Shown here in pieces: positions 1 to 64,000 of a DNA stretch of 64,000 bases. Within the stretch, counting starts at the first letter, position 1, and each line of letters starts with the position of its first letter. The position numbers were made by a program, and so were the translations under genes. The stretch comes from Thioalkalivibrio nitratireducens DSM 14787 (lineage in GTDB: Bacteria > Pseudomonadota > Gammaproteobacteria > Ectothiorhodospirales > Ectothiorhodospiraceae): contig NC_019902.2 of the NCBI RefSeq assembly GCF_000321415.2, forward strand, positions 3,686,501 through 3,750,500, given 5' to 3'. The notes below the pieces were generated by a model. The model ran no database searches. It was not told the origin of the DNA and was given only the letters and a program-made list of their open reading frames with translations.

Positions 1-34
1 CGCCGGCAAACTCAAGATCGGTTAGGATTTCAAC

Positions 35-634
35 ATGGCCCAGGCACGCAAGGTCCGGCGCAGGCCGGCCCCGCAACACGGCAGCCGTCCGATTCCCGGA
101 TGGGTCTGGCTGCTCGCGGGCATGCTGGTCGGTCTGGCCGTCGCGGCGGTGTTCTACCTGCAGGGCGCGGACCGGATGGGGCAGGATCCCGGCTGGCTCA
201 CCCAGGGCGAGACGGCCACTCCGGCGCCCCCGGCCCAGGAACCGAGGCCCGAGCCCGTCCCGCAGGATCGCACCCGCTTCCAGTTCTACGAGCTGCTGCC
301 CCAGGATGAGGTACGGGTACCGCCTCCGCCGGCGCCCACGACTCCCCGGGTCGCCACCCCCGAACCGGCTCCGACCCCGGAAAGCCGCTCCGAACCCCAG
401 GGCCGCGTGCTCTTGCAGACCGGCTCGTTCCGGCGGTACGCGCAGGCCGACGAGATGAAAGCGCGGCTGGCGATGATGGGGCTGCAGGCGAACATCCGCG
501 AGGTCCAAGTAAACGGGCAGACGTTCCACCGGGTGTACCTGGGACCGTTCGACAGCGACGCCCAGGTCAACCGCACCCTGGAGCGACTGCGGCGCGAGAA
601 CATCGAGGCCCTGCGCCTGCCCGCCTCCGGCTGA
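35..634 (+). CDS. SPOR-domain inner-membrane protein (FtsN-like)
   Basis: This 199-residue bitopic protein is probably periplasmic and binds denuded peptidoglycan at the septum. A basic cytoplasmic N-terminus is followed by one membrane segment at about residues 22-42 and a Pro-rich linker at about 55-120. A SPOR domain occupies residues 122-197, with the typical openings LLQTGSF and VYLGPF. An AGGA-like ribosome site lies just before the ATG. The stop codon shares one base with the ATG of hrpA, so the two are translationally coupled. SPOR proteins bind septal glycan strands, but which partner this one serves cannot be told from sequence. It is shorter than typical FtsN. Confidence 0.85.
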   Translation: MAQARKVRRRPAPQHGSRPIPGWVWLLAGMLVGLAVAAVFYLQGADRMGQDPGWLTQGETATPAPPAQEPRPEPVPQDRTRFQFYELLPQDEVRVPPPPAPTTPRVATPEPAPTPESRSEPQGRVLLQTGSFRRYAQADEMKARLAMMGLQANIREVQVNGQTFHRVYLGPFDSDAQVNRTLERLRRENIEALRLPASG

Positions 635-3600
635 TGACCACTCCGGCGCCGCCTGCGCCGGTCCGGGAGCTGGAAGCGCGGATCCCGGACCTTCTTCGCC
701 GCGACGAGGCCGCGCTGCGCACGCTGCTGGACCGCGCCACACGGCGCCTCGCGCGCGAGCAACCGGCGGACCGCCTGCTCGCGCAGGCCGCGCGTTACCT
801 CGACGAAGCCCTGCTGCGGGCGGAGGCGTTCCGCGCGACGCTGCCCGAGCCCCGCTACGCGGACGACCTGCCCATTCATGCCGCGCGCGAGCGCATCGTC
901 GCGACGATCCAGAACCACGCGGTCACGGTGCTGTGCGGCGAGACCGGATCCGGCAAGACCACGCAACTGCCGAAGCTCTGCCTGGATGCAGGGCGCGGCC
1001 GCCGGGGACGGGTCGGGCACACCCAGCCGCGCAGGATCGCCGCCCGATCGGTGGCGGCGCGCATCGCCGAGGAACTGGGGTCGGAGGTCGGCGCCGCGGT
1101 CGGGTACAAGGTGCGCTTCAATGATCAGACGGGCCCCGACACCCACATCAAGCTGATGACCGACGGAATCCTGCTCGCGGAACTGCGCCAGGACCCCGAC
1201 CTGCTCGGCTACGACACGCTGATCATCGACGAAGCCCACGAACGCAGCCTGAACATCGACTTCCTGCTGGGCTATCTGAAAAGGCTGCTGCCGCGCCGGC
1301 CGGATCTGCGCCTGATCATCACCTCGGCGACGCTGGATCCGGAACGGCTGGCCGCTTTCTTCGGCGACGCGCCGATCCTGGAAGTCCCGGGGCGCGCCTG
1401 GCCGGTCGAGGTTCGCTACCGCCCGCTGCAGGCACCCGACGACGACCCCTCCCGGGAACCCGCCGCCGGCAGCCGCCCCGAACGCGACCTGTTCGACGGC
1501 ATCGCCGACGCAGTCGCCGAGTGCTGCCGCGAAGGCCCTGGCGACATCCTGGTGTTCCTGCCCGGCGAGCGCGAAATCCGCGACGCGGCGCTGCGCCTGC
1601 GCCGCGAACAGCCGGCGCATACCGAGATCCTGCCGCTGTACGCCCGGCTCTCGGCGGCGGAGCAGAGCCGGGTATTCCGGCCCCACCCCGGCCGGCGCAT
1701 CGTGCTCGCGACCAACGTCGCGGAAACCGCGCTGACGGTGCCCGGCATCCGCTTCGTGATCGACACCGGGCTGGCGCGGATCTCGCGCTATTCCTGGCGC
1801 TCGCGGGTACAGCGGCTGAGCCTGGAGCCGGTCGCACAGGATTCCTGCAACCAGCGCGCCGGCCGCTGCGGACGCCTGGGCCCCGGCATCTGCTACCGGC
1901 TGTTCAGCGACGAGGACTACGCGCTGCGGCCCGAACACTCGGACCCGGAGATTCTGCGCTCGAACCTGGCCGCGGTGATCCTGCAGATGGCGGCGCTGGG
2001 GCTGGGCGATCCCCGGCACTTCCCGTTCGTCGATCCGCCCGACCCGCGGCTGATCCGCGACGGCTACCGGCTGCTCGAGGAACTGCACGCAGTCGATGGC
2101 AAGGGCCGCATCACCGCGCACGGCCGCCGGCTCGCGCATTTTCCGGTCGATCCGCGCTTCGCGGCGATGCTGCTTGCCGGCGGCGAGCGCGGCGTGCTGA
2201 CCGAGACGCTGACCATCGCGAGCTTTCTGGCACTTCAGGATCCGCGCGAGCGTCCGGCCGAGCACGCTCAGGCCGCCGACGAGGCACAGCGCGTCTTTCG
2301 CGTCGAGGGCTCCGATTTCCTGACCATCGTGCAGATCTGGAACGCCTGGCACCGTACCCGCGAGGAGCTCGGCAGCAGTGCGCTGAAACGCTGGTGCCGG
2401 GAACACTTCCTGTCCTACCTGCGCATGCGGGAATGGCAGGAACTGCGCGCCCAGCTTGCGACGCTTGCGCGCCAACTCGATCTGCACCGCAACGAACAAG
2501 CGGCCGACCCGGAGCCCCTGCACAAGGCGCTGCTCGCGGGCCTGCTGGGGCATGTCGGCCGCAAGACCGAACGCGGCGACTACCTCGGCACGCGCAACCG
2601 GCATTTCCAGATCCACCCCGGGTCGGGGCTCGCGAAGAAGCGCCCGGACTGGATCATGGCCGCCGAGATCGCCGAAACCACTCGCGTCTATGCCCGCGAG
2701 GTCGCGTCGATCCGTCCCGACTGGATCCTGGAGGTCGGCCCGCATCTGCTGAAGCACCACGTCCACGAGCCGCATTTCCAGGCGCGCGACGGGCGCGTCG
2801 GCGCCTGGGACCGGATCACGCTGTACGGGCTGGTGGTCGCGCCGCGCGCACCGGTGAACTTCGCCCGTCACGATCCGCAGGAGGCCCGGCGGCTGTTCAT
2901 CCAGCACGGGCTGGTCGAGGGCCAGCTGCGCTCGCGCTCGCGCGGACTCGCCGCGAACCGGGCCGCAGTCGCCGAGATTGCCGAACTGGAGGCGCGCGGA
3001 CGCCGGCGCGATCTGCTCGCCGAGGAAGATCGCCTGCGCGCGTTCTACGACGCCCGCCTGCCCCCCGAAATCGTCGATGGCCCCGGCTTCGAGGCGTGGT
3101 GCCGCCGGGCCGAACGGGCAGACCCGGACCTCCTGCGCATCGAGCCCGCGGAACTGATGAACGAGCCCGGGGCCGCGTTGCCCCAAGGCGCCTATCCCGA
3201 TGCGCTCGAGATCCAGGGCATCCGCCTGCCGCTGGGCTACCGCTTCGAACCCGGCCAGCCGGACGACGGCGTGACCGCGACGGTGCCGATCGCAGCGCTG
3301 AACGGCCTGCCCGACTGGCTCGGGGACTGGTTGGTGCCGGGGCTGCTGGAAGAGCGTGTGACCGGGCTGTTACGCAGCCTGCCGAAGGGACTGCGCCGCA
3401 ATTTCGTTCCGGCCCCGGAATTCGCGCGCGCCGCGCTCGAGCGCATGCCCGCTGCAGAGGGGCCGCTGCTGCCCGCGCTGACCGAAGCGCTGGAAGCGAT
3501 CACCGGCACCCGCGTGCCCGCTGAAGCCTGGCGTCCGGAGCAGCTGGAACCGCACCTGCAGATGCGCTTTCGCGTGCTCGAACCCGACGGTGCCGAAGCC

Positions 3601-4587
3601 GCCAGCGGCCGCGACTTGCCGGCGCTGAAGCGCGGCCTCGGCGACAGCGCTGGCGCCCACTTCGACGCCACCCGCCCCGACGACATCGCCCGCGACGGGA
3701 TCACCATTTGGGATTTCGGGCCATTGCCGGAGTTCGTCGAGTTCGAACACCAGGGCGCACAGCTGCGCGCCTACCCAGCGCTGGTCGATGCCGGCGACAG
3801 CGTGTCGCTGCGCCTGGAATCGGATCCCGACAACGCCCGCCGGCTGCACCGCGGCGGGCTGCGCCGGCTGTTCCTGCTCGGGTCGCACCGGATCGTGCGC
3901 GACCTGCGCCGGCAGTTGCCCGACATTCAGCGCGCCTGCCTGCACTATGCGGCACTCGGCAACTGCGAGGCCTTGCGCGAGCAGATCCTGGCCGCCGCAG
4001 CCGAACGGGTGTTCCTGGCCGAGACCCCGTGGCCGTGCGACGCCGAGGCGTTTCGCGGGCGGCTCGAGGCGGGCCAGCCCCGGCTGAGTGCGATCACCAT
4101 GGAACTCGCGCAGCTCTCGGCGCGGATCCTCGCCGACTGGCACGACCTGCGCCGCCGGCTTGACGGCGACCTGCCACTGTCGTGGATCGAGGCCGGGCGC
4201 GACATCCGCGACCAGCTCGCGCACCTCGTGCCCGCGGATTTCCTGCTGGCCACGCCGCCGGAGGTGCTGCGCGAGCTGCCCCGCTACCTGCAGGCCATCA
4301 CACGCCGGCTAGAGCGTCTGGAACACACGCCGGACAAGGACCGGCGCCTGCGGGTCGACATCGAACCGATGTGGGACGAAGCCAAGCGCCTGCGCGCCGC
4401 CCACCCGGAGGATCCGGCCGTGCTCCGGTTCCGCTACCGGGTCGAGGAGCTGCGGGTCTCGGTGTTCGCGCAGGAACTCGGCACCCTCGAGAAGGTGTCG
4501 ATCCCGCGCCTCGCCCGGGAACTGGATGAACTGCGCCGGTCCCTCACCGTACCTCCGCCGAACACGCGCCGGGCCCGCGGGCGCTGA
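634..4587 (+). CDS. hrpA: ATP-dependent RNA helicase HrpA (DEAH box)
   Basis: The product has 1317 residues, the normal length for HrpA. Walker A (GETGSGKTT) is near residue 102, DEAH is at 199-202 and the SAT motif is near 230. The helicase C domain contains the QRAGRCGR motif VI. HA2 and OB-fold regions follow, then the long C-terminal DUF3418 region that distinguishes HrpA from smaller DEAH proteins. Family members act on RNA in the cytoplasm; E. coli HrpA is linked to mRNA processing and resolving stalled ribosomes. The gene overlaps the SPOR gene by one base (TGATG). Confidence 0.95.
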   Translation: MTTPAPPAPVRELEARIPDLLRRDEAALRTLLDRATRRLAREQPADRLLAQAARYLDEALLRAEAFRATLPEPRYADDLPIHAARERIVATIQNHAVTVLCGETGSGKTTQLPKLCLDAGRGRRGRVGHTQPRRIAARSVAARIAEELGSEVGAAVGYKVRFNDQTGPDTHIKLMTDGILLAELRQDPDLLGYDTLIIDEAHERSLNIDFLLGYLKRLLPRRPDLRLIITSATLDPERLAAFFGDAPILEVPGRAWPVEVRYRPLQAPDDDPSREPAAGSRPERDLFDGIADAVAECCREGPGDILVFLPGEREIRDAALRLRREQPAHTEILPLYARLSAAEQSRVFRPHPGRRIVLATNVAETALTVPGIRFVIDTGLARISRYSWRSRVQRLSLEPVAQDSCNQRAGRCGRLGPGICYRLFSDEDYALRPEHSDPEILRSNLAAVILQMAALGLGDPRHFPFVDPPDPRLIRDGYRLLEELHAVDGKGRITAHGRRLAHFPVDPRFAAMLLAGGERGVLTETLTIASFLALQDPRERPAEHAQAADEAQRVFRVEGSDFLTIVQIWNAWHRTREELGSSALKRWCREHFLSYLRMREWQELRAQLATLARQLDLHRNEQAADPEPLHKALLAGLLGHVGRKTERGDYLGTRNRHFQIHPGSGLAKKRPDWIMAAEIAETTRVYAREVASIRPDWILEVGPHLLKHHVHEPHFQARDGRVGAWDRITLYGLVVAPRAPVNFARHDPQEARRLFIQHGLVEGQLRSRSRGLAANRAAVAEIAELEARGRRRDLLAEEDRLRAFYDARLPPEIVDGPGFEAWCRRAERADPDLLRIEPAELMNEPGAALPQGAYPDALEIQGIRLPLGYRFEPGQPDDGVTATVPIAALNGLPDWLGDWLVPGLLEERVTGLLRSLPKGLRRNFVPAPEFARAALERMPAAEGPLLPALTEALEAITGTRVPAEAWRPEQLEPHLQMRFRVLEPDGAEAASGRDLPALKRGLGDSAGAHFDATRPDDIARDGITIWDFGPLPEFVEFEHQGAQLRAYPALVDAGDSVSLRLESDPDNARRLHRGGLRRLFLLGSHRIVRDLRRQLPDIQRACLHYAALGNCEALREQILAAAAERVFLAETPWPCDAEAFRGRLEAGQPRLSAITMELAQLSARILADWHDLRRRLDGDLPLSWIEAGRDIRDQLAHLVPADFLLATPPEVLRELPRYLQAITRRLERLEHTPDKDRRLRVDIEPMWDEAKRLRAAHPEDPAVLRFRYRVEELRVSVFAQELGTLEKVSIPRLARELDELRRSLTVPPPNTRRARGR

Positions 4588-4836
4588 GCGCACGCGATGG
4601 CTCCCCGCGGCGCCCCGGCACCGGATCGCCGATCACGGCCTTCGGCCACTTTCTCTCACCTGCCACCGGCCATCTCGATGCCACGACAACGTCGGGAAAA
4701 CCAAGTGTGGCCCTTATCGGGCAGCGCATGACGGCGCTCTTTTGTGAAGGAGTCGGTCTTTCCGTCGGAGCGCTGGCACTATCTTCAAACCGTGCGACGG
4801 CGGCCATCCGGTCCGCGTATGCGAGAAGGAGCGAGG

Positions 4837-5865
4837 ATGATGAACCCGAAAATGCTTGCGGGCCTGGCCTTTGCCGGCATCGCGATGTTGCAACTGGCCG
4901 CCTGCGGTGGCGGTGGTGGTTCCGAGGGTGGCACCGGGCACCTGAGCGCCAGCATCACCGACGCGGCCGTGGACGATCTGAAGGCCGTGAACCTCCGGGT
5001 GATCGCGCTGGAACTGCGTCTGCAGGGAGCCGGCGAGGATGACTGGGTGGTCGTCGACGTCCGCGACGAATTCGGGGCCGCCCTCGAATTCAACCTTCTC
5101 GACTACCAGCACGGGGCGACGTTCCCGCTGTTCGAGGACGAGCGCGTGCCGGCGGGTGTGTACGAGCACGCCCGGCTGGTGCTCGAGGCGCCCGCGCGCA
5201 CCCCGGGCGAGTGCATCGGGCAGGATCCGCTGGCCGGCTCCCACGTGGTCGTGGATCAAACCGGGGCGCTGGTACCGTTGTTCGTTCCGAGCGGTGCGAA
5301 CACCGGGGTCAAATTGGCCAGTCCGTTCCGCGTCCCGGTGGATGGCTTCGCGGCCGTGGTGATCGATTTCGACCTGCGCCAGGCACTGCATCAGCCCGCC
5401 GCCTTCCGGAATTCGTGCTATTTCCTGCGCCCGGCCTTCCGGGTGGAAGCCGTTCAGAACACCGGGCGCATCGCGGGCACGGTGGCCCTGCCGCTGCTCG
5501 ACGGCAGCAGCGGTCTGTGCAGCGACCATGACCCGATGACCGGCAATGCAGTCTACGTCTACCAAGGCTGGAACCGGGTCCCGGGCGACATCAACGCCGA
5601 CGAGACCGTGCCGACGGCGGCCCCATTCGCGACCTCCGCGGTGACGTTCGACGCCACCGGCGAGGGTTCCTACACCGTCGCGTTCCTCCCTCCGGGCGAC
5701 TACACGGTGGCTTTCACCTGCCGGGCCGACGAGGAACGCCTACCCGATCCGGATGCGGCGGATGAAGATGAACGCCTGGCCGTCGACGAACTCGACTTCC
5801 AGCAGCCGCAGAACGCGGTGGTCGAGGCGCAGGTCACCACGGTCGTGAACTTCCCGGCCGACTGA
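4837..5865 (+). CDS. DUF4382-domain lipoprotein
   Basis: This 342-residue predicted lipoprotein has a short hydrophobic signal ending in the lipobox LAAC, followed by a run of glycines. The region from about residue 33 (GHLSASITDAAVD) to about 190 matches the DUF4382 pattern of secreted lipoproteins, and the rest resembles a carboxypeptidase-like/Ig-type domain (SYTVAFLPPGDYTVAF). The ATG at 4837 was chosen over upstream starts because GAAGGAG lies five bases before it and it puts the lipobox at the right depth. The C-terminus is acidic, which would suit a haloalkaliphile. The molecular function is unknown. It appears to be a single-gene unit. Confidence 0.8.
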   Translation: MMNPKMLAGLAFAGIAMLQLAACGGGGGSEGGTGHLSASITDAAVDDLKAVNLRVIALELRLQGAGEDDWVVVDVRDEFGAALEFNLLDYQHGATFPLFEDERVPAGVYEHARLVLEAPARTPGECIGQDPLAGSHVVVDQTGALVPLFVPSGANTGVKLASPFRVPVDGFAAVVIDFDLRQALHQPAAFRNSCYFLRPAFRVEAVQNTGRIAGTVALPLLDGSSGLCSDHDPMTGNAVYVYQGWNRVPGDINADETVPTAAPFATSAVTFDATGEGSYTVAFLPPGDYTVAFTCRADEERLPDPDAADEDERLAVDELDFQQPQNAVVEAQVTTVVNFPAD

Positions 5866-6072
5866 ACGCGTCCACGCGTCGCAGCCGGGTGCCTTCAGCG
5901 GGACGGACCCTGCCGCCCGATGCAGGCGATCTGTCTGCACGGACCTGACCCCGGAACGCGGCTGGTTGCACACGGACGCACGGCTGCTGGCCCCTGCGCG
6001 CATGGTCGGGCCCGTATAGAGTGCCTCGCGGCGGATCGGGGCCTGCAGCTTCGCGGTCGGCGCCAGGCCGTT

Positions 6073-6894
6073 TCAGCCGAGTTCGGCCCTGACGCGGGTC
6101 GCGATCTCCTCGACCGACAGATGCGTCACGTCGAGGCGCGGGATACGCTCACGAAACAGGAATTCGTCGATCGCGAGGCACTCGGCACGGCACTGGGCCA
6201 GGCTCGCGTAGCGGCTTCCCGGCCGCCGCCCTTCGCGGATGTCAGCCAGCCGCTCGGGGGAGATCACCAACCCCAGCAAGCGGCCACGCAACCCGCGCAG
6301 TGAACTGGGCAGCCGGGTGTCCCCGGTCAGGTCCTCGGGGATCAGCGGATAATTGGCCGCGAACATGCCGTAGTTCATCGCGAGATAGAGGCAGGTCGGC
6401 GTCTTGCCCGAACGCGACACGCCCATCAGGACCACCTCGGCATGCCCGATGTCGCCGGTGGCAAGGCCGTCGTCATGAGCCAGCGTGAAGTTCAGGGCCT
6501 CGATGCGCCGGTCGTAGCGCGCAATGTCGCCGATGCCGTGTGCCCGACCGGAGACCGACTCGGCCTTGCGCCCAAACACCTGCTCGAGCTGGTCGAGATG
6601 ATCGGAAAAGATGTCCAGTACCGGAATCGGGCACTGCCTGAGCTGCTCGCGCAGCCGCGAATCCGCGAACGTGGCCACGGCCAGGGCAGGCTGGCGCCCT
6701 GACCGCATGCGGGCGAACAGTTCGTCGAGCTGTTCCCGGCTGCGCACGAACGGGCGCAAGTGCCAGCCGGGGTGCAGGCCGTCGAACTGGGTGAGCAGCG
6801 TTCTGGCCAGCGTCTCCGCGGTAATCCCGGTTCCGTCGGAGAGCAGGTAGATCTGCGGCTGCCCTGCGTCAGCCACTCGCCACGACCTCGACAA
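6073..6894 (-). CDS. ppsR: PEP synthase regulatory protein (bifunctional kinase/phosphorylase)
   Basis: This 273-residue DUF299 protein controls PEP synthase by ADP-dependent phosphorylation and Pi-dependent dephosphorylation of a threonine next to the catalytic histidine. The N-terminal motif [12 protein letters not shown] and the P-loop GVSRSGKT (residues 158-165) are both present. The start overlaps the 3' end of ppsA by 26 bases, so the enzyme and its regulator are co-translated. This is the usual ppsA-associated member of the PDRP/PSRP family. Confidence 0.93.
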
Positions 6895-9223
6895 GCCGCT
6901 CCCAGGTCGGAATCAACGAGTCCGGGTTCAGTGACATGCTCTCGATGCCCTCGGCAACCAGCCACTCGGCCAGGTCCATGTGATCCGACGGGCCCTGGCC
7001 GCAGATGCCCACGTACTTGCCCTTTTCGCGCGCGGTGCGGATCGCCATCGACAGCAGTGCCTTCACCGCGTCGTCCCGCTCGTCGAAGCCTGCGGCCACC
7101 AGCGCGGAGTCGCGGTCCAGGCCCAGGGTCAACTGGGTCAGGTCGTTGGACCCGATCGAGAAGCCGTCGAACAGATCGAGGAACCGGTTAGCCAGCAGCG
7201 CATTGGAGGGGATCTCGCACATCATCACCACCTTGAGCCCGTTCTCGCCGCGCTTTAGCCCTTCCTCTTCCAGTACCGACAGCACACCTTGCGCCTCGTC
7301 CAGGGTGCGCACGAAGGGCACCATGACCTGCACGTTGTCGAGCCCCATGTCCTCACGCACGCGCTTCAGCGCGCGGCACTCCATCGAGAACGCGGGCCGG
7401 AACGAGTCCGCGAGGTACCGGGACGCGCCCCGGAATCCCAGCATCGGGTTCTCCTCGTCGGGCTCATAGGCGCGGCCGCCGAGCAGGTGCGCATATTCGT
7501 TGCTCTTGAAGTCGGACAGCCGGACGATCACCGGCTGCGGCGCGAAGGCCGCGGCGAGCGTACCGATGCCTTCGCTGAGGCGGCGCACGAAGAAATCCTC
7601 AGGGCTTTCGAAGCCGGCGATGCGCGTCGCGATCTCGGCCCGAACGTCCTCCGGCACCTTCGGATAGTCGAGCAGCGCCAGCGGGTGAATGCCGATGTGG
7701 CTGTTGATGATGAACTCGAGTCGCGCCAGCCCGATGCCGGCGTGGGGAAGGCGCGAGAAAGCGTAGGCACGCCCTGGGTTAGCGACGTTCAGCATCAGTT
7801 TTACCGGCAATGGCGGGAGATCGCCGGCCGAGGTTCGCTGTACCTCGAACGGGATCCGCCCGTCGTAGACGTAGCCGTCGTCGCCCTCGGCGCAGGACAC
7901 AGTGGCCTCGACGCCGTCGGTCAGCACCTCGGTGGCGTCGCCGCAGCCGACCACCGCGGGAATGCCCATCTCGCGGGCGATGATCGCCGCGTGGCAGGTG
8001 CGGCCCCCACGGTTGGTCACGATCGCGGAGGCGCGTTTCATGATCGGTTCCCAGTCCGGGTCGGTCATGTCCGCGACCAGGATGTCGCCCCGTTCCACTG
8101 CGTGCATCGCGTCGGGGGACTCGACGACGCGAATGCGGCCGGCACCGATGCGGGCACCGATCGCGCGGCCCACCGCCAGCGGCTTTTGGTCGTGCGGCGC
8201 GAGACGGTAGCTCTCGCTGACCCCGACCTCGACGCGACTTTCCACCGTCTCGGGCCGGGCCTGCACGATCATCAGTTCCCCGGTCTCGCCGTCCTCGGCC
8301 CACTCGATGTCCATCGGACGGCCGTAGTGATCCTCGATCGCCACCGCGTAGCGGCCGAGCGTCTGCGCCTGCTCGTCGGACAGGCAGAAGCGGGTGCGCA
8401 GATCCTCGGGTGTATCCTCGACGCGCGTGCCGCCGCTGTCGGTCAGGACCATGCGGATCGCCTTGCTGCCCAGGGTCCGGCCGATGATCGCGTTCTTGCC
8501 GGAACGCAGGGCCGGCTTGTACAGCTGGTATTCGTCGGGGTTCACCGAACCCTGCACCACGGTCTCGCCGAGCCCCCAGGCACCGGTGATGAACACCGCG
8601 TCGCGGAAGCCGGTCTCGGTATCCAGCGTGAACACCACGCCGCTGCAGCCGATATCCGAGCGCACCATGCGCTGCACGCCGGCCGACAATGCCACCTCGT
8701 CGTGCGCGAAGCCCTGGTGCTCGCGGTAGGCGATCGCTCGGTCATTGTAGAGACTCGCGAAAACCTGGCGCAGCGCGCGCAGCACCGCGTCGATGCCGCG
8801 GACGTTCAGGTAGGTCTCCTGCTGACCGGCGAACGAGGCCTCGGGCAGATCCTCCGCGGTCGCGGAGGATCGCACCGCCACCGGCACGTCATCGCCGAGA
8901 CGCGCATAGTGTTCCCGGACCTGGGCCTCCAGTTCCGGCAGCAGCGGCGTCTGCTCGATCCAGTCGCGCACTTCCCGACCCGCGGACTGCAGCGCCTGGA
9001 TGTCGTCGATGTCCAGGCCGGCGAGACGCTCCTGGATGCGACGATCCAACCCGTTCTGGGCCAGGTGGGCCCGGAAGGCATCCGCGGTGGTCGCGAAGCC
9101 CCCGGGAACCTGGACTCCCGCCTCGGCGAGATTGCCCAAGAGTTCGCCCAGCGAGGCGTTCTTGCCGCCCACCTGGGCGACGTCGCCCATGGTCAGTTCG
9201 GCGAGGTCGATTACCCAACTCAT
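6869..9223 (-). CDS. ppsA: Phosphoenolpyruvate synthase
   Basis: PpsA converts pyruvate, ATP and water to PEP, AMP and Pi, feeding gluconeogenesis. The ATG at 9223 is chosen because an AAGGAGA site precedes it and the protein then begins with the family sequence MSWVIDL (784 residues). The N-terminal half is the ATP-binding PPDK domain ([10 protein letters not shown] near the start). The swivelling domain carries the phosphohistidine His411 in GGRTCHAAI. The C-terminal barrel ends with the CGQGPSD motif. It lies 22 bases downstream of the lytic transglycosylase gene and overlaps ppsR. In a sulfur-oxidising autotroph it would draw pyruvate back into biosynthesis. Confidence 0.95.
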
Positions 9224-9245
9224 TTCCTGTCTCCTTGGAGGAAGT

Positions 9246-11381
9246 TCAATTCGGAAGCGGTGCAACCCGGCCGGCGAGCCCGTTCGAACCGCCTGCCGCG
9301 GCCTCTGGGACTTGCACCAGCTGTTCTTCGGTCAACTGTACATATGCCTTGTAGCGGGCACTGATGCGGTCGACGTAGGCCACCGGTTCGCTACCGCGCA
9401 CGTAGCCGTGGCGAGCCTGCGAGAAGTAGCGGCGCTGCGAAAGCAGCAGCATCGCATTCTCGACGTTGTCGAACCAGCGGTCCCGGTCCCAGCCCTTCTG
9501 TGCGGCCAGCCGGCGCGCGTCGATCACATGCCCGAGACCGGCATTGTAGGCGGCCAGCGCGAACCAGACACGGTCGGCGACCGACAGATCGTCGGAAAAC
9601 CGTTCGCGCATGTTGTGCAGATAGCGTATCCCGCCGCGCACGTTGGCTTGGGGGTCGGTGAGATCTTTCACCCCCAGTTCGGCCGCGGTGCGCGGCATCA
9701 GCTGCATCAGCCCCGTGGCCCCGTAGGGCGAGCGGGCCTGCGGGTCGAAACGGCTCTCCTGATACATCTGGGCGACGATCAGCCGCCAGTCGAAATCCAG
9801 CGGCTCCGCGTGTTGGCGCACCAGGTCGTCCCAGGGCGAGAGTTGCCCGGTCCCCCGCACGCGCTCGTCCTGGTGGCGCCGAATATTGCGTTCATCCCGG
9901 AAATATCGCCGATACAGAATGTTGTAGATCTTGCCACGGTACTCCACCCGGAAGAACTCGTTCAGCGCCTCGTGCAGTGCCTGGTCGGCCAGGCGCACGG
10001 CCCAGGCGTGTTCGATCGGTTCTCCGACCGGGAACTGCCGGCGAATGTCGTCGCGCTGCGCCAATTCGACCGCGAGCAGGTGTTCCTCGAGCACCGCGTA
10101 ATCGAACTCGCCTGCCAACAGACGCAGAACCACCTCTTCTGCATCGCCGACCATGGAGAGCGGCACCAGCGTGAATCCGTGCTGCGCGGACAGCGGACTC
10201 AGTTCCTCCCAGAGCTGACTGTCCGCAGCTGCGGCAACGGTGCTGCCGCCCACGGCATCCCAGTCGTCGATTTCACCTACCCCGGCCCGGCTGACCAGGT
10301 AGGGCTGGACGAAATGCCAGGGCCGGGTGTAGGAGACCGGACGCACCTCCTCCAGGTCGCTGATCTCGAGGAAACCGCCGGCGATATCGGCCCGCCCGGT
10401 CTCCAGCCACTCGAAGACCAGATCCGGCCGGGGCGGCACCACGACCTCGAGGCGCATGCCCTGCTGTTCCGCGAAACGCCTGGCCAGTTCGTACTCGAAA
10501 CCAACCAGTTCCCCGCGCCAGAGGAAATAGGAGGCCGCGGTATTCGGCAGCAGGATTCGCAGCACCCGGCGTTCCTTCAATTCAGGCAGATCCCCCAGGT
10601 ACTGTACCTCGCGCGGACGCGTCAGCTGCTCGGTGGTCAGGAAGCGGTTCAGCGCCGCGAGGAGGTCGGGCGTATCTCGGCGCACGGCCCAGGCGATCGC
10701 CTGCCGCTCGCCCAGCACGAACGCCCGGCGCAGGTCGTCACGGTACCCGAGATACATCTCCGCGATGTTGCTGTCCCGAACCGTGGCGTCGATATGCCCG
10801 GCCGCGATCATGTCGAGCGGCGCCTCGTCGTCGAAGTGATCCGGAGTCGGCAGCAGGTGCAGGTGCAGGTCGGGATGGTCCTCGCGCAACGCGGACAGGG
10901 TTTCCCAGAACGAGGTGGCCGGATCGGCCATGATCCGGCGCCCGCTCAGATCGTCGATCGACTCGATGCTTTCGTCGCTGGCCGAGACCAGCACCACCTC
11001 GTAAACATGATCGATCGGCAGCGAGAAATCGACGCGCTCCTGGCGGGCCTCGGTCACGGTCAGATTCGCAGCGACCAGATCGGCTCGACCCTGTTCCAGC
11101 AGCGGCAGCATCTCGCCGAGCCGGAACACCGGAACCAGCTCCAGATCCAGACCGAGGGACGCGGCAAACGACTCTGCCAGTTCCCTCTGCAGCGCCATCG
11201 GCGACCCCTGGCGGGGCAACGACGGCTCTCCGAGCGCGGTTCCAGGGACGACCACCCTCAGGCTGCCGCGCTCGAGCAGCGCATCGAGGTCTCCGGTCTC
11301 GATGTCATCGACAGCGGGGGCACCGCAGCCGGCGAGGGGAAGCGCGAGCAGCACGAACGACATCAGCCAGCGTATCAGCAT
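9246..11381 (-). CDS. MltF-like lytic transglycosylase with two SBP domains
   Basis: This is a 711-residue lipoprotein with a signal ending LALPLAGC. Two consecutive family 3 periplasmic-binding modules follow, at about residues 40-260 (opening LRVVVPG) and 265-490 (opening LRILLPN). An SLT domain occupies about 550-670, with the catalytic glutamate in QESRFD, the GLMQLMP motif and AAYNAG. E. coli MltF has one binding module and about 500 residues, so the duplicated sensor half is unusual. It cleaves glycan strands in the periplasm, and the binding modules probably sense muropeptide-like ligands. An upstream GTG at 11396 is in frame, but the ATG at 11381 gives a better signal peptide. It is the first gene of a run with ppsA and ppsR. 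Confidence 0.88.
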
Positions 11382-11891
11382 CACATCCACAGGCACGTAG
11401 AAAAGGGAAACAGTTCCCTCTTATAGCCGATCTCAGGACCGATGCGGCGGCAGAAAGCGCGAGCACCGGCATCGGTGCCGAAGAAGCGGGAGGATCGCCG
11501 GCCGGGTCCGGGAACGAGCCGGGGGCCAATGGAGACCCCCCGGGCCTTGGCGCCACCGCGAGGCACGCCAACGCCCCGCCCGCAACACGGAACGGCCCCA
11601 CAGCAGCGGATTGATGCGATCCCCCCGCCGATCGCGCGGGTCGGATGGGCTCCGCGACCCGCTCGACTGCAACGCCGGCCTTCGCGGGGGCCCGCATGCG
11701 CAGGCTCCGGCCTCGCACGCTGTCAGACATGAGCGTGAACCAGGACCGACCCGCGCGCAACCGCTTGGAACCGCTTCAGGAGGCTCGTTCGGAAACGACC
11801 GAGCGCGTGCCCACAGTAGAGCCAAGACGACCGGGGGACAGTGAGGCGACAGGGACAGCGGGCACAGGTGCACCCCTGTCCGTGGGCCGAA
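11382..11891. other. Intergenic region, no supported gene
   Basis: The overlapping open frames here give Arg/Pro/Gly-rich translations without domain character, and no hairpin followed by a T-run was seen. It must hold the promoter of the mltF-like gene on the minus strand, but no clear -35/-10 pair could be named. Confidence 0.4.
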
Positions 11892-12005
11892 TCAGAAGAA
11901 CAGCAGCACGCTCAGCGAGGTCATGATCGGCACACCCGCCACGACGGCCAGGGTGAGTACGCACACCGTGCAGTCTTTCAACCGCTCAGACCGGAACTTC
12001 TTCAA
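11892..12005 (-). CDS. Candidate 37-residue membrane peptide
   Basis: A TTG-initiated frame has a basic N-terminus followed by one hydrophobic stretch (about residues 13-37) ending LLFF. GGAGAG lies five bases before the TTG. An even shorter frame starting at an ATG near 12038 ends with a TTGA overlap at this start. No family is recognised. It may be a real small membrane protein or a chance open frame. The charge and hydrophobicity pattern and the ribosome site are the only support. Confidence 0.3.
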   Translation of the reverse strand: MKKFRSERLKDCTVCVLTLAVVAGVPIMTSLSVLLFF

Positions 12006-12300
12006 GGCTTCTCTCCAATCCAGCCGAACGCCAGCATATGGATTATGATCCCGTGAATCGAGGGTACCGCACCCGCAACCCGATGTCGAACCGGGACACC
12101 GCGCATGGTCCGAGGTGCGGATGTTGCGGTGCGGACACCCCAATTGGCACCGAGTCTACTGCCCTTTCGGCCGCGAAAGATGATCCAGATCAACGCCTGC
12201 GGCGATCGTTCCCAGCGATCCATCGCACGCGTGGGTGCCCGGCAGCATGCGCCCATCGGGTATATTTACAGCATTTGTGCAGGAATCGGAGTAGACCGGG

Positions 12301-12768
12301 ATGGCATCGACGCAGCCGCTGGAGGCACTGGATACCGCCGAGCGCGTGTGCTCGAAACGCGGTGTACGCCTGACCTCCCTGCGCAGGCGGGTGCTCGAGC
12401 AGATCCTGAAGACCGACGGTGTGATCAAGGCCTACGACCTGATTCATGCGCTGAGTTCCGCCGACCGCAGCATCAAGCCCCCGACGGTCTACCGAAGCCT
12501 GGCGTTTCTCCTCGAGCAGGGGTTCATCCACCGGATCGAGAGCCTGAACGGTTTCGTCGCCTGCAATCACCCGGGCGAGGCCCACGAAACCCTGCTGATG
12601 ATCTGCGATGGCTGCGGCGACATCCACGAGATGGAGCCGGAAAACCTGAGGGAGACCCTGGACCACGCCGCCCAGGCACAGGGATTCTCGATTACCGGAA
12701 AGGTCGTGGAACTCCACGGGATCTGCCGCAAGTGCCGGGACCGGCCCGCGGCGGGCGATGCCCGATGA
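12301..12768 (+). CDS. Fur-family regulator, Zur-like
   Basis: This 155-residue Fur-superfamily protein has an N-terminal winged helix (residues about 15-90, with PTVYRSLAFL as the recognition helix) and a C-terminal metal-binding dimerisation domain. The structural zinc cysteines appear as CDGCG and CRKC. The sequence around GFVACNHPGEAHE, and the lack of the extended His-rich loop of Fur, fit Zur better, so it probably represses zinc-uptake genes when zinc is plentiful. A TATATT -10-like element is at 12261 and GGAATCGGAG precedes the ATG. The gene overlaps the next one through ATGA. No clear Zur box was found by eye. Confidence 0.8.
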   Translation: MASTQPLEALDTAERVCSKRGVRLTSLRRRVLEQILKTDGVIKAYDLIHALSSADRSIKPPTVYRSLAFLLEQGFIHRIESLNGFVACNHPGEAHETLLMICDGCGDIHEMEPENLRETLDHAAQAQGFSITGKVVELHGICRKCRDRPAAGDAR

Positions 12769-13322
12769 CGGGGCTGCGACCCGCCGCCGGCCCTGGGCCG
12801 GGACCATCCCGCGGGGACGCCGTGCTGACCTCACTGCCACCGGTGCTGCGCGCCGACACTCGGCTGCTGATCCTGGGGAGTTTCCCGGGTGTCGCCTCAC
12901 TGCAGGCGGGCCAGTACTATGCTCACCCGCGCAACCAGTTCTGGCCGATTCTCGGCGATCTGCTCGGCGAGCCATTGCACGATCGGGACTATTCCGAGCG
13001 GATCGGCTACCTGCTCGAGCGCCGGATCGGTCTCTGGGACGTCTACGCCACCTGCGTGCGCCCGGGTAGCCTGGACTCGTCGATACGCGACGCCGTGCCC
13101 AACGACCTCGGCACGCTGTTGCGGCAGGCCCCCCGACTGCGCATGATCGTCCACAATGGCGCGGAAAGCGCCCGCCGGATGCGGGAAGTAAAGGCGTTGG
13201 GCATCGCTGCCTGGCGCCTGCCATCCACCAGCCCCGCCAATGCACGGCTCGGGTACCACGCCAAGCGCTCCCTGTGGCGCGAGGCGCTGGACGCAGCCGG
13301 CGTGCTGCCACGCGGATCCTGA
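12765..13322 (+). CDS. DNA-deoxyinosine glycosylase (UDG family 6, HDG)
   Basis: The 185-residue protein belongs to the uracil-DNA glycosylase superfamily, in the branch that removes hypoxanthine (deaminated adenine) from DNA. Diagnostic stretches are LILGSFPG near residue 35, YYAHPRNQFWPIL near 50 and the C-terminal STSPAN. The first roughly 20 residues are a low-complexity Gly/Pro extension. The ATG overlaps the Zur-like stop by four bases (ATGA), giving an odd pair of zinc regulation with base-excision repair. It ends 21 bases before the convergent TonB receptor gene. Confidence 0.83.
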   Translation: MTGLRPAAGPGPGPSRGDAVLTSLPPVLRADTRLLILGSFPGVASLQAGQYYAHPRNQFWPILGDLLGEPLHDRDYSERIGYLLERRIGLWDVYATCVRPGSLDSSIRDAVPNDLGTLLRQAPRLRMIVHNGAESARRMREVKALGIAAWRLPSTSPANARLGYHAKRSLWREALDAAGVLPRGS

Positions 13323-13343
13323 CCCGCAAGGCCCCGCCGCGGG

Positions 13344-15458
13344 TCAGGGCCGGGCGTACACCCGCACGCCGGCCAGCAGGGTACGTCCGGGCGCGGGTTC
13401 GAAATAGCGCCCGAAACGTGCATTGATTCGGACATTGTCGATAGTGCGCGCATCGAACACGTTGTTCAGCGCGAGAAAACCCTCCGTGCGCAACGCCCCC
13501 CGGTCCCAGTGCCTGCCCGCGCGAAGATTCACTGTCGTCTGCGATCCGACCGTCACGCGGTTCGCGTCGTCGGCGTTGCGGCGCCCGGTGTACAGCGCGT
13601 CGACCGCGAAAAAGGCCGGGCCGTCACTCCATGCCGCCTCGAGGAACCACTGCTGCCGGGGCAGCCCCGGCAGCCGATTGCCCCGCTGGTCGGCGCCCGC
13701 CGCATCGGTGAACTCGCGATAGCGGAAGTCGTTCAATGCCAGCGCCGAACGCAGCCTCCAGGGCCCCCCGGGCGAATGCCACTCCAGCCCAAGCTCGATC
13801 CCGTCACGCGCCGTCCGCCCCGCGTTGCTGAAATAGGTGCGCCCGTCATCCGAGTCCAGTTCGAACGGCACTAACTCGTCCCGCACCCGGGCGCTGTACA
13901 GGGTGAGATCGTACGACAGCCGCCCAGCATCACCGCGCAGGCCCAGTTCCACGTTGTGCGCCTGCTGGGGGTCCAGGTCGGGGTTGAAGCCCCCGGTCCC
14001 GGCCGGGTTCGCGAACTCGGTGAAAGTGGGCGTCTCGAACGCGGAAGCAGCGTTCGCGAATGCCCGGTGCCCGGGACGCCAGTGCCAGACCAGACCCGCG
14101 CTGATGCTGGTCTCGTCGAAGACACGGCTCCCCGAGAGATCCTCACCACCCGCACGCAGGTGATCGTCGATGCCGAAGCGGATCCGGTCGTGGCGCGCTC
14201 CCAGGACCAGGTTCCAGTCCGATCCCAGCAAAGTGTCGGTCTGCAGGAACACCCCCCGGGACCGGGCGCGTTCGCGCTGGTCCAGCGCCAGTGGCCCGGT
14301 TTCGGGCTGACCCGGGGGCGCGCAGGAAGGCTCGAGCGCGGCATTGATGCAGTGACGGGTGCGGTCGTCACGCTGGCCCTCCAGATCGAAACCGATCAGC
14401 GCCCGCGTGGGACCGAGATCCCGCTCGTAGCCGAGGTGAAGCCCCTCGAACCGGCGTTCGTAGGCGACTTGGCTGCTGCCGAAGAACGGCAGCTGCTGGG
14501 CGTAATCCCGGCGTGTGACGAATGCACCGAGCCGCAGTTCGCCTGCCCCGGCCCGCTGGCGCCACTGCGCACCCAGCGTGAGTTGTTCGGCGGACTGGCG
14601 GCTGTCGAGCACCCGTGCGAGCGGCGCCGCGGTGCGGCGGTCGGCGTCGAGCTCCGATCGGGTCAACGCACCCGGATCCTCGGTCAGCGGGGCATCGAGC
14701 ACGCGCAGGTGCAGCCGGAGGTCGCCCGCCTCCAGTGACTGCTGCGCGTGCAGCCGCAGCAGCCGCTTCTCCGCGCGCGCCTGTTCGCGGTAGCCGGGAT
14801 AGCGAAGCTCGTGCGCGGTCAGCGACCAGGAACCGGTTTGCGCCGCGGCCTCGCTGACGCCCTCGATACGCCGGAAGCCGTGGCTTCCGGCCAGCAGGCC
14901 CGCGCCATGACCTCGGGGGTCGCTGCCGTCGAGTGTTCCGATCGCGATCACGCCCCCGGTGGCATTGCCGTACAGCGCCGCGTTCGGGCCCCGAAGAACC
15001 TCGATGGAGTCGATGTTCAGCAGGTCGATCGCATCCACCTGCGACTGGCCGTCCGGGGTGGTTTCCGGGATTCCGTCCTGCAGCAGCCGCAGGCCGCGGA
15101 TTCCGAAGGGCGCGCGGGCCCCGAATCCGCGAATGGACAGGCGCACGTCCTGTGCAAAATTGTACCGGTTCTGCGCGAACAGGCCCGGGACACGGTTCAG
15201 CGCCTCGTCGAGCTGCAATCCCTGGCGTGCCCGGGTCGCGTCCTCCCGATCGACCCGGTCGACCGCGGCCGGGAGATCGCTCAGCGGCACCTCCAGTCGC
15301 GGGGCGGTGACAGTGACCGTGATCGGGTCGAGCGTATGCGGCACTTCGGCCCCGGCCGTGGCACCGGCATGAAGCAGCGCCACCGCGAACGCCGGCCAGC
15401 GGGCACAGACGATCGCAAGTTGACCGGGGCAGCGTCGATCCCGGGATCGCGCAGCCAT
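13344..15458 (-). CDS. TonB-dependent outer-membrane receptor
   Basis: This 704-residue receptor has an N-terminal signal sequence, a TonB-box-like stretch around residues 43-50 (DPITVTV) and a plug domain at about 60-175 (SIRGFGARAPFGIRG, EVLRGPNAALYGN). A 22-strand-type barrel runs to the end. It would import a siderophore or metal chelate in a TonB-dependent manner. The plug resembles the FecA/iron-dicitrate group, but the substrate cannot be assigned. It starts four bases after the stop of the Met-rich protein gene, so the two form an operon. The convergent Zur-like gene makes zinc or iron uptake plausible, though this is inference only. The last residue is Pro rather than the usual aromatic residue. 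Confidence 0.88.
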   Translation of the reverse strand: MAARSRDRRCPGQLAIVCARWPAFAVALLHAGATAGAEVPHTLDPITVTVTAPRLEVPLSDLPAAVDRVDREDATRARQGLQLDEALNRVPGLFAQNRYNFAQDVRLSIRGFGARAPFGIRGLRLLQDGIPETTPDGQSQVDAIDLLNIDSIEVLRGPNAALYGNATGGVIAIGTLDGSDPRGHGAGLLAGSHGFRRIEGVSEAAAQTGSWSLTAHELRYPGYREQARAEKRLLRLHAQQSLEAGDLRLHLRVLDAPLTEDPGALTRSELDADRRTAAPLARVLDSRQSAEQLTLGAQWRQRAGAGELRLGAFVTRRDYAQQLPFFGSSQVAYERRFEGLHLGYERDLGPTRALIGFDLEGQRDDRTRHCINAALEPSCAPPGQPETGPLALDQRERARSRGVFLQTDTLLGSDWNLVLGARHDRIRFGIDDHLRAGGEDLSGSRVFDETSISAGLVWHWRPGHRAFANAASAFETPTFTEFANPAGTGGFNPDLDPQQAHNVELGLRGDAGRLSYDLTLYSARVRDELVPFELDSDDGRTYFSNAGRTARDGIELGLEWHSPGGPWRLRSALALNDFRYREFTDAAGADQRGNRLPGLPRQQWFLEAAWSDGPAFFAVDALYTGRRNADDANRVTVGSQTTVNLRAGRHWDRGALRTEGFLALNNVFDARTIDNVRINARFGRYFEPAPGRTLLAGVRVYARP

Positions 15459-15462
15459 CGGA

Positions 15463-16125
15463 TCACCAGAAATAGGGCATCATCCGTCCCATCCGCCCCA
15501 TAGTGGAATCGATCGACGTCGTCATGATGTCGATATTGGTGTTGAGCCGCCGCATCTCCTCGGCCATCACGGTCACCCCGGTCATCTTCTGGTCCATCGT
15601 GCCCATTGTGGCCGCGATGCGTCCCATGTCGGCCCGCATCTGCCGGATGTCGTCGCCCATCTGCGGCATCACCTCCAGCGCGACACGCGTGTCGTGCAGG
15701 ACATCCCGGATGTCATGCAGGATCACCGCCAGCAGGTGTCCGGGATCGAACGCATGATCCTCGGCACCGGCGATCTGATCGCGGAGCGACTCGATCCGCG
15801 AGCGGAAGCCGGTCGCGGGCTGCTCGACCGGATCCTCGAGCGGCGCCACCCGTGGCGGCGGCGCGATCGCCTCTGGGACCGGATGCGGCGCCGGCGTCGG
15901 CGCCACATGCGGCCACCCGAGCTGGGCCTGGGCCGGCCCAGCGCTGAACAGCTGCACCAGGGCATAGAATCCCAGCACCAGGGTCATTGCGAACAGCAGG
16001 GCAGTCCAGCGGAACAGCCGCTCCAGGCGCTGAAGCCGGCGTTCGCCGGACAGTGCGATGCGGGTCAGATCCTCGATGGCTCTGTGCCGGTCACCCGGAT
16101 CTTCACGGGCAGCGTTCGTCATCAT
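15463..16125 (-). CDS. Met-rich single-pass membrane protein of unknown function
   Basis: This 220-residue protein has no recognised family. A charged cytoplasmic N-terminus (about 35 residues) is followed by one membrane helix (about 40-62) and a Pro/Ala-rich linker. The periplasmic C-terminal half is predicted to be coiled coil, very rich in methionine (repeats of the type DDIRQMRADMGRIAATM) and ending MMPYFW. GGAGA precedes the ATG at 16125. Four bases separate it from the TonB receptor, so a role in assembling, energising or metal-handling for that receptor is possible. Methionine clusters can bind Cu(I), but here they are spaced as in a heptad structure. Confidence 0.7.
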   Translation of the reverse strand: MMTNAAREDPGDRHRAIEDLTRIALSGERRLQRLERLFRWTALLFAMTLVLGFYALVQLFSAGPAQAQLGWPHVAPTPAPHPVPEAIAPPPRVAPLEDPVEQPATGFRSRIESLRDQIAGAEDHAFDPGHLLAVILHDIRDVLHDTRVALEVMPQMGDDIRQMRADMGRIAATMGTMDQKMTGVTVMAEEMRRLNTNIDIMTTSIDSTMGRMGRMMPYFW

Positions 16126-16272
16126 GGGTTCTCCGGGCAAGACTCGGGCTCGAGCCGTTCGTGCGCCGTCGCTGCGCTCCAGTCTACCGACGGGCTCTGC
16201 CGCGTTGCCATCATGCGCCCCGGCGCGGCGGGCGTCCGCCCCGCGCGGCAGGAAGGCGGGCCGTGATCGGGT

Positions 16273-16974
16273 TCAGCCGCACTTGCTCTCGCCGCAATTC
16301 AGGCAGGTCATGCAGTTGTCGATCGAGACCACCGCGCGGGTGTTGCACTTGCTGCAGAGCTGCGCCCCGGGCGGGAACGGATCACCGGGATCGGTCTCGG
16401 TGTAGGCAAGATTGCGACTGGCCTCGAACTGGGCGCGCTTCTCCTCGAGATGCTGACGCTGGTGTTCATCAAGGCCGTCGTCCTGGATCAGGCCGATCAT
16501 GCGCAGGTGCCCCTCGATGGCATCGCCGATCTCGGCTACCAGCGAAGGCATGTACCTGCCCCCCTTCTTGAAATAGCCGCCGCGCGGATCGAAGACCGAA
16601 CGCAGCTCCTCGACCAGGAAGGTCACGTCCCCGCCCTTGCGGAATACCGCCGAGATGATACGGGTGAGCGCGACGATCCACTGGAAGTGGTCCATGTTCT
16701 TCGAGTTGATGAAAATCTCGAAAGGCCGGCGCAGCTCATGCTCGGTACCCGGATTCAGCACGATGTCGTTGATGGTCACATACAGCGCGTGCTCGGACAG
16801 CGGCGTCTTGATCTTGTAGGTGGATCCCATCAGCACTTCGGGCCGCTCGAGCTTCTCGTGCATCTGGACGACCTTGCTTGCCGGGGCCGCAGGTGCGGGT
16901 TCCGACTGCTCACCCTGCGGTTCCTCGCGCGCAACCTCGTAGCCCACGATCTTCCTGTCGATCCGGATCGCCAT
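16273..16974 (-). CDS. nrdJb: Class II ribonucleotide reductase, NrdJb subunit
   Basis: This 233-residue protein corresponds to the C-terminal part of class II ribonucleotide reductases that is encoded separately in Pseudomonas and relatives. A TSCPD-type region (about residues 50-170) is followed by a linker and a C-terminal zinc-ribbon-like tail with CSKC and CMTC pairs. The final ESKCG supplies redox-active cysteines that re-reduce the active site. The ATG at 16974 is 14 bases from the nrdJa stop, and the two polypeptides work as one B12-dependent enzyme. Confidence 0.88.
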   Translation of the reverse strand: MAIRIDRKIVGYEVAREEPQGEQSEPAPAAPASKVVQMHEKLERPEVLMGSTYKIKTPLSEHALYVTINDIVLNPGTEHELRRPFEIFINSKNMDHFQWIVALTRIISAVFRKGGDVTFLVEELRSVFDPRGGYFKKGGRYMPSLVAEIGDAIEGHLRMIGLIQDDGLDEHQRQHLEEKRAQFEASRNLAYTETDPGDPFPPGAQLCSKCNTRAVVSIDNCMTCLNCGESKCG

Positions 16975-16988
16975 CGTCTCGCCCCGCG

Positions 16989-19900
16989 TCAGAACTTGCC
17001 GTAATACCCTTCCTTCAGGGCATCGTAGAGGTTCGCAGCGGTATGAACCTCGCCGTCGTATTCGATCTCGTCGTTGCCCTTCGCCTCGATGCACGTCCCG
17101 TCCTCGAGCATGAAACGGTAGGTGGTCGTCGCGAGATCCTTCTCCTTCACCAGCACGCCCTGGAAGGCCTCAGGGTTGAAACGGAAGGTGGTGCAGCCCT
17201 TGAGGCCCTGCTGCCATGCATAGAGGTAGATGTCCTTGAAAGCGTCGAACGGGAAGTCGGTGGGTACGTTGGCGGTCTTGGAGATGGACGAATCGATCCA
17301 TCGCTGTGCCGCCGCCTGAACGTCGACGTGTTGCTTCGGCGCGATGTCGTCGGCGGTCACGAAGTAGTCCGGAAGGCGCTCATCCTCGGACTCGGGGCCG
17401 GGCATCGCGCGCGGGTTTACCCGCTCGCGGTAGGCCAGCAGTTCGAACGAAAACACATCCATCTTCTCCTTGGACTTCTTTCCCGAGCGGATCACGTTGC
17501 GCGCATAGTGGTGCGCGAAACTCGGCTCGATGCCATTGCTCGCGTTGTTCGCGAGCGACAGCGAGATGGTGCCGGTCGGCGCGATCGAACTGTGATGGGT
17601 GAAGCGGCAGCCTTCATCCGCGAGCTGCTCGACCAGTTCGGGGTCGACCTCGGCGATCTTCTGCATATAGCGGCTGTACCGCGCATGCAGAATCCGTCCA
17701 GGCAGCCGGTCGCCTACCTTCACCCCGTCTCGCGCCATTTCCGGGCGCAGGCGCAGCATCTTTTCGGTCACCGTGAACGTCTCGTCCATGATCGGCGCCG
17801 GACCCTTCTCGCGCGCGAGTTCGAGCCCGGCGCGCCAGCCGGCAAGCGCCATCTCCCGGGTCACGCGCTCGGTGAATTCCAGGGAGTCGTCGTCGCCATA
17901 TTTCATCCCCAGCATTGTCAGCGCCGAGCCGAGCCCGAGGTAGCCCATCCCGTGGCGGCGCTTGCGCAGAATCTCGTCGCGCTGCTCGGCTAGCGGCAAC
18001 CCATTGACTTCGACCACGTTGTCCAGCATACGCGTGAACACCGAGACGGTTTCGCCAAAGGCGTCCCAGTCGAGACGGGCCTTGTCGGTGAAGGGATCGA
18101 CGACAAACCTGGTGAGGTTGATCGAGCCCAGCAGGCAGGCACCGTAGGGGGGGAGTCCTTGTTCGCCACAGTTGTGGGCGTGCAAACCGCCGGCATCGAA
18201 GGTGTTGATGCCGGGCACCTGTACGTCGTACACATCGTCGACCCCGGCAGGGACGACCGCCTCGACCCGTGCGGTGAAGCGCTCTCGGTTGAGCTTGCCC
18301 CGGTGGCGACCCAGCAAACCGCGCAGGCGGGCGGCCTTGTCGCTGTCGGCGAAGCCGATCTGGACGTCGAACTGCTGCAGGTTTTCCCCGCTGATGACCA
18401 GCTCATGCTGTGGCCGAACAGCATATTCGGCTTGCCCATCCCTGCCATCGGGCAACAGGGAGGTGTTGCCCGCGCGGCGGTCGCGATGGAGAGTGGAGGC
18501 GATCCCCAGGCGCAGCAACATGCGCTGAGTGGCTTCGAGGATGGCGACGTCCGATTGGGCCAGGCGTACCGACAAACCCTTTCGCTGACTGCTCTGTACC
18601 GAGCCGTCGGCATCGAACAGGCCGCGCAGGAAGCCGCGACAGAACGCGCTGGACTCGGCCTCGATGACCGGGGTGATCGCCTTGTTGCGGTGCTGCATGC
18701 CAAGTTCAAGGGCCAGATCGCGGATCGCGGCGGTGGACAGACGCAACTCGTTGCGCCCGACCGCTGGGTACCAGCCCTGGAAGTCCGCCCGGTGTGGCAG
18801 TTGTCTGGCCGCGGCCAGCGCCTCGGCCATCACCGCCTGAATGCCACCGGAGAGGCTGGCATCGGCACTATCGGCAACCGCCGCAGGCCGCCATACCGAC
18901 AGCACCGCTTCGTTCCGCTTGAGGGTACCATCGCCCAGCAAAAGGCCTATCAGATAGCCCTCGTTGCGACCATGTTTGCCACTCCACTCGCTGTTGGCCC
19001 GATGGTCGTTGAGCAATACCCGATCCCCAGCGCGCAACTGACCTGCCTCGCACCATTCGGTCTCGGCGCGGTAACGGGTAAAGGCAGTGACACGGCGCAC
19101 CCGGTGATCGCTGGTAAGGCGCAGACGATAGCCCTCGCGGGTTTGGAGCTCGACCACCGGCTTGGTCGCAGTCTTGAAAAAGCCCTCGTGCCCGCTGGTG
19201 TGATCCTGGCCATCGACACGGGCGAGAAAGGGCTGGCCGATCAACTCGCTGACCTGACGCGGACCGCCGGCGGTCTGCACCCAGGTGTCGGCGGTGACAC
19301 ATGGGTTAGTGGCCCGGATCTCCTCGCACCACCAGTTGTTGTTCATCTCGTTGACCTTGTCGACCAGGATGAATCCCGGCTCGGCGAAGTCATAGGTGGA
19401 ACTCATGATCACGTCCCAGAGCCGGCGGGCAGGGATCGTGCGGTAGATGCGGCAGGCGACCTGCCCCGCCGCGTTGGTGATGTAGCCCTCGGTAACCGGC
19501 CAGTCACGCCACAGAACCTGTTCCGGATCGTCGAGGTCGACGACACCCTGCGCCGCCTCGACGTCGGTGAGCGGAAAGGCCAGCGGCCAGCGGGCGTCGT
19601 TTTGCACCGCAGCGATGAAATCGGCAGTGATCAGCAGCGAGAGGTTGAACTGGCGCAATGCCCCGGGGGCGCGCTTCGCACGGATGAACTCGAGTACGTC
19701 CGGATGCCCGATATCGAAGGTCGCCATCTGCGCCCCGCGGCGCCCGCCGGCCGAGGAGATCGTGAAGCACATCTTATCGTAGATGTCCATGAACGACAGC
19801 GGCCCGGAGGTATAGGCGCCGGCCCCCGACACGTACGCACCCCGAGGGCGCAAGGTGCTGAATTCATAGCCAATGCCGCATCCGGCCTTCAATGTCATCC

Positions 19901-20222
19901 CGGCCTCGTGCAGCTTGCTCAGGATGTCGTCCATCGAGTCGCCGATGGTGCCCGAGACCGTACAGTTGATGGTCGACGTCGCCGGCTTGTGCTCTTGCGC
20001 ACCGGCATTGGCCATGATCCGCCCGGCCGGGATCGCCCCCTGACGTAGTGCCCAGAGGAAACGCTCGTGCCAGTGTTCGCGCAACTGCGGGGTTGCCTCG
20101 AGGTCGGCCAGCGCCCGCGCCACGCGCTTCCAGGTACCGTCGATGTCGCGGTCCAGGATGGCGCCGTCCTGGCCCTTCAGGCGGTATTTCTGATCCCATA
20201 TCTCGATGGATGCGGGCTGCAT
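16989..20222 (-). CDS. nrdJa: Class II (B12-dependent) ribonucleotide reductase NrdJa with intein
   Basis: This is the catalytic subunit that reduces ribonucleotides using adenosylcobalamin, so it needs no oxygen. The reading frame has 1077 codons; removing the intein (18171-19301) leaves 700 residues, a normal length. The N-terminal extein has GRIMANAG, the STINC region and the glycyl/thiyl barrel segments; after splicing the finger-loop motif NPCGEQ is restored. The ATG at 20222 has GGAGG five bases upstream and begins MQPASIEIWD; longer frames upstream lack family similarity. Two NrdR-box-like sites lie about 80-120 bases upstream. nrdJb follows at once. Confidence 0.93.
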   Translation of the reverse strand: MQPASIEIWDQKYRLKGQDGAILDRDIDGTWKRVARALADLEATPQLREHWHERFLWALRQGAIPAGRIMANAGAQEHKPATSTINCTVSGTIGDSMDDILSKLHEAGMTLKAGCGIGYEFSTLRPRGAYVSGAGAYTSGPLSFMDIYDKMCFTISSAGGRRGAQMATFDIGHPDVLEFIRAKRAPGALRQFNLSLLITADFIAAVQNDARWPLAFPLTDVEAAQGVVDLDDPEQVLWRDWPVTEGYITNAAGQVACRIYRTIPARRLWDVIMSSTYDFAEPGFILVDKVNEMNNNWWCEEIRATNPCVTADTWVQTAGGPRQVSELIGQPFLARVDGQDHTSGHEGFFKTATKPVVELQTREGYRLRLTSDHRVRRVTAFTRYRAETEWCEAGQLRAGDRVLLNDHRANSEWSGKHGRNEGYLIGLLLGDGTLKRNEAVLSVWRPAAVADSADASLSGGIQAVMAEALAAARQLPHRADFQGWYPAVGRNELRLSTAAIRDLALELGMQHRNKAITPVIEAESSAFCRGFLRGLFDADGSVQSSQRKGLSVRLAQSDVAILEATQRMLLRLGIASTLHRDRRAGNTSLLPDGRDGQAEYAVRPQHELVISGENLQQFDVQIGFADSDKAARLRGLLGRHRGKLNRERFTARVEAVVPAGVDDVYDVQVPGINTFDAGGLHAHNCGEQGLPPYGACLLGSINLTRFVVDPFTDKARLDWDAFGETVSVFTRMLDNVVEVNGLPLAEQRDEILRKRRHGMGYLGLGSALTMLGMKYGDDDSLEFTERVTREMALAGWRAGLELAREKGPAPIMDETFTVTEKMLRLRPEMARDGVKVGDRLPGRILHARYSRYMQKIAEVDPELVEQLADEGCRFTHHSSIAPTGTISLSLANNASNGIEPSFAHHYARNVIRSGKKSKEKMDVFSFELLAYRERVNPRAMPGPESEDERLPDYFVTADDIAPKQHVDVQAAAQRWIDSSISKTANVPTDFPFDAFKDIYLYAWQQGLKGCTTFRFNPEAFQGVLVKEKDLATTTYRFMLEDGTCIEAKGNDEIEYDGEVHTAANLYDALKEGYYGKF
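18171..19301 (-). mobile_element. In-frame intein with LAGLIDADG homing endonuclease
   Basis: A 377-residue intervening protein sequence sits inside nrdJa. Its first residue is Cys308 (NP|CVTADTW) and its last Asn684, preceded by His (HAHN), with Cys685 as the +1 extein residue, so all residues for class 1 splicing are present. Block B is LTSDHRV. Two dodecapeptide motifs of a LAGLIDADG endonuclease are visible (YLIGLLLGDG and FLRGLFDADG), so the element may still be mobile. The insertion point is the highly conserved NPCGEQ loop, a known hot spot for reductase inteins. By eye it is somewhat less GC-rich than the exteins, in keeping with transfer. Confidence 0.95.
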
Positions 20223-20298
20223 CGGAACCTCCGGGGCCAGGGACGGAGTGGTCTGCAGTGGGCGGCTACCTTGCATGCGGGGTGCACTCCTCCGCCTT

Positions 20299-20314
20299 CC
20301 ACAATCGGTGGTGG
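20299..20314 (-). promoter_or_regulatory. NrdR-box-like site, proximal
   Basis: An imperfect palindrome resembles the NrdR consensus (acaCwATATaTwGtgt): its half-sites CCACAAT and GGTGG hold the conserved C-A and G-T-G positions. Its centre is 31 bp from that of the site at 20330-20345. NrdR normally binds pairs spaced by whole helical turns. Confidence 0.6.
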
Positions 20315-20329
20315 AACCAGTTGGTCCGA

Positions 20330-20345
20330 GCACTACATATTGTAG
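20330..20345 (-). promoter_or_regulatory. NrdR-box-like site, distal
   Basis: CACTACATATTGTAG contains a strong palindrome and agrees with the NrdR-box consensus at about 12 of 16 positions. With the second site 31 bp nearer the gene, this is the classic paired operator for the ATP/dATP-sensing repressor NrdR. No nrdR gene lies in the window. Confidence 0.68.
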
Positions 20346-20455
20346 GGCCATAGAAACAAGACTAGACCTCCACTCCGGCCCGGTCAATGCTGCCCTGCCC
20401 CGTGCAGGTCTGCACGCCGGCCAGGCACGGCCACCCCCCAGGGGCCGGCTACCCA

Positions 20456-20489
20456 AACCCGCGCGGGCCTTTGTCGCCCGCGGCGGGTT
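20456..20489 (-). terminator. GC-rich hairpin after the GlcG-like gene
   Basis: AACCCGC...GCGGGTT forms a long stem just past the stop at 20507 on the minus strand. Only a short T-run (TTT) follows, so intrinsic termination may be weak. Confidence 0.4.
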
Positions 20490-20506
20490 CCGGCACGTGT
20501 GGCCAC

Positions 20507-21016
20507 CTACAGGCTCATTTCGAGCTCGATCTCCACGGCCTCCGCGCCTGCCCGGGCGCAGGCCTCATCCTGTATTCCCGTGCTCGCCCCACTGACGCCG
20601 ATCGCACCGTAATAGACGCCTCCGGCCTCGATCGGCACGCCACCGGCTCCCAGAAACAGCCCGGGAACATGCGCCAGCGGGCTGTCAGGGCCATCCTCTT
20701 CGAGGGCTGAAGTGGCAACGCTCATTTCGTTGGCGGTATAGGCTTTCATGCGGCTGACAGCCAGGGTCAGGTGGGGTGCAACGACATCGCGCAGCACGAC
20801 CTGTTCGGTCCCCCGGCGGTCGACCACGGTCACGCCGACCTGGATTCCCTCGGCACGGCAGGCCGCCATCGCCGCCCGCGCGGCGGTCAGCGCCGTCTCC
20901 ATGTGCATCTGGCGCACGTTGATCGCAAGCGGGAACTCTTCCTCGGCGGTCACCGGGGCCATCGGGAACAGTGCCGTGACGGCTCCCAACAACACGAAAC
21001 CACGCAGAATCTGCAT
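20507..21016 (-). CDS. Secreted GlcG/HbpS-family protein (DUF336)
   Basis: A signal peptide (about residues 1-25, ending APVTAEE) precedes a single GlcG/HbpS domain, for 169 residues in total. Family landmarks are the start of the helix-sheet fold (LTAARAAMAACRAEG), VTVVDRRG and the C-terminal GGVYYGAIGVSGA. The ATG at 21016 has AGGAGG five bases upstream; the longer in-frame extension has no signal sequence. Some relatives bind haem or cobalamin or sit in glycolate operons. Here it stands alone, so the ligand is unknown. The location is periplasmic. Confidence 0.85.
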   Translation of the reverse strand: MQILRGFVLLGAVTALFPMAPVTAEEEFPLAINVRQMHMETALTAARAAMAACRAEGIQVGVTVVDRRGTEQVVLRDVVAPHLTLAVSRMKAYTANEMSVATSALEEDGPDSPLAHVPGLFLGAGGVPIEAGGVYYGAIGVSGASTGIQDEACARAGAEAVEIELEMSL

Positions 21017-21358
21017 ATCGCCTCCTGTCCGGGTAGATGCGGGTCTTGATCGGAGGCGCCGCGAATCCGGCACCCCCTGAACAATCAGGACGCAGGGATG
21101 CGGCAGTTCCTTCCGCTGGATGCGCCGATGGCCCGGACCGGCCCAGAGCCACACCGTTTTGCTCGAGCCCACCCGGGACCGCATCGGTGCCGGTCAGCGC
21201 TCGGGAGCCGCAAACGCGTGCCGCGTTGAACAGGCCGATCCCGAAACCGAACGACCGGGCCACCGGATCCCGAGCCGGGGCCTCGGTGCCGGCTCCCATG
21301 CCGGGCACCTTCAGGACCACCAAGACCACCGCAGCAGCCTACGGATTTCCGCGGGCGC
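21017..21358. other. Intergenic region without a recognised gene
   Basis: About 340 GC-rich bases separate the GlcG-like gene from the mutase stop. The open frames on both strands give Arg/Pro-rich translations and look like noise. The ribosome site of the GlcG-like gene is at its left edge. I see no other element. Confidence 0.4.
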
Positions 21359-22885
21359 TCAGCCGCTCGGACCTTTCGCCGCCGTTTCGAGCGCGGACAG
21401 TTCGAGTGCGTCGAACCCCTGCAGCAGCGGCAGCAGGCGGTGCGCGATCCGGCCGGCCCCACCGGGGGTTTCGGACTCGATGTTCAGCGCCAGCACCGGA
21501 TCGTGCAACGAGAGGCGCAGCAGGAACCAGCCCCGCTCGCCGGCACCCCGGCAAGCGACCCGCACACCCTCGTAGTTGTCAGGCACCACCTTCCAGTCGG
21601 GCTCGACGCCGGCCCGGGCGCGCAGCGCGTCGATCACCTGGTTGCCGCTGGTGCGAAAATCACGGTCGTCGTTCCCGATCCGGATCTCGGCGCTCTCTGC
21701 CGGTTCACGCAGTGTTGCGATCAGCGTGCCCAGGCTTCGGCCTTCGCGCCGGGCCCGGGCCAGTTCGATCAGCAGCATCGCCATCAGGTAGGCGCCATCA
21801 TCGAGAAAATGATTCTCCTTCAATGCCGCATGGCCGGAGGTTTCGATTGCGAGCCAGCACTCCTGCCCCGCGGCATTCAACCGCAGCGCCTCGTTGATCA
21901 CGTTGCGGTAGCCGCGCTTGAACCGGCGATGCACGCCCCCGAGATCGCGCTCGATGAAGTCGGTCAGCCCGTCCGACGTGATCGAATCGGTCACCACGGT
22001 GGAACCCGGATGTTCGCGCAGCACCATCGCCGCGGCGAGGGCGACCAGCCGGTTCCGGTTGATCGCGCGGCCGTCGGAATCCACCGCGGCCGCACGATCG
22101 ACGTCGGGATCGAACACGATTCCGAAATCCACGCGCTGCGCCGTCACCGCCTGGGTGAGAGCGGCCATCGCATCCGGATGTTCAGGGTTCGGGACATGGT
22201 TCGGGAAGGTGCCGTCGGGTTCCAGGTACTGGCTGCCGGTGGTGTCCGCGCCCAGCGGCTGCAGCACGCGGTCCACGAAGAAACCCGCCGCGCCGTTCCC
22301 GGCGTCCACCACGATGCGCAGGCCCTGCAACGGCCGCTCGGGGTGCTCCGGATGGGCCACCCCGTTCCGGATCCGCTCGACCAGCTGGCGCGCGTACACC
22401 GTCATGAAATCGACCGGCATGATCGCTCCCGTGCCGGGTGCCGACAGGAAGTCGCCGGACTCCGCCAGTTCCAGCAGCACGCTGACATCGTCCCGGTTCA
22501 GGCCGCCTTGGCGTGTAAAGAACTTGCAGCCGTTGCGGTCCGGAGGGAGATGGCTCGCAGTCAGCATCACGGCCCCGTCGCAGGCATAGCCGGGCGTCAC
22601 GGTGCTCATGAACATCGCAGGTGTCGAGGCCAACCCCAGGTCGAATACCCGCAACCCGTCACGGGCCAGCCCCTGCATCAGCGACGACATCAGGTCCGGG
22701 CCCGTCAGGCGGCTGTCCCGACCGACCGCGACGGTCAGCCCCTCGGGCGCCCGCTCGAGCGAGCGGGCGAGCCAGGCGGCGAATGCCCTGCCCAGCCGAT
22801 GCGCCACCTCGGGGGTCAGTTCCGCGCGCGGGCCCATCGCGATGCCGCGGATATCCGAACCGTTCTGCAGCGCCTTCCAGTCCAT
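21359..22885 (-). CDS. Phosphomannomutase/phosphoglucomutase family protein
   Basis: This 508-residue alpha-D-phosphohexomutase interconverts sugar 1- and 6-phosphates in the cytoplasm through a phosphoserine. That serine is Ser111 in TASHLPPDRNG; most relatives have TASHNP, so this is a divergent branch. The metal-binding loop is DPDVDR instead of the common DGDGDR, and the sugar-specificity loop ETSGHAA is recognisable. The ATG at 22885 gives the family-like start MDWKALQNGSDIRG, though no strong ribosome site is seen. It lies 121 bases downstream of the exosortase-associated acyltransferase, which suggests work in cell-surface polysaccharide supply. The exact substrate is uncertain. Confidence 0.85.
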   Translation of the reverse strand: MDWKALQNGSDIRGIAMGPRAELTPEVAHRLGRAFAAWLARSLERAPEGLTVAVGRDSRLTGPDLMSSLMQGLARDGLRVFDLGLASTPAMFMSTVTPGYACDGAVMLTASHLPPDRNGCKFFTRQGGLNRDDVSVLLELAESGDFLSAPGTGAIMPVDFMTVYARQLVERIRNGVAHPEHPERPLQGLRIVVDAGNGAAGFFVDRVLQPLGADTTGSQYLEPDGTFPNHVPNPEHPDAMAALTQAVTAQRVDFGIVFDPDVDRAAAVDSDGRAINRNRLVALAAAMVLREHPGSTVVTDSITSDGLTDFIERDLGGVHRRFKRGYRNVINEALRLNAAGQECWLAIETSGHAALKENHFLDDGAYLMAMLLIELARARREGRSLGTLIATLREPAESAEIRIGNDDRDFRTSGNQVIDALRARAGVEPDWKVVPDNYEGVRVACRGAGERGWFLLRLSLHDPVLALNIESETPGGAGRIAHRLLPLLQGFDALELSALETAAKGPSG

Positions 22886-23006
22886 GATCGTGATCAGCCG
22901 ACCATCGGGCCCCACCCGCGGTATCGGGTTTCCCGCAGCCACGTTGCCGCGGTCCCTGCCGATCGGACACTCGCAACCACGACGGCTCTCCCGGCCTCGT
23001 ACCCGT

Positions 23007-23768
23007 TCACGCCGTCTGCCTCCAACCCGTCGCTCCCTCCAGCCGACGCTGTGCCGCAGTGTAGAGCTTGCCGAGAACACGCGACGCACGAACCACCCGG
23101 AGGGCACGCGCGAGGTCCATGTAATAGGCGGCCCGCGTGCCACGGTAGTCGACGGTCTCGCCGATTCGGGTGAAACGGAAGCCGCTGAGCTTCAGCAATC
23201 GCGCGAGGCGTGGCTCCATCATCGCGAAACCGTGCTCCTTGCCCTGCGCCCCGCCGACGATCAGGACCGCCATGAACAGGCAGATCGTGACCAGGGGAAA
23301 AGTCCGGGTCTGGTCGGGAGCAAAGCTGAACGACGCCAGGTTGCCGAGCGGGGTGCTCAACTCGCCGACCCGCCGACGGAAGGTCGAATGAACCGCCAGG
23401 CGGGAGATCTCGCAGATCGTGCCACGGTCCATCAGATCCGGGCGAAGTTCCGAGTGGAAGAGGCTGTCGCCGAACTTGCTTTCCAGCGGCAGGCGACTCG
23501 AGGGCTCCCCCGGGTCGCAGCCGATCAGCCGGACACAGCCTGCGGCATGCTCGGTAGGCCGGTGGCGGATCATGCAATGCCAGGACCGTGCATCATATTC
23601 GTCGGTTTCCATTCCCCCGGGACAATCCTCCTCGCGTTCGAAATGGAATTCCCGGCAGTAGACCTCGTATCGGATCCGGAAGATCTCGTTCATTTCCTCG
23701 GACCCCTCGGCGGGCACCACCAGATCGAAGTATTTACCGAAAGTCTGGACCAGGGATACATCGTTCAC
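23007..23768 (-). CDS. PEP-CTERM/exosortase system-associated acyltransferase
   Basis: This 253-residue protein resembles the FeeM/autoinducer-synthase-like N-acyltransferase branch that accompanies exosortase/PEP-CTERM loci. Recognisable stretches are EIFRIRYEVYCREFHFE near residue 30, WHCMIRH, AAGCVRLI and ICEISRLAVHSTFRRR. Family members fold like GNAT enzymes; what they acylate is not established. The start chosen is a GTG at 23768 behind AAAGGGGG; no ATG gives a plausible N-terminus. No exosortase or PEP-CTERM substrate is in the window, so it is either an orphan or serves a locus elsewhere. Confidence 0.82.
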   Translation of the reverse strand: MNDVSLVQTFGKYFDLVVPAEGSEEMNEIFRIRYEVYCREFHFEREEDCPGGMETDEYDARSWHCMIRHRPTEHAAGCVRLIGCDPGEPSSRLPLESKFGDSLFHSELRPDLMDRGTICEISRLAVHSTFRRRVGELSTPLGNLASFSFAPDQTRTFPLVTICLFMAVLIVGGAQGKEHGFAMMEPRLARLLKLSGFRFTRIGETVDYRGTRAAYYMDLARALRVVRASRVLGKLYTAAQRRLEGATGWRQTA

Positions 23769-24489
23769 GCCACCCCCTTTGCGTCGCTGGTCATCCGCGC
23801 GCCGAACAACACATATGGGCCTGCGTGACGTGAGCCGACGAATTGCCCGGGCCGCTGCCAAATCCGTGGAGCCCCCCGCCCGACATCACTTCCGGCATGA
23901 CCCTCCGCATCTCCCCGCGTCGATCGATGCACCTCGAATGCGCTTCAACCTCTGTTCCTGCAAGCGCGCTCTTGCAAGCCTGGCGAACCCCGGCCGCCCT
24001 ATTGAATGCACGGTCCAGAGGGCTTCGCCATTGCAAACAATACACGGCCCCGCACCCGATCCATTGCAATGGCAGCTTGCCACATCAGGGCACGATGGGG
24101 AATAGTCGGTCTGCTGGAACGTCCCACGCGATCGATCGCATTCATTGACAAGGAGAGGAGCTTGCAGGCGCCGGCTGATCCGGTACCGCGAGTAATGGGC
24201 CTGCCCCCGGGGAAGCCGCGGCCGACGCCGGCGGTGATTTTCGGTCGCGGGGCAATGAATCGAACAGGCATTCTTCCGGACACAATCTTTGCAGCCCCTG
24301 CCATACGGCCCTATAGTCCATGAAGTACGATATCGGGACATGCGGCTTGTCGAATTCAGCGTTGCCAGTGCCGCTGCACCAGGGAGTGAACACCCGATCA
24401 GCGAGGGGCTCATGGGCGCTGCACGGAGCCGGTCCGGTCGCATCCCGTTCGGGATGGCCGTGGCCGATGCCACGACGGCCGGGGGACGA
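23769..24489. other. Intergenic region with a 12-bp palindrome
   Basis: About 720 bases hold the divergent promoters of the acyltransferase (minus) and the PstS-like operon (plus). A perfect palindrome, CCATTGCAATGG, is at 24061-24072, with a related half-site CCATTGCAA at about 24028. Its GC content is visibly lower than that of flanking genes. No convincing gene is seen. Confidence 0.4.
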
Positions 24490-24912
24490 ATGCTGGCGAC
24501 GATCCTGGCAGGCGTGATCCTCGTGCTCCTGATGCCCGCGGCGTCTGCGTCCGACGACGTGCTGGTGGTAGGGCATGCCGACCTGTCGGCCGAAACACTG
24601 GCGGCGCATTCGGTTCGAGCCATTTTCGCAATGCGCCAACGCAGCTGGCCGGATGGGCAGGCCGCGCGGGTATTCGTTCTCCCGGATGATCACCCGGTGC
24701 ACGTCCAGTTCACGAAGGTGGTGCTGGGTGCCTTCCCGCACCAGCTTCGGCTGGCCTGGGACCGCCAGATCTTTTCCGGGTCCGGCCAGGCGCCGCAACG
24801 GGTCAACAGCGAAACCGAAATGGTGGAACGGGTGGCCTCGACACCGGGCGCCGTCGGCTACGCGACAAGGGAGGCAATCAATGCGCGCGTTCGAATCATC
24901 CCGGTGGAGTAA
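24490..24912 (+). CDS. PstS-like periplasmic substrate-binding protein, short
   Basis: A signal peptide (about residues 1-21, ending AASAS) is followed by a single PBP-like lobe, for 140 residues in total. It contains the typical features of short PstS-like proteins: AIFAMRQRSWPDGQ, FTKVVLG and the closing GAVGYATREAI. It is about half the size of true PstS, so it is not a stand-alone phosphate-transport receptor. Starts at 24412 or 24454 are possible; 24490 is preferred for the signal sequence and the GGGGGA just before it. The gene overlaps the porin-like gene by 32 bases. In other proteobacteria such proteins are often found upstream of GGDEF/EAL sensors, as here. Confidence 0.75.
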   Translation: MLATILAGVILVLLMPAASASDDVLVVGHADLSAETLAAHSVRAIFAMRQRSWPDGQAARVFVLPDDHPVHVQFTKVVLGAFPHQLRLAWDRQIFSGSGQAPQRVNSETEMVERVASTPGAVGYATREAINARVRIIPVE

Positions 24913-26092
24913 GGCAGCCGCCTTCGCCGGGATCCTGCTGCTCCCGCCGCTGCAGGCCGGGGCCGGCGAGAGCGCCCCCCGTCCAACGAATCTGCAGTTG
25001 CACGGGTTCGCGACCCAAGGCGTCGTGGTGACCGACCAGAACAATTTCTTCGGGCCCAGCAGCGATCGCCCGAGCCTGCAGTTCATCGAACTGGGGCTCA
25101 ATGCCTCGGTACGTCCACGGCCGGATACGCTGATCGCCGGCCAGGTGATCAGCCGCCGCGCCGGCGGAGAACGCAGTGATGCCCAGCCGGCCATCGACTA
25201 CCTGCTGGTCGACCGTCAGATGCACGCGGGACCCGACGGCCACTGGGGCATCCGGGTCGGACGCGCGAAGAACCCCTTCGGCCTGTTCAACGAGACCCGG
25301 GATGTCGCATTCACCCGGCCGGGAATCCTGCTTCCGCAGTCCATCTATTTCGACCGCACCCGGTCGCTGGCGCTGTCGAGTGATGGCGTCGCGGTCTACG
25401 CGGACCGCAACCTCCCGGCGGGCGATGTGCGCCTGCGCCTCGGGATCGGCAGGCCGCAGACCGGGGAAGACCTGGAGTGGGTCGCGATGGGCAGCAAACA
25501 ACCGGGATCGTTCCGGGGCAAGACGTCGGTGATCGGCCAGGCCCTGTACGAACATGACGGAGGCCGCATCATCGCGGCGCTCAGCGCTGCGGACACCGGT
25601 GCCCGGTTCCGTTCGCCCCCCGACGGGCCCGGCAATGTGGAGTTCAGCTTTACACCCTGGATCCTTTCGCTGCAATACAACGCGGAGCAGTGGAGTCTCA
25701 CCGGCGAGTATGCCCGCCGTCCTTCGAGCCTGGCCGGCTTCAACCCCCCGTTCATGGATTTCGACGTAACCGGCGAAAGCGCTTACCTGGAGTACTCCCG
25801 CCGCCTGAACCACGAGTGGACATGGAGATTGCGTTACGACGTCCTCTATACCGATCACAACGACCGGTCCGGCCAGCGGTTCGCGCAGGCCACCGGACTG
25901 CCCGCACACACGCGCTTCGCCAAGGACTGGAGCGTCGGCCTGCAGTGGCAGGTCAACCCAAATCTGATGCTCGCGGCCGAGTACCACCGGGTGGATGGCA
26001 CCGGCTGGCTGCCCGGCCCGGACAACCCCGACCCCACCGCGACCTCGCGGCGCTGGGACATGCTGCTGGGCCAGGCCTCCCTGCGCTTCTGA
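24881..26092 (+). CDS. Outer-membrane porin-like beta-barrel protein
   Basis: This 403-residue secreted protein has a signal peptide ending near LLPPLQAGAGE and then alternating aromatic/hydrophobic strands, ending with the terminal aromatic residue expected for BAM insertion (ASLRF). It starts with LQLHGFATQG, a common opening of small porins. The interior region around LLVDRQMHAGPDGHWGIRVGRAKNPFGL is typical of carbohydrate/phosphate-selective-type barrels. GGGAGG precedes the ATG at 24881, inside the PstS-like gene. The probable role is a diffusion channel or surface sensor partner of the neighbouring PstS-like and c-di-GMP proteins. The substrate is unknown. Confidence 0.78.
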   Translation: MRAFESSRWSKAAAFAGILLLPPLQAGAGESAPRPTNLQLHGFATQGVVVTDQNNFFGPSSDRPSLQFIELGLNASVRPRPDTLIAGQVISRRAGGERSDAQPAIDYLLVDRQMHAGPDGHWGIRVGRAKNPFGLFNETRDVAFTRPGILLPQSIYFDRTRSLALSSDGVAVYADRNLPAGDVRLRLGIGRPQTGEDLEWVAMGSKQPGSFRGKTSVIGQALYEHDGGRIIAALSAADTGARFRSPPDGPGNVEFSFTPWILSLQYNAEQWSLTGEYARRPSSLAGFNPPFMDFDVTGESAYLEYSRRLNHEWTWRLRYDVLYTDHNDRSGQRFAQATGLPAHTRFAKDWSVGLQWQVNPNLMLAAEYHRVDGTGWLPGPDNPDPTATSRRWDMLLGQASLRF

Positions 26093-26104
26093 TCCGCGAT
26101 CACG

Positions 26105-29059
26105 ATGCCCGGTCCTGTACATCCTTCGACGAGGCCGACCCGCACCAGCCGGTCCCGGCGCCCGTTCCTGAGCCTGAAGTGGCGGGCGCTGTTACTAACC
26201 AGCCTGGTGCTGCTCGGTCTCGCGGTGATGTACACACTGCTCAGCCATGCGAACTTGAACCTGCAGTTTGAGCAGCACCGCGAGGTGATCCACGAGCGGC
26301 AGGCACGCGAAAGCCGAGTGGCAATGGTCAGCTCCCGGGAGCACCTGCAGCAACTGGGCTCCCTGCTCCCGTCACTCAGCGGCATGGGTCCGGCGCTGCA
26401 ACGTCGCGATCGGTCGGCCGTCGCGGCCTCGTTCGATCCGCAGTGGCCGGTGATTCAGCTCGAGGTGGGCATTGACGAGGTACTGATCTTCTCGGCCGAA
26501 GGCGAGCACCTCGGGACCTGGGGCGAGCCGCTGGGCCATCCCGAACGCGGTGCAGCACCTCCGATCACCGACTGGATTCGCGAGGCCCTGCAGCAACAGG
26601 CCCCACGCCACGCGCTCTGGTGCGAAACCCGATGCCGCCAGTACGCGATCGTGCCGCTGCTGGTGGAAGGCGTGCTCGGAGGCGCGGTGGTGCTGTCGCG
26701 CTCGCTCGCCGAGGTCGCGTTGAACGCCCAGCGCATCTCAGGAAGCGACATCGGGCTGCTGATCCATCGCGCCCATCCGGATCCCGATCTCGTTCCGGAA
26801 CGGCATCTCGCGCCCTGGTCAGGCAACGTGGCGATCCTGACCGGAGAACTCCACACCCGGCCCGTCCTGCACGCGGCGAGTAAACTCTGGCCGCTGGAGA
26901 CGCTGGTGCACAGCCCGCGGCAACTCGACTGGCAGGATCAGCACTACGAACTGACCGCCCTGCCGCTGGAGGTGACTCCCGGCAGCCGCGCGGGACACCT
27001 GCTGCTGATCTCCGACATCACCGAACAGATGCAAGCCATCCGGCAGGACACGCGTACCGCCCTCGCAGTCGCACTGAGCGGCTGGCTCGCCGCCGAACTG
27101 CTGCTCCTGGGCATCCTGTGGGGACCGATGGATCGCCTGCGCAGGCTATCGGAGCAGCTTCCGCTGCTGGCCCGCGGGGAATTCCAGGCGGTACGGCGGG
27201 CCGTCGGGCAGCCACGAAGGCAGCTTGCCGACGAGATCGACCTGATGGACGTCGTTACCCTGGATCTGTCGTCGCAGCTCGAGGCTCTGGAGGAGCGCGT
27301 GAAGGCCCGCGACCGGGAACTCTCGGCGCGTATGGCGGAACTGGGTCGCCAGCGTGATTTCGTGAACCGGCTGCTCGATACGGCGCGGGTGATCATCGTG
27401 ACCCATGACGCGGGCGGACGCATCACCCTGGTAAACGCCTATGGCCAGAGCCTGGTCGGACTGTCCGCAGACGAGATCCGGGGGCAGCGCTTCCGGGACA
27501 TTTTCATGAACGGCGGCGCAGACCAAGCGTCCGGGGAGCCGCTTTCGCAGGAGGAGACCGCACTACTCGGAAGCGACCGCGAGCCGCGCACGGTCGCCTG
27601 GTACCACGCCCCGCTGCACAACGCGGAAACGGGCAACGCCACGGTGATCTCGGTAGGGCTCGACGTGACTGCGCGCAAGGCCGCCGAGGAGCGCCTGAGC
27701 TGGCTCGCCAGCCACGACCCGCTGACCAACCTCCCGAATCGGCGTGCCTTCCAGGCGGCGATGGACAAGGCATTCGAACGCCCGTCCGCGCGCGGCGCAA
27801 TCCTGTTCCTGGATCTGGACCAATTCAAGGATATCAACGACTTCAGCGGCCATCAGTCGGGCGATCAGCTGCTCAACCTGGTCGCCGAGGCGCTCGAAGA
27901 AGTCGTCGGTGCCGACGGGATGGTCGCGCGGCTGGGAGGGGATGAATTCGGCATCTTGCTGCGGGATGCCGAGGAACCCCAGGCCACCGCCCTCGCCGAA
28001 CGCGTGGCCCGGCGGCTCGAACGCGTGGCGCTGCCCGTGGGGGGGCTGCGCCACCGCACCACAGCCAGCGTCGGCGTGGCGCTGTTCCCGCGCCACGGCG
28101 ACAACCCCCTCGACCTGATGGCCAGCGCCGATCTGGCGATGTACCAGGCCAAGGACGCCGGCCCGGGGCACTGGCACATCCTGCCCACCGCGAACAAGGT
28201 CCGGGAGGCGGTGCAGGAACGCGTTTACTGGGTCGAATATCTGCGCGATGCGCTGGCCGAAGGCAAGTTCGAACTGTTTGCGCAGCCGCTGTTGCGTCTG
28301 GCCGACGACCACGTCAACCACTACGAACTGCTGGTACGGATGCGCGGCCCGAACGGGGAACTGGTGTCTCCCGGGCGTTTCATCCCGATTGCCGAGCATA
28401 GCCGGCAGATCGTCGAACTGGACCGCTGGGTTCTGCGCGAGGCGCTCGACCTGATGCGCCGGCTGCACCGATCCCGCCCGGATCTGCATCTGGCAGTCAA
28501 TTTGTCGGCCCATTCGCTGCATTCCGACGACCTCTACGACATGTTGGCGAAGGAACTCCAGCGACATCGAATCGATGCCTCGCACCTGACACTGGAGATC
28601 ACGGAAACGGCCGCGGTCACCGATTTCGTGAAGGCCAAGGGGATGATCTCCCGCATCCGCGAACTGGGATGCCACTTCTCGCTGGACGACTTCGGTGTCG
28701 GATTCAGCTCGTTCCATTATCTGCGCCAGTTGCCCGCGAGTTTTGTGAAGATCGACGGGCTGTTCATCCGGGATCTCGAACGCAATCCCGACGATCGCCT
28801 GCTGGTGCAGGCGATGATCAACATCGCGCACGGTTTCGGCAAACAGACGGTGGCCGAGTATGTCGGCAGCGCCGAGGTGCTGGAACTGCTCAGAGAATAT
28901 GGCGTGACCTATGCACAGGGCTTTTTCATCAGCCATCCAATGCCCATTTCCGAGGCCTTCGGCCAGATCCTCGCCGCTGACGAACAGCGCGGATCCGGCG
29001 TCATTCGCCTCCCCACGAACACCAGCCCCCGATCTCCGCGCAGGAGCGGGTCGAAATAG
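26105..29059 (+). CDS. Membrane sensor with PAS, GGDEF and EAL domains (c-di-GMP turnover)
   Basis: This 984-residue inner-membrane signalling protein has membrane helix 1 at about residues 25-45, a periplasmic sensor of about 270 residues, helix 2 at about 315-336 and a HAMP-like/coiled-coil stretch. A PAS domain is at about 430-535, GGDEF at about 540-700 and EAL at about 715-955. The cyclase signature GGDEF (near residue 611) is intact. The EAL signature reads ELL (near 740), but the catalytic set NLSA, EITE, DDFG, VKIDG and YAQGFF is complete, so both making and breaking c-di-GMP remain possible. No RxxD inhibitory site precedes GGDEF. It starts 12 bases after the porin gene, so the PstS-like protein and barrel may deliver its signal. 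Confidence 0.92.
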   Translation: MPGPVHPSTRPTRTSRSRRPFLSLKWRALLLTSLVLLGLAVMYTLLSHANLNLQFEQHREVIHERQARESRVAMVSSREHLQQLGSLLPSLSGMGPALQRRDRSAVAASFDPQWPVIQLEVGIDEVLIFSAEGEHLGTWGEPLGHPERGAAPPITDWIREALQQQAPRHALWCETRCRQYAIVPLLVEGVLGGAVVLSRSLAEVALNAQRISGSDIGLLIHRAHPDPDLVPERHLAPWSGNVAILTGELHTRPVLHAASKLWPLETLVHSPRQLDWQDQHYELTALPLEVTPGSRAGHLLLISDITEQMQAIRQDTRTALAVALSGWLAAELLLLGILWGPMDRLRRLSEQLPLLARGEFQAVRRAVGQPRRQLADEIDLMDVVTLDLSSQLEALEERVKARDRELSARMAELGRQRDFVNRLLDTARVIIVTHDAGGRITLVNAYGQSLVGLSADEIRGQRFRDIFMNGGADQASGEPLSQEETALLGSDREPRTVAWYHAPLHNAETGNATVISVGLDVTARKAAEERLSWLASHDPLTNLPNRRAFQAAMDKAFERPSARGAILFLDLDQFKDINDFSGHQSGDQLLNLVAEALEEVVGADGMVARLGGDEFGILLRDAEEPQATALAERVARRLERVALPVGGLRHRTTASVGVALFPRHGDNPLDLMASADLAMYQAKDAGPGHWHILPTANKVREAVQERVYWVEYLRDALAEGKFELFAQPLLRLADDHVNHYELLVRMRGPNGELVSPGRFIPIAEHSRQIVELDRWVLREALDLMRRLHRSRPDLHLAVNLSAHSLHSDDLYDMLAKELQRHRIDASHLTLEITETAAVTDFVKAKGMISRIRELGCHFSLDDFGVGFSSFHYLRQLPASFVKIDGLFIRDLERNPDDRLLVQAMINIAHGFGKQTVAEYVGSAEVLELLREYGVTYAQGFFISHPMPISEAFGQILAADEQRGSGVIRLPTNTSPRSPRRSGSK

Positions 29060-29075
29060 GGGCGCGAGGTCAATC

Positions 29076-29732
29076 GTGCGTCAATCCGGAACAGACACTG
29101 CGGAACGGTCGCTGCGGGAAGGCATTATCGACACCTGCCTGCGCATGAACCGCGAGGGGATCAACCAGGGCACGTCGGGCAACGTCAGCGCCCGCTGGCG
29201 CGACGGCATGCTGATCACGCCGTCGGGAATCGCCTACGAACGGCTTCTGCCGGAAGACATGGTCTTCATCAACGCCCGCGGCAAACACAACCCTGGTCAG
29301 CGGCCCTCCAGCGAATGGCGCTTCCATCTCGCCATCCTCCGGTCCCGCCCCGAGATCGCTGCGGTGGTGCATACCCACTCCCTCCATGCCACGGCCCTTG
29401 CGATCTGCGGCATGGAGATTCCGGCACTCCACTACATGATCGCGGCCGCGGGTGGGCCGAACATCCGCTGCGCCCCCTATGCGACGTTTGGAACGGACGC
29501 GCTGTCCCGCAACGTGGTCGAGGCATTACAAGATCGCAGCGCATGCCTGCTCGCCAATCACGGCGTCGTCGTGACCGGACCCGGACTCGAGCGCGCCCTC
29601 TGGCTCGCGGGGGAGGTGGAGACACTGGCCCACCAGTACATCCTGAGCCTGGGCCTCGGCGGCCCGCGCCTGCTGCCTGATGTCGAAATCGACCGGGTGG
29701 TCCGGAAGATGCGCCATTACGGCCCGCGCTGA
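29076..29732 (+). CDS. fucA: Class II aldolase, L-fuculose-phosphate aldolase type
   Basis: This 218-residue zinc-dependent class II aldolase is very close to FucA through the segment IPALHYMIAAAGG...CAPYATFG. Catalytic glutamate is in SSEWRFH, zinc ligands are the HTH motif (about residue 95) and the His of ANHGVV. FucA splits L-fuculose-1-phosphate to DHAP and L-lactaldehyde; without other fucose genes nearby the physiological substrate is unproven. A GTG start at 29076, with a GAGG site, is 16 bases after the GGDEF/EAL stop. Confidence 0.87.
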   Translation: MRQSGTDTAERSLREGIIDTCLRMNREGINQGTSGNVSARWRDGMLITPSGIAYERLLPEDMVFINARGKHNPGQRPSSEWRFHLAILRSRPEIAAVVHTHSLHATALAICGMEIPALHYMIAAAGGPNIRCAPYATFGTDALSRNVVEALQDRSACLLANHGVVVTGPGLERALWLAGEVETLAHQYILSLGLGGPRLLPDVEIDRVVRKMRHYGPR

Positions 29733-29941
29733 CCCCGCGGACCGCGTGTCACTCCGGATCCTGTGCGGCCCACCGGCGGCACAGACCCCTGAGGCCCGTT
29801 GTCATGGAGACCTCTCGGCGGTTGGGTTTGACCCGGACCCGCCGGCCACTGATACTTTTTCCATGCCGCCTCGCAACCGCCAGCACCCGGTATCGACCGC
29901 CTCGCGCGAGAACGCGCTGCGATTCCCTGCGGGGCCTCCGC

Positions 29942-30805
29942 ATGTGTGAACTGCTCGCGATGTCCAGCCTTGAACCGGCAACACTGTCGATCTCGCTTGA
30001 GGCGTTCTCGGAACGCGGCGGACTGCGCGCCCCGCACAAGGATGGATGGGGTGCAGCGTTCTACGCGGGCCGCGACGTGCGCAGGCTGCGCGAGACCGGG
30101 GCCGCCAGCCAGAGCAGCGGAATCCGCTTCCTGAGCGAACAGCAGTACCGCAGCCGGCTCGTGCTCGCCCACGTGCGCCAAGCCACGAAGGGGGCCGTCT
30201 CGCTAGAGAACACGCAGCCGTTCGCACGCGAATTGGGCGGACGTATGCACGTGTTCGCCCACAATGGCGACCTGATCGGGATCGAGGAAGCCACCGCGCC
30301 CGACCTCGGACGTTTCCGGCCCATCGGCGACACCGATTCCGAACACGCATTCTGCCTGCTGCTGGCGCGCCTGGCGCCGCTGTGGGAGGCCCCAGAACCC
30401 CCGCCGCTGGATCTGCGCCTGGAAGTGGTCCGCCGTTTCGCGGCGCTACTGCGGCCGTTCGGCCCCGCCAACTTCCTCTACTCCGACAGCGAATACCTGT
30501 TCGCGCACGGGCACGAGCGGACCCAGGAATCCTGCGGCCGGATCGAGCCACCGGGGTTGTTCACCCTCTGCCGGACTTGCCCGGCCAAGATCGAGGGCCG
30601 CGCCCCGAAACCGATCGAGGGGTTGACCCTCGGCCTCACCGAAGCACACCAGCGCGTGACGCTGATCGCCAGCGTCCCGCTGACCGCCGAACGCTGGGAG
30701 CCCGTCGGAGCGGGCGAGGTGCTCGCGATCGCCGGAGGCCGCATCCTGTCCCGCACGGGTGCCGCGCTTCCCGAGTCGAGCGGGCCGCAACTGGCCGAAT
30801 CCTGA
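29942..30805 (+). CDS. Class II glutamine amidotransferase (YafJ-like)
   Basis: This 287-residue Ntn-type amidotransferase has the nucleophile Cys2 exposed at MCELLAM after removal of Met. HKDGWGAAFY, HVRQATKGAVSLENTQPF and HNGDL are the substrate-binding motifs. A single domain is present and no synthase domain is fused, as in YafJ and EgtC-like proteins. The role, probably release of ammonia or hydrolysis of a gamma-glutamyl compound, is not assignable from context. The start is set by Cys2, although the frame is open further upstream. Confidence 0.87.
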   Translation: MCELLAMSSLEPATLSISLEAFSERGGLRAPHKDGWGAAFYAGRDVRRLRETGAASQSSGIRFLSEQQYRSRLVLAHVRQATKGAVSLENTQPFARELGGRMHVFAHNGDLIGIEEATAPDLGRFRPIGDTDSEHAFCLLLARLAPLWEAPEPPPLDLRLEVVRRFAALLRPFGPANFLYSDSEYLFAHGHERTQESCGRIEPPGLFTLCRTCPAKIEGRAPKPIEGLTLGLTEAHQRVTLIASVPLTAERWEPVGAGEVLAIAGGRILSRTGAALPESSGPQLAES

Positions 30806-30913
30806 ACAGGCCCGCGCCGCGGCCGACCGGCGCTGGCGCCCGTCGTACACGCGCTTGGTGGCGTCAACCCCCAACCCCGCGCGGACCCTGGAACGCCGCC
30901 AACCGCGATGGCT

Positions 30914-31621
30914 TCAGCCAACCAGCAGGACGGTGCATTCAAGCCGGGCGATCAGCGGCCGCAACACCCCTTCGATCTCCCGGTACCGCGCCGCAGGCAG
31001 GATCAGGATCCCGGGCCGAAGCCGTCGCAGATCGGCGAGCAGGCGGGCTACCTCGGGCACGTCCGCGGCCGGCGACAATCCGGCGTCCCCGGGATCCGAC
31101 CAGCGCGTGTGCGCGCACTGCGGCTCGAGCGCGACCGCCAGTGCCCGCGCCAGCTGCCCGGCGGGACTGTCGTCGTGCAGCAGGTACAGCCCACCCGGTG
31201 CCGGGGCCAGCGATGCCAGTACATGATGGCCCGCGTGGGTGAGCACCAGCAGGCTGCCTTCACCCGGCGCCGCCAGGAGCCCTTCCCATTGCCTGCGCTC
31301 GGTGACCTGCAGCGACCAGGGGATCCGCGCCGGATCGGCGAGCTGCGTCATCATCGACTGTACCCGTGCCGACAACGTTTGCAGGCTGCGCCTCATGATT
31401 GGCGCGTTCAACGGCCGCTCCAGCCCGAACAGGAGACTCACTTCGCTCGCGAAGGGAAACTCCGCGGCGCGGGTCAGTTCGGCCTGCGCCAGCAGCAAAG
31501 CCTCCAGTTGTCCACCAAAGCGCGAAGCGATCGTCACGGCCAGCGACAGCGCGGACGGCACCGCCCCGCCGGCATCCAGCGCCAGCAGGATGCGGCGCAG
31601 GCGCAACTCAGGCTCCGTCAT
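30914..31621 (-). CDS. Universal-stress-protein-like protein
   Basis: This 235-residue cytoplasmic protein begins, after a few residues, with RILLALDAGG and continues with alternating beta-alpha units of a USP/Rossmann-like fold. The end, LECTVLLVG, resembles a USP terminus. The clear GxxG-9x-G(S/T) ATP motif is not seen, so nucleotide binding is uncertain. The start ATG lies inside the Lon-family gene (14-base overlap), which indicates tight coupling to the protease. Relatives of this type are often found beside AAA_32 Lon-like proteins. The function is unknown. Confidence 0.62.
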   Translation of the reverse strand: MTEPELRLRRILLALDAGGAVPSALSLAVTIASRFGGQLEALLLAQAELTRAAEFPFASEVSLLFGLERPLNAPIMRRSLQTLSARVQSMMTQLADPARIPWSLQVTERRQWEGLLAAPGEGSLLVLTHAGHHVLASLAPAPGGLYLLHDDSPAGQLARALAVALEPQCAHTRWSDPGDAGLSPAADVPEVARLLADLRRLRPGILILPAARYREIEGVLRPLIARLECTVLLVG

Positions 31622-34058
31622 CTCCACCACCGCCACGTGCCGAGAAAGCCTGACGCAGGCGCGCCAACTCGCTGAGTCGGGCCTGTACCCGGGCATTGAG
31701 GCTGTCCGCGCGCCAGCGCCCCTCCGCGTCCGCTTCTCCAGCGGACAGCCCGGTCAGCAACTCCGCCACCTGGTCCACGTGGCTCACCGCGTGGACATGG
31801 AACCGGCCGGCTCGAACCGCTTCCACCACGTCCCGGCGCAGCATCAAGTGCGGCCGGTTGCTGGCCGGCATCACCACACCCTGATGCCCGGTCAGACCAC
31901 GCCGCGCACACACATCGAAAAAGCCCTCGATCTTCTCGTTGATGCCGCCGATCGCCTGCACCACGCCGTGCTGGTTCACCGAGCCCGTGACCGCCAGCGA
32001 CTGGCGCACCGGCACACCGGCCAACACCGAGAGCAGTGCGCAGAGTTCGGCCACCGAGGCGCTGTCTCCTTCCACCGGGCCGTAGGACTGCTCGAAGACC
32101 AGGCTCGCGGAGAGCGACAGCGGCTGGTCAGTGCTGTACCGCCAGGCGAGGTACGAGGACAGGATCAGCACCCCCTTGGAGTGGATCGCACCGCCCAGTT
32201 CGACCTCGCGTTCGACATCGACCACCTCGCCGTCACCCAGGCGCGCAGTGGCGGTGATGCGCGAGGGACGCCCGAAGCTGAACTCGCCGAGACTGATCAC
32301 CGAGAGCCCGTTGACCTGTCCAACCTCGTCGCCATCGACGTCCACCAGCTGGATACCGCGCGTGATCGCCTCGTGCACGTCCTCGCGGATCCGGCTCAGG
32401 CGCTGGATGCGGGCATCCACTGCCCGGTCCACGTGTGCCTCGTCCACCCGTTCCGAGTCGGCCTTGCCGGCCCAGTAGTCGGCTTCCCGCAGGAGGTCGT
32501 CGAGCGACCCCAGGTGCAGCGACAGGCGCTCGCCATCGGATACCCGGCGCGCGGCCTGCTCGATCACGCGTGCAACCGCGTCCCGGGTCAGCGGCCGCAG
32601 CCCGCCGGCGCGCTGCTGGGTCGCGATCAGGCGGGCATAGAGCCGAGTGGCGTCGGCATCCCGGCGGGCATCCTCCGAGAAATCTGCCGCCACCTTGAAC
32701 AGGCGGCCGAACTCGGGATCGTATTCCTGCAGCAGGTAGTACAGCAGCCGATCGCCGACCAGCACCACCTTCAGATCGAGCGGGATCGGCTCGGGCTCCA
32801 GGGTCGTCGTGCTCGCGAGACTGAGCATGGTCTCGAGGGACTCGACCCGAAGTTCGTGGGCGCGCAGCGCCCGCTTCAACGCTTGCCAGGCGAACGGGTG
32901 GCCCAGCAGCCGATCGACATCCAGGACCACGTAGCCGCCGTTGGCCCGTGCCAGGGCCCCCGCCTTGATCAGCGTGAAATCGGTCACCAGGGTGCCATAC
33001 TGCACCGTGTGCTCCACGCGCCCGACCAGGTTCTGGTAGGTGGGGTTGTCCTCGTAGATCACCGGCGCCCCCTGGTGGTGGGCATGATCCACGAGCACGT
33101 TCACCTTGTACCGGTTGAGCTGCCGGGCCGCCTGCCCCGCCGGGTTCGGACCACCCTGCTCGTCCTCGCCGAGGCTGCGGATCTGTTCAGAATTTTCCAG
33201 CAGATCCTCGCGCACCGCGTCGATGAAACGCTGCACCTCGGGCAATTCCTCGTACTTGCGCCGCAGTTCGCCCAGGTGCTGATCGAGCGTCAGGCTGGAT
33301 ACGCTCAGGTTCAATTCCTTCTGACGTTCCCGGACCTCGCGCTGCCAGCGCGGGATTTGGGCGATCAGCTGCCTAAGATCCTGCTTCAGTTCCTCGACCG
33401 CCTCCTCGGTGGCCTTCTGTTCGCCTTCCGGCAGCTTGCTGAACTCCTCTGCGCTCAGGATCTCGCCGTCGCGCATCGGTGCCAGGGTGTACCCGCCGGG
33501 GGTGCGCAACAACGCCACGTTGCGCGCCTCGGCCTTCTCCCGCAGCGCGGCAAACGCATGCTCATCGCGCTCCTTCAGATCGTCGTGGATCTCCTGCGCC
33601 TGGGCGCGGTAGGCCTCGCTCTGGAACGCCGTTGCCAACGCCGTGATGATCGATTCCATCACCTGCTGCATGTCCCGGCGCAGGGTCTGGCCCAGCCCCG
33701 GCGGCAAACGCAGCGCCCGGGGCCGGTGCGGTGCCTCGAAATCGTTGATATAGCACCAGTCACTGGGCACGGGCCGGCCCGCTGCCGCCTCGCGCAGCAG
33801 GCGGTTGACCATCGTGCGCCGGCCGAGCCCGGTCGAACCCAGGACATACAGGTTGTACCCCTGGTGCGGGATCTCGATTCCCAGGTGAAGCGCCTCCAGC
33901 GCGCGATCCTGCCCCAGCACCCGATCCAGGTCGTCCACGTCTTCTGTGGTCTCGAAATCGAGAGTGCCCGGCGGACACGCCAGGCGCAGATCATCCGGCC
34001 GGAGTTCCTCCGCAACGGGCGAGCCCGGCAAGTCCCGATCTCCGTGAGGTTCAGACAT
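31608..34058 (-). CDS. Lon-family AAA protease (YcbZ/LonH-like)
   Basis: This is an 816-residue protein of the AAA_32/Lon_C family. The N-terminal half holds an AAA+ module with a non-standard Walker A (GSTGLGRRT, Arg in place of Lys), interrupted by a long coiled-coil insertion of about 150 residues. The C-terminal protease domain has the Ser-Lys dyad Ser668 (GDSASVAE) and Lys709 (GGINEKI), 41 residues apart as in Lon. The start at 34058 has TGGAGG six bases upstream. It is probably a cytoplasmic protein-quality-control protease. Degenerate P-loops are usual in this family, so ATP use is uncertain. Confidence 0.88.
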   Translation of the reverse strand: MSEPHGDRDLPGSPVAEELRPDDLRLACPPGTLDFETTEDVDDLDRVLGQDRALEALHLGIEIPHQGYNLYVLGSTGLGRRTMVNRLLREAAAGRPVPSDWCYINDFEAPHRPRALRLPPGLGQTLRRDMQQVMESIITALATAFQSEAYRAQAQEIHDDLKERDEHAFAALREKAEARNVALLRTPGGYTLAPMRDGEILSAEEFSKLPEGEQKATEEAVEELKQDLRQLIAQIPRWQREVRERQKELNLSVSSLTLDQHLGELRRKYEELPEVQRFIDAVREDLLENSEQIRSLGEDEQGGPNPAGQAARQLNRYKVNVLVDHAHHQGAPVIYEDNPTYQNLVGRVEHTVQYGTLVTDFTLIKAGALARANGGYVVLDVDRLLGHPFAWQALKRALRAHELRVESLETMLSLASTTTLEPEPIPLDLKVVLVGDRLLYYLLQEYDPEFGRLFKVAADFSEDARRDADATRLYARLIATQQRAGGLRPLTRDAVARVIEQAARRVSDGERLSLHLGSLDDLLREADYWAGKADSERVDEAHVDRAVDARIQRLSRIREDVHEAITRGIQLVDVDGDEVGQVNGLSVISLGEFSFGRPSRITATARLGDGEVVDVEREVELGGAIHSKGVLILSSYLAWRYSTDQPLSLSASLVFEQSYGPVEGDSASVAELCALLSVLAGVPVRQSLAVTGSVNQHGVVQAIGGINEKIEGFFDVCARRGLTGHQGVVMPASNRPHLMLRRDVVEAVRAGRFHVHAVSHVDQVAELLTGLSAGEADAEGRWRADSLNARVQARLSELARLRQAFSARGGGGDDGA

Positions 34059-34321
34059 CAGCATCCTCCAGGGGGGCCAGCGCATCCGTGTTCCCACGAA
34101 CATAGCAGATCCCCTCGCCTCAGACGCCGCACGGCATGCCGGGCTACGCGAGGCCGGCGCATTGAGCGCACCTGCCATGGAATTCGATGAGGGTTTGTCG
34201 CTGTTGCGGACCCGATCCGGGGCTTGGACAGCGCCGTTGAACACCGGGCGGGGCACGCGATGGGGGGCCGTCTGCGGCTGCCGCCAATCAGCCTAATCCT
34301 GATCCTGGTCGGGCGCGGTCC

Positions 34322-35560
34322 GTGGCCACGGGGTTCGTCTACACGCGCTCGGGAATCGATCTGACGGCCTCTCCGGTCCGGGTGGATGCGAGCCACGGCG
34401 AAACGCTGGTCGCGCTGCGCGAAGGGCACGCCGCACATGCCGCGGTGATCGAGCGAGAGGATGGCCTCAGCATCCGTGCGAACAACTACTACACGCTCGG
34501 CAGCACGCATGCCGCGATCGCCGAGCGCAACCAGACGCTGATCCCGCTGCTCGTGCACCCGCCCCCGGAGACTGTGTTCTTCCTGGGCATGGGCAGCGGG
34601 ATCACCGCCGGCGCTGCGCTGCTGCTACCAGTGGAGCGCGTGGTGGTCTGCGAGCTCCTGGGCGAGGTGGTCGATCTGGCGCGGGACCGCTTCCAGCCCT
34701 GGGTGAACGGACTGTTCGATGATTCCCGGGTAACGATCTACGCGGAGGATGGCCGCCATTGCCTGGCACGCAGCCCCGAGCGCTTCGATGCCATCATTGC
34801 CGACCTGTTCACCCCCTGGAAGGCGGGCACCGGCAACCTCTACACGCAGGATCATTACCGGCTGGCGGCCGAGCGGCTGAAGCCCGGCGGAATGTACGTG
34901 CAGTGGATCCCGTTGTACCAGGTGTCGATGCAGGAACTGGCGATCATCGGCACGACCATGGCCTCGGTGTTTCCGGAACTGACCCTGTGGCGCGGCGACC
35001 TGTACCCGAGTCGGTCGATCGTCGCGTTGCTCGGCCGCAATACGGCCGAACCGCTCGACCCGGAGGTGCTGGTTCGCAACGCGCGCCGCCTGCTCGGTGA
35101 ATACGAGGGGGCCGACGAGTACTACGAGGCGCTGGGCCTGCTTTTCTACGCGGGTAATCCCGAAGAGAGCCGTTTCTTCGCCGAGGCCCTCATCAATACC
35201 GACGACCGCCCGCTGATCGAGTACCTCGCACCGCGCACCCATCGTGCTGTGTTGACGGGCGCGGCGCAGTGGGGGGTCGGAGTGGCCCGGGATCGTCTTT
35301 GCTGGGCCCTGTTCGACGCTCTTCCGCCCGAACGGGATCCGTACCTGCGAGCTCTGGACGAGAGGCAGCTCCGGCATGTCGAGGCCGGATTGCGCTATGC
35401 GCTGTACCAAGGGATCCGCGTGCGCGGAACGCGCGCCGAGGCACGCGCCGTGTGGCTGGGCTTCCTCGAAGTGGTGACTCCCGCGACCCGTTCCCCGGAT
35501 TCACCGGCCGGACAAGCCGGGTTCGGTGCATCCGGGTTCGGCTCGGGCGAGAGAAACTGA
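34322..35560 (+). CDS. Spermidine-synthase-like methyltransferase-fold protein, likely 5'-truncated
   Basis: The 412-residue frame carries a polyamine-synthase/Rossmann methyltransferase domain: VFFLGMGSGITAGAAL is the nucleotide-binding loop, followed by VVVCELLGEVVDLAR and AEDGRHCL. The LFTPWKAGTGNLYT segment replaces the usual active-site DLTDP region. Related proteins are fused behind eight to ten membrane helices; here no such region precedes it. A hydrophobic stretch (SLILILV) is encoded just upstream in another frame, and no ribosome site precedes the GTG at 34322. It may therefore be the surviving half of a fused gene. Catalytic activity is uncertain. Confidence 0.65.
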   Translation: MATGFVYTRSGIDLTASPVRVDASHGETLVALREGHAAHAAVIEREDGLSIRANNYYTLGSTHAAIAERNQTLIPLLVHPPPETVFFLGMGSGITAGAALLLPVERVVVCELLGEVVDLARDRFQPWVNGLFDDSRVTIYAEDGRHCLARSPERFDAIIADLFTPWKAGTGNLYTQDHYRLAAERLKPGGMYVQWIPLYQVSMQELAIIGTTMASVFPELTLWRGDLYPSRSIVALLGRNTAEPLDPEVLVRNARRLLGEYEGADEYYEALGLLFYAGNPEESRFFAEALINTDDRPLIEYLAPRTHRAVLTGAAQWGVGVARDRLCWALFDALPPERDPYLRALDERQLRHVEAGLRYALYQGIRVRGTRAEARAVWLGFLEVVTPATRSPDSPAGQAGFGASGFGSGERN

Positions 35561-35605
35561 ACGCACCCCTCCCACAGGCGAAGCGTCTGGCGTGCGCAAA
35601 CGCCG

Positions 35606-35953
35606 TTAGCCGACGACCTTCAAGGGACCGTGGTCGTCGCAGTGATCCCCGTGCGGGTGATGCAGATGGCCGTTCACGAGATAGTCGATGTGGTCGCCAT
35701 GTGGCACCGGCTCGTGCCCGCAGCCCGGTCCGTGCACGTGACCGGCTTCGTGACCGCCGCAGTCGTGGGCCGGCGTGCATTGATCGGGGTTGGTTGCGCT
35801 CACGGCGATCACGTGTTCGTCGACATGGTCCCCATGCGGATGATGGAGATGCCCGTCGTGCAAGTAATCGACGTGACCGTCGTGCTCTACCGCTGTGTGC
35901 CCGCAACCCGGGCCATGCTCGTGATCGTGATCAGGATGTTTCTGGCAGCTCAT
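35606..35953 (-). CDS. Histidine-rich repeat protein, probable zinc-binding
   Basis: This 115-residue protein has very high His/Asp content and two near-identical units of about 38 residues. Each has the order HGPGCGH, then D(Y)L..GHLHHPHGDH. It has no signal peptide, so is probably cytoplasmic. The composition points to reversible binding of Zn(II), Ni(II) or Co(II). The ATG at 35953 lies 23 bases inside the upstream arsR/smtB-type gene, so the metal sensor and this protein are co-expressed. Storage or chaperone function is inferred from composition and partner. Confidence 0.72.
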   Translation of the reverse strand: MSCQKHPDHDHEHGPGCGHTAVEHDGHVDYLHDGHLHHPHGDHVDEHVIAVSATNPDQCTPAHDCGGHEAGHVHGPGCGHEPVPHGDHIDYLVNGHLHHPHGDHCDDHGPLKVVG

Positions 35954-36314
35954 CGGAATCGTCCTCTGGAATGGGTCGTAACGGTGGCGCAAGCCGCTCC
36001 GCCGCGTGTTCCAGCGCATTGTTCAACAGACTCGCCACGTGCTCGTCGGCGAGCCGGTAGTAGATGTGCCGGGCCTCACGACGCCGGTGCAGCAGTCGGG
36101 CGCGATGCAGGGCCTGCAGGCGCGCGGACACGGTGCTGAGTTTCTCGTGCTCACCGACCAGCTCACCAACACAACGCTCGCCTTCCTGAAGCATCGTGAG
36201 AAGACGGAGACGTTCGAGGTCGCCCATCGCCCGAAAAAACTCGGCCGCATGACCAAGAAGCTCGGTCGCCGGGATTGCAGGGGGCCTGGCTGATGGGTGT
36301 TCGCAGCGAGGCAT
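35931..36314 (-). CDS. ArsR/SmtB-family metalloregulator with alpha5 zinc site
   Basis: This 127-residue winged-helix repressor has its recognition helix around LSTVSARLQALHRA (residues 58-72). The C-terminal helix DEHVASLLNNALEHAAE provides Asp90, His92, His103 and Glu106, exactly the spacing of the alpha5 Zn(II)/Co(II) site of SmtB and ZiaR. The CxC arsenic site of ArsR is absent (ERCVGEL has one Cys). TTGGAG precedes the ATG at 36314; longer frames cross the operator. It likely represses its own operon with the His-rich protein and releases DNA when zinc rises. Confidence 0.85.
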   Translation of the reverse strand: MPRCEHPSARPPAIPATELLGHAAEFFRAMGDLERLRLLTMLQEGERCVGELVGEHEKLSTVSARLQALHRARLLHRRREARHIYYRLADEHVASLLNNALEHAAERLAPPLRPIPEDDSDELPETS

Positions 36315-36325
36315 CTGGTACTCCA

Positions 36326-36349
36326 ATATTCCGCGTACCGATGGAATAT
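36326..36349 (-). promoter_or_regulatory. Inverted repeat, candidate SmtB-type operator
   Basis: ATATTCC and GGAATAT flank a 10-base spacer just upstream of the regulator start. This AT-rich perfect seven-base dyad in a GC-rich genome fits an autoregulatory operator covering the promoter, although it is not the textbook 12-2-12 layout. Confidence 0.55.
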
Positions 36350-36614
36350 ATGTCATTTGCTTCCGATCCGCCAGCGTTCCCGAGCGGTCGCACACGTCGC
36401 TGAGCAGTTGGAGGCGGTGAACCACGGAGGCCGGAACCTGAATCATTGCGGACCCTTGCCGTCGAATGCCGGGAGACTCTCTTGAGTCGCGAAAAGACTT
36501 TCGGGGCCGGTCCGGGGTCTGAGCCCAGCCTTATACAGTCCTTCCATTGAGGTCGCGAGGGCCCCTCCCCGCCCTTTCCAACGCGAGAACTCAGAGCCGT
36601 GTCCCATTCCCGTA
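36350..36614. other. Intergenic region without a recognised gene
   Basis: No open frame with domain character is seen. The region leads into the inverted repeats described separately. Together with the repeat and the stretch to 37038, about 720 bases between the regulator and the Cys-rich gene are non-coding. Confidence 0.4.
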
Positions 36615-36893
36615 CCTGATTATCACGGAAGCTCCGCAAGCTGGACTGGGCCATCTTCGAAACCAGCGTCATCGCGAGGAGCGAAGCCTTTAGCCGCGAG
36701 CGCAGCGTGGCGGGACGTGGCGATCCAGAGGGCGATGGTCCCCCCGCGCCGCCTGGATTACTCGCTGCGCTCGCCCTGCGGGCCAGCCTTCGGCTGTTCA
36801 ATGCGCTGCGCGCATTAGTGCCGCGCTTCGCTCGCAATGACGACCGACGCGGAGAGGTATCGCACTGGCTGAGGAGGTTTCGTGATAATCAGG
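36615..36893. repeat. Composite palindromic intergenic repeat
   Basis: An outer inverted pair is at 36615-36630 (CCTGATTATCACGGAA) and 36879-36893 (its complement with one base missing). Inside is a larger palindromic element at 36668-36841. It begins GTCATCGCGAGGAGCGAAG and ends CTTCGCTCGCAATGAC, with internal GGCGATCCAG and CTGGATTACT arms. This matches the widespread proteobacterial hairpin repeat that starts GTCATTGCGAG. It would fold into a long RNA or DNA cruciform. It is probably one of many copies in the genome, which cannot be checked from this window. Confidence 0.65.
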
Positions 36894-37038
36894 TTCCCGT
36901 AAGCTGCAACAGGCTTGCGCCATGGGACCCTCGGATTCGATCATGAGCCCCGGAACCCGGCCGGAACTGCAAAGGCGATGATCGTTCTCGAAATCAACGC
37001 TGACGTGGCCCGAGTCCGCGTACAAAAAGACGGAGACC

Positions 37039-37188
37039 ATGCCTTCAGACGCCTCTCAGTGGTACTACGAGTGTCAGGCCTGTCATGCACTGCTCAGGCC
37101 GAAGCTGGGCGACTGCTGTGTGTTCTGCCCCTACGGAAGCGTACGCTGCCCGCCCATGCGGGAAGCGGGCAGGGACTACTGCTGCTGA
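37039..37188 (+). CDS. Cysteine-rich 49-residue protein (GDCCVFCPYGSVRCPP type)
   Basis: This small protein has nine cysteines in 49 residues: ECQAC, GDCCVFC, RCPP and the terminal YCC. Proteins with this GDCCVFC-YG-V-CPP signature are found as short hypothetical genes in many bacteria. GGAGACC lies directly before the ATG. It ends 22 bases before the ACR3-like transporter, so it is probably co-transcribed with it. Soft-metal or metalloid binding is inferred from the cysteines and that neighbour. No signal peptide is present. Confidence 0.78.
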   Translation: MPSDASQWYYECQACHALLRPKLGDCCVFCPYGSVRCPPMREAGRDYCC

Positions 37189-37210
37189 GACCGGGCGCCC
37201 CCGAGCTTCC

Positions 37211-38173
37211 GTGTTCAATCGGTTAATCCTCGAGCGTCATCAGGTCTGGCTGTACCTTGGCGCAATCGTCGGCGGTCTCGCGCTCGGCATTCGGGATCCG
37301 GATATCGGTCCGCTCTTCGAGCCGCTGGTCTGGCCAGTGCTCGGTGCCCTGCTGTACAGCACGTTCACGCAGGTACCCCTGCTGCACCTGCGCGACGCCT
37401 TTCAGGATCGGCGCTTCCTGCTCGCGCTGCTGATTGGTAATTTCGTGCTCATTCCGCTCCTGGTATGGGGCCTGGTGCTGGTGCTCCCGGACGATCCGGC
37501 CCTGCGCCTCGGAGTGCTCCTGGTACTGCTGGTGCCGTGCACCGACTGGTATATCGCTTTCACCCAACTCGGCCGTGGCGACCCGGCCCGCGCCATCGCG
37601 GTCACCCCCCTGAACCTGCTGTTGCAGTTCCTGTTACTGCCGATGTACCTCTGGTTGATGTTGCCGTCCGAACAATTTGCCTCGGTGCTTTCGATCGGTG
37701 ATCTGGCCCGGGCAGCCATCGGCCTGATTGGGGTACCGCTCGTCCTGGCGGCGATCAGCGAGCGCTGGATCGAGGCGCGCCCCGAACGTGGGGTCTGGCG
37801 CGACCGACTGGCCTGGGGACCCGTTCCGCTTCTGGCCATCGTGGTTTTCCTGGTCGCGGCAACACAGGTCGGTGTGGTTCGCGATTCCGGAGCCATGCTG
37901 CTCGCGGTGCTGCCGGTATTCGTCGCCTTCGCACTCTCGGCTGCCCTGATCGCACGGGTGCTGACGCGATTCCTGAGCCTTCCGGTCAGCAGCGGTCGTA
38001 CCCTGGCATTCAGCCTCGGCACCCGGAATTCCTTCGTGGTGTTGCCCTTTGCGCTGGCGCTCCCTGCCGGCTGGGAGACGACCGTCGTCGTGATCGTGCT
38101 CCAGTCGCTGGTGGAATTGTTCGCCATGGCCCTCTACGTTTGGTGGATTCCGCGCTACCTGTTCCGAGCGTGA
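37211..38173 (+). CDS. ACR3-type arsenite/metalloid transporter
   Basis: This 320-residue membrane protein of the bile-acid/arsenite transporter superfamily has about ten hydrophobic helices. The diagnostic loop VPCTDWYIAFTQLGRGD carries the essential cysteine of ACR3 permeases, and LGTRNSFVVLPFALALP is the second conserved segment. It would export arsenite or antimonite by proton exchange. The start is GTG at 37211, supported by the family-like N-terminus (LILERHQVWLYLGAI) rather than a strong ribosome site. The Cys-rich gene precedes it. No arsenate reductase or As-type ArsR is nearby, so the substrate is less certain than the fold. Confidence 0.85.
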   Translation: MFNRLILERHQVWLYLGAIVGGLALGIRDPDIGPLFEPLVWPVLGALLYSTFTQVPLLHLRDAFQDRRFLLALLIGNFVLIPLLVWGLVLVLPDDPALRLGVLLVLLVPCTDWYIAFTQLGRGDPARAIAVTPLNLLLQFLLLPMYLWLMLPSEQFASVLSIGDLARAAIGLIGVPLVLAAISERWIEARPERGVWRDRLAWGPVPLLAIVVFLVAATQVGVVRDSGAMLLAVLPVFVAFALSAALIARVLTRFLSLPVSSGRTLAFSLGTRNSFVVLPFALALPAGWETTVVVIVLQSLVELFAMALYVWWIPRYLFRA

Positions 38174-38446
38174 GTGCTCGTATCAGGCATCGTGATCCCG
38201 GGAAAGAGATCAACCCCCCAATCCGTCGACTCCACGGTCCGCCAGACCTGTTGTTACCCGCGCTGCCGCCACCCCGGGCGTCCGCAGCAGATCGGTAACG
38301 GGTCGTTCGCGAAGAACCAGTGGGCGACGGCTCCGGGTCGGCTAGAGACGCCGACGGCCGGTAGTAGCGGTGGCCAGGCCGGAACTTGAGATAAACCTGG
38401 ATCAGGATCGGTTGACTAGCCCCCCGCGTGAGGGCTAGAAAGATAA
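38174..38446. other. Intergenic region, candidate island boundary
   Basis: No gene is supported. GGTGGCCAGG at 38369-38378 repeats, in the same orientation, the first ten bases past the CCA end of tRNA-Phe (43141-43150). A hairpin CTAGCCC...GGGCTAG is at 38417-38439. These could mark the far end of an element integrated at tRNA-Phe. Confidence 0.35.
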
Positions 38447-38494
38447 TCGGACCGATGGAGAGACGACGTGCTGACCCAGGCACGCGCGCTGTGA
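38447..38494 (+). pseudogene. Possible C-terminal remnant of a MntA-type antitoxin
   Basis: A short frame ending DDVLTQARAL overlaps the GTG of hepT through GTGA, the arrangement normally made by mntA (a minimal nucleotidyltransferase antitoxin) with hepT. The rest of that gene is missing. The evidence is thin. Confidence 0.25.
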
Positions 38495-38868
38495 CCAGGC
38501 GCGACTCGCTGGACCTGCGGGAATACCTGGAACATATCCAGCAGGCGCTCGAACGCATCGATCGCTACCTGCGGGAAATCGACTATGTCGGCTTTCTCGC
38601 GAACGAGGAGAAACAGGACACCGTTCTCCGCCATCTGGAAGTCATCGGCGAAGCAGCAGGAAACGTCCGGCGGCATTTCCCGGAATTCTCCGAGCAATAT
38701 CCTGACTTCCCGCTGAGGCAGGCCTACGAGACGAGAAACGTTCTCGCACACGGATACTTCAAGGTGGATCTCGCGGTAGTCTGGAAGACGGTCGATCGCG
38801 ACCTACCCCATCTGGAGGCACAGATCCGCGAAGTGCTCGACGCACTTGCGCGTCCGCCCCTGGGGTGA
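38491..38868 (+). CDS. hepT: HepT-like ribonuclease toxin (DUF86), orphan
   Basis: This 125-residue all-alpha HEPN protein carries the catalytic motif R-x4-H-x-Y as RNVLAHGY near residue 86. The preceding helix VIGEAAGNVRRHFPE is typical of HepT. HepT cleaves tRNA or other RNA and is neutralised by the adjacent nucleotidyltransferase MntA, which AMPylates the tyrosine. Only about 15 codons of a possible mntA remain upstream, so the toxin is either unrestrained and inactive or controlled from elsewhere. A GTG start was preferred because of the GTGA overlap; an ATG at 38455 is also in frame. Confidence 0.8.
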   Translation: MTRRDSLDLREYLEHIQQALERIDRYLREIDYVGFLANEEKQDTVLRHLEVIGEAAGNVRRHFPEFSEQYPDFPLRQAYETRNVLAHGYFKVDLAVVWKTVDRDLPHLEAQIREVLDALARPPLG

Positions 38869-38886
38869 GCCGACTGGCCCCGTGAC

Positions 38887-39393
38887 ATGGCGGGAGCCAC
38901 GAAGGCAAAACGGAATCATCATGGCTGGGTGACGCTGTTCGGTCCCTCCGATGTCGGCAAGAGCCATCTGGCGGCGGCCATCGGCCATGCCCTGATCGAG
39001 CAGGGCCTGCGGGTGCGCTACTTCGCGGCCTCGGCCCTGGTGCAGGAACTCCAGTCTGCCAAGCAGGCCCTGCGCCTGTCCGATGCCCTGGCAAAACTGG
39101 ACACGTATCGGCTGCTGGACATCGACGATATCGGCTATGTCCAGCGCAGCGAAGCCGAGACTTCCGTGCTCTTCGAACTCATCGCCCATCGTTACGAGGC
39201 TGGCAGCGTGATCATCACCTCCAACCAGCCGTTCAGCGCCTGGGATCGCATCTTCCCTGACGACATGATGGCCGTCGCCACCATCGACCGGCTGATCCAT
39301 CACGCCCACGTCATCGAGCTCAGCGGCGAGAGCTACCGGAAAAAGACCCACACACGAAGACTCCAGGAGGCCACCCACAAGCTCAGACACTGA
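38887..39393 (+). pseudogene. istB: IstB-type IS21 helper ATPase, 5'-truncated
   Basis: The 168 residues correspond to the C-terminal two thirds of IstB: Walker A GPSDVGKS, Walker B LLDIDDIGYV, SNQPF and the ending SYRKK. About 80-90 N-terminal residues, and the whole istA transposase, are absent. Its natural start is lost. It marks the right end of a deleted IS21-family element. Confidence 0.85.
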
Positions 39394-39409
39394 CGTAAAT
39401 CATCCATCA

Positions 39410-39455
39410 CCGACCGGCCAAAGTAATTGACGCCGACCGGCCAGAATAATTGACG
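39410..39455. repeat. Two 23-base direct repeats at the IS21 right end
   Basis: The two units differ at few positions (CCAAAGTAATT against CCAGAATAATT) and abut directly. They are probably the terminal transposase-binding repeats. Confidence 0.75.
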
Positions 39456-39536
39456 TCAGACACTCACCCAGAGGCTGCGACGCGATGGCTGCTGGCGTGG
39501 AATGCAGTTGATTCAGCCGCAGCCTGCAGCCCGCGT

Positions 39537-41672
39537 TCATTCGACCTCGGATTCCCGCGAAATGCGTTCGACCGTGATCATCGCGATTCCCTGGTTGTTG
39601 CTGTAGAACAAGTCCCGCATACCCCATAGCGGAAACCCGGGAAACAGCGCGACATCATTGACGAACAGACGGAGCATCGCGGTGCGCGGGCTGACAAAGG
39701 TCTCCTCGGATCCGATGTCGATGGGCCGCCCGCGCCCGACGCCAGCGAGCAGCCGTAGCAGCGGCTGGTCGGGGCGGCGCCTGAGGAAACGGCTTCGGCG
39801 CATGATTCCCGGCAGACTGGTTTCGTCTTGCTCCAGCCCATCGGGCGTGGCGCGGAATCGGGCATCGAACCAGCCCTTCCAGTCGACTACCCGAACGCGG
39901 TAGTGCTCGCCGAGTTTGAGTTCGATGCCCGTCGGGCAGAGGTAGTCGCGCGTTTCGAGATGGACCGTGCGGATTTCTCCAGGATCGAGGTGGAGCGGGT
40001 CGGCCAGCGCGGAAACATCCAGGTCCCGAAAGCAGAAACGGCAATGGAGCCAGCTGCCGACCTTGAGCGGCAGGTACAGCACCAGCGCGAAGAGGCGGAC
40101 GAAAAAGGCGCGGATCAGATCCGGAACGCCGCTGGCGGATAGCCGCGCGAGAAATCGGCCGACCGCCAGCCAGGATGAGCGGGAAGCCCAGACGAGGATC
40201 TCCCTCCCTTTGGGACGTGCCTGCGCAAAGTCGGGGATGGAGGCCCAGCCAGCACTCGCCAGTGCGTCTTGCCTGCCCTTGAGGAACTGTCGGACTCCTA
40301 CCAGAACGCCGATCAGTACCACGATCGCCGCACCATGCGCCCAGAGGTGCTGTTTGGAGAAGAACCAGGACTCGGCCACCGGCAGGTGGCGGAAAGCGTC
40401 CGAACCCGCGAGGATCGCGAGAAGGTTGGCCACCCCGGGCGGCAGGAAGAAAAGTGCCAGCGCGAGCGTCAGCGGCAACAGCAGGAAGTAGAGAAGTTGC
40501 CGCAGCCTCGTCACGGAGTGGCAGTGTCGCATGGCGGTCTGCCAGGCGTGAGTGCCCGTCAGAGACGGGGCGTCCTGAACCTTCGCACCGAGATTGTGCG
40601 GCGAGTAGAGGTCGGTTCCCTGTGCGATACGCTCCCAAACGGTGGGGTGGAGGCGCACGTCTCCGGTCGTGTACTCGCGCCGGATTTCTTCCAGCGGACG
40701 CGGGGCGTAGCGGTAAAATGCGGCCAGGCCGCTGCGGGAGTCGTAGAGCTGACCGTGTACGTCAGCGTCCTGCCGAATCGCTTCAATGGCCCCTGGATGG
40801 AAACGCAGCCGATGGTCCTCGGCTTCGGGTACCGCATCGACATCGGTTACGCGTTCGACCATCCAGCGCAGCGCCACACTGGCCATCTGCGACTTGGGGT
40901 AACCGCCGCCGACGTTCGAGTGCATCCCCGCGAACCAGACCTGCTCGATGCGCCCGTCGCCCGCGGGTTCCAGGCGCTCGTCCCACATCACCGGGTGAAA
41001 GGTCTTGCGCGCGTCGTCGATCGCAAGGGCGTGGCATCCGTGCATCACCCGGCGGCTGAGGATCCGGTCGCGGAAACTGTACTCGATCACCAGGTCGATG
41101 GCATCCCGAAGCTCATCGAACGGTACCCCCATGGCATCGACAGTGTCCCAAACCCCGACGAAGCGGATCGGTGGCCGACGGGCATCGACGTCATTTTCCG
41201 GCGCATCCGGCTGCAGCTTGCGCGCGTGTCGCAGGCAGAACCGCTCCGTAAACTGGGGGTGGAAGTGGCTGCGCCGATAGGCGCAGTAGGCGCCGCGTAT
41301 CCGTTGGTTCAACTCGACTTCCGAGTCGTAATGCGAGAAGTCGAGAATTCCGCATCGGGTGATCAGCCCGGCCAGCAGACGTACCGTGAAGGCGCCGCGG
41401 CTGAAGCCGAAGAGCAGAATACGGTCACCGGGTTCCCAGTTCCGTACCAGAAAACCGTACAACCTGCGGACATTCCTTGAAAGGCCCCAGCCGAAGGCAC
41501 CGCCCGCAAGTCGGAACGGCTTGAAGTCCTGAGTGCCAACTCCGTCGTCATAGCAAAGAAGCTGGCGCTGGTCATGTACCAAGGCCTGGTAGAGCCTCCA
41601 GACATTCGTTTCGTGTCCGACTCCGCCCTTGTTCGCCGTGCCGTCCGAGAGCAATACGATGTTCCTGGCCAC
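39537..41672 (-). CDS. DUF2235 alpha/beta-hydrolase with membrane segments (Tle1-like)
   Basis: This 711-residue protein begins with NIVLLSDGTANKGG, the DUF2235 opening. The nucleophile elbow is GFSRGAF (GxSxG), as in T6SS phospholipase effectors of the Tle1 group. Two strongly hydrophobic stretches near residues 395-430 and 445-465 suggest membrane insertion. A C-terminal region of about 220 residues has no recognised domain. The start is GTG behind GGGAGGAAGCG. No VgrG, PAAR or immunity gene is adjacent, so an effector role is unproven; it may be a stand-alone membrane lipase or a defence protein. It sits in the accessory island between an IS remnant and a CRISPR remnant. Confidence 0.75.
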   Translation of the reverse strand: MARNIVLLSDGTANKGGVGHETNVWRLYQALVHDQRQLLCYDDGVGTQDFKPFRLAGGAFGWGLSRNVRRLYGFLVRNWEPGDRILLFGFSRGAFTVRLLAGLITRCGILDFSHYDSEVELNQRIRGAYCAYRRSHFHPQFTERFCLRHARKLQPDAPENDVDARRPPIRFVGVWDTVDAMGVPFDELRDAIDLVIEYSFRDRILSRRVMHGCHALAIDDARKTFHPVMWDERLEPAGDGRIEQVWFAGMHSNVGGGYPKSQMASVALRWMVERVTDVDAVPEAEDHRLRFHPGAIEAIRQDADVHGQLYDSRSGLAAFYRYAPRPLEEIRREYTTGDVRLHPTVWERIAQGTDLYSPHNLGAKVQDAPSLTGTHAWQTAMRHCHSVTRLRQLLYFLLLPLTLALALFFLPPGVANLLAILAGSDAFRHLPVAESWFFSKQHLWAHGAAIVVLIGVLVGVRQFLKGRQDALASAGWASIPDFAQARPKGREILVWASRSSWLAVGRFLARLSASGVPDLIRAFFVRLFALVLYLPLKVGSWLHCRFCFRDLDVSALADPLHLDPGEIRTVHLETRDYLCPTGIELKLGEHYRVRVVDWKGWFDARFRATPDGLEQDETSLPGIMRRSRFLRRRPDQPLLRLLAGVGRGRPIDIGSEETFVSPRTAMLRLFVNDVALFPGFPLWGMRDLFYSNNQGIAMITVERISRESEVE

Positions 41673-42068
41673 TGCGCTTCCTCCCTATTTCTGCGGCAGC
41701 CCATCGGCGCCGCCCCGGCTGTTCCCTACATCCGGAGCCCTCGATATCGCGCGGCCGGCTGCATGCGGACGGCGGGGAAGCCGCCTGCACTGGCCCGCGC
41801 TTCACCTCAACCCACTGCCGGACCCTGCGAATCCGTCACCTGGTCTTGGAGCGCGTCCACGAAGACGCTGGGGCGGAACAGCGGCCAGCCAGCCTGTCGG
41901 CGATAGTCTTCGGGTGCACGGGACCCGATGCCCGGATCTTCAACCGGACAAATGAAAAGTATAGGCGAACGTTGTGCCTTTCCCCGTAAGGGCAAATACC
42001 GGGCATGCTGATAGACCACACTTGCGATGTGAGGCGCGAACCTGGTTTCACGCCCCCCCCTTGTGCAG
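41673..42068. other. Intergenic region without a recognised gene
   Basis: About 400 bases lie between the divergent DUF2235 gene and the csb2 remnant. Only Arg/Pro-rich noise frames are present. No CRISPR repeats were found here. Confidence 0.4.
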
Positions 42069-42661
42069 GAAAGCAGGAAACGATCGTCACCGGCGCGCGT
42101 GTTCCGGGCCCTGCTGGCGGGCGCCGAGCGGCGCGGGCGCGCGGCGTGGCGGCCCTCAAGCGCCTCGAGACCCTGCCGCCCCCGGTGATCCACGCACCGG
42201 CGCCCGAGCGCATGGAGCCGGCACGGTCCTCGGTGCCGAACAACGACGGCGATCGGGTCGGTATCTCGGGGCCGTCCGCGGCGCGCGAACCGCAGGCGAC
42301 ACTGAGTCCGTACCTCGATCCGCTGGCGCCGCCGTTGCTGCGGTCGCAGGCCTTCAGTCTACGCGCGATCGACGACGGCGGGCCGTGGTCCCTGCCCGGA
42401 ACCGAACTGGTCAGGCTGGCCGCGATGGTTCGTTATGCCGTCCATCGAGCCGCGCAGCGGGCGGGGCTCGATGCAACGGCCATCACCGAACTCATGGGCC
42501 ACGGGGGCGACGGCCGGGTCGCGATCCTGCCGGTGCCGAATGCAGGGCACCGGTGGGCCGACGGTCGGGTGCGCCGCGTGCTGGTGGCGGCCAGTCCCGC
42601 CGTGGCCGCCGATCACTGGGACGCCCTGCAACGCACCGTAGTGGAATTGAAGCCAGAGTGA
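42069..42661 (+). pseudogene. csb2: Remnant of CRISPR type I-U/I-G protein Csb2 (Cas5-Cas6 fusion)
   Basis: Three pieces of one gene can be read in two frames. SPARVFRALLAGAERRG lies in one frame from about 42087. KRLETLPPPVIHAP and RSSVPNNDGD lie in the next frame from about 42152. After an internal loss the C-terminal part ELMGHGGDGRVAILPVP...RVRRVLVAA runs to the stop. The order and spacing match the GSU0054/Csb2 family of type I-U systems, where the N-terminus normally reads WPPSPARLFQALVAGA. Only about 195 codons of an expected 450 or more remain, with a frameshift near 42141-42152. No other cas gene or array is in the window. Confidence 0.6.
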
Positions 42662-42691
42662 TCGGTGGCACGCCATACTGACATACGCTCG

Positions 42692-43021
42692 TGATCCCCG
42701 GCTCAGCGCCGGGGTGGAATCGAAGGCCCGGCCGATCGAGAAGGCCGTGGGCCTCATCCCGGGCATTCCGGGTTGCCTTCGCGGCGGCGGACATCGGGGT
42801 AGGTCTCCCCAGGCTCATGAGTTTCGCCTTGCCAGCGAACTTGTACCGGAACCGCCAGCGCAGCGCTCCGGACAGCGGCACCCCGACCCGACGTACGGCC
42901 CCTTCTCATCGAAGCGTTTGACCGGGCGCTCCCCGGGCTTCAGGGCGCGGGTTTCGGCGTCTGTGAGTGGCTGTAGCGGGGTAACCCCCTTTTCGGGTCG
43001 ACGTATTACCCCAGAAGGCAC
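42692..43021 (-). pseudogene. Broken tyrosine-integrase N-terminus (DUF4102 arm-binding domain)
   Basis: In one frame LTDAETRALKPGERPVKRFDEKG is followed, after a frameshift near 42881, by WRFRYKFAGKAKLMSLG and then ARDEAHGLL. This is the order of the arm-type DNA-binding domain of P4-like integrases. The catalytic domain is gone. It lies just downstream of tRNA-Phe on the same strand, the normal position for an island integrase. Confidence 0.75.
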
Positions 43022-43080
43022 CCCTCTCTCTCGGGATGACTCAAACGCCCCCTTTAGATCTCCCGGGACCTTGCAGGCGC

Positions 43081-43106
43081 AAAAAAAGCCGCTCTTTCAG
43101 CGGCTT
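43081..43106 (-). terminator. Rho-independent terminator after tRNA-Phe
   Basis: On the minus strand AAGCCGCT-GAAAG-AGCGGCTT is followed by seven T residues. It probably ends the tRNA-Phe transcript. Confidence 0.8.
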
Positions 43107-43139
43107 GGTAACTTCTTTGGACCTTGCTGGAACATGAAA

Positions 43140-43215
43140 TGGTGGCCAGGGACGGAATCGAACCGCCGACACGGGGATTTTCAATCCCCTGCTCTACCAA
43201 CTGAGCTACCTGGCC
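43140..43215 (-). tRNA. tRNA-Phe (GAA)
   Basis: A 76-base cloverleaf starts GGCCAGGTAGCTCAG and has anticodon stem GGGGA/TCCCC around TTGAAAA, giving anticodon GAA. It has a GTTCGATTCC T-loop and an encoded CCA. It is downstream of yggX and next to the broken integrase. Confidence 0.97.
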
Positions 43216-43330
43216 GGTGTACCGCGGAGAACCGCAACGGTGCGAAGGGGCGTATTAAACCGGTCGCCGGGGCGGGCGTCAAGCCGGACGGAATTGCACG
43301 CCGCGGCGCGACAGCAGACGGGCCGCGATC

Positions 43331-43609
43331 CTACTTGGACGCGTCCGGGTCGACATACCCCTCGGGCTTCGCCGCCCCGCCTTGGAAGAAGAATTTCTCC
43401 ATCTCCTCCTCGAGGAACTTGCGCGCCTTGGGGTCCACCGGGCTCAGCCGGTATTCGTTGATCAACATGGTCTGGTGCCGGAGCCAGGTCTGCCAGGCTT
43501 CCTTCGAGACGTTCGCGAAGATCCTCTTGCCCAGTTCGCCGGGATAGGTCGGGTAGTCCAGTCCCTCGGCCTCTTTGCCCAGGTACACGCAGTTAACCGT
43601 TCGTGCCAT
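43331..43609 (-). CDS. yggX: YggX, oxidative damage protection / Fe(II) trafficking protein
   Basis: This is a 92-residue small protein of the YggX family, starting [18 protein letters not shown] and containing [15 protein letters not shown]. YggX protects Fe-S clusters against superoxide and helps iron supply. It overlaps the end of mutY by 17 bases, the same pairing as in E. coli. That is fitting because MutY carries a [4Fe-4S] cluster. Confidence 0.95.
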
Positions 43610-44657
43610 CGTGCGGGGTCCCCTGATCTCTCAGAAAGCGGGCGATCGGAGCCGGAAGCCCGACCGCGTGCGAAAACGCCGGTTTATACCAGATCGCCGC
43701 CTGCCCTTCCATGATCCCACAGGGCACACTGGGGAGCCGGAAACTCACGATCCACAGGTCGAGGCGGTAGTGGCTGAACGTATGCGCGATCCGGGCGGGC
43801 GGCCCATCCTGCTCGCACACGCCGGCCCAGCAGGCCGTCATCCGGTCGACCAGCTGCTCGCGCTCGTCGGCTTCGGGGAGACTGTACAGGCCGCCCCAGA
43901 TCCCGCTCGGGGCGCGGCGCTCGAGCAGGATGCCGGCGGGAGAACGAACCAGCGCCGCCCAGCGGGTGCGCGTGGGCACGGCCCTGCCGGGGCGCGCAGC
44001 GGGCAGTTCCGCGACCCGGTCCTGCAGGCGCGCCTGGCAGTCGCCGGCGACCGGGCACCGGCTGCAGGCCGGGCGGGATCGGGTACAGATCAGCGCACCC
44101 AGATCCATCATCGCCTGTGTGTAGTCGGCCGCCCGGGATCCCGGCACCAGCGACTCCGCGATCCCCCACAGCGTAGCCTGTACCCGCGACTGCCCCGGCC
44201 AGCCATCGACCGCGCGATGGCGTGCCAGAACCCGGCGGACATTGCCATCCAGGATCGCCATCGGGCGATCATGAGCCTGGGCCAGAATCGCCGCGGCGGT
44301 CGACCGGCCGATGCCGGGAAGCGCCTCGAGTGCCGCGGGCTCCTGCGGCAACTCGCCGCGGTAGCGCTCGACCACAACCCGCGCGGCACGGTGCAGGTTC
44401 CGGGCGCGGGCATAGTAGCCAAGCCCCGACCAGAGATGTAACACCTCGTCCAACGGTGCGTCCGCCAGCGTCTCCGGGTCGGGGAAACGGTCGACGAAGG
44501 CCGTGAAATAGGGAACGACGGTTTCGACGCGAGTCTGCTGCAGCATGATCTCGGAAACCCACACGCGGTAGGCCGTCCTCGGATGCTGCCACGGCAGTCC
44601 GTGCCGCCCGTGGCGTTCGAACCAGGCGAGCAGGCGCGAGGCAAAGCCGCTGCTCAT
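43593..44657 (-). CDS. mutY: A/G-specific adenine glycosylase MutY
   Basis: MutY (354 residues) removes adenine mispaired with 8-oxoguanine. The helix-hairpin-helix is [13 protein letters not shown], the catalytic Asp is in LDGNVRRV, and the Glu is in [10 protein letters not shown]. The [4Fe-4S] ligands are [17 protein letters not shown] (C-x6-C-x2-C-x5-C). A C-terminal NUDIX-like domain for 8-oxoG recognition follows. The start at 44657 overlaps the preceding gene by four bases. Confidence 0.95.
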
Positions 44658-45235
44658 CGCACTGCTGCCGCATGTTCGAGCGCGGCGCGCTCGATACTCG
44701 CGACACTCTCGCGCAACTCGGACAGGATCCGCATTCGGACCAGGGGTGCACCCACCAAGCGCGGCACGCGGAAATCCGGCTCGAAATACCCGTAGATCCG
44801 GATTCGCGCGTGTTCGGGATTTCCAGCGCCGGGTTCGATCAGCCAGGAGAACTGTCCCCGCCGGACCCGGCTGAGTTCCGGCACCGTGACCGCGGACGAC
44901 CAGCTGTCCTGTACCGTCCGGATATCGATGGTGTGTTCGAGTTCCCGGCACAGGAACAGGATGCAGCCCCGCATCAGGGTGAAAACCCGCTCCAGGCCCT
45001 CGTCACGTCCCTCGAGTCGCCGGCTGGCCGCAACCAGGGGAAACACGCGGTCCAGGCGTTCGTAGTCGTGCACCACCGCGCGCACATCCTCGGCCGCGGC
45101 CAGAACCAGCGCATCGAGACGGAATTCCACGCGGGCACCGTCGAAGGCAACGTGGATGTCGGAAACCGTGCCCGTGAGTAGCATCGGCCACACCACGAGC
45201 AGCAGCGACAGCGTCCACCACCGCAGGCGAAGCAT
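44654..45235 (-). CDS. SRPBCC (START-like) domain secreted protein
   Basis: This 193-residue protein has an N-terminal signal or anchor (about residues 1-22) and a helix-grip fold typical of polyketide cyclase/SRPBCC proteins. The core includes VRAVVHDYERLDRVFP and a C-terminal long helix. Family members bind hydrophobic ligands. Here it is translationally linked with mutY (ATGA) and only two bases from the asmA-like gene, so it may help with lipids at the envelope. The ligand is unknown. Confidence 0.75.
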   Translation of the reverse strand: MLRLRWWTLSLLLVVWPMLLTGTVSDIHVAFDGARVEFRLDALVLAAAEDVRAVVHDYERLDRVFPLVAASRRLEGRDEGLERVFTLMRGCILFLCRELEHTIDIRTVQDSWSSAVTVPELSRVRRGQFSWLIEPGAGNPEHARIRIYGYFEPDFRVPRLVGAPLVRMRILSELRESVASIERAALEHAAAVR

Positions 45236-45237
45236 CG

Positions 45238-47457
45238 CTAGCGCAGACGCTCCCGCAGACGCCGCAGCTCGTCCTCGATCCGGCGGGATCCGGAAGGTTC
45301 CGCGTCCGCGGGGGCCGCCGGATCGGCATCGCCACCGGGCTCATCGGCCCCGAGCCGTTCCAGCAGACGATCCTGCAACCGCCCTGCCTCGCGTCGGACG
45401 CGGTCCTCGACGCGTTCCCGAACGACGTCGTCGAGGTCGAGCCGGAAACGGGGGTCGGCGAAGGTTCCGGAGATGCGGATCGGCAGGTTGACTCCGCGCA
45501 GATCGTCGAGGCTGCGCCCGCCCTGCCCCTCGATCGTGGCCACCAGTGTCGCGTCGACGCGATAATCGAGGGTCTGCTCCGGAAGGTTTGCCGAACCATG
45601 CCCGGTGGCCCGCAGCAAGGGCGAACTGGCCACGAGATCCTCGTTGTGTACCACGCCCTCGAGGATCCGGAAGCTACCGCTCAGTTCGGTGAAGTCGGTC
45701 TGGTTCGGCTCCCCGTCGTCTTCGAGCCGTTCCCCGCGCAGGCGTGCGTCGGCCTGGCGGATGATCCTGGCGACGTTGATCCCGCGGACGGCGCCATCGA
45801 CGAACCGCATGTCGCCGCTACCATGCAGGCTGGAAGTCAGCGCGCGGACACTCGCGCCGGCGGCGGTGACGTCGAGCGCAAGATTGCCGGTGCCGACCAG
45901 GCGGCCTTCGTCCTGTCTGAGGGCCCCCAGCAGCGGCTGGATCGCGACCCCGGCAAGCGACACGGCCAGCGCGTAGCGGGGTACCGCTGCGCTCGCATCG
46001 ACCGTGGCGCGCCCCTCGACCTGGCCTTCGTACCCGCGCCCGGTCAGGGGTTCGACCTTCCACTCGCCATCGCGGGCGCGCAGATTGACCTCGATCGCCT
46101 CCAGGGTCAGGCCCAGCAGCGTCAGCGTCTCCAGCGTCAGACGCCCGTCGAGATCCACCGCACGCATCAGTTCTGCCGGAAGCTCCACCGGAATATCAAC
46201 CTCCTCGGGCACCGGGGGGGCGCCGGGCGGCGGCTCCGCCTCCGATACCCGCGCCTGTTCGACCTCGGGGGGCAGATAGCGGTCCAGGTTCAGCCGATCC
46301 CCCTTCAGCATGAAACTGACGGCCGGCCGCGGTCCGGAAAGTCGCAGACCGGCATCGCCCCGCAGCGTCGACTCGTCCAGCGTGATCCGCAGCGGATCCA
46401 GCGCCAACTCGCGGGCATTGCCCGAGACCGCGAGTTCCAGTTCCATCCGCTGCAGCGCCGAGGGGTCGGTGGTATCCGGGACGCTCAGGCCCAGTTCGGA
46501 AAGCAGCAGGCGCGGGTTGAAGGTGTTGCTGCGCAGCTGCCCCTCGAACGCGAGGGTCTCGCGCCCAAGTTCACGAATCTCCAGCCGCCCCACCAGCTCC
46601 ATCCCTCCGAGTGCCGCGGAAAGCCCTTCGATACGGGACACGCCGGCGGCCAAGTCCAGCGACACATCGGTGGTGAAACGGGACTGCAGCAGCCCTGCCA
46701 TGCCCGGCAGTTGCAGTTCCAGGTCGGATGCAAGGTTGCGCAACGCATACCGCTGGGCCGCGGGGTCGGCGTTCAACAGGGCGTCGAGGCGCAGATGCAT
46801 CGCACCGGTCTCCTCCCCCTGTTCCTCCAGCCGGATGGAGCCGTCGATCTCGAGCGGCGCATCCGCGCCGGGCTGGAACTGCCGCAGCCGCAGGTTCGCG
46901 GGATCGAGCACCATGCGCGTGCCGGCTTGGCGATCGTCCCATTCGACCCGCACCCGGGTCAGGTCCATGCCTGCCACGGAGAAATCGCCCAGCACGGCAC
47001 GCTCCCGATCGCCCCGCTCGTTGCCGGCACCGGGCGGCGCGGCATCTCCGGCCAGCCGTTCGGCCAGGTCGTCCCAGTTGTTGTGGCCATCCTGTTCGCG
47101 GGTCAACGACAGCGAGACCCCGTCCGCATCGATACGCAGCACTTCCAGTTGCCGGCGCAGCAGGGGCAGCATCGCCACCGCGACATCAACCGATTCGGCC
47201 GCGGCGAACGGCGCGTCACCGAACCCCGGCGCATTGGCAAGGCTGACGTCCTCCAGGCGCAGTCCGATCGTGGGAAACAGCGTCAGGCCGATGTCGCCGG
47301 CAAGGAGGAATTCGCGGCCGGTTGCCTCGGTCACCCGGTCCTCGATGCGTTCACGGTACGCGCCGGGGTCGAAGGTGGCCACGAGGAACACCGCGACCAC
47401 CGCCGCAAGTAGCACCACGACGCCGAGCAGGCTCAGCAGACGCAAAAGCCATTTCAT
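45238..47457 (-). CDS. AsmA-family protein
   Basis: This 739-residue inner-membrane protein with one N-terminal membrane helix (residues 5-27) is otherwise periplasmic. The AsmA start [19 protein letters not shown] is clear, as is the C-terminal AsmA domain with [15 protein letters not shown]-type strands. AsmA-like proteins form long beta-groove bridges for phospholipid transfer to the outer membrane. The C-terminal tail is charged (RLRERLR). The ATG overlaps the moaC stop. Confidence 0.88.
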
Positions 47458-47945
47458 TTCGGTTCTCCCGGTTGGGGGGGCGCGACCCAGCTGCCGCTTC
47501 GACCGCCGTGCTTCTCCAGCAGCCGCACGCCGTCAATGCGCATCCCGCGATCCACCGCCTTGCACATGTCGTAGATGGTCAGCAGGGCCACGCTGACCGC
47601 GGTCAGCGCCTCCATTTCGACCCCGGTCTGGCCCTGCACCTCGCAGGTCGCCTGCACCCGAACCCGGTCCGCGCAGGTATCGAAATCCAGCGCCACCCGG
47701 GTCAGCCCGATCGGATGGCAGAGCGGGATCAGTTCCCCGGTGCGTTTGGCGGCCATGATACCGGCGACCCGGGCCACACCGAGCACGTCGCCCTTGCGGT
47801 GGTCTCCGGCGCGGATCCGCGCCGCCGTCTCGGGCTGCATGTGGATCGTTCCCTCGGCGACCGCGACCCGGTGACTGACCGGCTTGGCGCCGACGTCCAC
47901 CATGTGCGCCCGCCCGTTCGCGTCGAAATGTGTGAATTCGCCCAT
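47454..47945 (-). CDS. moaC: Cyclic pyranopterin monophosphate synthase MoaC
   Basis: MoaC (163 residues) makes cyclic pyranopterin monophosphate in molybdenum-cofactor synthesis. Diagnostic stretches are [32 protein letters not shown] and [23 protein letters not shown]. The reading frame is open far upstream, but the family N-terminus fixes the ATG at 47945. It is divergent from moaDE and overlaps asmA. Confidence 0.96.
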
Positions 47946-47950
47946 CCCGC

Positions 47951-47956
47951 TATAAT
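47951..47956 (+). promoter_or_regulatory. -10 element for moaDE
   Basis: A perfect TATAAT lies 34 bases before the moaD GTG. No good -35 hexamer is seen at the normal distance. Confidence 0.45.
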
Positions 47957-47990
47957 GCTCGACAGGCCCGTCGATGTGTAGGTCCGTATC

Positions 47991-48221
47991 GTGACGATTA
48001 CCGTGCATTATTTCGCCCGCCTGCGCGAGGACGTGGGCCGTGCGAGCGACGAGGTGCCATCCGACGGCATCACGACGGTCGCCGAACTCTGGCAGCACCT
48101 GCACCGGGCACCGCCGCCGCCGCGGCTGATGGCCGCCGTGAACCAGGCCCACGCCCGCCTCGATAGCGCGGTGGCCGACGGCGACGAGGTCGCGTTCTTC
48201 CCCCCGGTCACCGGCGGCTAG
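47991..48221 (+). CDS. moaD: Molybdopterin synthase sulfur-carrier subunit MoaD
   Basis: This 76-residue ubiquitin-like protein ends in the essential GG that is thiocarboxylated. It starts at GTG. The beta-grasp signature is [12 protein letters not shown]. It lies six bases upstream of moaE, its partner. Confidence 0.93.
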
Positions 48222-48227
48222 GCCGAT

Positions 48228-48665
48228 ATGGCCGTGCGCCTCCATCCCGAGCCGTTCGACCCCTGGGCGGTGATCCAGGAGCGGGAACGCGGGCTGCCCC
48301 TGCACCGGCTGGGCGCGGCCTCGGTATTCGTCGGGCGCATGCGCGATTTCAACGAGGAGCGCGACGTGCGGGGGATGTTCCTCGAACACTACCCGGGGAT
48401 GACCGAGCGCGAACTGGAACGGATCGTGGCCGAAGCCGAGGCAAAGTGGCCCCTGGAAGCCTGCGAGGTGGCACACCGGGTCGGCCCGATCGAACCGGCC
48501 GACACGCTGGTGCTGGTCGCCGTCTGGTCGGCCCACCGGGTCGCGGCCCGCGATGCCTGCTCGGAGATCCTGGAACGCCTGAAGCACGAGGCCCCGTTCT
48601 GGAAGCGCGAACGTCTCCCGGACGGCAGCGAACGCTGGGTGGAACAGAACACCCCGGGGCGCTGA
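48228..48665 (+). CDS. moaE: Molybdopterin synthase catalytic subunit MoaE
   Basis: MoaE (145 residues) converts cPMP to molybdopterin with sulfur from MoaD. It shows [20 protein letters not shown] and the catalytic lysine segment [10 protein letters not shown]. The ATG is the first in frame after moaD. No other Moco genes are nearby. Confidence 0.95.
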
Positions 48666-48703
48666 GCACACGGCGCAACGGCCTGCCACCCCTGCTGCCT
48701 GAG

Positions 48704-50053
48704 CTACTGGAGCATCAGAAAGAACGCACCGTCGCCGCGCTGGATGTTCAGCAGCAGCCCGCCACGGCCGGCCTGCGCCGCCGCCCGGATATCCTCGAGT
48801 TCGCTGACTTCGCGTCGGTTGATCGACAGCACCACGTCGCCCTCGCGCAGACCGGCACGGGCCGCCACCGAGCGCGGCTCCACCGCGCTGATCACGATCC
48901 TCGGTTCGCCGTCGTGCTGCAGCATTCGGGCGAACTGCGCGCCACCGAGCCGCGCGTCGATCGACGCACCGTCGAGTTCCTGGCGCTGCGGAGCCTCGAT
49001 ACGAGCGACCACGGACTGCTCCCGGCCGTTGCGCAGGATTCGCAACCGGACCTCGGTCCCGACCCGCAACAGCCCGATGCGATTGCGCAGGTCGGTTGCA
49101 TTGCGCACCGGGCGACCGCCCGTTTCGAGCACCACGTCCCCCGACCTCAGCCCCGCCCGGTCGGCGGGCGAGCCGGGCTCGACGCGGGTGACGACGGCTC
49201 CGCTGGATACCTGCAGGGAGAAGGCCTGGGCCAGATCCGGCGTCAGATCCTGGACGGCGATCCCGAGCTGCCCGCGGGTGACCACGCCATCCGTGATCAG
49301 GTGTTCCTGGACCTGCCGGGCCATGTTGATGGGAATCGCGAAGCCGATGCCGATATTGCCGCCACCGCGCGCCAGGATCGCGGTGTTGATTCCGACGAGT
49401 TCGCCGCGCAGGTTGACCAGCGCACCGCCCGAATTGCCGGGATTGATCGACGCGTCGGTCTGGATGAAATCCTCGAAGCCCTCGATGCCGAGACCGCTGC
49501 GCCCCAGCGCACTGACGATGCCGCTGGTGACGGTCTGCCCGAGTCCGAAGGGGTTGCCGATCGCGACCACGAAGTCGCCGACCCGGAGCGCGTCGGAGTC
49601 GGCGAACGGCAGCGCCTGCAGCCCCTCGGCATCGATGCGGATCAAGGCGATGTCCGTCTCGCGATCGGCGCCGATCACCTCGGCATCGTAACGGCGCCCG
49701 TCGTGCAGGGTCACCACGATTTCGTCGGCACGCTGGATCACGTGGTTGTTGGTCAGGATCAACCCCTGCCTGGCATCGACGACCACGCCGGACCCCAGGC
49801 CCTGCCGGATCCGTTCGCGCTGACGCGAAGGCAGATCGAAAAAACGCCGGAAGAACGGATCGTCGAACAGCGGACTGACCGGTTCCACCACCAGCGCGCG
49901 GGTGGCTACATTCACCACGGCGGGCACGGTGCGCTCCAGCATCGGCGCGAGCGTCGGCAACGGCTCGCCATCGATTGCCGCAGGCAGCTGTGCCTGTACC
50001 GGTGCGGCGGTCAGCAACAGGGCCAGAAGGGTCAGAATCGTTTTCGCCATCAT
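48704..50053 (-). CDS. Periplasmic HtrA/Deg serine protease
   Basis: This 449-residue DegP/DegQ/MucD-type protease has a signal peptide of about 22 residues (ending VQAQ). The trypsin-like domain has His104 (TNNHV), Asp134 (ETDIAL) and Ser208 (NPGNSGG). Two PDZ domains follow, at about residues 250-345 and 355-445. The ATG at 50053 has GGAG eight bases upstream. The LA loop is short, which points to DegQ/MucD rather than DegP. It degrades misfolded envelope proteins. It lies downstream of two heat-shock chaperone genes on the same strand, so common stress control is plausible. Confidence 0.92.
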
Positions 50054-50074
50054 CGCACCACTCCGCATCCACGG

Positions 50075-50112
50075 CACGAATCGCCAGCGGCCGCACGAAT
50101 CGCCAGCGGCCG
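50075..50112. repeat. 19-base perfect tandem duplication
   Basis: CACGAATCGCCAGCGGCCG occurs twice head to tail, 22 bases upstream of the HtrA start, between it and cbpA. It is probably a recent slippage or duplication event. Confidence 0.8.
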
Positions 50113-50146
50113 CGCGCGTGACGGTCCGCCTTCATGCCACGCGACC

Positions 50147-51040
50147 TCAGGGTTGCAACCCCTCCCGAGGCCGGAACGAGGACACCCGCGCCATCTCCTC
50201 GTACCACTGTCCGGCCTCTGCGGCCGGCGGAACCTCGATCATCAGCCGCAGGTACAGGTCGCCCGGGGTTTTGCCCGGAAGCCCGCGGCCCCTCAGGCGC
50301 ATCATCTTGCCGGACTGCGACCCGGCGGGAATCCTGAGCTTCACCGTGCCCTGCGGAGTCGGAGCCTCGATGGTCGAACCGAGAGCCGCCTCCCAGGGCG
50401 TGATCGGGACATCCCGGTAGAGGTCGCGGCCTTCGAGCCGGTAGCGAGGATCCGGCCGCACGCGGATCTCGAGCAACAGGTCGCCGGCGGACCCCGGGCC
50501 CATCCCCGGATCGCCCTGCCCCTTCACCCGCAGGCGCGTGCCATTGTGCGCACCCGGAGGAATCCGGACGCGCCGACCCTCGCCGGCGGCACCGTTCACC
50601 GTCAGTTCGGTACCGTGCAGCGCCTGCTCCAGGCTGATCTCGGCCACTGCCGAACGGTCCGCGCCGCGGGCACCGAAACCGGGCCCGGCACGGCGCCCCC
50701 CGGGCCGGCCGCCGAACAGCGAATCGAAGAAATCGGAGAAGCCGTCGAAGCCACCGCCCGAGGCGCCGCCCGCACCCGCCTGGCCGGACCATCCCGGGGG
50801 CGGCCGGAAGTCCTGCCCCCCGCGCCAGTCCGGACCGAGCCGGTCGTAGGCGGCACGGCGCTCCGGATCACCAAGGACCTCGCTGGCCTCGTTGATTTCC
50901 TTGAAACGCGCCTCCGCGTCGGCCTCCTGACTCACGTCCGGATGGTACTTGCGCGCCAGGCGCCGATAGGCCTTCTTGATCTCGTCCTGGCTGGCGCTTC
51001 GGCTCACGCCCAGGATCCTGTAGTAGTCCCTGAATTGCAT
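50147..51040 (-). CDS. cbpA: Curved DNA-binding protein / DnaJ-type co-chaperone CbpA
   Basis: This 297-residue class II Hsp40 has a J domain at residues 1-70 with HPD in KYHPDVS and a Gly/Phe-rich linker (about 70-125). Two DnaJ C-terminal domains follow. It has no zinc-finger cysteines, unlike DnaJ itself. It stimulates DnaK ATPase and, in E. coli, binds curved DNA. It stands between hsp20 and the htrA gene on the same strand. Confidence 0.92.
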
Positions 51041-51188
51041 CGCCGGGTCACTTGTCCTCGTGGCTCACTTGGCAGGAGCTCCATGATTGATCCGGATCAC
51101 CGGCCGCGCAAACATCCGCACAGCCGAAGGTGCGCCGACCGGAGTTCCGGACGACGCAGCCTCCCGCTGCGCCCGCGGAGCGGGCGCC

Positions 51189-51620
51189 TCAGCCTTCCAC
51201 CGTGATCCGGCGGGGCTGCACCTTGGCGTGCTTCGGAATACGGACCTCCAGCACACCGTTCTCGCAGCGCGCCGAGATATTGTCGGAGTCCGCAGTATCC
51301 GGCAGCGAAAAGCGCCGGAAGAAAGTACCTCTGACGCGCTCGATGCGTTTGTAGTTCTCGCGCTCCTCCTTGCTTTCGTGGCGCCGTTCGCCGCGGATCG
51401 TGAGGACGCCGTTCTCCATGTGCACCTCGATATCCTTCGCGTCGACGCCCGGCAGGTCGGCGTGCAGCACGTAGCCGTCCGACTCCTCACGGATGTCCAC
51501 TGCCGGACTCCAGTCCGCGGTGATCGCCGGCTCCTCGCCCTGATCCGCTCCCTGCATGCGCTCGAGTTCGCGCGACAGCTGGTTCAACAGGCTCCAGGGT
51601 TCGTAACGCATCAGTGCCAT
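51189..51620 (-). CDS. Hsp20 small heat-shock protein
   Basis: This 143-residue protein has an alpha-crystallin domain from about residue 38 (SPAVDIREESDGYVL) with LPGVDAKDIEV and ENGVLTIRGER. The final IPKHAKVQPRRI includes the I-x-I/V-like tail. GGAGG precedes the ATG at 51620; an upstream in-frame ATG is not conserved. It holds unfolded proteins without ATP. With cbpA downstream it forms a proteostasis group. Confidence 0.94.
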   Translation of the reverse strand: MALMRYEPWSLLNQLSRELERMQGADQGEEPAITADWSPAVDIREESDGYVLHADLPGVDAKDIEVHMENGVLTIRGERRHESKEERENYKRIERVRGTFFRRFSLPDTADSDNISARCENGVLEVRIPKHAKVQPRRITVEG

Positions 51621-51701
51621 GGTTCCACCTCCAGGGGTATCTCGTTTTCCTGTCACGAACGTGGGGCCGCACGCCGGTTTTTTCAAGGCCTCGGGGCGGT
51701 G

Positions 51702-52568
51702 CTATTCGACGTTCTGGACCTGTTCGCGCATCTGCTCGATCAGCACCTTCATCTCCATCGCCGCCCGCGTGGTGTCCAGGTCGTGTGACTTCGAACCCAG
51801 GGTATTCGCCTCCCGGTTGAACTCCTGCATCAGGAAATCGAGCCTGCGCCCCACCGGCTCATCGCGCTCGAGGATCTCCCGCATCGCGGCCACATGGCCG
51901 TCGAGGCGATCGAGCTCCTCGTCCACGTCGAGCCGCTGTGCAAGCAGCGCCACCTCCTGTTCGAGACGCTGGGGATCCAGTATCAGATCGAGTTCCGCGA
52001 TCCTCGCCTGCAGTCGCTCGCGCTGTTCGTGCACGATCGCCGGACGGCGTTCGCGAATCTGCGCCACCTGTGCGACAAGGGCTTCGAGGCGCTGTTCGAG
52101 CAGCTGGCACAACCCTTCGCCCTCGGCGGTCCGCATCGCATTCAGATCCGCAATTGCCGCGCGCAGCCCCTGCAGCACCGCGTCGCGCAGTATTTCGGCA
52201 TCGGGGCTGCCCGGCGGCTCGAGCACGCCCGGCCAGCCCAGGATCTCCAGCGGCGAGACCCGGGCGCCGTTCACCATCATGTGGTCGATCTCGCCAATGG
52301 CGTCGATCAATGCCTTCGCACGCCCCGCATCGAATGCGACCTGCGCGTCCGCCCGGGCCGCCTCGACGCGCAGCTGCGCATCGACCTTGCCGCGCGCGAC
52401 GGCCTGCTGGAACGCGGTCCGCAACTCCGGCTCCAGTTCGCGGAGCGCCTCCGGGATCTGCAGGCGAAGGTCGAGGTAGCGATGATTCACGCTGCGCAGT
52501 TCCCAGACCAGCGACTGGCCCTCGACCTCCAGCGCGTGGCGCGCGAATCCGGTCATGCTGGCTATCAT
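51702..52568 (-). CDS. yicC: YicC family endoribonuclease
   Basis: This 288-residue protein begins MIASMTGFAR, the hallmark of YicC/YloC. It ends with the conserved DUF1732 region (GRRLDFLMQEFNREANTLGSK). E. coli YicC cleaves RNAs including the sRNA RyhB. It is divergent from rph, the usual neighbour. Confidence 0.95.
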   Translation of the reverse strand: MIASMTGFARHALEVEGQSLVWELRSVNHRYLDLRLQIPEALRELEPELRTAFQQAVARGKVDAQLRVEAARADAQVAFDAGRAKALIDAIGEIDHMMVNGARVSPLEILGWPGVLEPPGSPDAEILRDAVLQGLRAAIADLNAMRTAEGEGLCQLLEQRLEALVAQVAQIRERRPAIVHEQRERLQARIAELDLILDPQRLEQEVALLAQRLDVDEELDRLDGHVAAMREILERDEPVGRRLDFLMQEFNREANTLGSKSHDLDTTRAAMEMKVLIEQMREQVQNVE

Positions 52569-52678
52569 CTAGCCCCCCTTCTGGAACGAATCCTAAACAT
52601 GAGAAGCGCCATTGTAGCCCCGCAGACCGATCGGCTCCCGTATACTAGCGGGTTTCATTCACGCCCCAAGGACTGCTC

Positions 52679-53395
52679 ATGCGCCCCAGCGGCCGTCAGC
52701 CGGATCAGTTGCGTCCGGTACGCTTCACCCGCCATTTCACCCGCCATGCCGAAGGCTCGGTGTTGGTGGAGTTCGGTGATACCCGTGTGCTGTGCACCGC
52801 GACCGTTGAATCCCGGGTACCGCCGTTTTTGAAGGGCAAGGGTCGTGGCTGGGTCACGGCGGAGTATGGCATGCTGCCACGCGCGACCCACGACCGCATG
52901 GTACGCGAGGCGGCGCGCGGCAAGCTCGGGGGCCGGACGATGGAGATCCAGCGTCTGATCGGGCGGGCGCTGCGCGCGGTGGTCGACCTCGAGGCGCTGG
53001 GCGAGCGCCAGGTGATCATCGACTGCGACGTGCTGCAGGCGGACGGCGGCACCCGCACGGCCGCGATCAGCGGCGCCTATGTCGCGCTGCGCGACGCGGT
53101 GGCGCGCTGCCTGAAGTCCGGCCTGCTGAAACGAAACCCGGTGCACGGGCAACTCGCCGCGATCTCGGTGGGCATTTACCAGGGCGTGCCGGTGCTGGAC
53201 CTCGACTACGACGAGGACTCGCAGGCGGAGACCGACATGAACCTGGTGATGAACGAGGCCGGCGGCGTGATCGAGATCCAGGGCACCGCCGAAGGCCATG
53301 CCTTCCGCCGCGACGAACTCGACACGATGCTGGAGCTCGGCGAGAAAGGCATCCGCGAAATCATCGCGCAACAGCAGGAAGCGCTGGCCGCCTGA
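52679..53395 (+). CDS. rph: Ribonuclease PH
   Basis: This 238-residue phosphorolytic exoribonuclease trims tRNA 3' ends. It begins [14 protein letters not shown] and has [22 protein letters not shown] and the GGTRTAAI segment. A TATACT -10-like hexamer is 33 bases before the ATG. It is followed by rdgB after 49 bases. Confidence 0.96.
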
Positions 53396-53444
53396 GCGGC
53401 GGTCACGCCCGTCACGACCGACAGACCACGAAGCAAGAGAACCG

Positions 53445-54056
53445 ATGAACATGACCCCCCTCGTGCTGGCCTCCGGCAACCCCGGCAAGATCCGCGAATT
53501 CACGACCTTGCTGCAGCCGATCGGCATCGAGCTGATCCCGCAGTCGCACTGGTCGGTCCCCGAAGCCGAGGAGACCGGACTCACCTTCGTCGAAAACGCG
53601 ATCCTGAAGGCCCGGAACGCGGCGGCGCATACCGGCATGCCGGCGCTGGCCGACGACTCCGGGATCGAGGTCGACGCCCTGAACGGGCAGCCGGGGATCT
53701 ATTCCGCACGCTATGCCGGCCCCGACGCCGACGACACCGACAACAACGAAAAGCTGCTCGAGGCTCTGGCGGGCGTGCCGCGCCCCCAGCGCACCGCGCG
53801 CTTCCGCTGCGTGATGGCCTTCCTCGCGCACGCAGAGGACCCGTCTCCGATCCTGGCCGAAGGGACCTGGGAGGGCCTGATCGCGACCAAGCCCTCGGGC
53901 CACGGAGGGTTCGGCTACGACCCGATCTTCATTCTGCCGCAGTACGGACGGACCTCGGCGGACGTCCCGGAGCAGGTGAAGAACCGGCGCAGCCACCGGG
54001 CCCAGGCGCTGAATGCGATGGTGGCGCAGCTGACCCGGCGCATGGCGCGCGGCTGA
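53445..54056 (+). CDS. rdgB: dITP/XTP pyrophosphatase RdgB
   Basis: This 203-residue protein of the HAM1 family hydrolyses dITP, ITP and XTP to monophosphates, preventing incorporation of deaminated purines. It shows VLASGNPGKIREF, FVENAILKARNAA, ADDSGIEVDALNG and GFGYDPIF. The chromosome region therefore carries both a nucleotide-pool cleaner and a deoxyinosine glycosylase (at 12.8 kb). It is between rph and hemW. Confidence 0.96.
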   Translation: MNMTPLVLASGNPGKIREFTTLLQPIGIELIPQSHWSVPEAEETGLTFVENAILKARNAAAHTGMPALADDSGIEVDALNGQPGIYSARYAGPDADDTDNNEKLLEALAGVPRPQRTARFRCVMAFLAHAEDPSPILAEGTWEGLIATKPSGHGGFGYDPIFILPQYGRTSADVPEQVKNRRSHRAQALNAMVAQLTRRMARG

Positions 54057-54120
54057 TGCCCATGGGTGGTGCAGGCAACGGCGCGTGCCCATTGCAGCGC
54101 GCCACCTGAGGAGCGGAGCC

Positions 54121-55335
54121 ATGCCGAACCCTGCGGCGACCGGAACCCGCGCGTCCGCCCCTGCCGCCACTGGGTCGTGGCTGCAGCACCCGCCGCCGCT
54201 CGCGCTCTACGTGCACCTGCCGTGGTGCCTGCGCAAGTGCCCGTACTGCGACTTCAACTCGCACGCGGTCCGCGGCGATCTCCCCGAAGAGGACTACGTT
54301 GAGGCCCTGCTGCGGGATCTCGAGTCCCAGCTCCCGGCAGTCTGGGGTCGCCGGCTCGAGAGCATCTTTATCGGGGGCGGCACCCCCAGCCTGTTCTCGC
54401 CCGAGGCGATCGACCGCCTGCTCGCCGGCCTGCGCGCGCGCCTGCCCTGGCGGCCGGACCTCGAGATCACGCTGGAGGCCAACCCCGGGACCGCCGAGCG
54501 CGGGTTCTTCCGCGGCTACCGCGAGGCGGGCGTGAACCGCCTGTCGCTGGGCGTCCAGAGCTTCGATCCCGGCATGCTGACCCGGATCGGCCGGATTCAT
54601 GACGATGCCGATGCCCATGCCGCCATCGCCCAGGCTCACGCCGCCGGCTTCGAAAACCTGAATCTGGACCTGATGTTCGGGCTGCCCGGCCAGTCGCTGG
54701 AACAGGGCCTGACCGACCTCCGGACGGCCGTGGCCGCGGGCCCAAGCCACGTCTCCTGGTACCAGCTGACACTCGAGCCCAATACCCTGTTCGCGGCCCA
54801 CCCCCCGCCGCTTCCCGCCGACGAGACCGTCGACGCGCTGTTCTCGCACGGCCAGTCCCTTCTGCAGGACGCGGGCTATACTCGCTATGAAGTCTCAGCC
54901 TATGCGAAGACAGGCAACGAATGCCGGCACAACCTGAACTACTGGGAGTTCGGCGACTACCTCGGCATCGGGGCGGGCGCCCACGGCAAGCTGACAGACG
55001 TGGCGAACGGAACCATCCGGCGCCTGGCGAAGCCTCGGCAGCCCGAGGCCTATCTGCGCGACCCCGCCGCGATGACCGCGACCCCGGTTGCACGCGAGAC
55101 GCTGCCGTTCGAGTTCATGCTCAATGCGCTGCGCCTGACCGCCGGCGTACCTGCGGAGTTGTTTCCGGAACGCACGGGGCTCACTCCAAAGGCACTCGCG
55201 CCGCAACTGGAAGAGGCACGCGAGCGCGGGCTGCTGTGCCGCGACCCACGGCAGCTCCGCACCAGCCCCCGAGGACTGCAGCTCCTGAACGACCTGCTGC
55301 AGATTTTCCTGAACGATCATGACCCGCCCCGTTGA
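54121..55335 (+). CDS. hemW: Radical SAM protein HemW
   Basis: This 404-residue radical SAM enzyme has cluster ligands Cys36, Cys40 and Cys43 in CLRKCPYC. GGGTPSLF and LNLDLMFGLPGQ follow, with the HemN C-terminal domain. HemW is a haem chaperone, not coproporphyrinogen dehydrogenase; the single C-x3-C-x2-C and lack of HemN N-terminal extension agree. GAGGAGCGGAG precedes the ATG at 54121. It overlaps the next gene by 17 bases. Confidence 0.94.
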   Translation: MPNPAATGTRASAPAATGSWLQHPPPLALYVHLPWCLRKCPYCDFNSHAVRGDLPEEDYVEALLRDLESQLPAVWGRRLESIFIGGGTPSLFSPEAIDRLLAGLRARLPWRPDLEITLEANPGTAERGFFRGYREAGVNRLSLGVQSFDPGMLTRIGRIHDDADAHAAIAQAHAAGFENLNLDLMFGLPGQSLEQGLTDLRTAVAAGPSHVSWYQLTLEPNTLFAAHPPPLPADETVDALFSHGQSLLQDAGYTRYEVSAYAKTGNECRHNLNYWEFGDYLGIGAGAHGKLTDVANGTIRRLAKPRQPEAYLRDPAAMTATPVARETLPFEFMLNALRLTAGVPAELFPERTGLTPKALAPQLEEARERGLLCRDPRQLRTSPRGLQLLNDLLQIFLNDHDPPR

Positions 55336-55516
55336 ATTCGTCAGTTACCCCTGCCCCTGGTGCGGCGAGCCGGGCGAAACGAGCGTCGACATGGTCAGCG
55401 GGGAACGCGAATGGATCGAGGACTGCGCGGTCTGCTGCTCGCCGATCGTGTTCCGGCGCATCGATTCGGGTTCCGGGGAAGAACCCGAGATCGCAGTCTG
55501 GCGGGAGGGTGAATGA
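55319..55516 (+). CDS. CPXCG-motif cysteine-rich protein
   Basis: This 65-residue protein of the small CPXCG family has a zinc-ribbon-like pattern CPWCG and CAVCC. It has no known activity. It is wedged between hemW and rof with overlaps on both sides, so it is co-translated with them. Confidence 0.88.
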   Translation: MTRPVEFVSYPCPWCGEPGETSVDMVSGEREWIEDCAVCCSPIVFRRIDSGSGEEPEIAVWREGE

Positions 55517-55794
55517 CACGGCCGCCACCCTACTCGCCGATGGACTGCGAGCGGTACTCGGAACTGGAGCTGGCCATCGTGCGCCGGCGCGCGCTGCGCC
55601 TGCGCTGGATCGGACGGGCCGTCACCCATCTCGAGGTGGTGTACCCCGAGGATCTGCGTACACGGCGCCATGGCGAATACCTGGTGCTGCGCGATCAGCT
55701 GCACCGGCGCCGGTTCCTGCGGCTGGACCGTATCACCGACTTTTCGGAGCTGGGGCCAGCCGAAGTCGAGCCAGCCGCAAAATCCCGGCCGTAG
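55513..55794 (+). CDS. rof: Rho-binding antiterminator Rof
   Basis: This 93-residue protein aligns along its length with E. coli Rof (84 residues): SPMDCERYSELELA at the start, HGEYLVLRD in the middle and RFLRLDRITDFSEL at the end. Rof binds Rho next to its primary RNA site and blocks termination. Its ATG overlaps the upstream stop (ATGA). Only 11 bases separate its stop from that of the convergent rho gene. Confidence 0.87.
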   Translation: MTRPPPYSPMDCERYSELELAIVRRRALRLRWIGRAVTHLEVVYPEDLRTRRHGEYLVLRDQLHRRRFLRLDRITDFSELGPAEVEPAAKSRP

Positions 55795-55805
55795 CGTCCG
55801 GCGTC

Positions 55806-57065
<1,260 letters not shown>

Positions 57066-57272
57066 GGAGGGGGCGCTGTCGTCAACGTGAGTAGGTGCAG
57101 GATCGCCGGGCGATCGATCGGATCGCGATGGGCTTGGCAGGGGGCGGGAGGCGCCGCGAATCGGACGCACCCGCGGAATATAGGCGAGCTTGGCGCTCCA
57201 GGCAAGCCTCGGCGCCAGGCATTGCCGGCCCGGCGCCACGGAACCGGCCGCGCCGACGCAGCCGGTGTCAGG

Positions 57273-57599
57273 TCAGAGGTGCTGGTCGAGGAACGCGGTC
57301 AGCTGCGACTTGCTCAGTGCGCCGACCTTGGTCGCCTCGACGTCGCCATCCTTGAACAGCATCAGCGTGGGGATCCCGCGGATCCCGTACCGGGGTGGCG
57401 TCCCGGGGTTCTCGTCGATGTTGAGTTTGGCAACCTTGAGTTTGCCATCGTATTCTTGAGCAATCTCGTCCAGGATCGGGGCGATCATCTTGCACGGGCC
57501 GCACCACTCGGCCCAGTAGTCGACCAGCACCGGCCGGTCCGATTTGAGAACGTCCTCCTCGAAACTGGCGTCCGAGATATGATGAATGTTTTCGCTCAC
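57273..57599 (-). CDS. trxA: Thioredoxin 1
   Basis: The product is a 108-residue thioredoxin with active site WCGPC and cis-proline in [11 protein letters not shown]. It reduces protein disulfides, including possibly those of NrdJ. The order rhlB (divergent), trxA, rho is the conserved gammaproteobacterial one. Confidence 0.97.
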
Positions 57600-57718
57600 T
57601 CCGAATCCTCGTCAATGGGCTGCGGGGCGCGGAACGCGGGTCCGCTCACGCCCGCTACTATCGAACACAATCGCAGGTGAATTCAAGTGAACCGGCAGTT
57701 TCTGCCCCTGGAAAATCC

Positions 57719-59050
57719 ATGACCGATACGACCCCGGAGCGCAGCCGCTGCGCCGATCTCGATCTGCCCGAAGCGGTCCTGCAGGGCATCCGGAAAGCCG
57801 GCTTCGAATACTGCACGCCAATCCAGGCGCTGACCCTGCCGATCGCGCTGGCGGGCCACGACGTCGCCGGCCAGGCCCAGACCGGCACCGGCAAGACGGC
57901 GGCGTTCCTGCTGGCGGCGTTCAACCGGCTATTGCGACATCCCCCGCCGCCGGACCGGCGCCGCGACGATGTGCGCATGCTGGTGCTGGCACCGACACGG
58001 GAGCTGGCGATCCAGATCCATAAGGACGCCCTGCTGCTGGGCGCCCACACCGACTTGAAGTTCGCGCTCGCCTACGGCGGCACTGGCTATGAACAGCAGC
58101 GCGAACAACTGCAGGCGGGGGCCGACGTGCTGATCGGAACGCCCGGCCGCATCATCGACTACCACAAGCAGCGCGTGTTCGGCCTGAAACGCACCGAGGT
58201 GGTGGTGCTCGACGAAGCAGACCGCATGTTCGACCTCGGCTTCATCAAGGACATTCGCTACCTGCTGCGGCGCTGCTCGCCACCAACCCAGCGCCAGTCG
58301 ATGCTGTTCTCGGCCACGCTGTCCTGGCGGGTGATGGAGCTGGCTTACGAGCACATGAACAACCCGGAAAAGGTTCAGGCGCAGGCGGAGACCGTGACCG
58401 CGGACCGGATCCGCCAGGTCATCTACTACCCGGCCAACGAGCAGAAGATTCCGTTGCTGATCGGCCTTGCCCGCAAGCTGCAGCCCGAGCGCGCGATCGT
58501 GTTCGTGAACACCAAGCACTGGGCCGAGCGTGTCTGCGACTGGCTGAACGCCAACGAACTGAAAGCCGCCCTGCTCTCGGGCGACGTGCCGCAGACCAAG
58601 CGCAGCCGACTGCTGTCCCAGTTCGCCGAAGGCAAGTACCGCTATCTCGTCGCGACCGATGTCGCCGCCCGCGGCCTGCACATCCCCGACGTGACCCACA
58701 TCTTCAACTTCGATCTCCCGCAAGCGGGCGAGGACTACGTGCACCGCATCGGCCGCACCGCCCGCGCCGGCGCGGAAGGTGACGCCATCAGCTTCGGCTG
58801 CGAAGATTCCGCGTTTTATCTGCCCGACATCGAGGCCTACCTAGGCCGCCGCATCCCGACCGAAATGCTCTACCCCGAGGATCTTCCGGCGGATTTGAAG
58901 CGCCCCCCTCCGCGCGCACGGCGCAAACCCGACGAACGCCGGGGGCGGGCGCCGCGTGGCAGCGCCCGGGAGGGCGGCAGAACGCCAGACCGCGGACCGG
59001 GCAGGCCCGGTGGAGGCCGCCGGCCGCGCCGCCCTGCCCCCAGCTCCTGA
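57719..59050 (+). CDS. rhlB: DEAD-box RNA helicase RhlB
   Basis: This 443-residue protein has the Q motif (FEYCTPIQA), [31 protein letters not shown] and [10 protein letters not shown]. The C-terminus is a basic Arg/Gly/Pro-rich tail (about residues 395-443), as in RhlB proteins that bind RNase E. The ATG at 57719 gives the usual short N-terminus. It is the degradosome helicase, beside rho and trxA. Confidence 0.93.
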
Positions 59051-59222
59051 TCCACCCGTCCGGCGCCGCGAGACGCTGGCGGCGCTACCGACACATCCCA
59101 GCTCCCGACCCGCGCGGTGGTTCCCGAACGCGGCCGGGAACCGCGCATCGCCGGCGTTGGCGCGGAACGAGGGCTAGGCAGACCCGTGGGACGCGCCGGT
59201 CATCTGCTGCCAAACACCAACG

Positions 59223-59250
59223 AAAAAAAACGGCCGCGCATGCGGCCGTT
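59223..59250 (-). terminator. Rho-independent terminator of the 54-residue gene
   Basis: On the minus strand ACGGCCGC-ATGC-GCGGCCGT forms an eight-base stem followed by eight T residues, 17 bases past the stop at 59267. Confidence 0.85.
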
Positions 59251-59266
59251 CACGCAACCGCTGGGT

Positions 59267-59431
59267 TCAGGGCCGCTTGGGCGTGGTATATGGGGCCTCT
59301 TTCTGAAACGATTCCCAGATGGTGTCGTACCCCACATAGCCTTTCTCGTTCGGCGCCTTCTGCCGCGTGGTCAGGAAACGCGTCTTGCCCTCGGGAACGG
59401 CCGGGCGCTTCTTTGGGGTTGCTTGACTCAT
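59267..59431 (-). CDS. Small basic protein of 54 residues, unknown function
   Basis: The frame starts MSQATPKKRPAVPEGKTRF and ends YTTPKRP. It is basic at both ends, with an aromatic acidic middle (GYVGYDTIWESFQ). A GAGGTGAAG site precedes the ATG and a strong terminator follows the stop, so a discrete transcript is likely. No known family is recognised. It lies downstream of the apr cluster on the same strand, 230 bases after the SlyD-like gene. Confidence 0.68.
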   Translation of the reverse strand: MSQATPKKRPAVPEGKTRFLTTRQKAPNEKGYVGYDTIWESFQKEAPYTTPKRP

Positions 59432-59664
59432 GCTTCACCTCGTCTCACTGGAAAAGGGGGGAATGAAAACACCGATGTCAGCCCCCCACGCTCACTGACA
59501 GACCGGAACTTTCGCAACGCTGTACGGGCAGGCGCGGTTGCGGGCAGAGTGTTCATGCGTGCGTTCGCCGCGGCAGGTCGCCCCGCGCGGGTGGTGCGCA
59601 CTGCCATCCGCGGTCCCCGCGTCGGGCTTCGCTCGCGCTCAGCCCGCGAACCGGCCCTTGTGCT

Positions 59665-60177
59665 TCAGATGGGCACGGCGCGCCCACCGCTCACTTCAGG
59701 ACCCGTCTCCACCTTGCCGCCATGCTCGATCTCTTCGTCGGTCGCATCACGCACCAACTGAATCTCGAGCTTGAAGATCACTTCCCTGCCGCATAGCGGG
59801 TTGTTGCCGTCGATGGTGATCGTCCTCGCGTCCACGCGGGTCACCAGGAAGTTCTTGGTTTGACCTTTATCGTTTTCCATCAGGATCGCGGTACCCACCT
59901 CGCGATATTCTTCAGGAACGTTCTCGATGCGATCGGTGATCACCAGAGACTCATCGCGCGGCCCGTAAATCTCGTTGCAGTCGATCGGCACTTCAATGGT
60001 ATCGCCCGCGGATTTGCCTTCCAACTCGGCCATCACCCGCGGCGCAAGAATCTCGTTGACGCCATGCACGTAGCCCAACGGAAATTCGACCAGCGTCAGA
60101 GTCTGGCCAGATTTCGCGTCGATGACCTTGTAGGTCAGCTCCACGTACTTGTTCGGCTCGATTACGTCTTTTGTCAT
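59665..60177 (-). CDS. SlyD-like FKBP-type peptidyl-prolyl isomerase
   Basis: This 170-residue protein has an FKBP domain with IF insertion as in SlyD: YVELTYKVIDAKSG, the FPLGYVHG loop and LEGKSAGDTIEVPI. GNNPLCGREVIFKLEI closes the fold. The His/Cys-rich metal tail of E. coli SlyD is missing; the C-terminus is GGRAVPI. It probably speeds proline isomerisation and chaperones cytoplasmic proteins. It lies 16 bases after the unknown gene behind aprA, so it might help fold the APS reductase flavoprotein. Confidence 0.87.
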   Translation of the reverse strand: MTKDVIEPNKYVELTYKVIDAKSGQTLTLVEFPLGYVHGVNEILAPRVMAELEGKSAGDTIEVPIDCNEIYGPRDESLVITDRIENVPEEYREVGTAILMENDKGQTKNFLVTRVDARTITIDGNNPLCGREVIFKLEIQLVRDATDEEIEHGGKVETGPEVSGGRAVPI

Positions 60178-60193
60178 TGCTCAGCCTGCACTG

Positions 60194-60586
60194 TCAGAAA
60201 ATGGACGCGCCAAAGATGCGCACTTCTCCCTGCTCGTAGCCAAGCACCATCCGTCCGAGCCACTCGCCTTCCTTCTTGTTGCTTCGGACCCGGTACAATA
60301 CCGTAACGTGTTCGCCACGGCGGATGATCCCAAGGTAGTCCCAGTCCTCGCTCAGGTTACGCGTCAGTTCGCTCTTCGCGAACTGCTTGCCCACTTCCAC
60401 CTCGTTGAGGCCGAACAGCAGGTTGTAGGAGAACTTCCGGACGAACTTCCCGTACTGGCCCTTGTTGGAATACTTGACCAGGTCGCCCCACATGGGGTGG
60501 GCGATTTCGGTGATCTGGTCATCGGAAAGCTCGGTAATATTCGTTGACGTCTCCTTCGTTACCGGAGCGTCACCTGCAGTCGTCAT
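60194..60586 (-). CDS. APS-reductase-linked protein of unknown function
   Basis: This 130-residue protein has no signal peptide. The acidic Thr/Glu-rich start (about 20 residues) is followed by a compact domain resembling the NTF2/SnoaL alpha+beta roll (helices around ITEIAHPMWGDLVKYSN, strands DYLGIIRRGEHVTVLYRV and EWLGRMVLGYEQ). The assignment to that fold is a guess. The gene lies 125 bases after aprA and before the SlyD-like gene on the same strand. The gap has two strong hairpins. A role in assembly or regulation of APS reductase is possible. Confidence 0.72.
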   Translation of the reverse strand: MTTAGDAPVTKETSTNITELSDDQITEIAHPMWGDLVKYSNKGQYGKFVRKFSYNLLFGLNEVEVGKQFAKSELTRNLSEDWDYLGIIRRGEHVTVLYRVRSNKKEGEWLGRMVLGYEQGEVRIFGASIF

Positions 60587-60630
60587 GTCAAAAGAGCCCT
60601 GTAATCAGTCGCGGACGGAACGGCCAGCAA

Positions 60631-60700
60631 GGACCGGCGCGCATCGGCGCCGGCCCTTGCCGGTCCTGCCAAGGGCGGCGGGGCCGATCCCGGCCCCGCC
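60631..60700 (-). promoter_or_regulatory. Two hairpins between aprA and the downstream genes
   Basis: GGCGGGGCCG and CGGCCCCGCC form a perfect ten-base stem with a four-base loop at 60677-60700. GGACCGGC and GCCGGTCC pair around 60631-60666. No T-run follows, so mRNA stabilisation or partial attenuation, keeping apr mRNA more abundant than the distal genes, is more likely than full termination. Confidence 0.55.
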
Positions 60701-60711
60701 GCGGCTTCCGG

Positions 60712-62580
60712 TCAGTCGTCCTTGCCGACCAAGTGGTAGCACGGTGCCTTTTCCATGGTGTACTCGCCCGTCTTCGGATCGCGACGGGAGACGGTCAGCA
60801 CATGCCAGTTCTCGTCGTCGAGTTTCATGGCGTCGCCACGGTAGTAGTAACCCGGCCAGCGCGTTTCCTTGCGGAACAGCGTGTGATGGAACACGCTTTC
60901 GGCGGTGCGCAAACGGTGCTTGAGTTCCCAGGCACGCAGCAGCTCGTGGACGTCCTCGGCGGCCAGCTTCTCCAGATCCTCTTCGAGAACCTTCATCTTC
61001 TTGAGTCCGATGTGGAGCAGCTTTTCGTTGGTCATATAGCTGACCGTCACGCCACCGCAGTATTCGTCCATCAGCTTCTGCAGGCGGTCCAGGCCCTGCC
61101 GCGGATTGATGAAGTTCGGGTTCACCGAGCCGGCAACCACTTCATTATGGTAGACCTTGTAGTGCTCCATCGGCTTGTAGATCTCTTCCTTCAGATCGTT
61201 GATCTGCTTGTCGGAGACCCGGATGCCCTGCGCCTTGCCGTCATCGATGTACTTGCACGCAGCCTTCGCGGCCAAACGCCCTTCGGTGAACGAGCCGGAC
61301 GAGAACGCGTGCGGGGTGCCGCCCACCGCGTCGCCAGCGCCGAACAGGCCTTCCACGCTGGTCATGCGGTTGTAGCCCCAGAAATACTCGGGGGGCGACA
61401 CGTCCTCGGGGCCGGAGCACCACGCGCCACAACCGGTGGCGTGAGAACCCATCACGTACGGTTCCGACGTGGTCAGCTCGGGGTTTTCGTTCTTCGGATC
61501 GACGTCGGTCGCCGCCCACAGCACGGCCTGGCCAACGGTCATTCCAAGGAAGTTCTCCCAGCCCACTTCTTCGAGATGCGGATCCTGGAAGGCTTCCATG
61601 GTGATCATGTGAATCGGGCCACGACCCGCGTTCACTTCGCTGATGAACGCATGGTTACGCAGGCAGGTCGGGATCGGGCGATGCGTCCGGTGCGACACTT
61701 CCGGATCCAGGTATTCCTTGCCGACCATTTCCTGCAGCTCGGGCCACCACTTGGACTCGTACTCTTCACCCAAACCATTCTGCGTGTAGGTCTTCAGGTG
61801 CAGGAAGTACGCGCCCACCGGGCCGTAGCCGTCCTTGAAGCGCGCCAGCACGATGCGGTTTTCCATCTGGGTCATCTTGGCGCCGGCGTTGATCAGCAGC
61901 CCATAGGCAGAGCCCGACGACCACGGCGCATACCACACGCGACCGGCACCCTCACCGACCGAACGCGGCTTGAAGATCATGGATGCGCCACCGGCACCGA
62001 CGATCACCGCCTTCGACTTGAACACGTGGTAGTTCCCGGTGCGCACGTTGAAGCCAACGGCGCCGGCGACCCGGTTTTCCTTGGATTCGTCCATCAGCAG
62101 GTGCGTAACGCAGATCCGGTTGTAGACCTGGTCCGCGGACTTCTTCGCAGCCTCGGCGACGATCGGCTTGTAGGACTCGCCGTGAATCATGATCTGCCAG
62201 CGCCCTTCGCGCTGATAGGCACCCGTCTTGGGATCGCGCATCAGCGGCAGGCCCCATTCCTCGAACTGGTGCACCGCGGAGTCGACGTGGCGCGCCATGT
62301 CGAACAGCAGGTCCTCGCGCACCATACCCATCAGGTCGATGCGGGCGTAGCGTACGTGGTCCTCGGGGTTGTTCTCGCCCCAGCGGGTTCCCATGTAGCA
62401 GTTGATTGCGTACAGCCCCTGGGCGACCGCGCCGGAGCGATCGATATTGGCTTTTTCGGCGATGATGATTTTCTTGTCCTGGCCCCAATACCTGGCTTCA
62501 AAGGCTGCGCCCGTGCCGCCCAGGCCGGCGCCACAGACCAGGATGTCGATGTTGTCTTCGACGATAGTCTTATAAGCCAT
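60712..62580 (-). CDS. aprA: Adenylylsulfate (APS) reductase alpha subunit
   Basis: This 622-residue flavoprotein oxidises sulfite plus AMP to APS in sulfur oxidisers (the reverse direction in sulfate reducers). The FAD-binding start is DILVCGAGLGGTGAAFEARYW. HATGCGAWCSGPEDVSPPEYFWGYNRM and GLFGAGDAVGGTPH are other AprA landmarks. Co-occurrence with AprM and absence of qmo genes in the cluster points to the oxidative branch. It starts directly at the aprB stop. Confidence 0.97.
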   Translation of the reverse strand: MAYKTIVEDNIDILVCGAGLGGTGAAFEARYWGQDKKIIIAEKANIDRSGAVAQGLYAINCYMGTRWGENNPEDHVRYARIDLMGMVREDLLFDMARHVDSAVHQFEEWGLPLMRDPKTGAYQREGRWQIMIHGESYKPIVAEAAKKSADQVYNRICVTHLLMDESKENRVAGAVGFNVRTGNYHVFKSKAVIVGAGGASMIFKPRSVGEGAGRVWYAPWSSGSAYGLLINAGAKMTQMENRIVLARFKDGYGPVGAYFLHLKTYTQNGLGEEYESKWWPELQEMVGKEYLDPEVSHRTHRPIPTCLRNHAFISEVNAGRGPIHMITMEAFQDPHLEEVGWENFLGMTVGQAVLWAATDVDPKNENPELTTSEPYVMGSHATGCGAWCSGPEDVSPPEYFWGYNRMTSVEGLFGAGDAVGGTPHAFSSGSFTEGRLAAKAACKYIDDGKAQGIRVSDKQINDLKEEIYKPMEHYKVYHNEVVAGSVNPNFINPRQGLDRLQKLMDEYCGGVTVSYMTNEKLLHIGLKKMKVLEEDLEKLAAEDVHELLRAWELKHRLRTAESVFHHTLFRKETRWPGYYYRGDAMKLDDENWHVLTVSRRDPKTGEYTMEKAPCYHLVGKDD

Positions 62581-63059
62581 TAGTAGTACACCCCTTCTTT
62601 CAGCTTGAGGCCGGCGGTCTCCAGCGTATACAGATCCCCGTCATCCATGCGGATGTAGTTGGGCTCGTTGAACAGCAGCTGGCTTTCGCGGGCGGTCTTG
62701 TCCGGCCCGGGCACGTCCGCGAGTTTCGGAATGTGCTTGCCCCAGGGCTTGGTCGTGATCGGCGACAGGAAGTTCTTTTCCCTGCCGTCCCGGAACTTGA
62801 TTTTCCATCCGATGGTGCCGCGCTCCTCATCGCGATGCACCCGAACGCTGTGCCCGAGCGGGGCGAAGTCGGCGTAACCGCGCACGTCGATAGCGTGATG
62901 CGGGCAGGCCTTGACGCAGGAGAAACATTCCCAGCACATGTTGGGTTCGATGTTGTATGCACGACGATAGGTCGGGTCGATATGCATGATGTCCGACGGG
63001 CAGATGTCGACGCAGTGCCCACAGCCATCGCAGCGGGTCATATAGACGAAAGTTGGCAT
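62580..63059 (-). CDS. aprB: Adenylylsulfate (APS) reductase beta subunit
   Basis: This 159-residue ferredoxin-like subunit carries two [4Fe-4S] clusters that pass electrons from AprA. The ligands are CDGCGHCVDICPSDI and CWECFSCVKACPHHAIDV. The C-terminal tail after about residue 85 wraps around AprA in known structures. The stop overlaps the aprA start by one base. Confidence 0.97.
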   Translation of the reverse strand: MPTFVYMTRCDGCGHCVDICPSDIMHIDPTYRRAYNIEPNMCWECFSCVKACPHHAIDVRGYADFAPLGHSVRVHRDEERGTIGWKIKFRDGREKNFLSPITTKPWGKHIPKLADVPGPDKTARESQLLFNEPNYIRMDDGDLYTLETAGLKLKEGVYY

Positions 63060-63099
63060 GACAATCCTCGATCAGAATGCTGTTGATCAGCTGAATGAC

Positions 63100-63930
63100 T
63101 CAGTAGTGGTTAGGCGCTTCACGCTTGATGCCCAGGCCCATATCCATCGGAGCATCGCGCAGCAGTTCCATCGAATGCCGCTTCTGCTGCTCGGGATCGT
63201 CGCGGGTCAGGGTCGGCAGGTTTTCTGCGGAACCATCGGCCCGGGTAAGGCGCTTCTGATAGGCCGCGGCGGGCTTGAAGAACATGTGCGCGAACTTGGA
63301 CCAGTAGACCGTGGCGAACAGCGTGGTGGTGGCCGCCACGAACAGGACGAAGAACAGCCAGCCAATGGTGCCGGCGCCCTGGGTGAGCGACCACAGGATC
63401 GCGAATGTTGCAGTCGTCAGCAGCGAGACGATGAACAGGTCAGCACGCGCCAGCCGGTACCAGGGACGGCCCTCGGCAGATACGTCGACGCGGATGAAGA
63501 ACCAGAACCAGTAGCCACCTACGGCCAGCAGAATGGCGCCAAGGTGCCACAGCAGCGGCAGGATCGCGGGCGCCGCATCCGCCGGATAGCCAAAGATCAG
63601 AATTGCGGTGGTAACCGCAAAGATGATGAAGCCGTACATCGTGAGCAGGTGGGACATCCGGCGCTGCGGGTTCGCGAACTCGCCCGAGGTCAGCACCTCG
63701 TTCGCGAGCGTCTTGACCGCGATTCCGGCCTTCTCACCGCCACCGACGGTGCGAGTCGCGTTTTCCTGAGATTTCTTTGCGTTCTCAAAGAAGTACTTGG
63801 CACTCTTCTTGTGCATCATGTCGAGAATCGTGCCGCCGACTACCAGGACGACCATCAGCACGACGTACACCTGCATTACGGCCGGTGGAATGACAGCGGC
63901 GAGTTCGGCGAAGGGGTTGCTTGTGATCAC
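63100..63930 (-). CDS. aprM: APS reductase membrane anchor AprM
   Basis: This 276-residue integral membrane protein has about five to six hydrophobic helices (for example VMQVYVVLMVVLVVGG near the start and SHLLTMYGFIIFAVTTAILIF). It is the proposed anchor that hands electrons from AprBA to the quinone pool in sulfur oxidisers that lack Qmo. The start used is GTG at 63930, with GAGGAG about ten bases upstream; an ATG at 63981 would add 17 residues without a ribosome site. Its promoter is near or beyond the window edge. Forty bases separate it from aprB. Confidence 0.87.
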   Translation of the reverse strand: MITSNPFAELAAVIPPAVMQVYVVLMVVLVVGGTILDMMHKKSAKYFFENAKKSQENATRTVGGGEKAGIAVKTLANEVLTSGEFANPQRRMSHLLTMYGFIIFAVTTAILIFGYPADAAPAILPLLWHLGAILLAVGGYWFWFFIRVDVSAEGRPWYRLARADLFIVSLLTTATFAILWSLTQGAGTIGWLFFVLFVAATTTLFATVYWSKFAHMFFKPAAAYQKRLTRADGSAENLPTLTRDDPEQQKRHSMELLRDAPMDMGLGIKREAPNHY

Positions 63931-64000
63931 GGGCTCTGGTCTCCTCGGTGTATCGGAAATGGCGCACGGAGTCTGTTGCATTCCAATTTTGGGATCAAAT

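Follow-up and report, generated by a model that had tools for sequence, protein, structure and literature searches.

The class II ribonucleotide reductase gene of Thioalkalivibrio nitratireducens is interrupted, immediately before the codon for the catalytic cysteine, by an insertion that is very probably a mobile class 1 intein. On the basis of sequence comparisons and a structure model, we put at roughly 93% the probability that this element splices from NrdJa, homes into intein-free nrdJ alleles, and persists as a selfish element tolerated by its host. The tolerance would be explained by splicing leaving no trace. Feature coordinates are positions within the window, i.e., the whole stretch of 64,000 nt that was analyzed, and nrdJa and nrdJb, the genes described from it, are on the minus strand. 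G000 designates the window's own genome, and the other G and L numbers designate genomes and loci of relatives.

An intein before the catalytic cysteine of NrdJa

The precursor gene, nrdJa (positions 16989 to 20222, minus strand), encodes the catalytic part of a class II B12-dependent ribonucleotide reductase. The sequence and its translation reveal a single unbroken frame of 1,077 residues plus the stop, with the ATG at 20222 and the stop codon at 16989 to 16991. Alignment with relatives delimits an N-extein of 307 residues ending in IRATNP (19302 to 20222, minus strand) and a C-extein of 393 residues (16992 to 18170, minus strand). The exteins (residues 1 to 307 plus 685 to 1077) score 539 bits against the TIGR02504 NrdJ profile, for which the cut-off is 400. 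Between them lies a family A intein of 377 residues, from Cys1 to His376-Asn377 (18171 to 19301, minus strand; 1,131 nt; precursor residues 308 to 684). The first-pass annotation had described a complete intein with Cys1, a terminal His-Asn, Cys+1, and two LAGLIDADG motifs at these positions, and this was borne out to the base. The predicted interruption of the NPCGEQ loop was likewise confirmed: the insertion point is NP^CGEQ, the intein ends in LHAHN, and its +1 residue is the cysteine of CGEQ (18168 to 18170, minus strand). This cysteine aligns with residue 322 of NrdJ from Thermotoga maritima (1xje), which we take to be the radical (catalytic) cysteine of that enzyme. Cys+1 is therefore also the catalytic cysteine of the reductase, and the intein interrupts the active site right at the central residue.

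The next gene downstream, nrdJb (16273 to 16974, minus strand), encodes the TSCPD-domain partner subunit (TSCPD, E = 3e-8; PRK08665 match at the C-terminal part). Since nrdJb directly follows nrdJa, the host enzyme is of the split NrdJa/NrdJb type found in Pseudomonas aeruginosa, in which nrdJa is also followed by an nrdJb gene with a TSCPD domain (PMC4520616). That report, in the text available, describes the split in almost all gammaproteobacteria that have a class II enzyme and never uses the word intein; unlike the enzyme that it deals with, the host protein described here bears one.

The intein comprises an N-terminal splicing (Hint) part of about residues 1 to 100, containing block B Thr63-x-x-His66 (19002 to 19301, minus strand; model and alignment), and a C-terminal Hint part of residues 343 to 377, containing block F Asp359 and the terminal His-Asn (18171 to 18275, minus strand; translation, model, and alignment). 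A LAGLIDADG homing endonuclease domain of about residues 112 to 335 lies between them (18297 to 18968, minus strand), as delimited by Pfam, the model, and structure matches. Its translation contains motif 1, YLIGLLLGDG, at residues 116 to 125 with the acidic Asp124 (18927 to 18956, minus strand), and motif 2, FLRGLFDADG, at residues 224 to 233 with the acidic Asp232 (18603 to 18632, minus strand). The Pfam profile LAGLIDADG_3 matches the intein well over its cut-off (E = 7.3e-24). The splicing profiles score slightly below theirs, with 33.7 bits for Pfam Intein_splicing (cut-off, 35.8) and 22.7 bits for NCBIfam TIGR01445 intein_Nterm (cut-off, 24.5); a phage relative, L049, reaches 52.9 on the former profile. 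An AlphaFold model of the intein, built from 22 aligned sequences (pLDDT, 91.9), displays a Hint fold, and its top PDB matches are TliVMA, PI-PfuI, and PI-SceI (E values down to 4e-18, TM score of about 0.6). A search of PDB sequences with the intein as the query returned marginal matches only.

Residue conservation was evaluated in an alignment of 45 inteins, 34 of family A and 11 of family B, among which L033 and G074 are identical; the tabulation covers four of the five NrdD loci, L142 having no row. Thr63, His66, and Asp359 are conserved in 45/45 sequences. Cys1 is also present in 45/45, partly by construction since the search pattern required it. The intein ends in His-Asn in all 34 members of family A and in Gly-Gln in all 11 members of family B. 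The endonuclease acids are slightly less conserved (Asp124 in 43/45 and Asp232 in 41/45). Invariant splicing residues together with the loss of endonuclease acids in a few members indicate that splicing is retained and that the nuclease is able to decay. The dN/dS ratio of the endonuclease domain ranges from 0.16 to 0.22, versus 0.09 to 0.16 for the Hint domain, and by this measure the endonuclease is under purifying selection in all five pairs tested. Judged by sequence and model together, the insertion is a class 1 intein and not a chance pattern.

The comparison of composition with the flanks, proposed in the first-pass annotation, gave a divided answer. GC3 is lower in the intein than in both flanks for 33/34 family A and 9/11 family B members, including the window's (78 versus 85 and 83); the overall GC of the window's intein (65.5) is close to that of its flanks (64.5 and 62.6). 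Base composition is weak evidence for the foreignness of the window's own intein.

Two intein families and empty alleles at one site

The insertion site was readable in 20 of 30 Thioalkalivibrio genomes. Eight of the 20 carry a family A intein (G000, G008, G015, G003, G014, G016, G019, and G040), two carry a family B intein ending in Gly-Gln (G011 and G043), and ten have an empty site (G006, G023, G017, G001, G004, G005, G009, G010, G020, and G021). The other ten genomes comprise G041, with an nrdJ gene of uninterrupted length, G018, with a fragment, and eight without a NrdJ match. Alignment of close relatives with and without the insert, also proposed with the annotation, established that empty genes are continuous across the junction: the counterparts of residues 1 to 308 and 685 to 1077 are contiguous, with no gap, in G006, G017, G033, G036, G038, and others.

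When 369 genomes drawn evenly from the class were searched, 26 had family A, at 27 places (E < 1e-150), and 12 had family B (E < 1e-120), one of which, G155, has it frameshifted over two frames. A NrdJ match at 1e-60 was present in 199/369 genomes, and 35 of these 199 are among the 38 intein carriers. The insertion point is NP|C in 29 of the 31 loci listed, the other two having no start according to the search pattern. Viral contigs contain 27 loci with relatives of the intein; NP precedes the intein in 26/27 and Cys+1 is readable in 24/27. For family B, three viral loci were found. Eight of the 27 viral genes were scanned with Pfam, and all eight match a reductase domain, seven over the cut-off, in at least two architectures. 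A scan of the genome-contig collection returned two loci. Collections of phage and plasmid records contained distant relatives only (21 to 29% identity).

Families A and B are homologous (352 columns, 28% identity by hhalign). The nearest relative of G000 by host sequence, G011, bears family B: the two genes have N-exteins that are 95.4% identical, C-exteins that are 89.6% identical, and inteins that are 30% identical. The inteins of both families start with CVTADT.

A plasmid of G040 carries a broken nrdJ copy with an insert of ~300 nt at the same site. The idea that this insert is a decayed family B intein was not confirmed, since neither blastn nor tblastn yielded a significant match to any intein of the set (lowest E, 0.025).

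A host tree was built from 53 genes (33 with family A, 10 with family B, and 10 empty). The intein-bearing genes came from the intein and gene searches and the empty ones from the first search for relatives, so the sample is not random. Cut genes (G019, G023, G018, and G043), the frameshifted G155, viral loci, genes whose ends could not be placed (G130, G288, G298, and the second copies in G366 and G169), and further empty genes (G004, G005, G009, G010, G020, and G021) were left out. The tree contains three strongly supported sister pairs of family A versus family B (G000/G011, G290/G179, and L034/G277) and three of family A versus empty (G015/G006, G008/G017, and G040/G001).

A conversion tract beside the intein

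The C-extein flank of the window's intein appears to have been co-converted over about 305 nt from the insertion site (17866 to 18170, minus strand), as it resembles the sequences of G008, G017, and G043 and not that of the sister G011. We scored 261 sites informative between G011 and the G008/G017/G043 branch, the latter being represented on the N side by G008 and G017 only. From -1 to +305, the foreign branch is favored by 44 sites to 2 (46 informative sites), whereas elsewhere the sister is favored by 150 to 65 (215 informative sites). None of 20,000 permutations scored as high as the tract, in a test that treats sites as independent and uses a branch picked after seeing the profile. Over the tract, G000 shares 77.7% identity with G011 and 86.6 to 88.5% with the branch (G017, 88.2%); beyond it, G000 shares 89.3% with G011 and 79.2 to 81.9% with the branch (G017, 79.2%). 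Since G011 is no closer to the branch inside the tract, G000 is the recipient. By these comparisons, G008 is a member of the donor branch and the G000 gene is otherwise the sister of the G011 gene. The inteins themselves point to the same branch, as the intein of G000 clusters with its G008 counterpart (SH-aLRT, 98/100). The tract and the nearest intein together provide indirect evidence of a past transfer of an intein into the window's gene.

Differences between relatives close to the site were counted against per-pair expectations from a baseline of 270 pairs. The excess between G000 and G011 falls mainly from -120 to +180 (56 differences versus 27.7 expected; P = 2e-7) and is smaller at distances of up to 60 nt (18 versus 10.1 expected; P = 0.014). 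In the A/B pair G290/G179, 18 differences lie within 60 nt of the site versus 3.7 expected (P = 2e-8). No excess near the site was seen in three A/A pairs at 6% divergence or in the close A/empty pair G015/G006 (8 versus 5.9 expected). Among 117 pairs within 25% divergence, summary ratios were referred to 69 same-state pairs, which have a median ratio of 1.02 and a maximum of 1.43. The median is 1.0 for 21 A/B pairs, the two closest of which reach 3.09 and 1.87, 1.01 for 25 A/empty pairs, and 0.8 for two B/empty pairs. The excess is thus clear only in the two closest of the 21 A/B pairs, indicating that the footprint is visible only in recent A/B cases. Co-conversion in G040 had also been considered, because this genome reads CGEQ where most empty genes read CGEE; it was rejected because the empty gene of G005 also reads CGEQ and there is no clear excess.

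The intein and its flank may instead have arrived by ordinary homologous recombination in which the endonuclease played no part. A recombination tract can form without a nuclease, the tract is one-sided, and the G008 intein, the nearest to that of G000, lacks the catalytic Asp232 of motif 2, so this sampled relative is itself no active homing allele. However, the tract starts at the insertion site itself, the differences in the second A/B sister pair, G290/G179, are also clustered within 60 nt of the site, and the endonuclease domain is under purifying selection (5/5 pairs). We regard recombination of this kind as rather unlikely.

An extension of the homing interpretation is that the radical-cysteine codon is a contested niche, in which the two intein families would replace each other in closely related hosts by gene conversion, possibly by direct displacement through the shared CVTADT with no empty stage in between, and with phages as a common reservoir; the window would then record a recent event of family A over family B or over an empty site. 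We propose this tentatively, as a possibility that is well short of an even chance.

Backup reductases and the need for splicing

The first-pass annotation had stated that no second reductase copy is visible and that DNA synthesis depends on splicing. The former is correct for the window and does not extend to the genome, which also encodes class Ia NrdA (C1:2390119-2391726) and NrdB (2388513-2389376) as well as class III NrdD, T. nitratireducens being the sole NrdD carrier among the 30 genomes of the genus (1/30). The latter is not supported for T. nitratireducens: with NrdA, NrdB, and NrdD encoded, growth need not depend on splicing. G015 differs in this respect. In this genome, which is 99% complete, the one PF02867 match is the intein-bearing NrdJ, and there is no match to PF00268 or NRDD. 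The same pattern was found in the poorer assemblies of G014 and G016, and G003 and G008 each have one further short PF02867 match. Judged by gene content, DNA synthesis could depend on splicing in G015. Whether a host needs splicing thus varies from strain to strain; by gene content, the window's strain does not need it.

Such dependence is relevant to the idea that the intein is a regulatory switch, whose splicing would sense the redox state or temperature and gate the supply of deoxynucleoside triphosphates under stress. The active site is interrupted, so the unspliced enzyme should be inactive, and no reductase other than the intein-bearing NrdJ was found in G015. Candidate partners of Cys1 are available in Cys84, present in 28/34 family A inteins, and in an N-extein cysteine at -9, present in 40/45 genes. 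In Aquifex, the mature R2 protein was more active and better loaded with iron owing to its intein, according to the part of the report available (PMC8772380), so a benefit of an intein to its host is not unthinkable. No sign of control by redox state or temperature, which the first-pass annotation had raised, emerged from the analysis. Against a regulatory role, the empty, A, and B states change along the host tree about as often as randomly permuted labels do in this nonrandom sample (18 changes versus a shuffled mean of 18.4; as low in 107/200 shuffles), unlike what a retained regulator would show. In addition, the window's genome has other reductases, and Cys84 is missing in 6/34 family A and 11/11 family B inteins. 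A 2014 review states, in its available text, that no physiological role of conditional splicing had been found (PMC4031507). We consider a regulatory function quite improbable. A redox trap formed with a cysteine at -3 to -1 was rejected as a conserved trait, as such a cysteine occurs in 1/45 genes.

Transfer between hosts

An old intein, inherited vertically and immobile today, would agree with the wide occurrence of family A in the class (26/369 genomes). This is highly improbable, since the nearest relatives carry empty and family B alleles and since the intein and host histories conflict. A tree in which the eight family A inteins found in Thioalkalivibrio form one clade was rejected (AU test, P = 0.016; quick tree). 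Between G003 and G019, the intein dS is 0.086 (23/284 sites), far below the values of 0.450 and 0.407 in the exteins, indicating that the hosts had already diverged when the intein moved. The chance that the insertion is a domain kept in the mature reductase and never removed is negligible, as the splicing residues are conserved, the fold is that of an intein, and close homologues lack the insert with no gap at the junction. The existence of intein-free homologues also speaks against the refuting result named in the first-pass annotation, namely, homologues whose mature protein retains the 377 residues.

By sequence comparison, the intein is sporadically present at one site and has been transferred independently of the host gene. 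The mobility that had been suggested in the first-pass annotation is upheld by presence and absence in close relatives, by two inteins at one site, by the conflict between intein and host trees, and by the converted flank. In the mechanism that we favor, a mobile class 1 intein, NrdJa would be synthesized as a precursor that includes the 377 residues. These would fold as a Hint domain and, as suggested by the conserved residues and the model, be excised by means of Cys1, Asn377, and the extein Cys+1. TNP would thereby be rejoined to CGEQ, restoring the catalytic cysteine. The LAGLIDADG domain would presumably cut intein-free nrdJ alleles at the site, and repair from an occupied allele would copy the intein together with flanking DNA. 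The element would be selfish and, in T. nitratireducens, buffered further by genes for class Ia and class III reductases.

Relation to known reductase inteins

PI-PfuI (1dq3), presumably an intein from a ribonucleotide reductase and among the best structural matches, combines Hint and LAGLIDADG domains like the window's intein. Pyrococcus abyssi reportedly has three inteins in ribonucleotide reductase genes, which likewise combine both domains and are inserted in the catalytic subunit. Both comparisons concern domain composition and not insertion sites. The bnrdE intein of Bacillus phage SPbeta, reportedly described by Lazarevic in 1998, lies like the window's before the corresponding reductase cysteine (SNL^CVTGET ... 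VTGN^CSE), but it differs by its location in a class Ib reductase, its Gly-Asn end, and an identity of about 21%. An intein was also reported in MCA2543 of Methylococcus capsulatus (PMC517821, available in part); the likeness is that of a Hint plus LAGLIDADG element located in a reductase catalytic subunit, irrespective of the site. The reductase intein of Chilo iridescent virus has a C-terminal Gln, with which it splices better than with Asn, according to the available text of PMC4031507. It is likened to family B by this ending alone, whereas the window's intein has the standard His-Asn end.

According to the available portion of a 2014 study by the Gogarten group (PMC4071816), the rir1-b intein allele occurs in Thioalkalivibrio sp. 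strains K90mix, ALE11, ALE30, and HL-Eb18 and in Methylococcus capsulatus, Methylobacter, Rhodanobacter, Bacillus subtilis, and others, with a tally of 55 Bacteria, 15 Halobacteria, and 5 other Euryarchaeota. G040 matches K90mix and has the intein of its chromosomal nrdJ at NP^C. The window's site is therefore very probably that of rir1-b, an assignment made through K90mix and not by alignment of the sequences of that study. Inteins at the reductase cysteine are thus already known, from rir1-b and SPbeta. The available portion of PMC4071816 contains neither two families at the site, nor a mapped conversion tract, nor this strain. The available text of PMC2814812 describes inteins at a common site of orthologous proteins as close relatives, and two families sharing a codon in sister species are contrary to that general statement.

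In Thioalkalivibrio, sister species carry inteins that are about 30% identical at one codon, and in the recipient gene the conversion tract can still be read. All three allele types (empty, A, and B) occur in the genus, as do strains that have a backup reductase and strains that have none. Two questions thereby become testable in harmless bacteria: how one intein takes the place of a rival at a shared site, and what burden an intein imposes on a host unable to spare the interrupted enzyme.

Intein termini and further insertions

Alignment of family B inteins, one of two families occupying the NP^C site of nrdJ before the catalytic cysteine, revealed a terminal Gly-Gln in place of His-Asn in all 11 aligned members; carriers of the family include G011, G043, G029, and G179. 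Based on these aligned sequences, the Gly-Gln end is a conserved trait of the whole intein family rather than a decayed one.

Additional elements were detected in reductase and other genes. Three NrdJa genes (L085 of G290, L109 of G179, and L079 of G364) contained an additional LAGLIDADG-like element, FLAGLIDTDG, located upstream, within the N-extein. This element was nearly identical in G290 and G179, despite the presence of different inteins at the catalytic-cysteine site of these genomes (family A and family B, respectively). In three viral contigs (L053, L056, and L072), the intein-bearing phage gene contained a second intein-like start, C-VSGDTLL, ten residues past its first intein. An intein-like insert starting with CVTGDT and ending with HN|S was also present in loci L040, L041, and L043 of genus members G006, G012, and G015, in a host gene that resembles the one for the replicative helicase DnaB.

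A second, broken nrdJ copy was located on plasmid pTK9001 of G040 (C2:2436-4342; L045), which was typed as conjugative. This copy contains a stop and an insert of ~300 nt positioned exactly at the intein site. Comparison of the insert with the collected inteins revealed no significant resemblance to any of them.

Split class III reductase

The class III reductase NrdD of T. nitratireducens is split (G000:C1:1681172-1682963; L036 and L140), the large open reading frame (ORF) of ~697 residues lacking the glycyl-radical motif, which is present in a downstream ORF of 54 residues (RCEVWTRVMGYHRPV). The small ORF overlaps the large one by 14 nt and is preceded by the sequence AAGGAGG. Further loci of the split NrdD were L141, L143, and L144. 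In four of the five NrdD loci examined, the large ORF ended 8 to 29 nt beyond the first ATG of the small ORF, the fifth locus giving no readout. The small ORF had a match in 33 of the 369 genomes of the class sample, within an open frame of <200 residues in 24 of these genomes, 246 to 365 residues in 3, and >600 residues in 6. A limited literature search retrieved no report that we recognized as describing a separate glycyl-radical subunit of NrdD. The 54-residue ORF appears to encode the glycyl-radical part of NrdD as a true subunit of its own.
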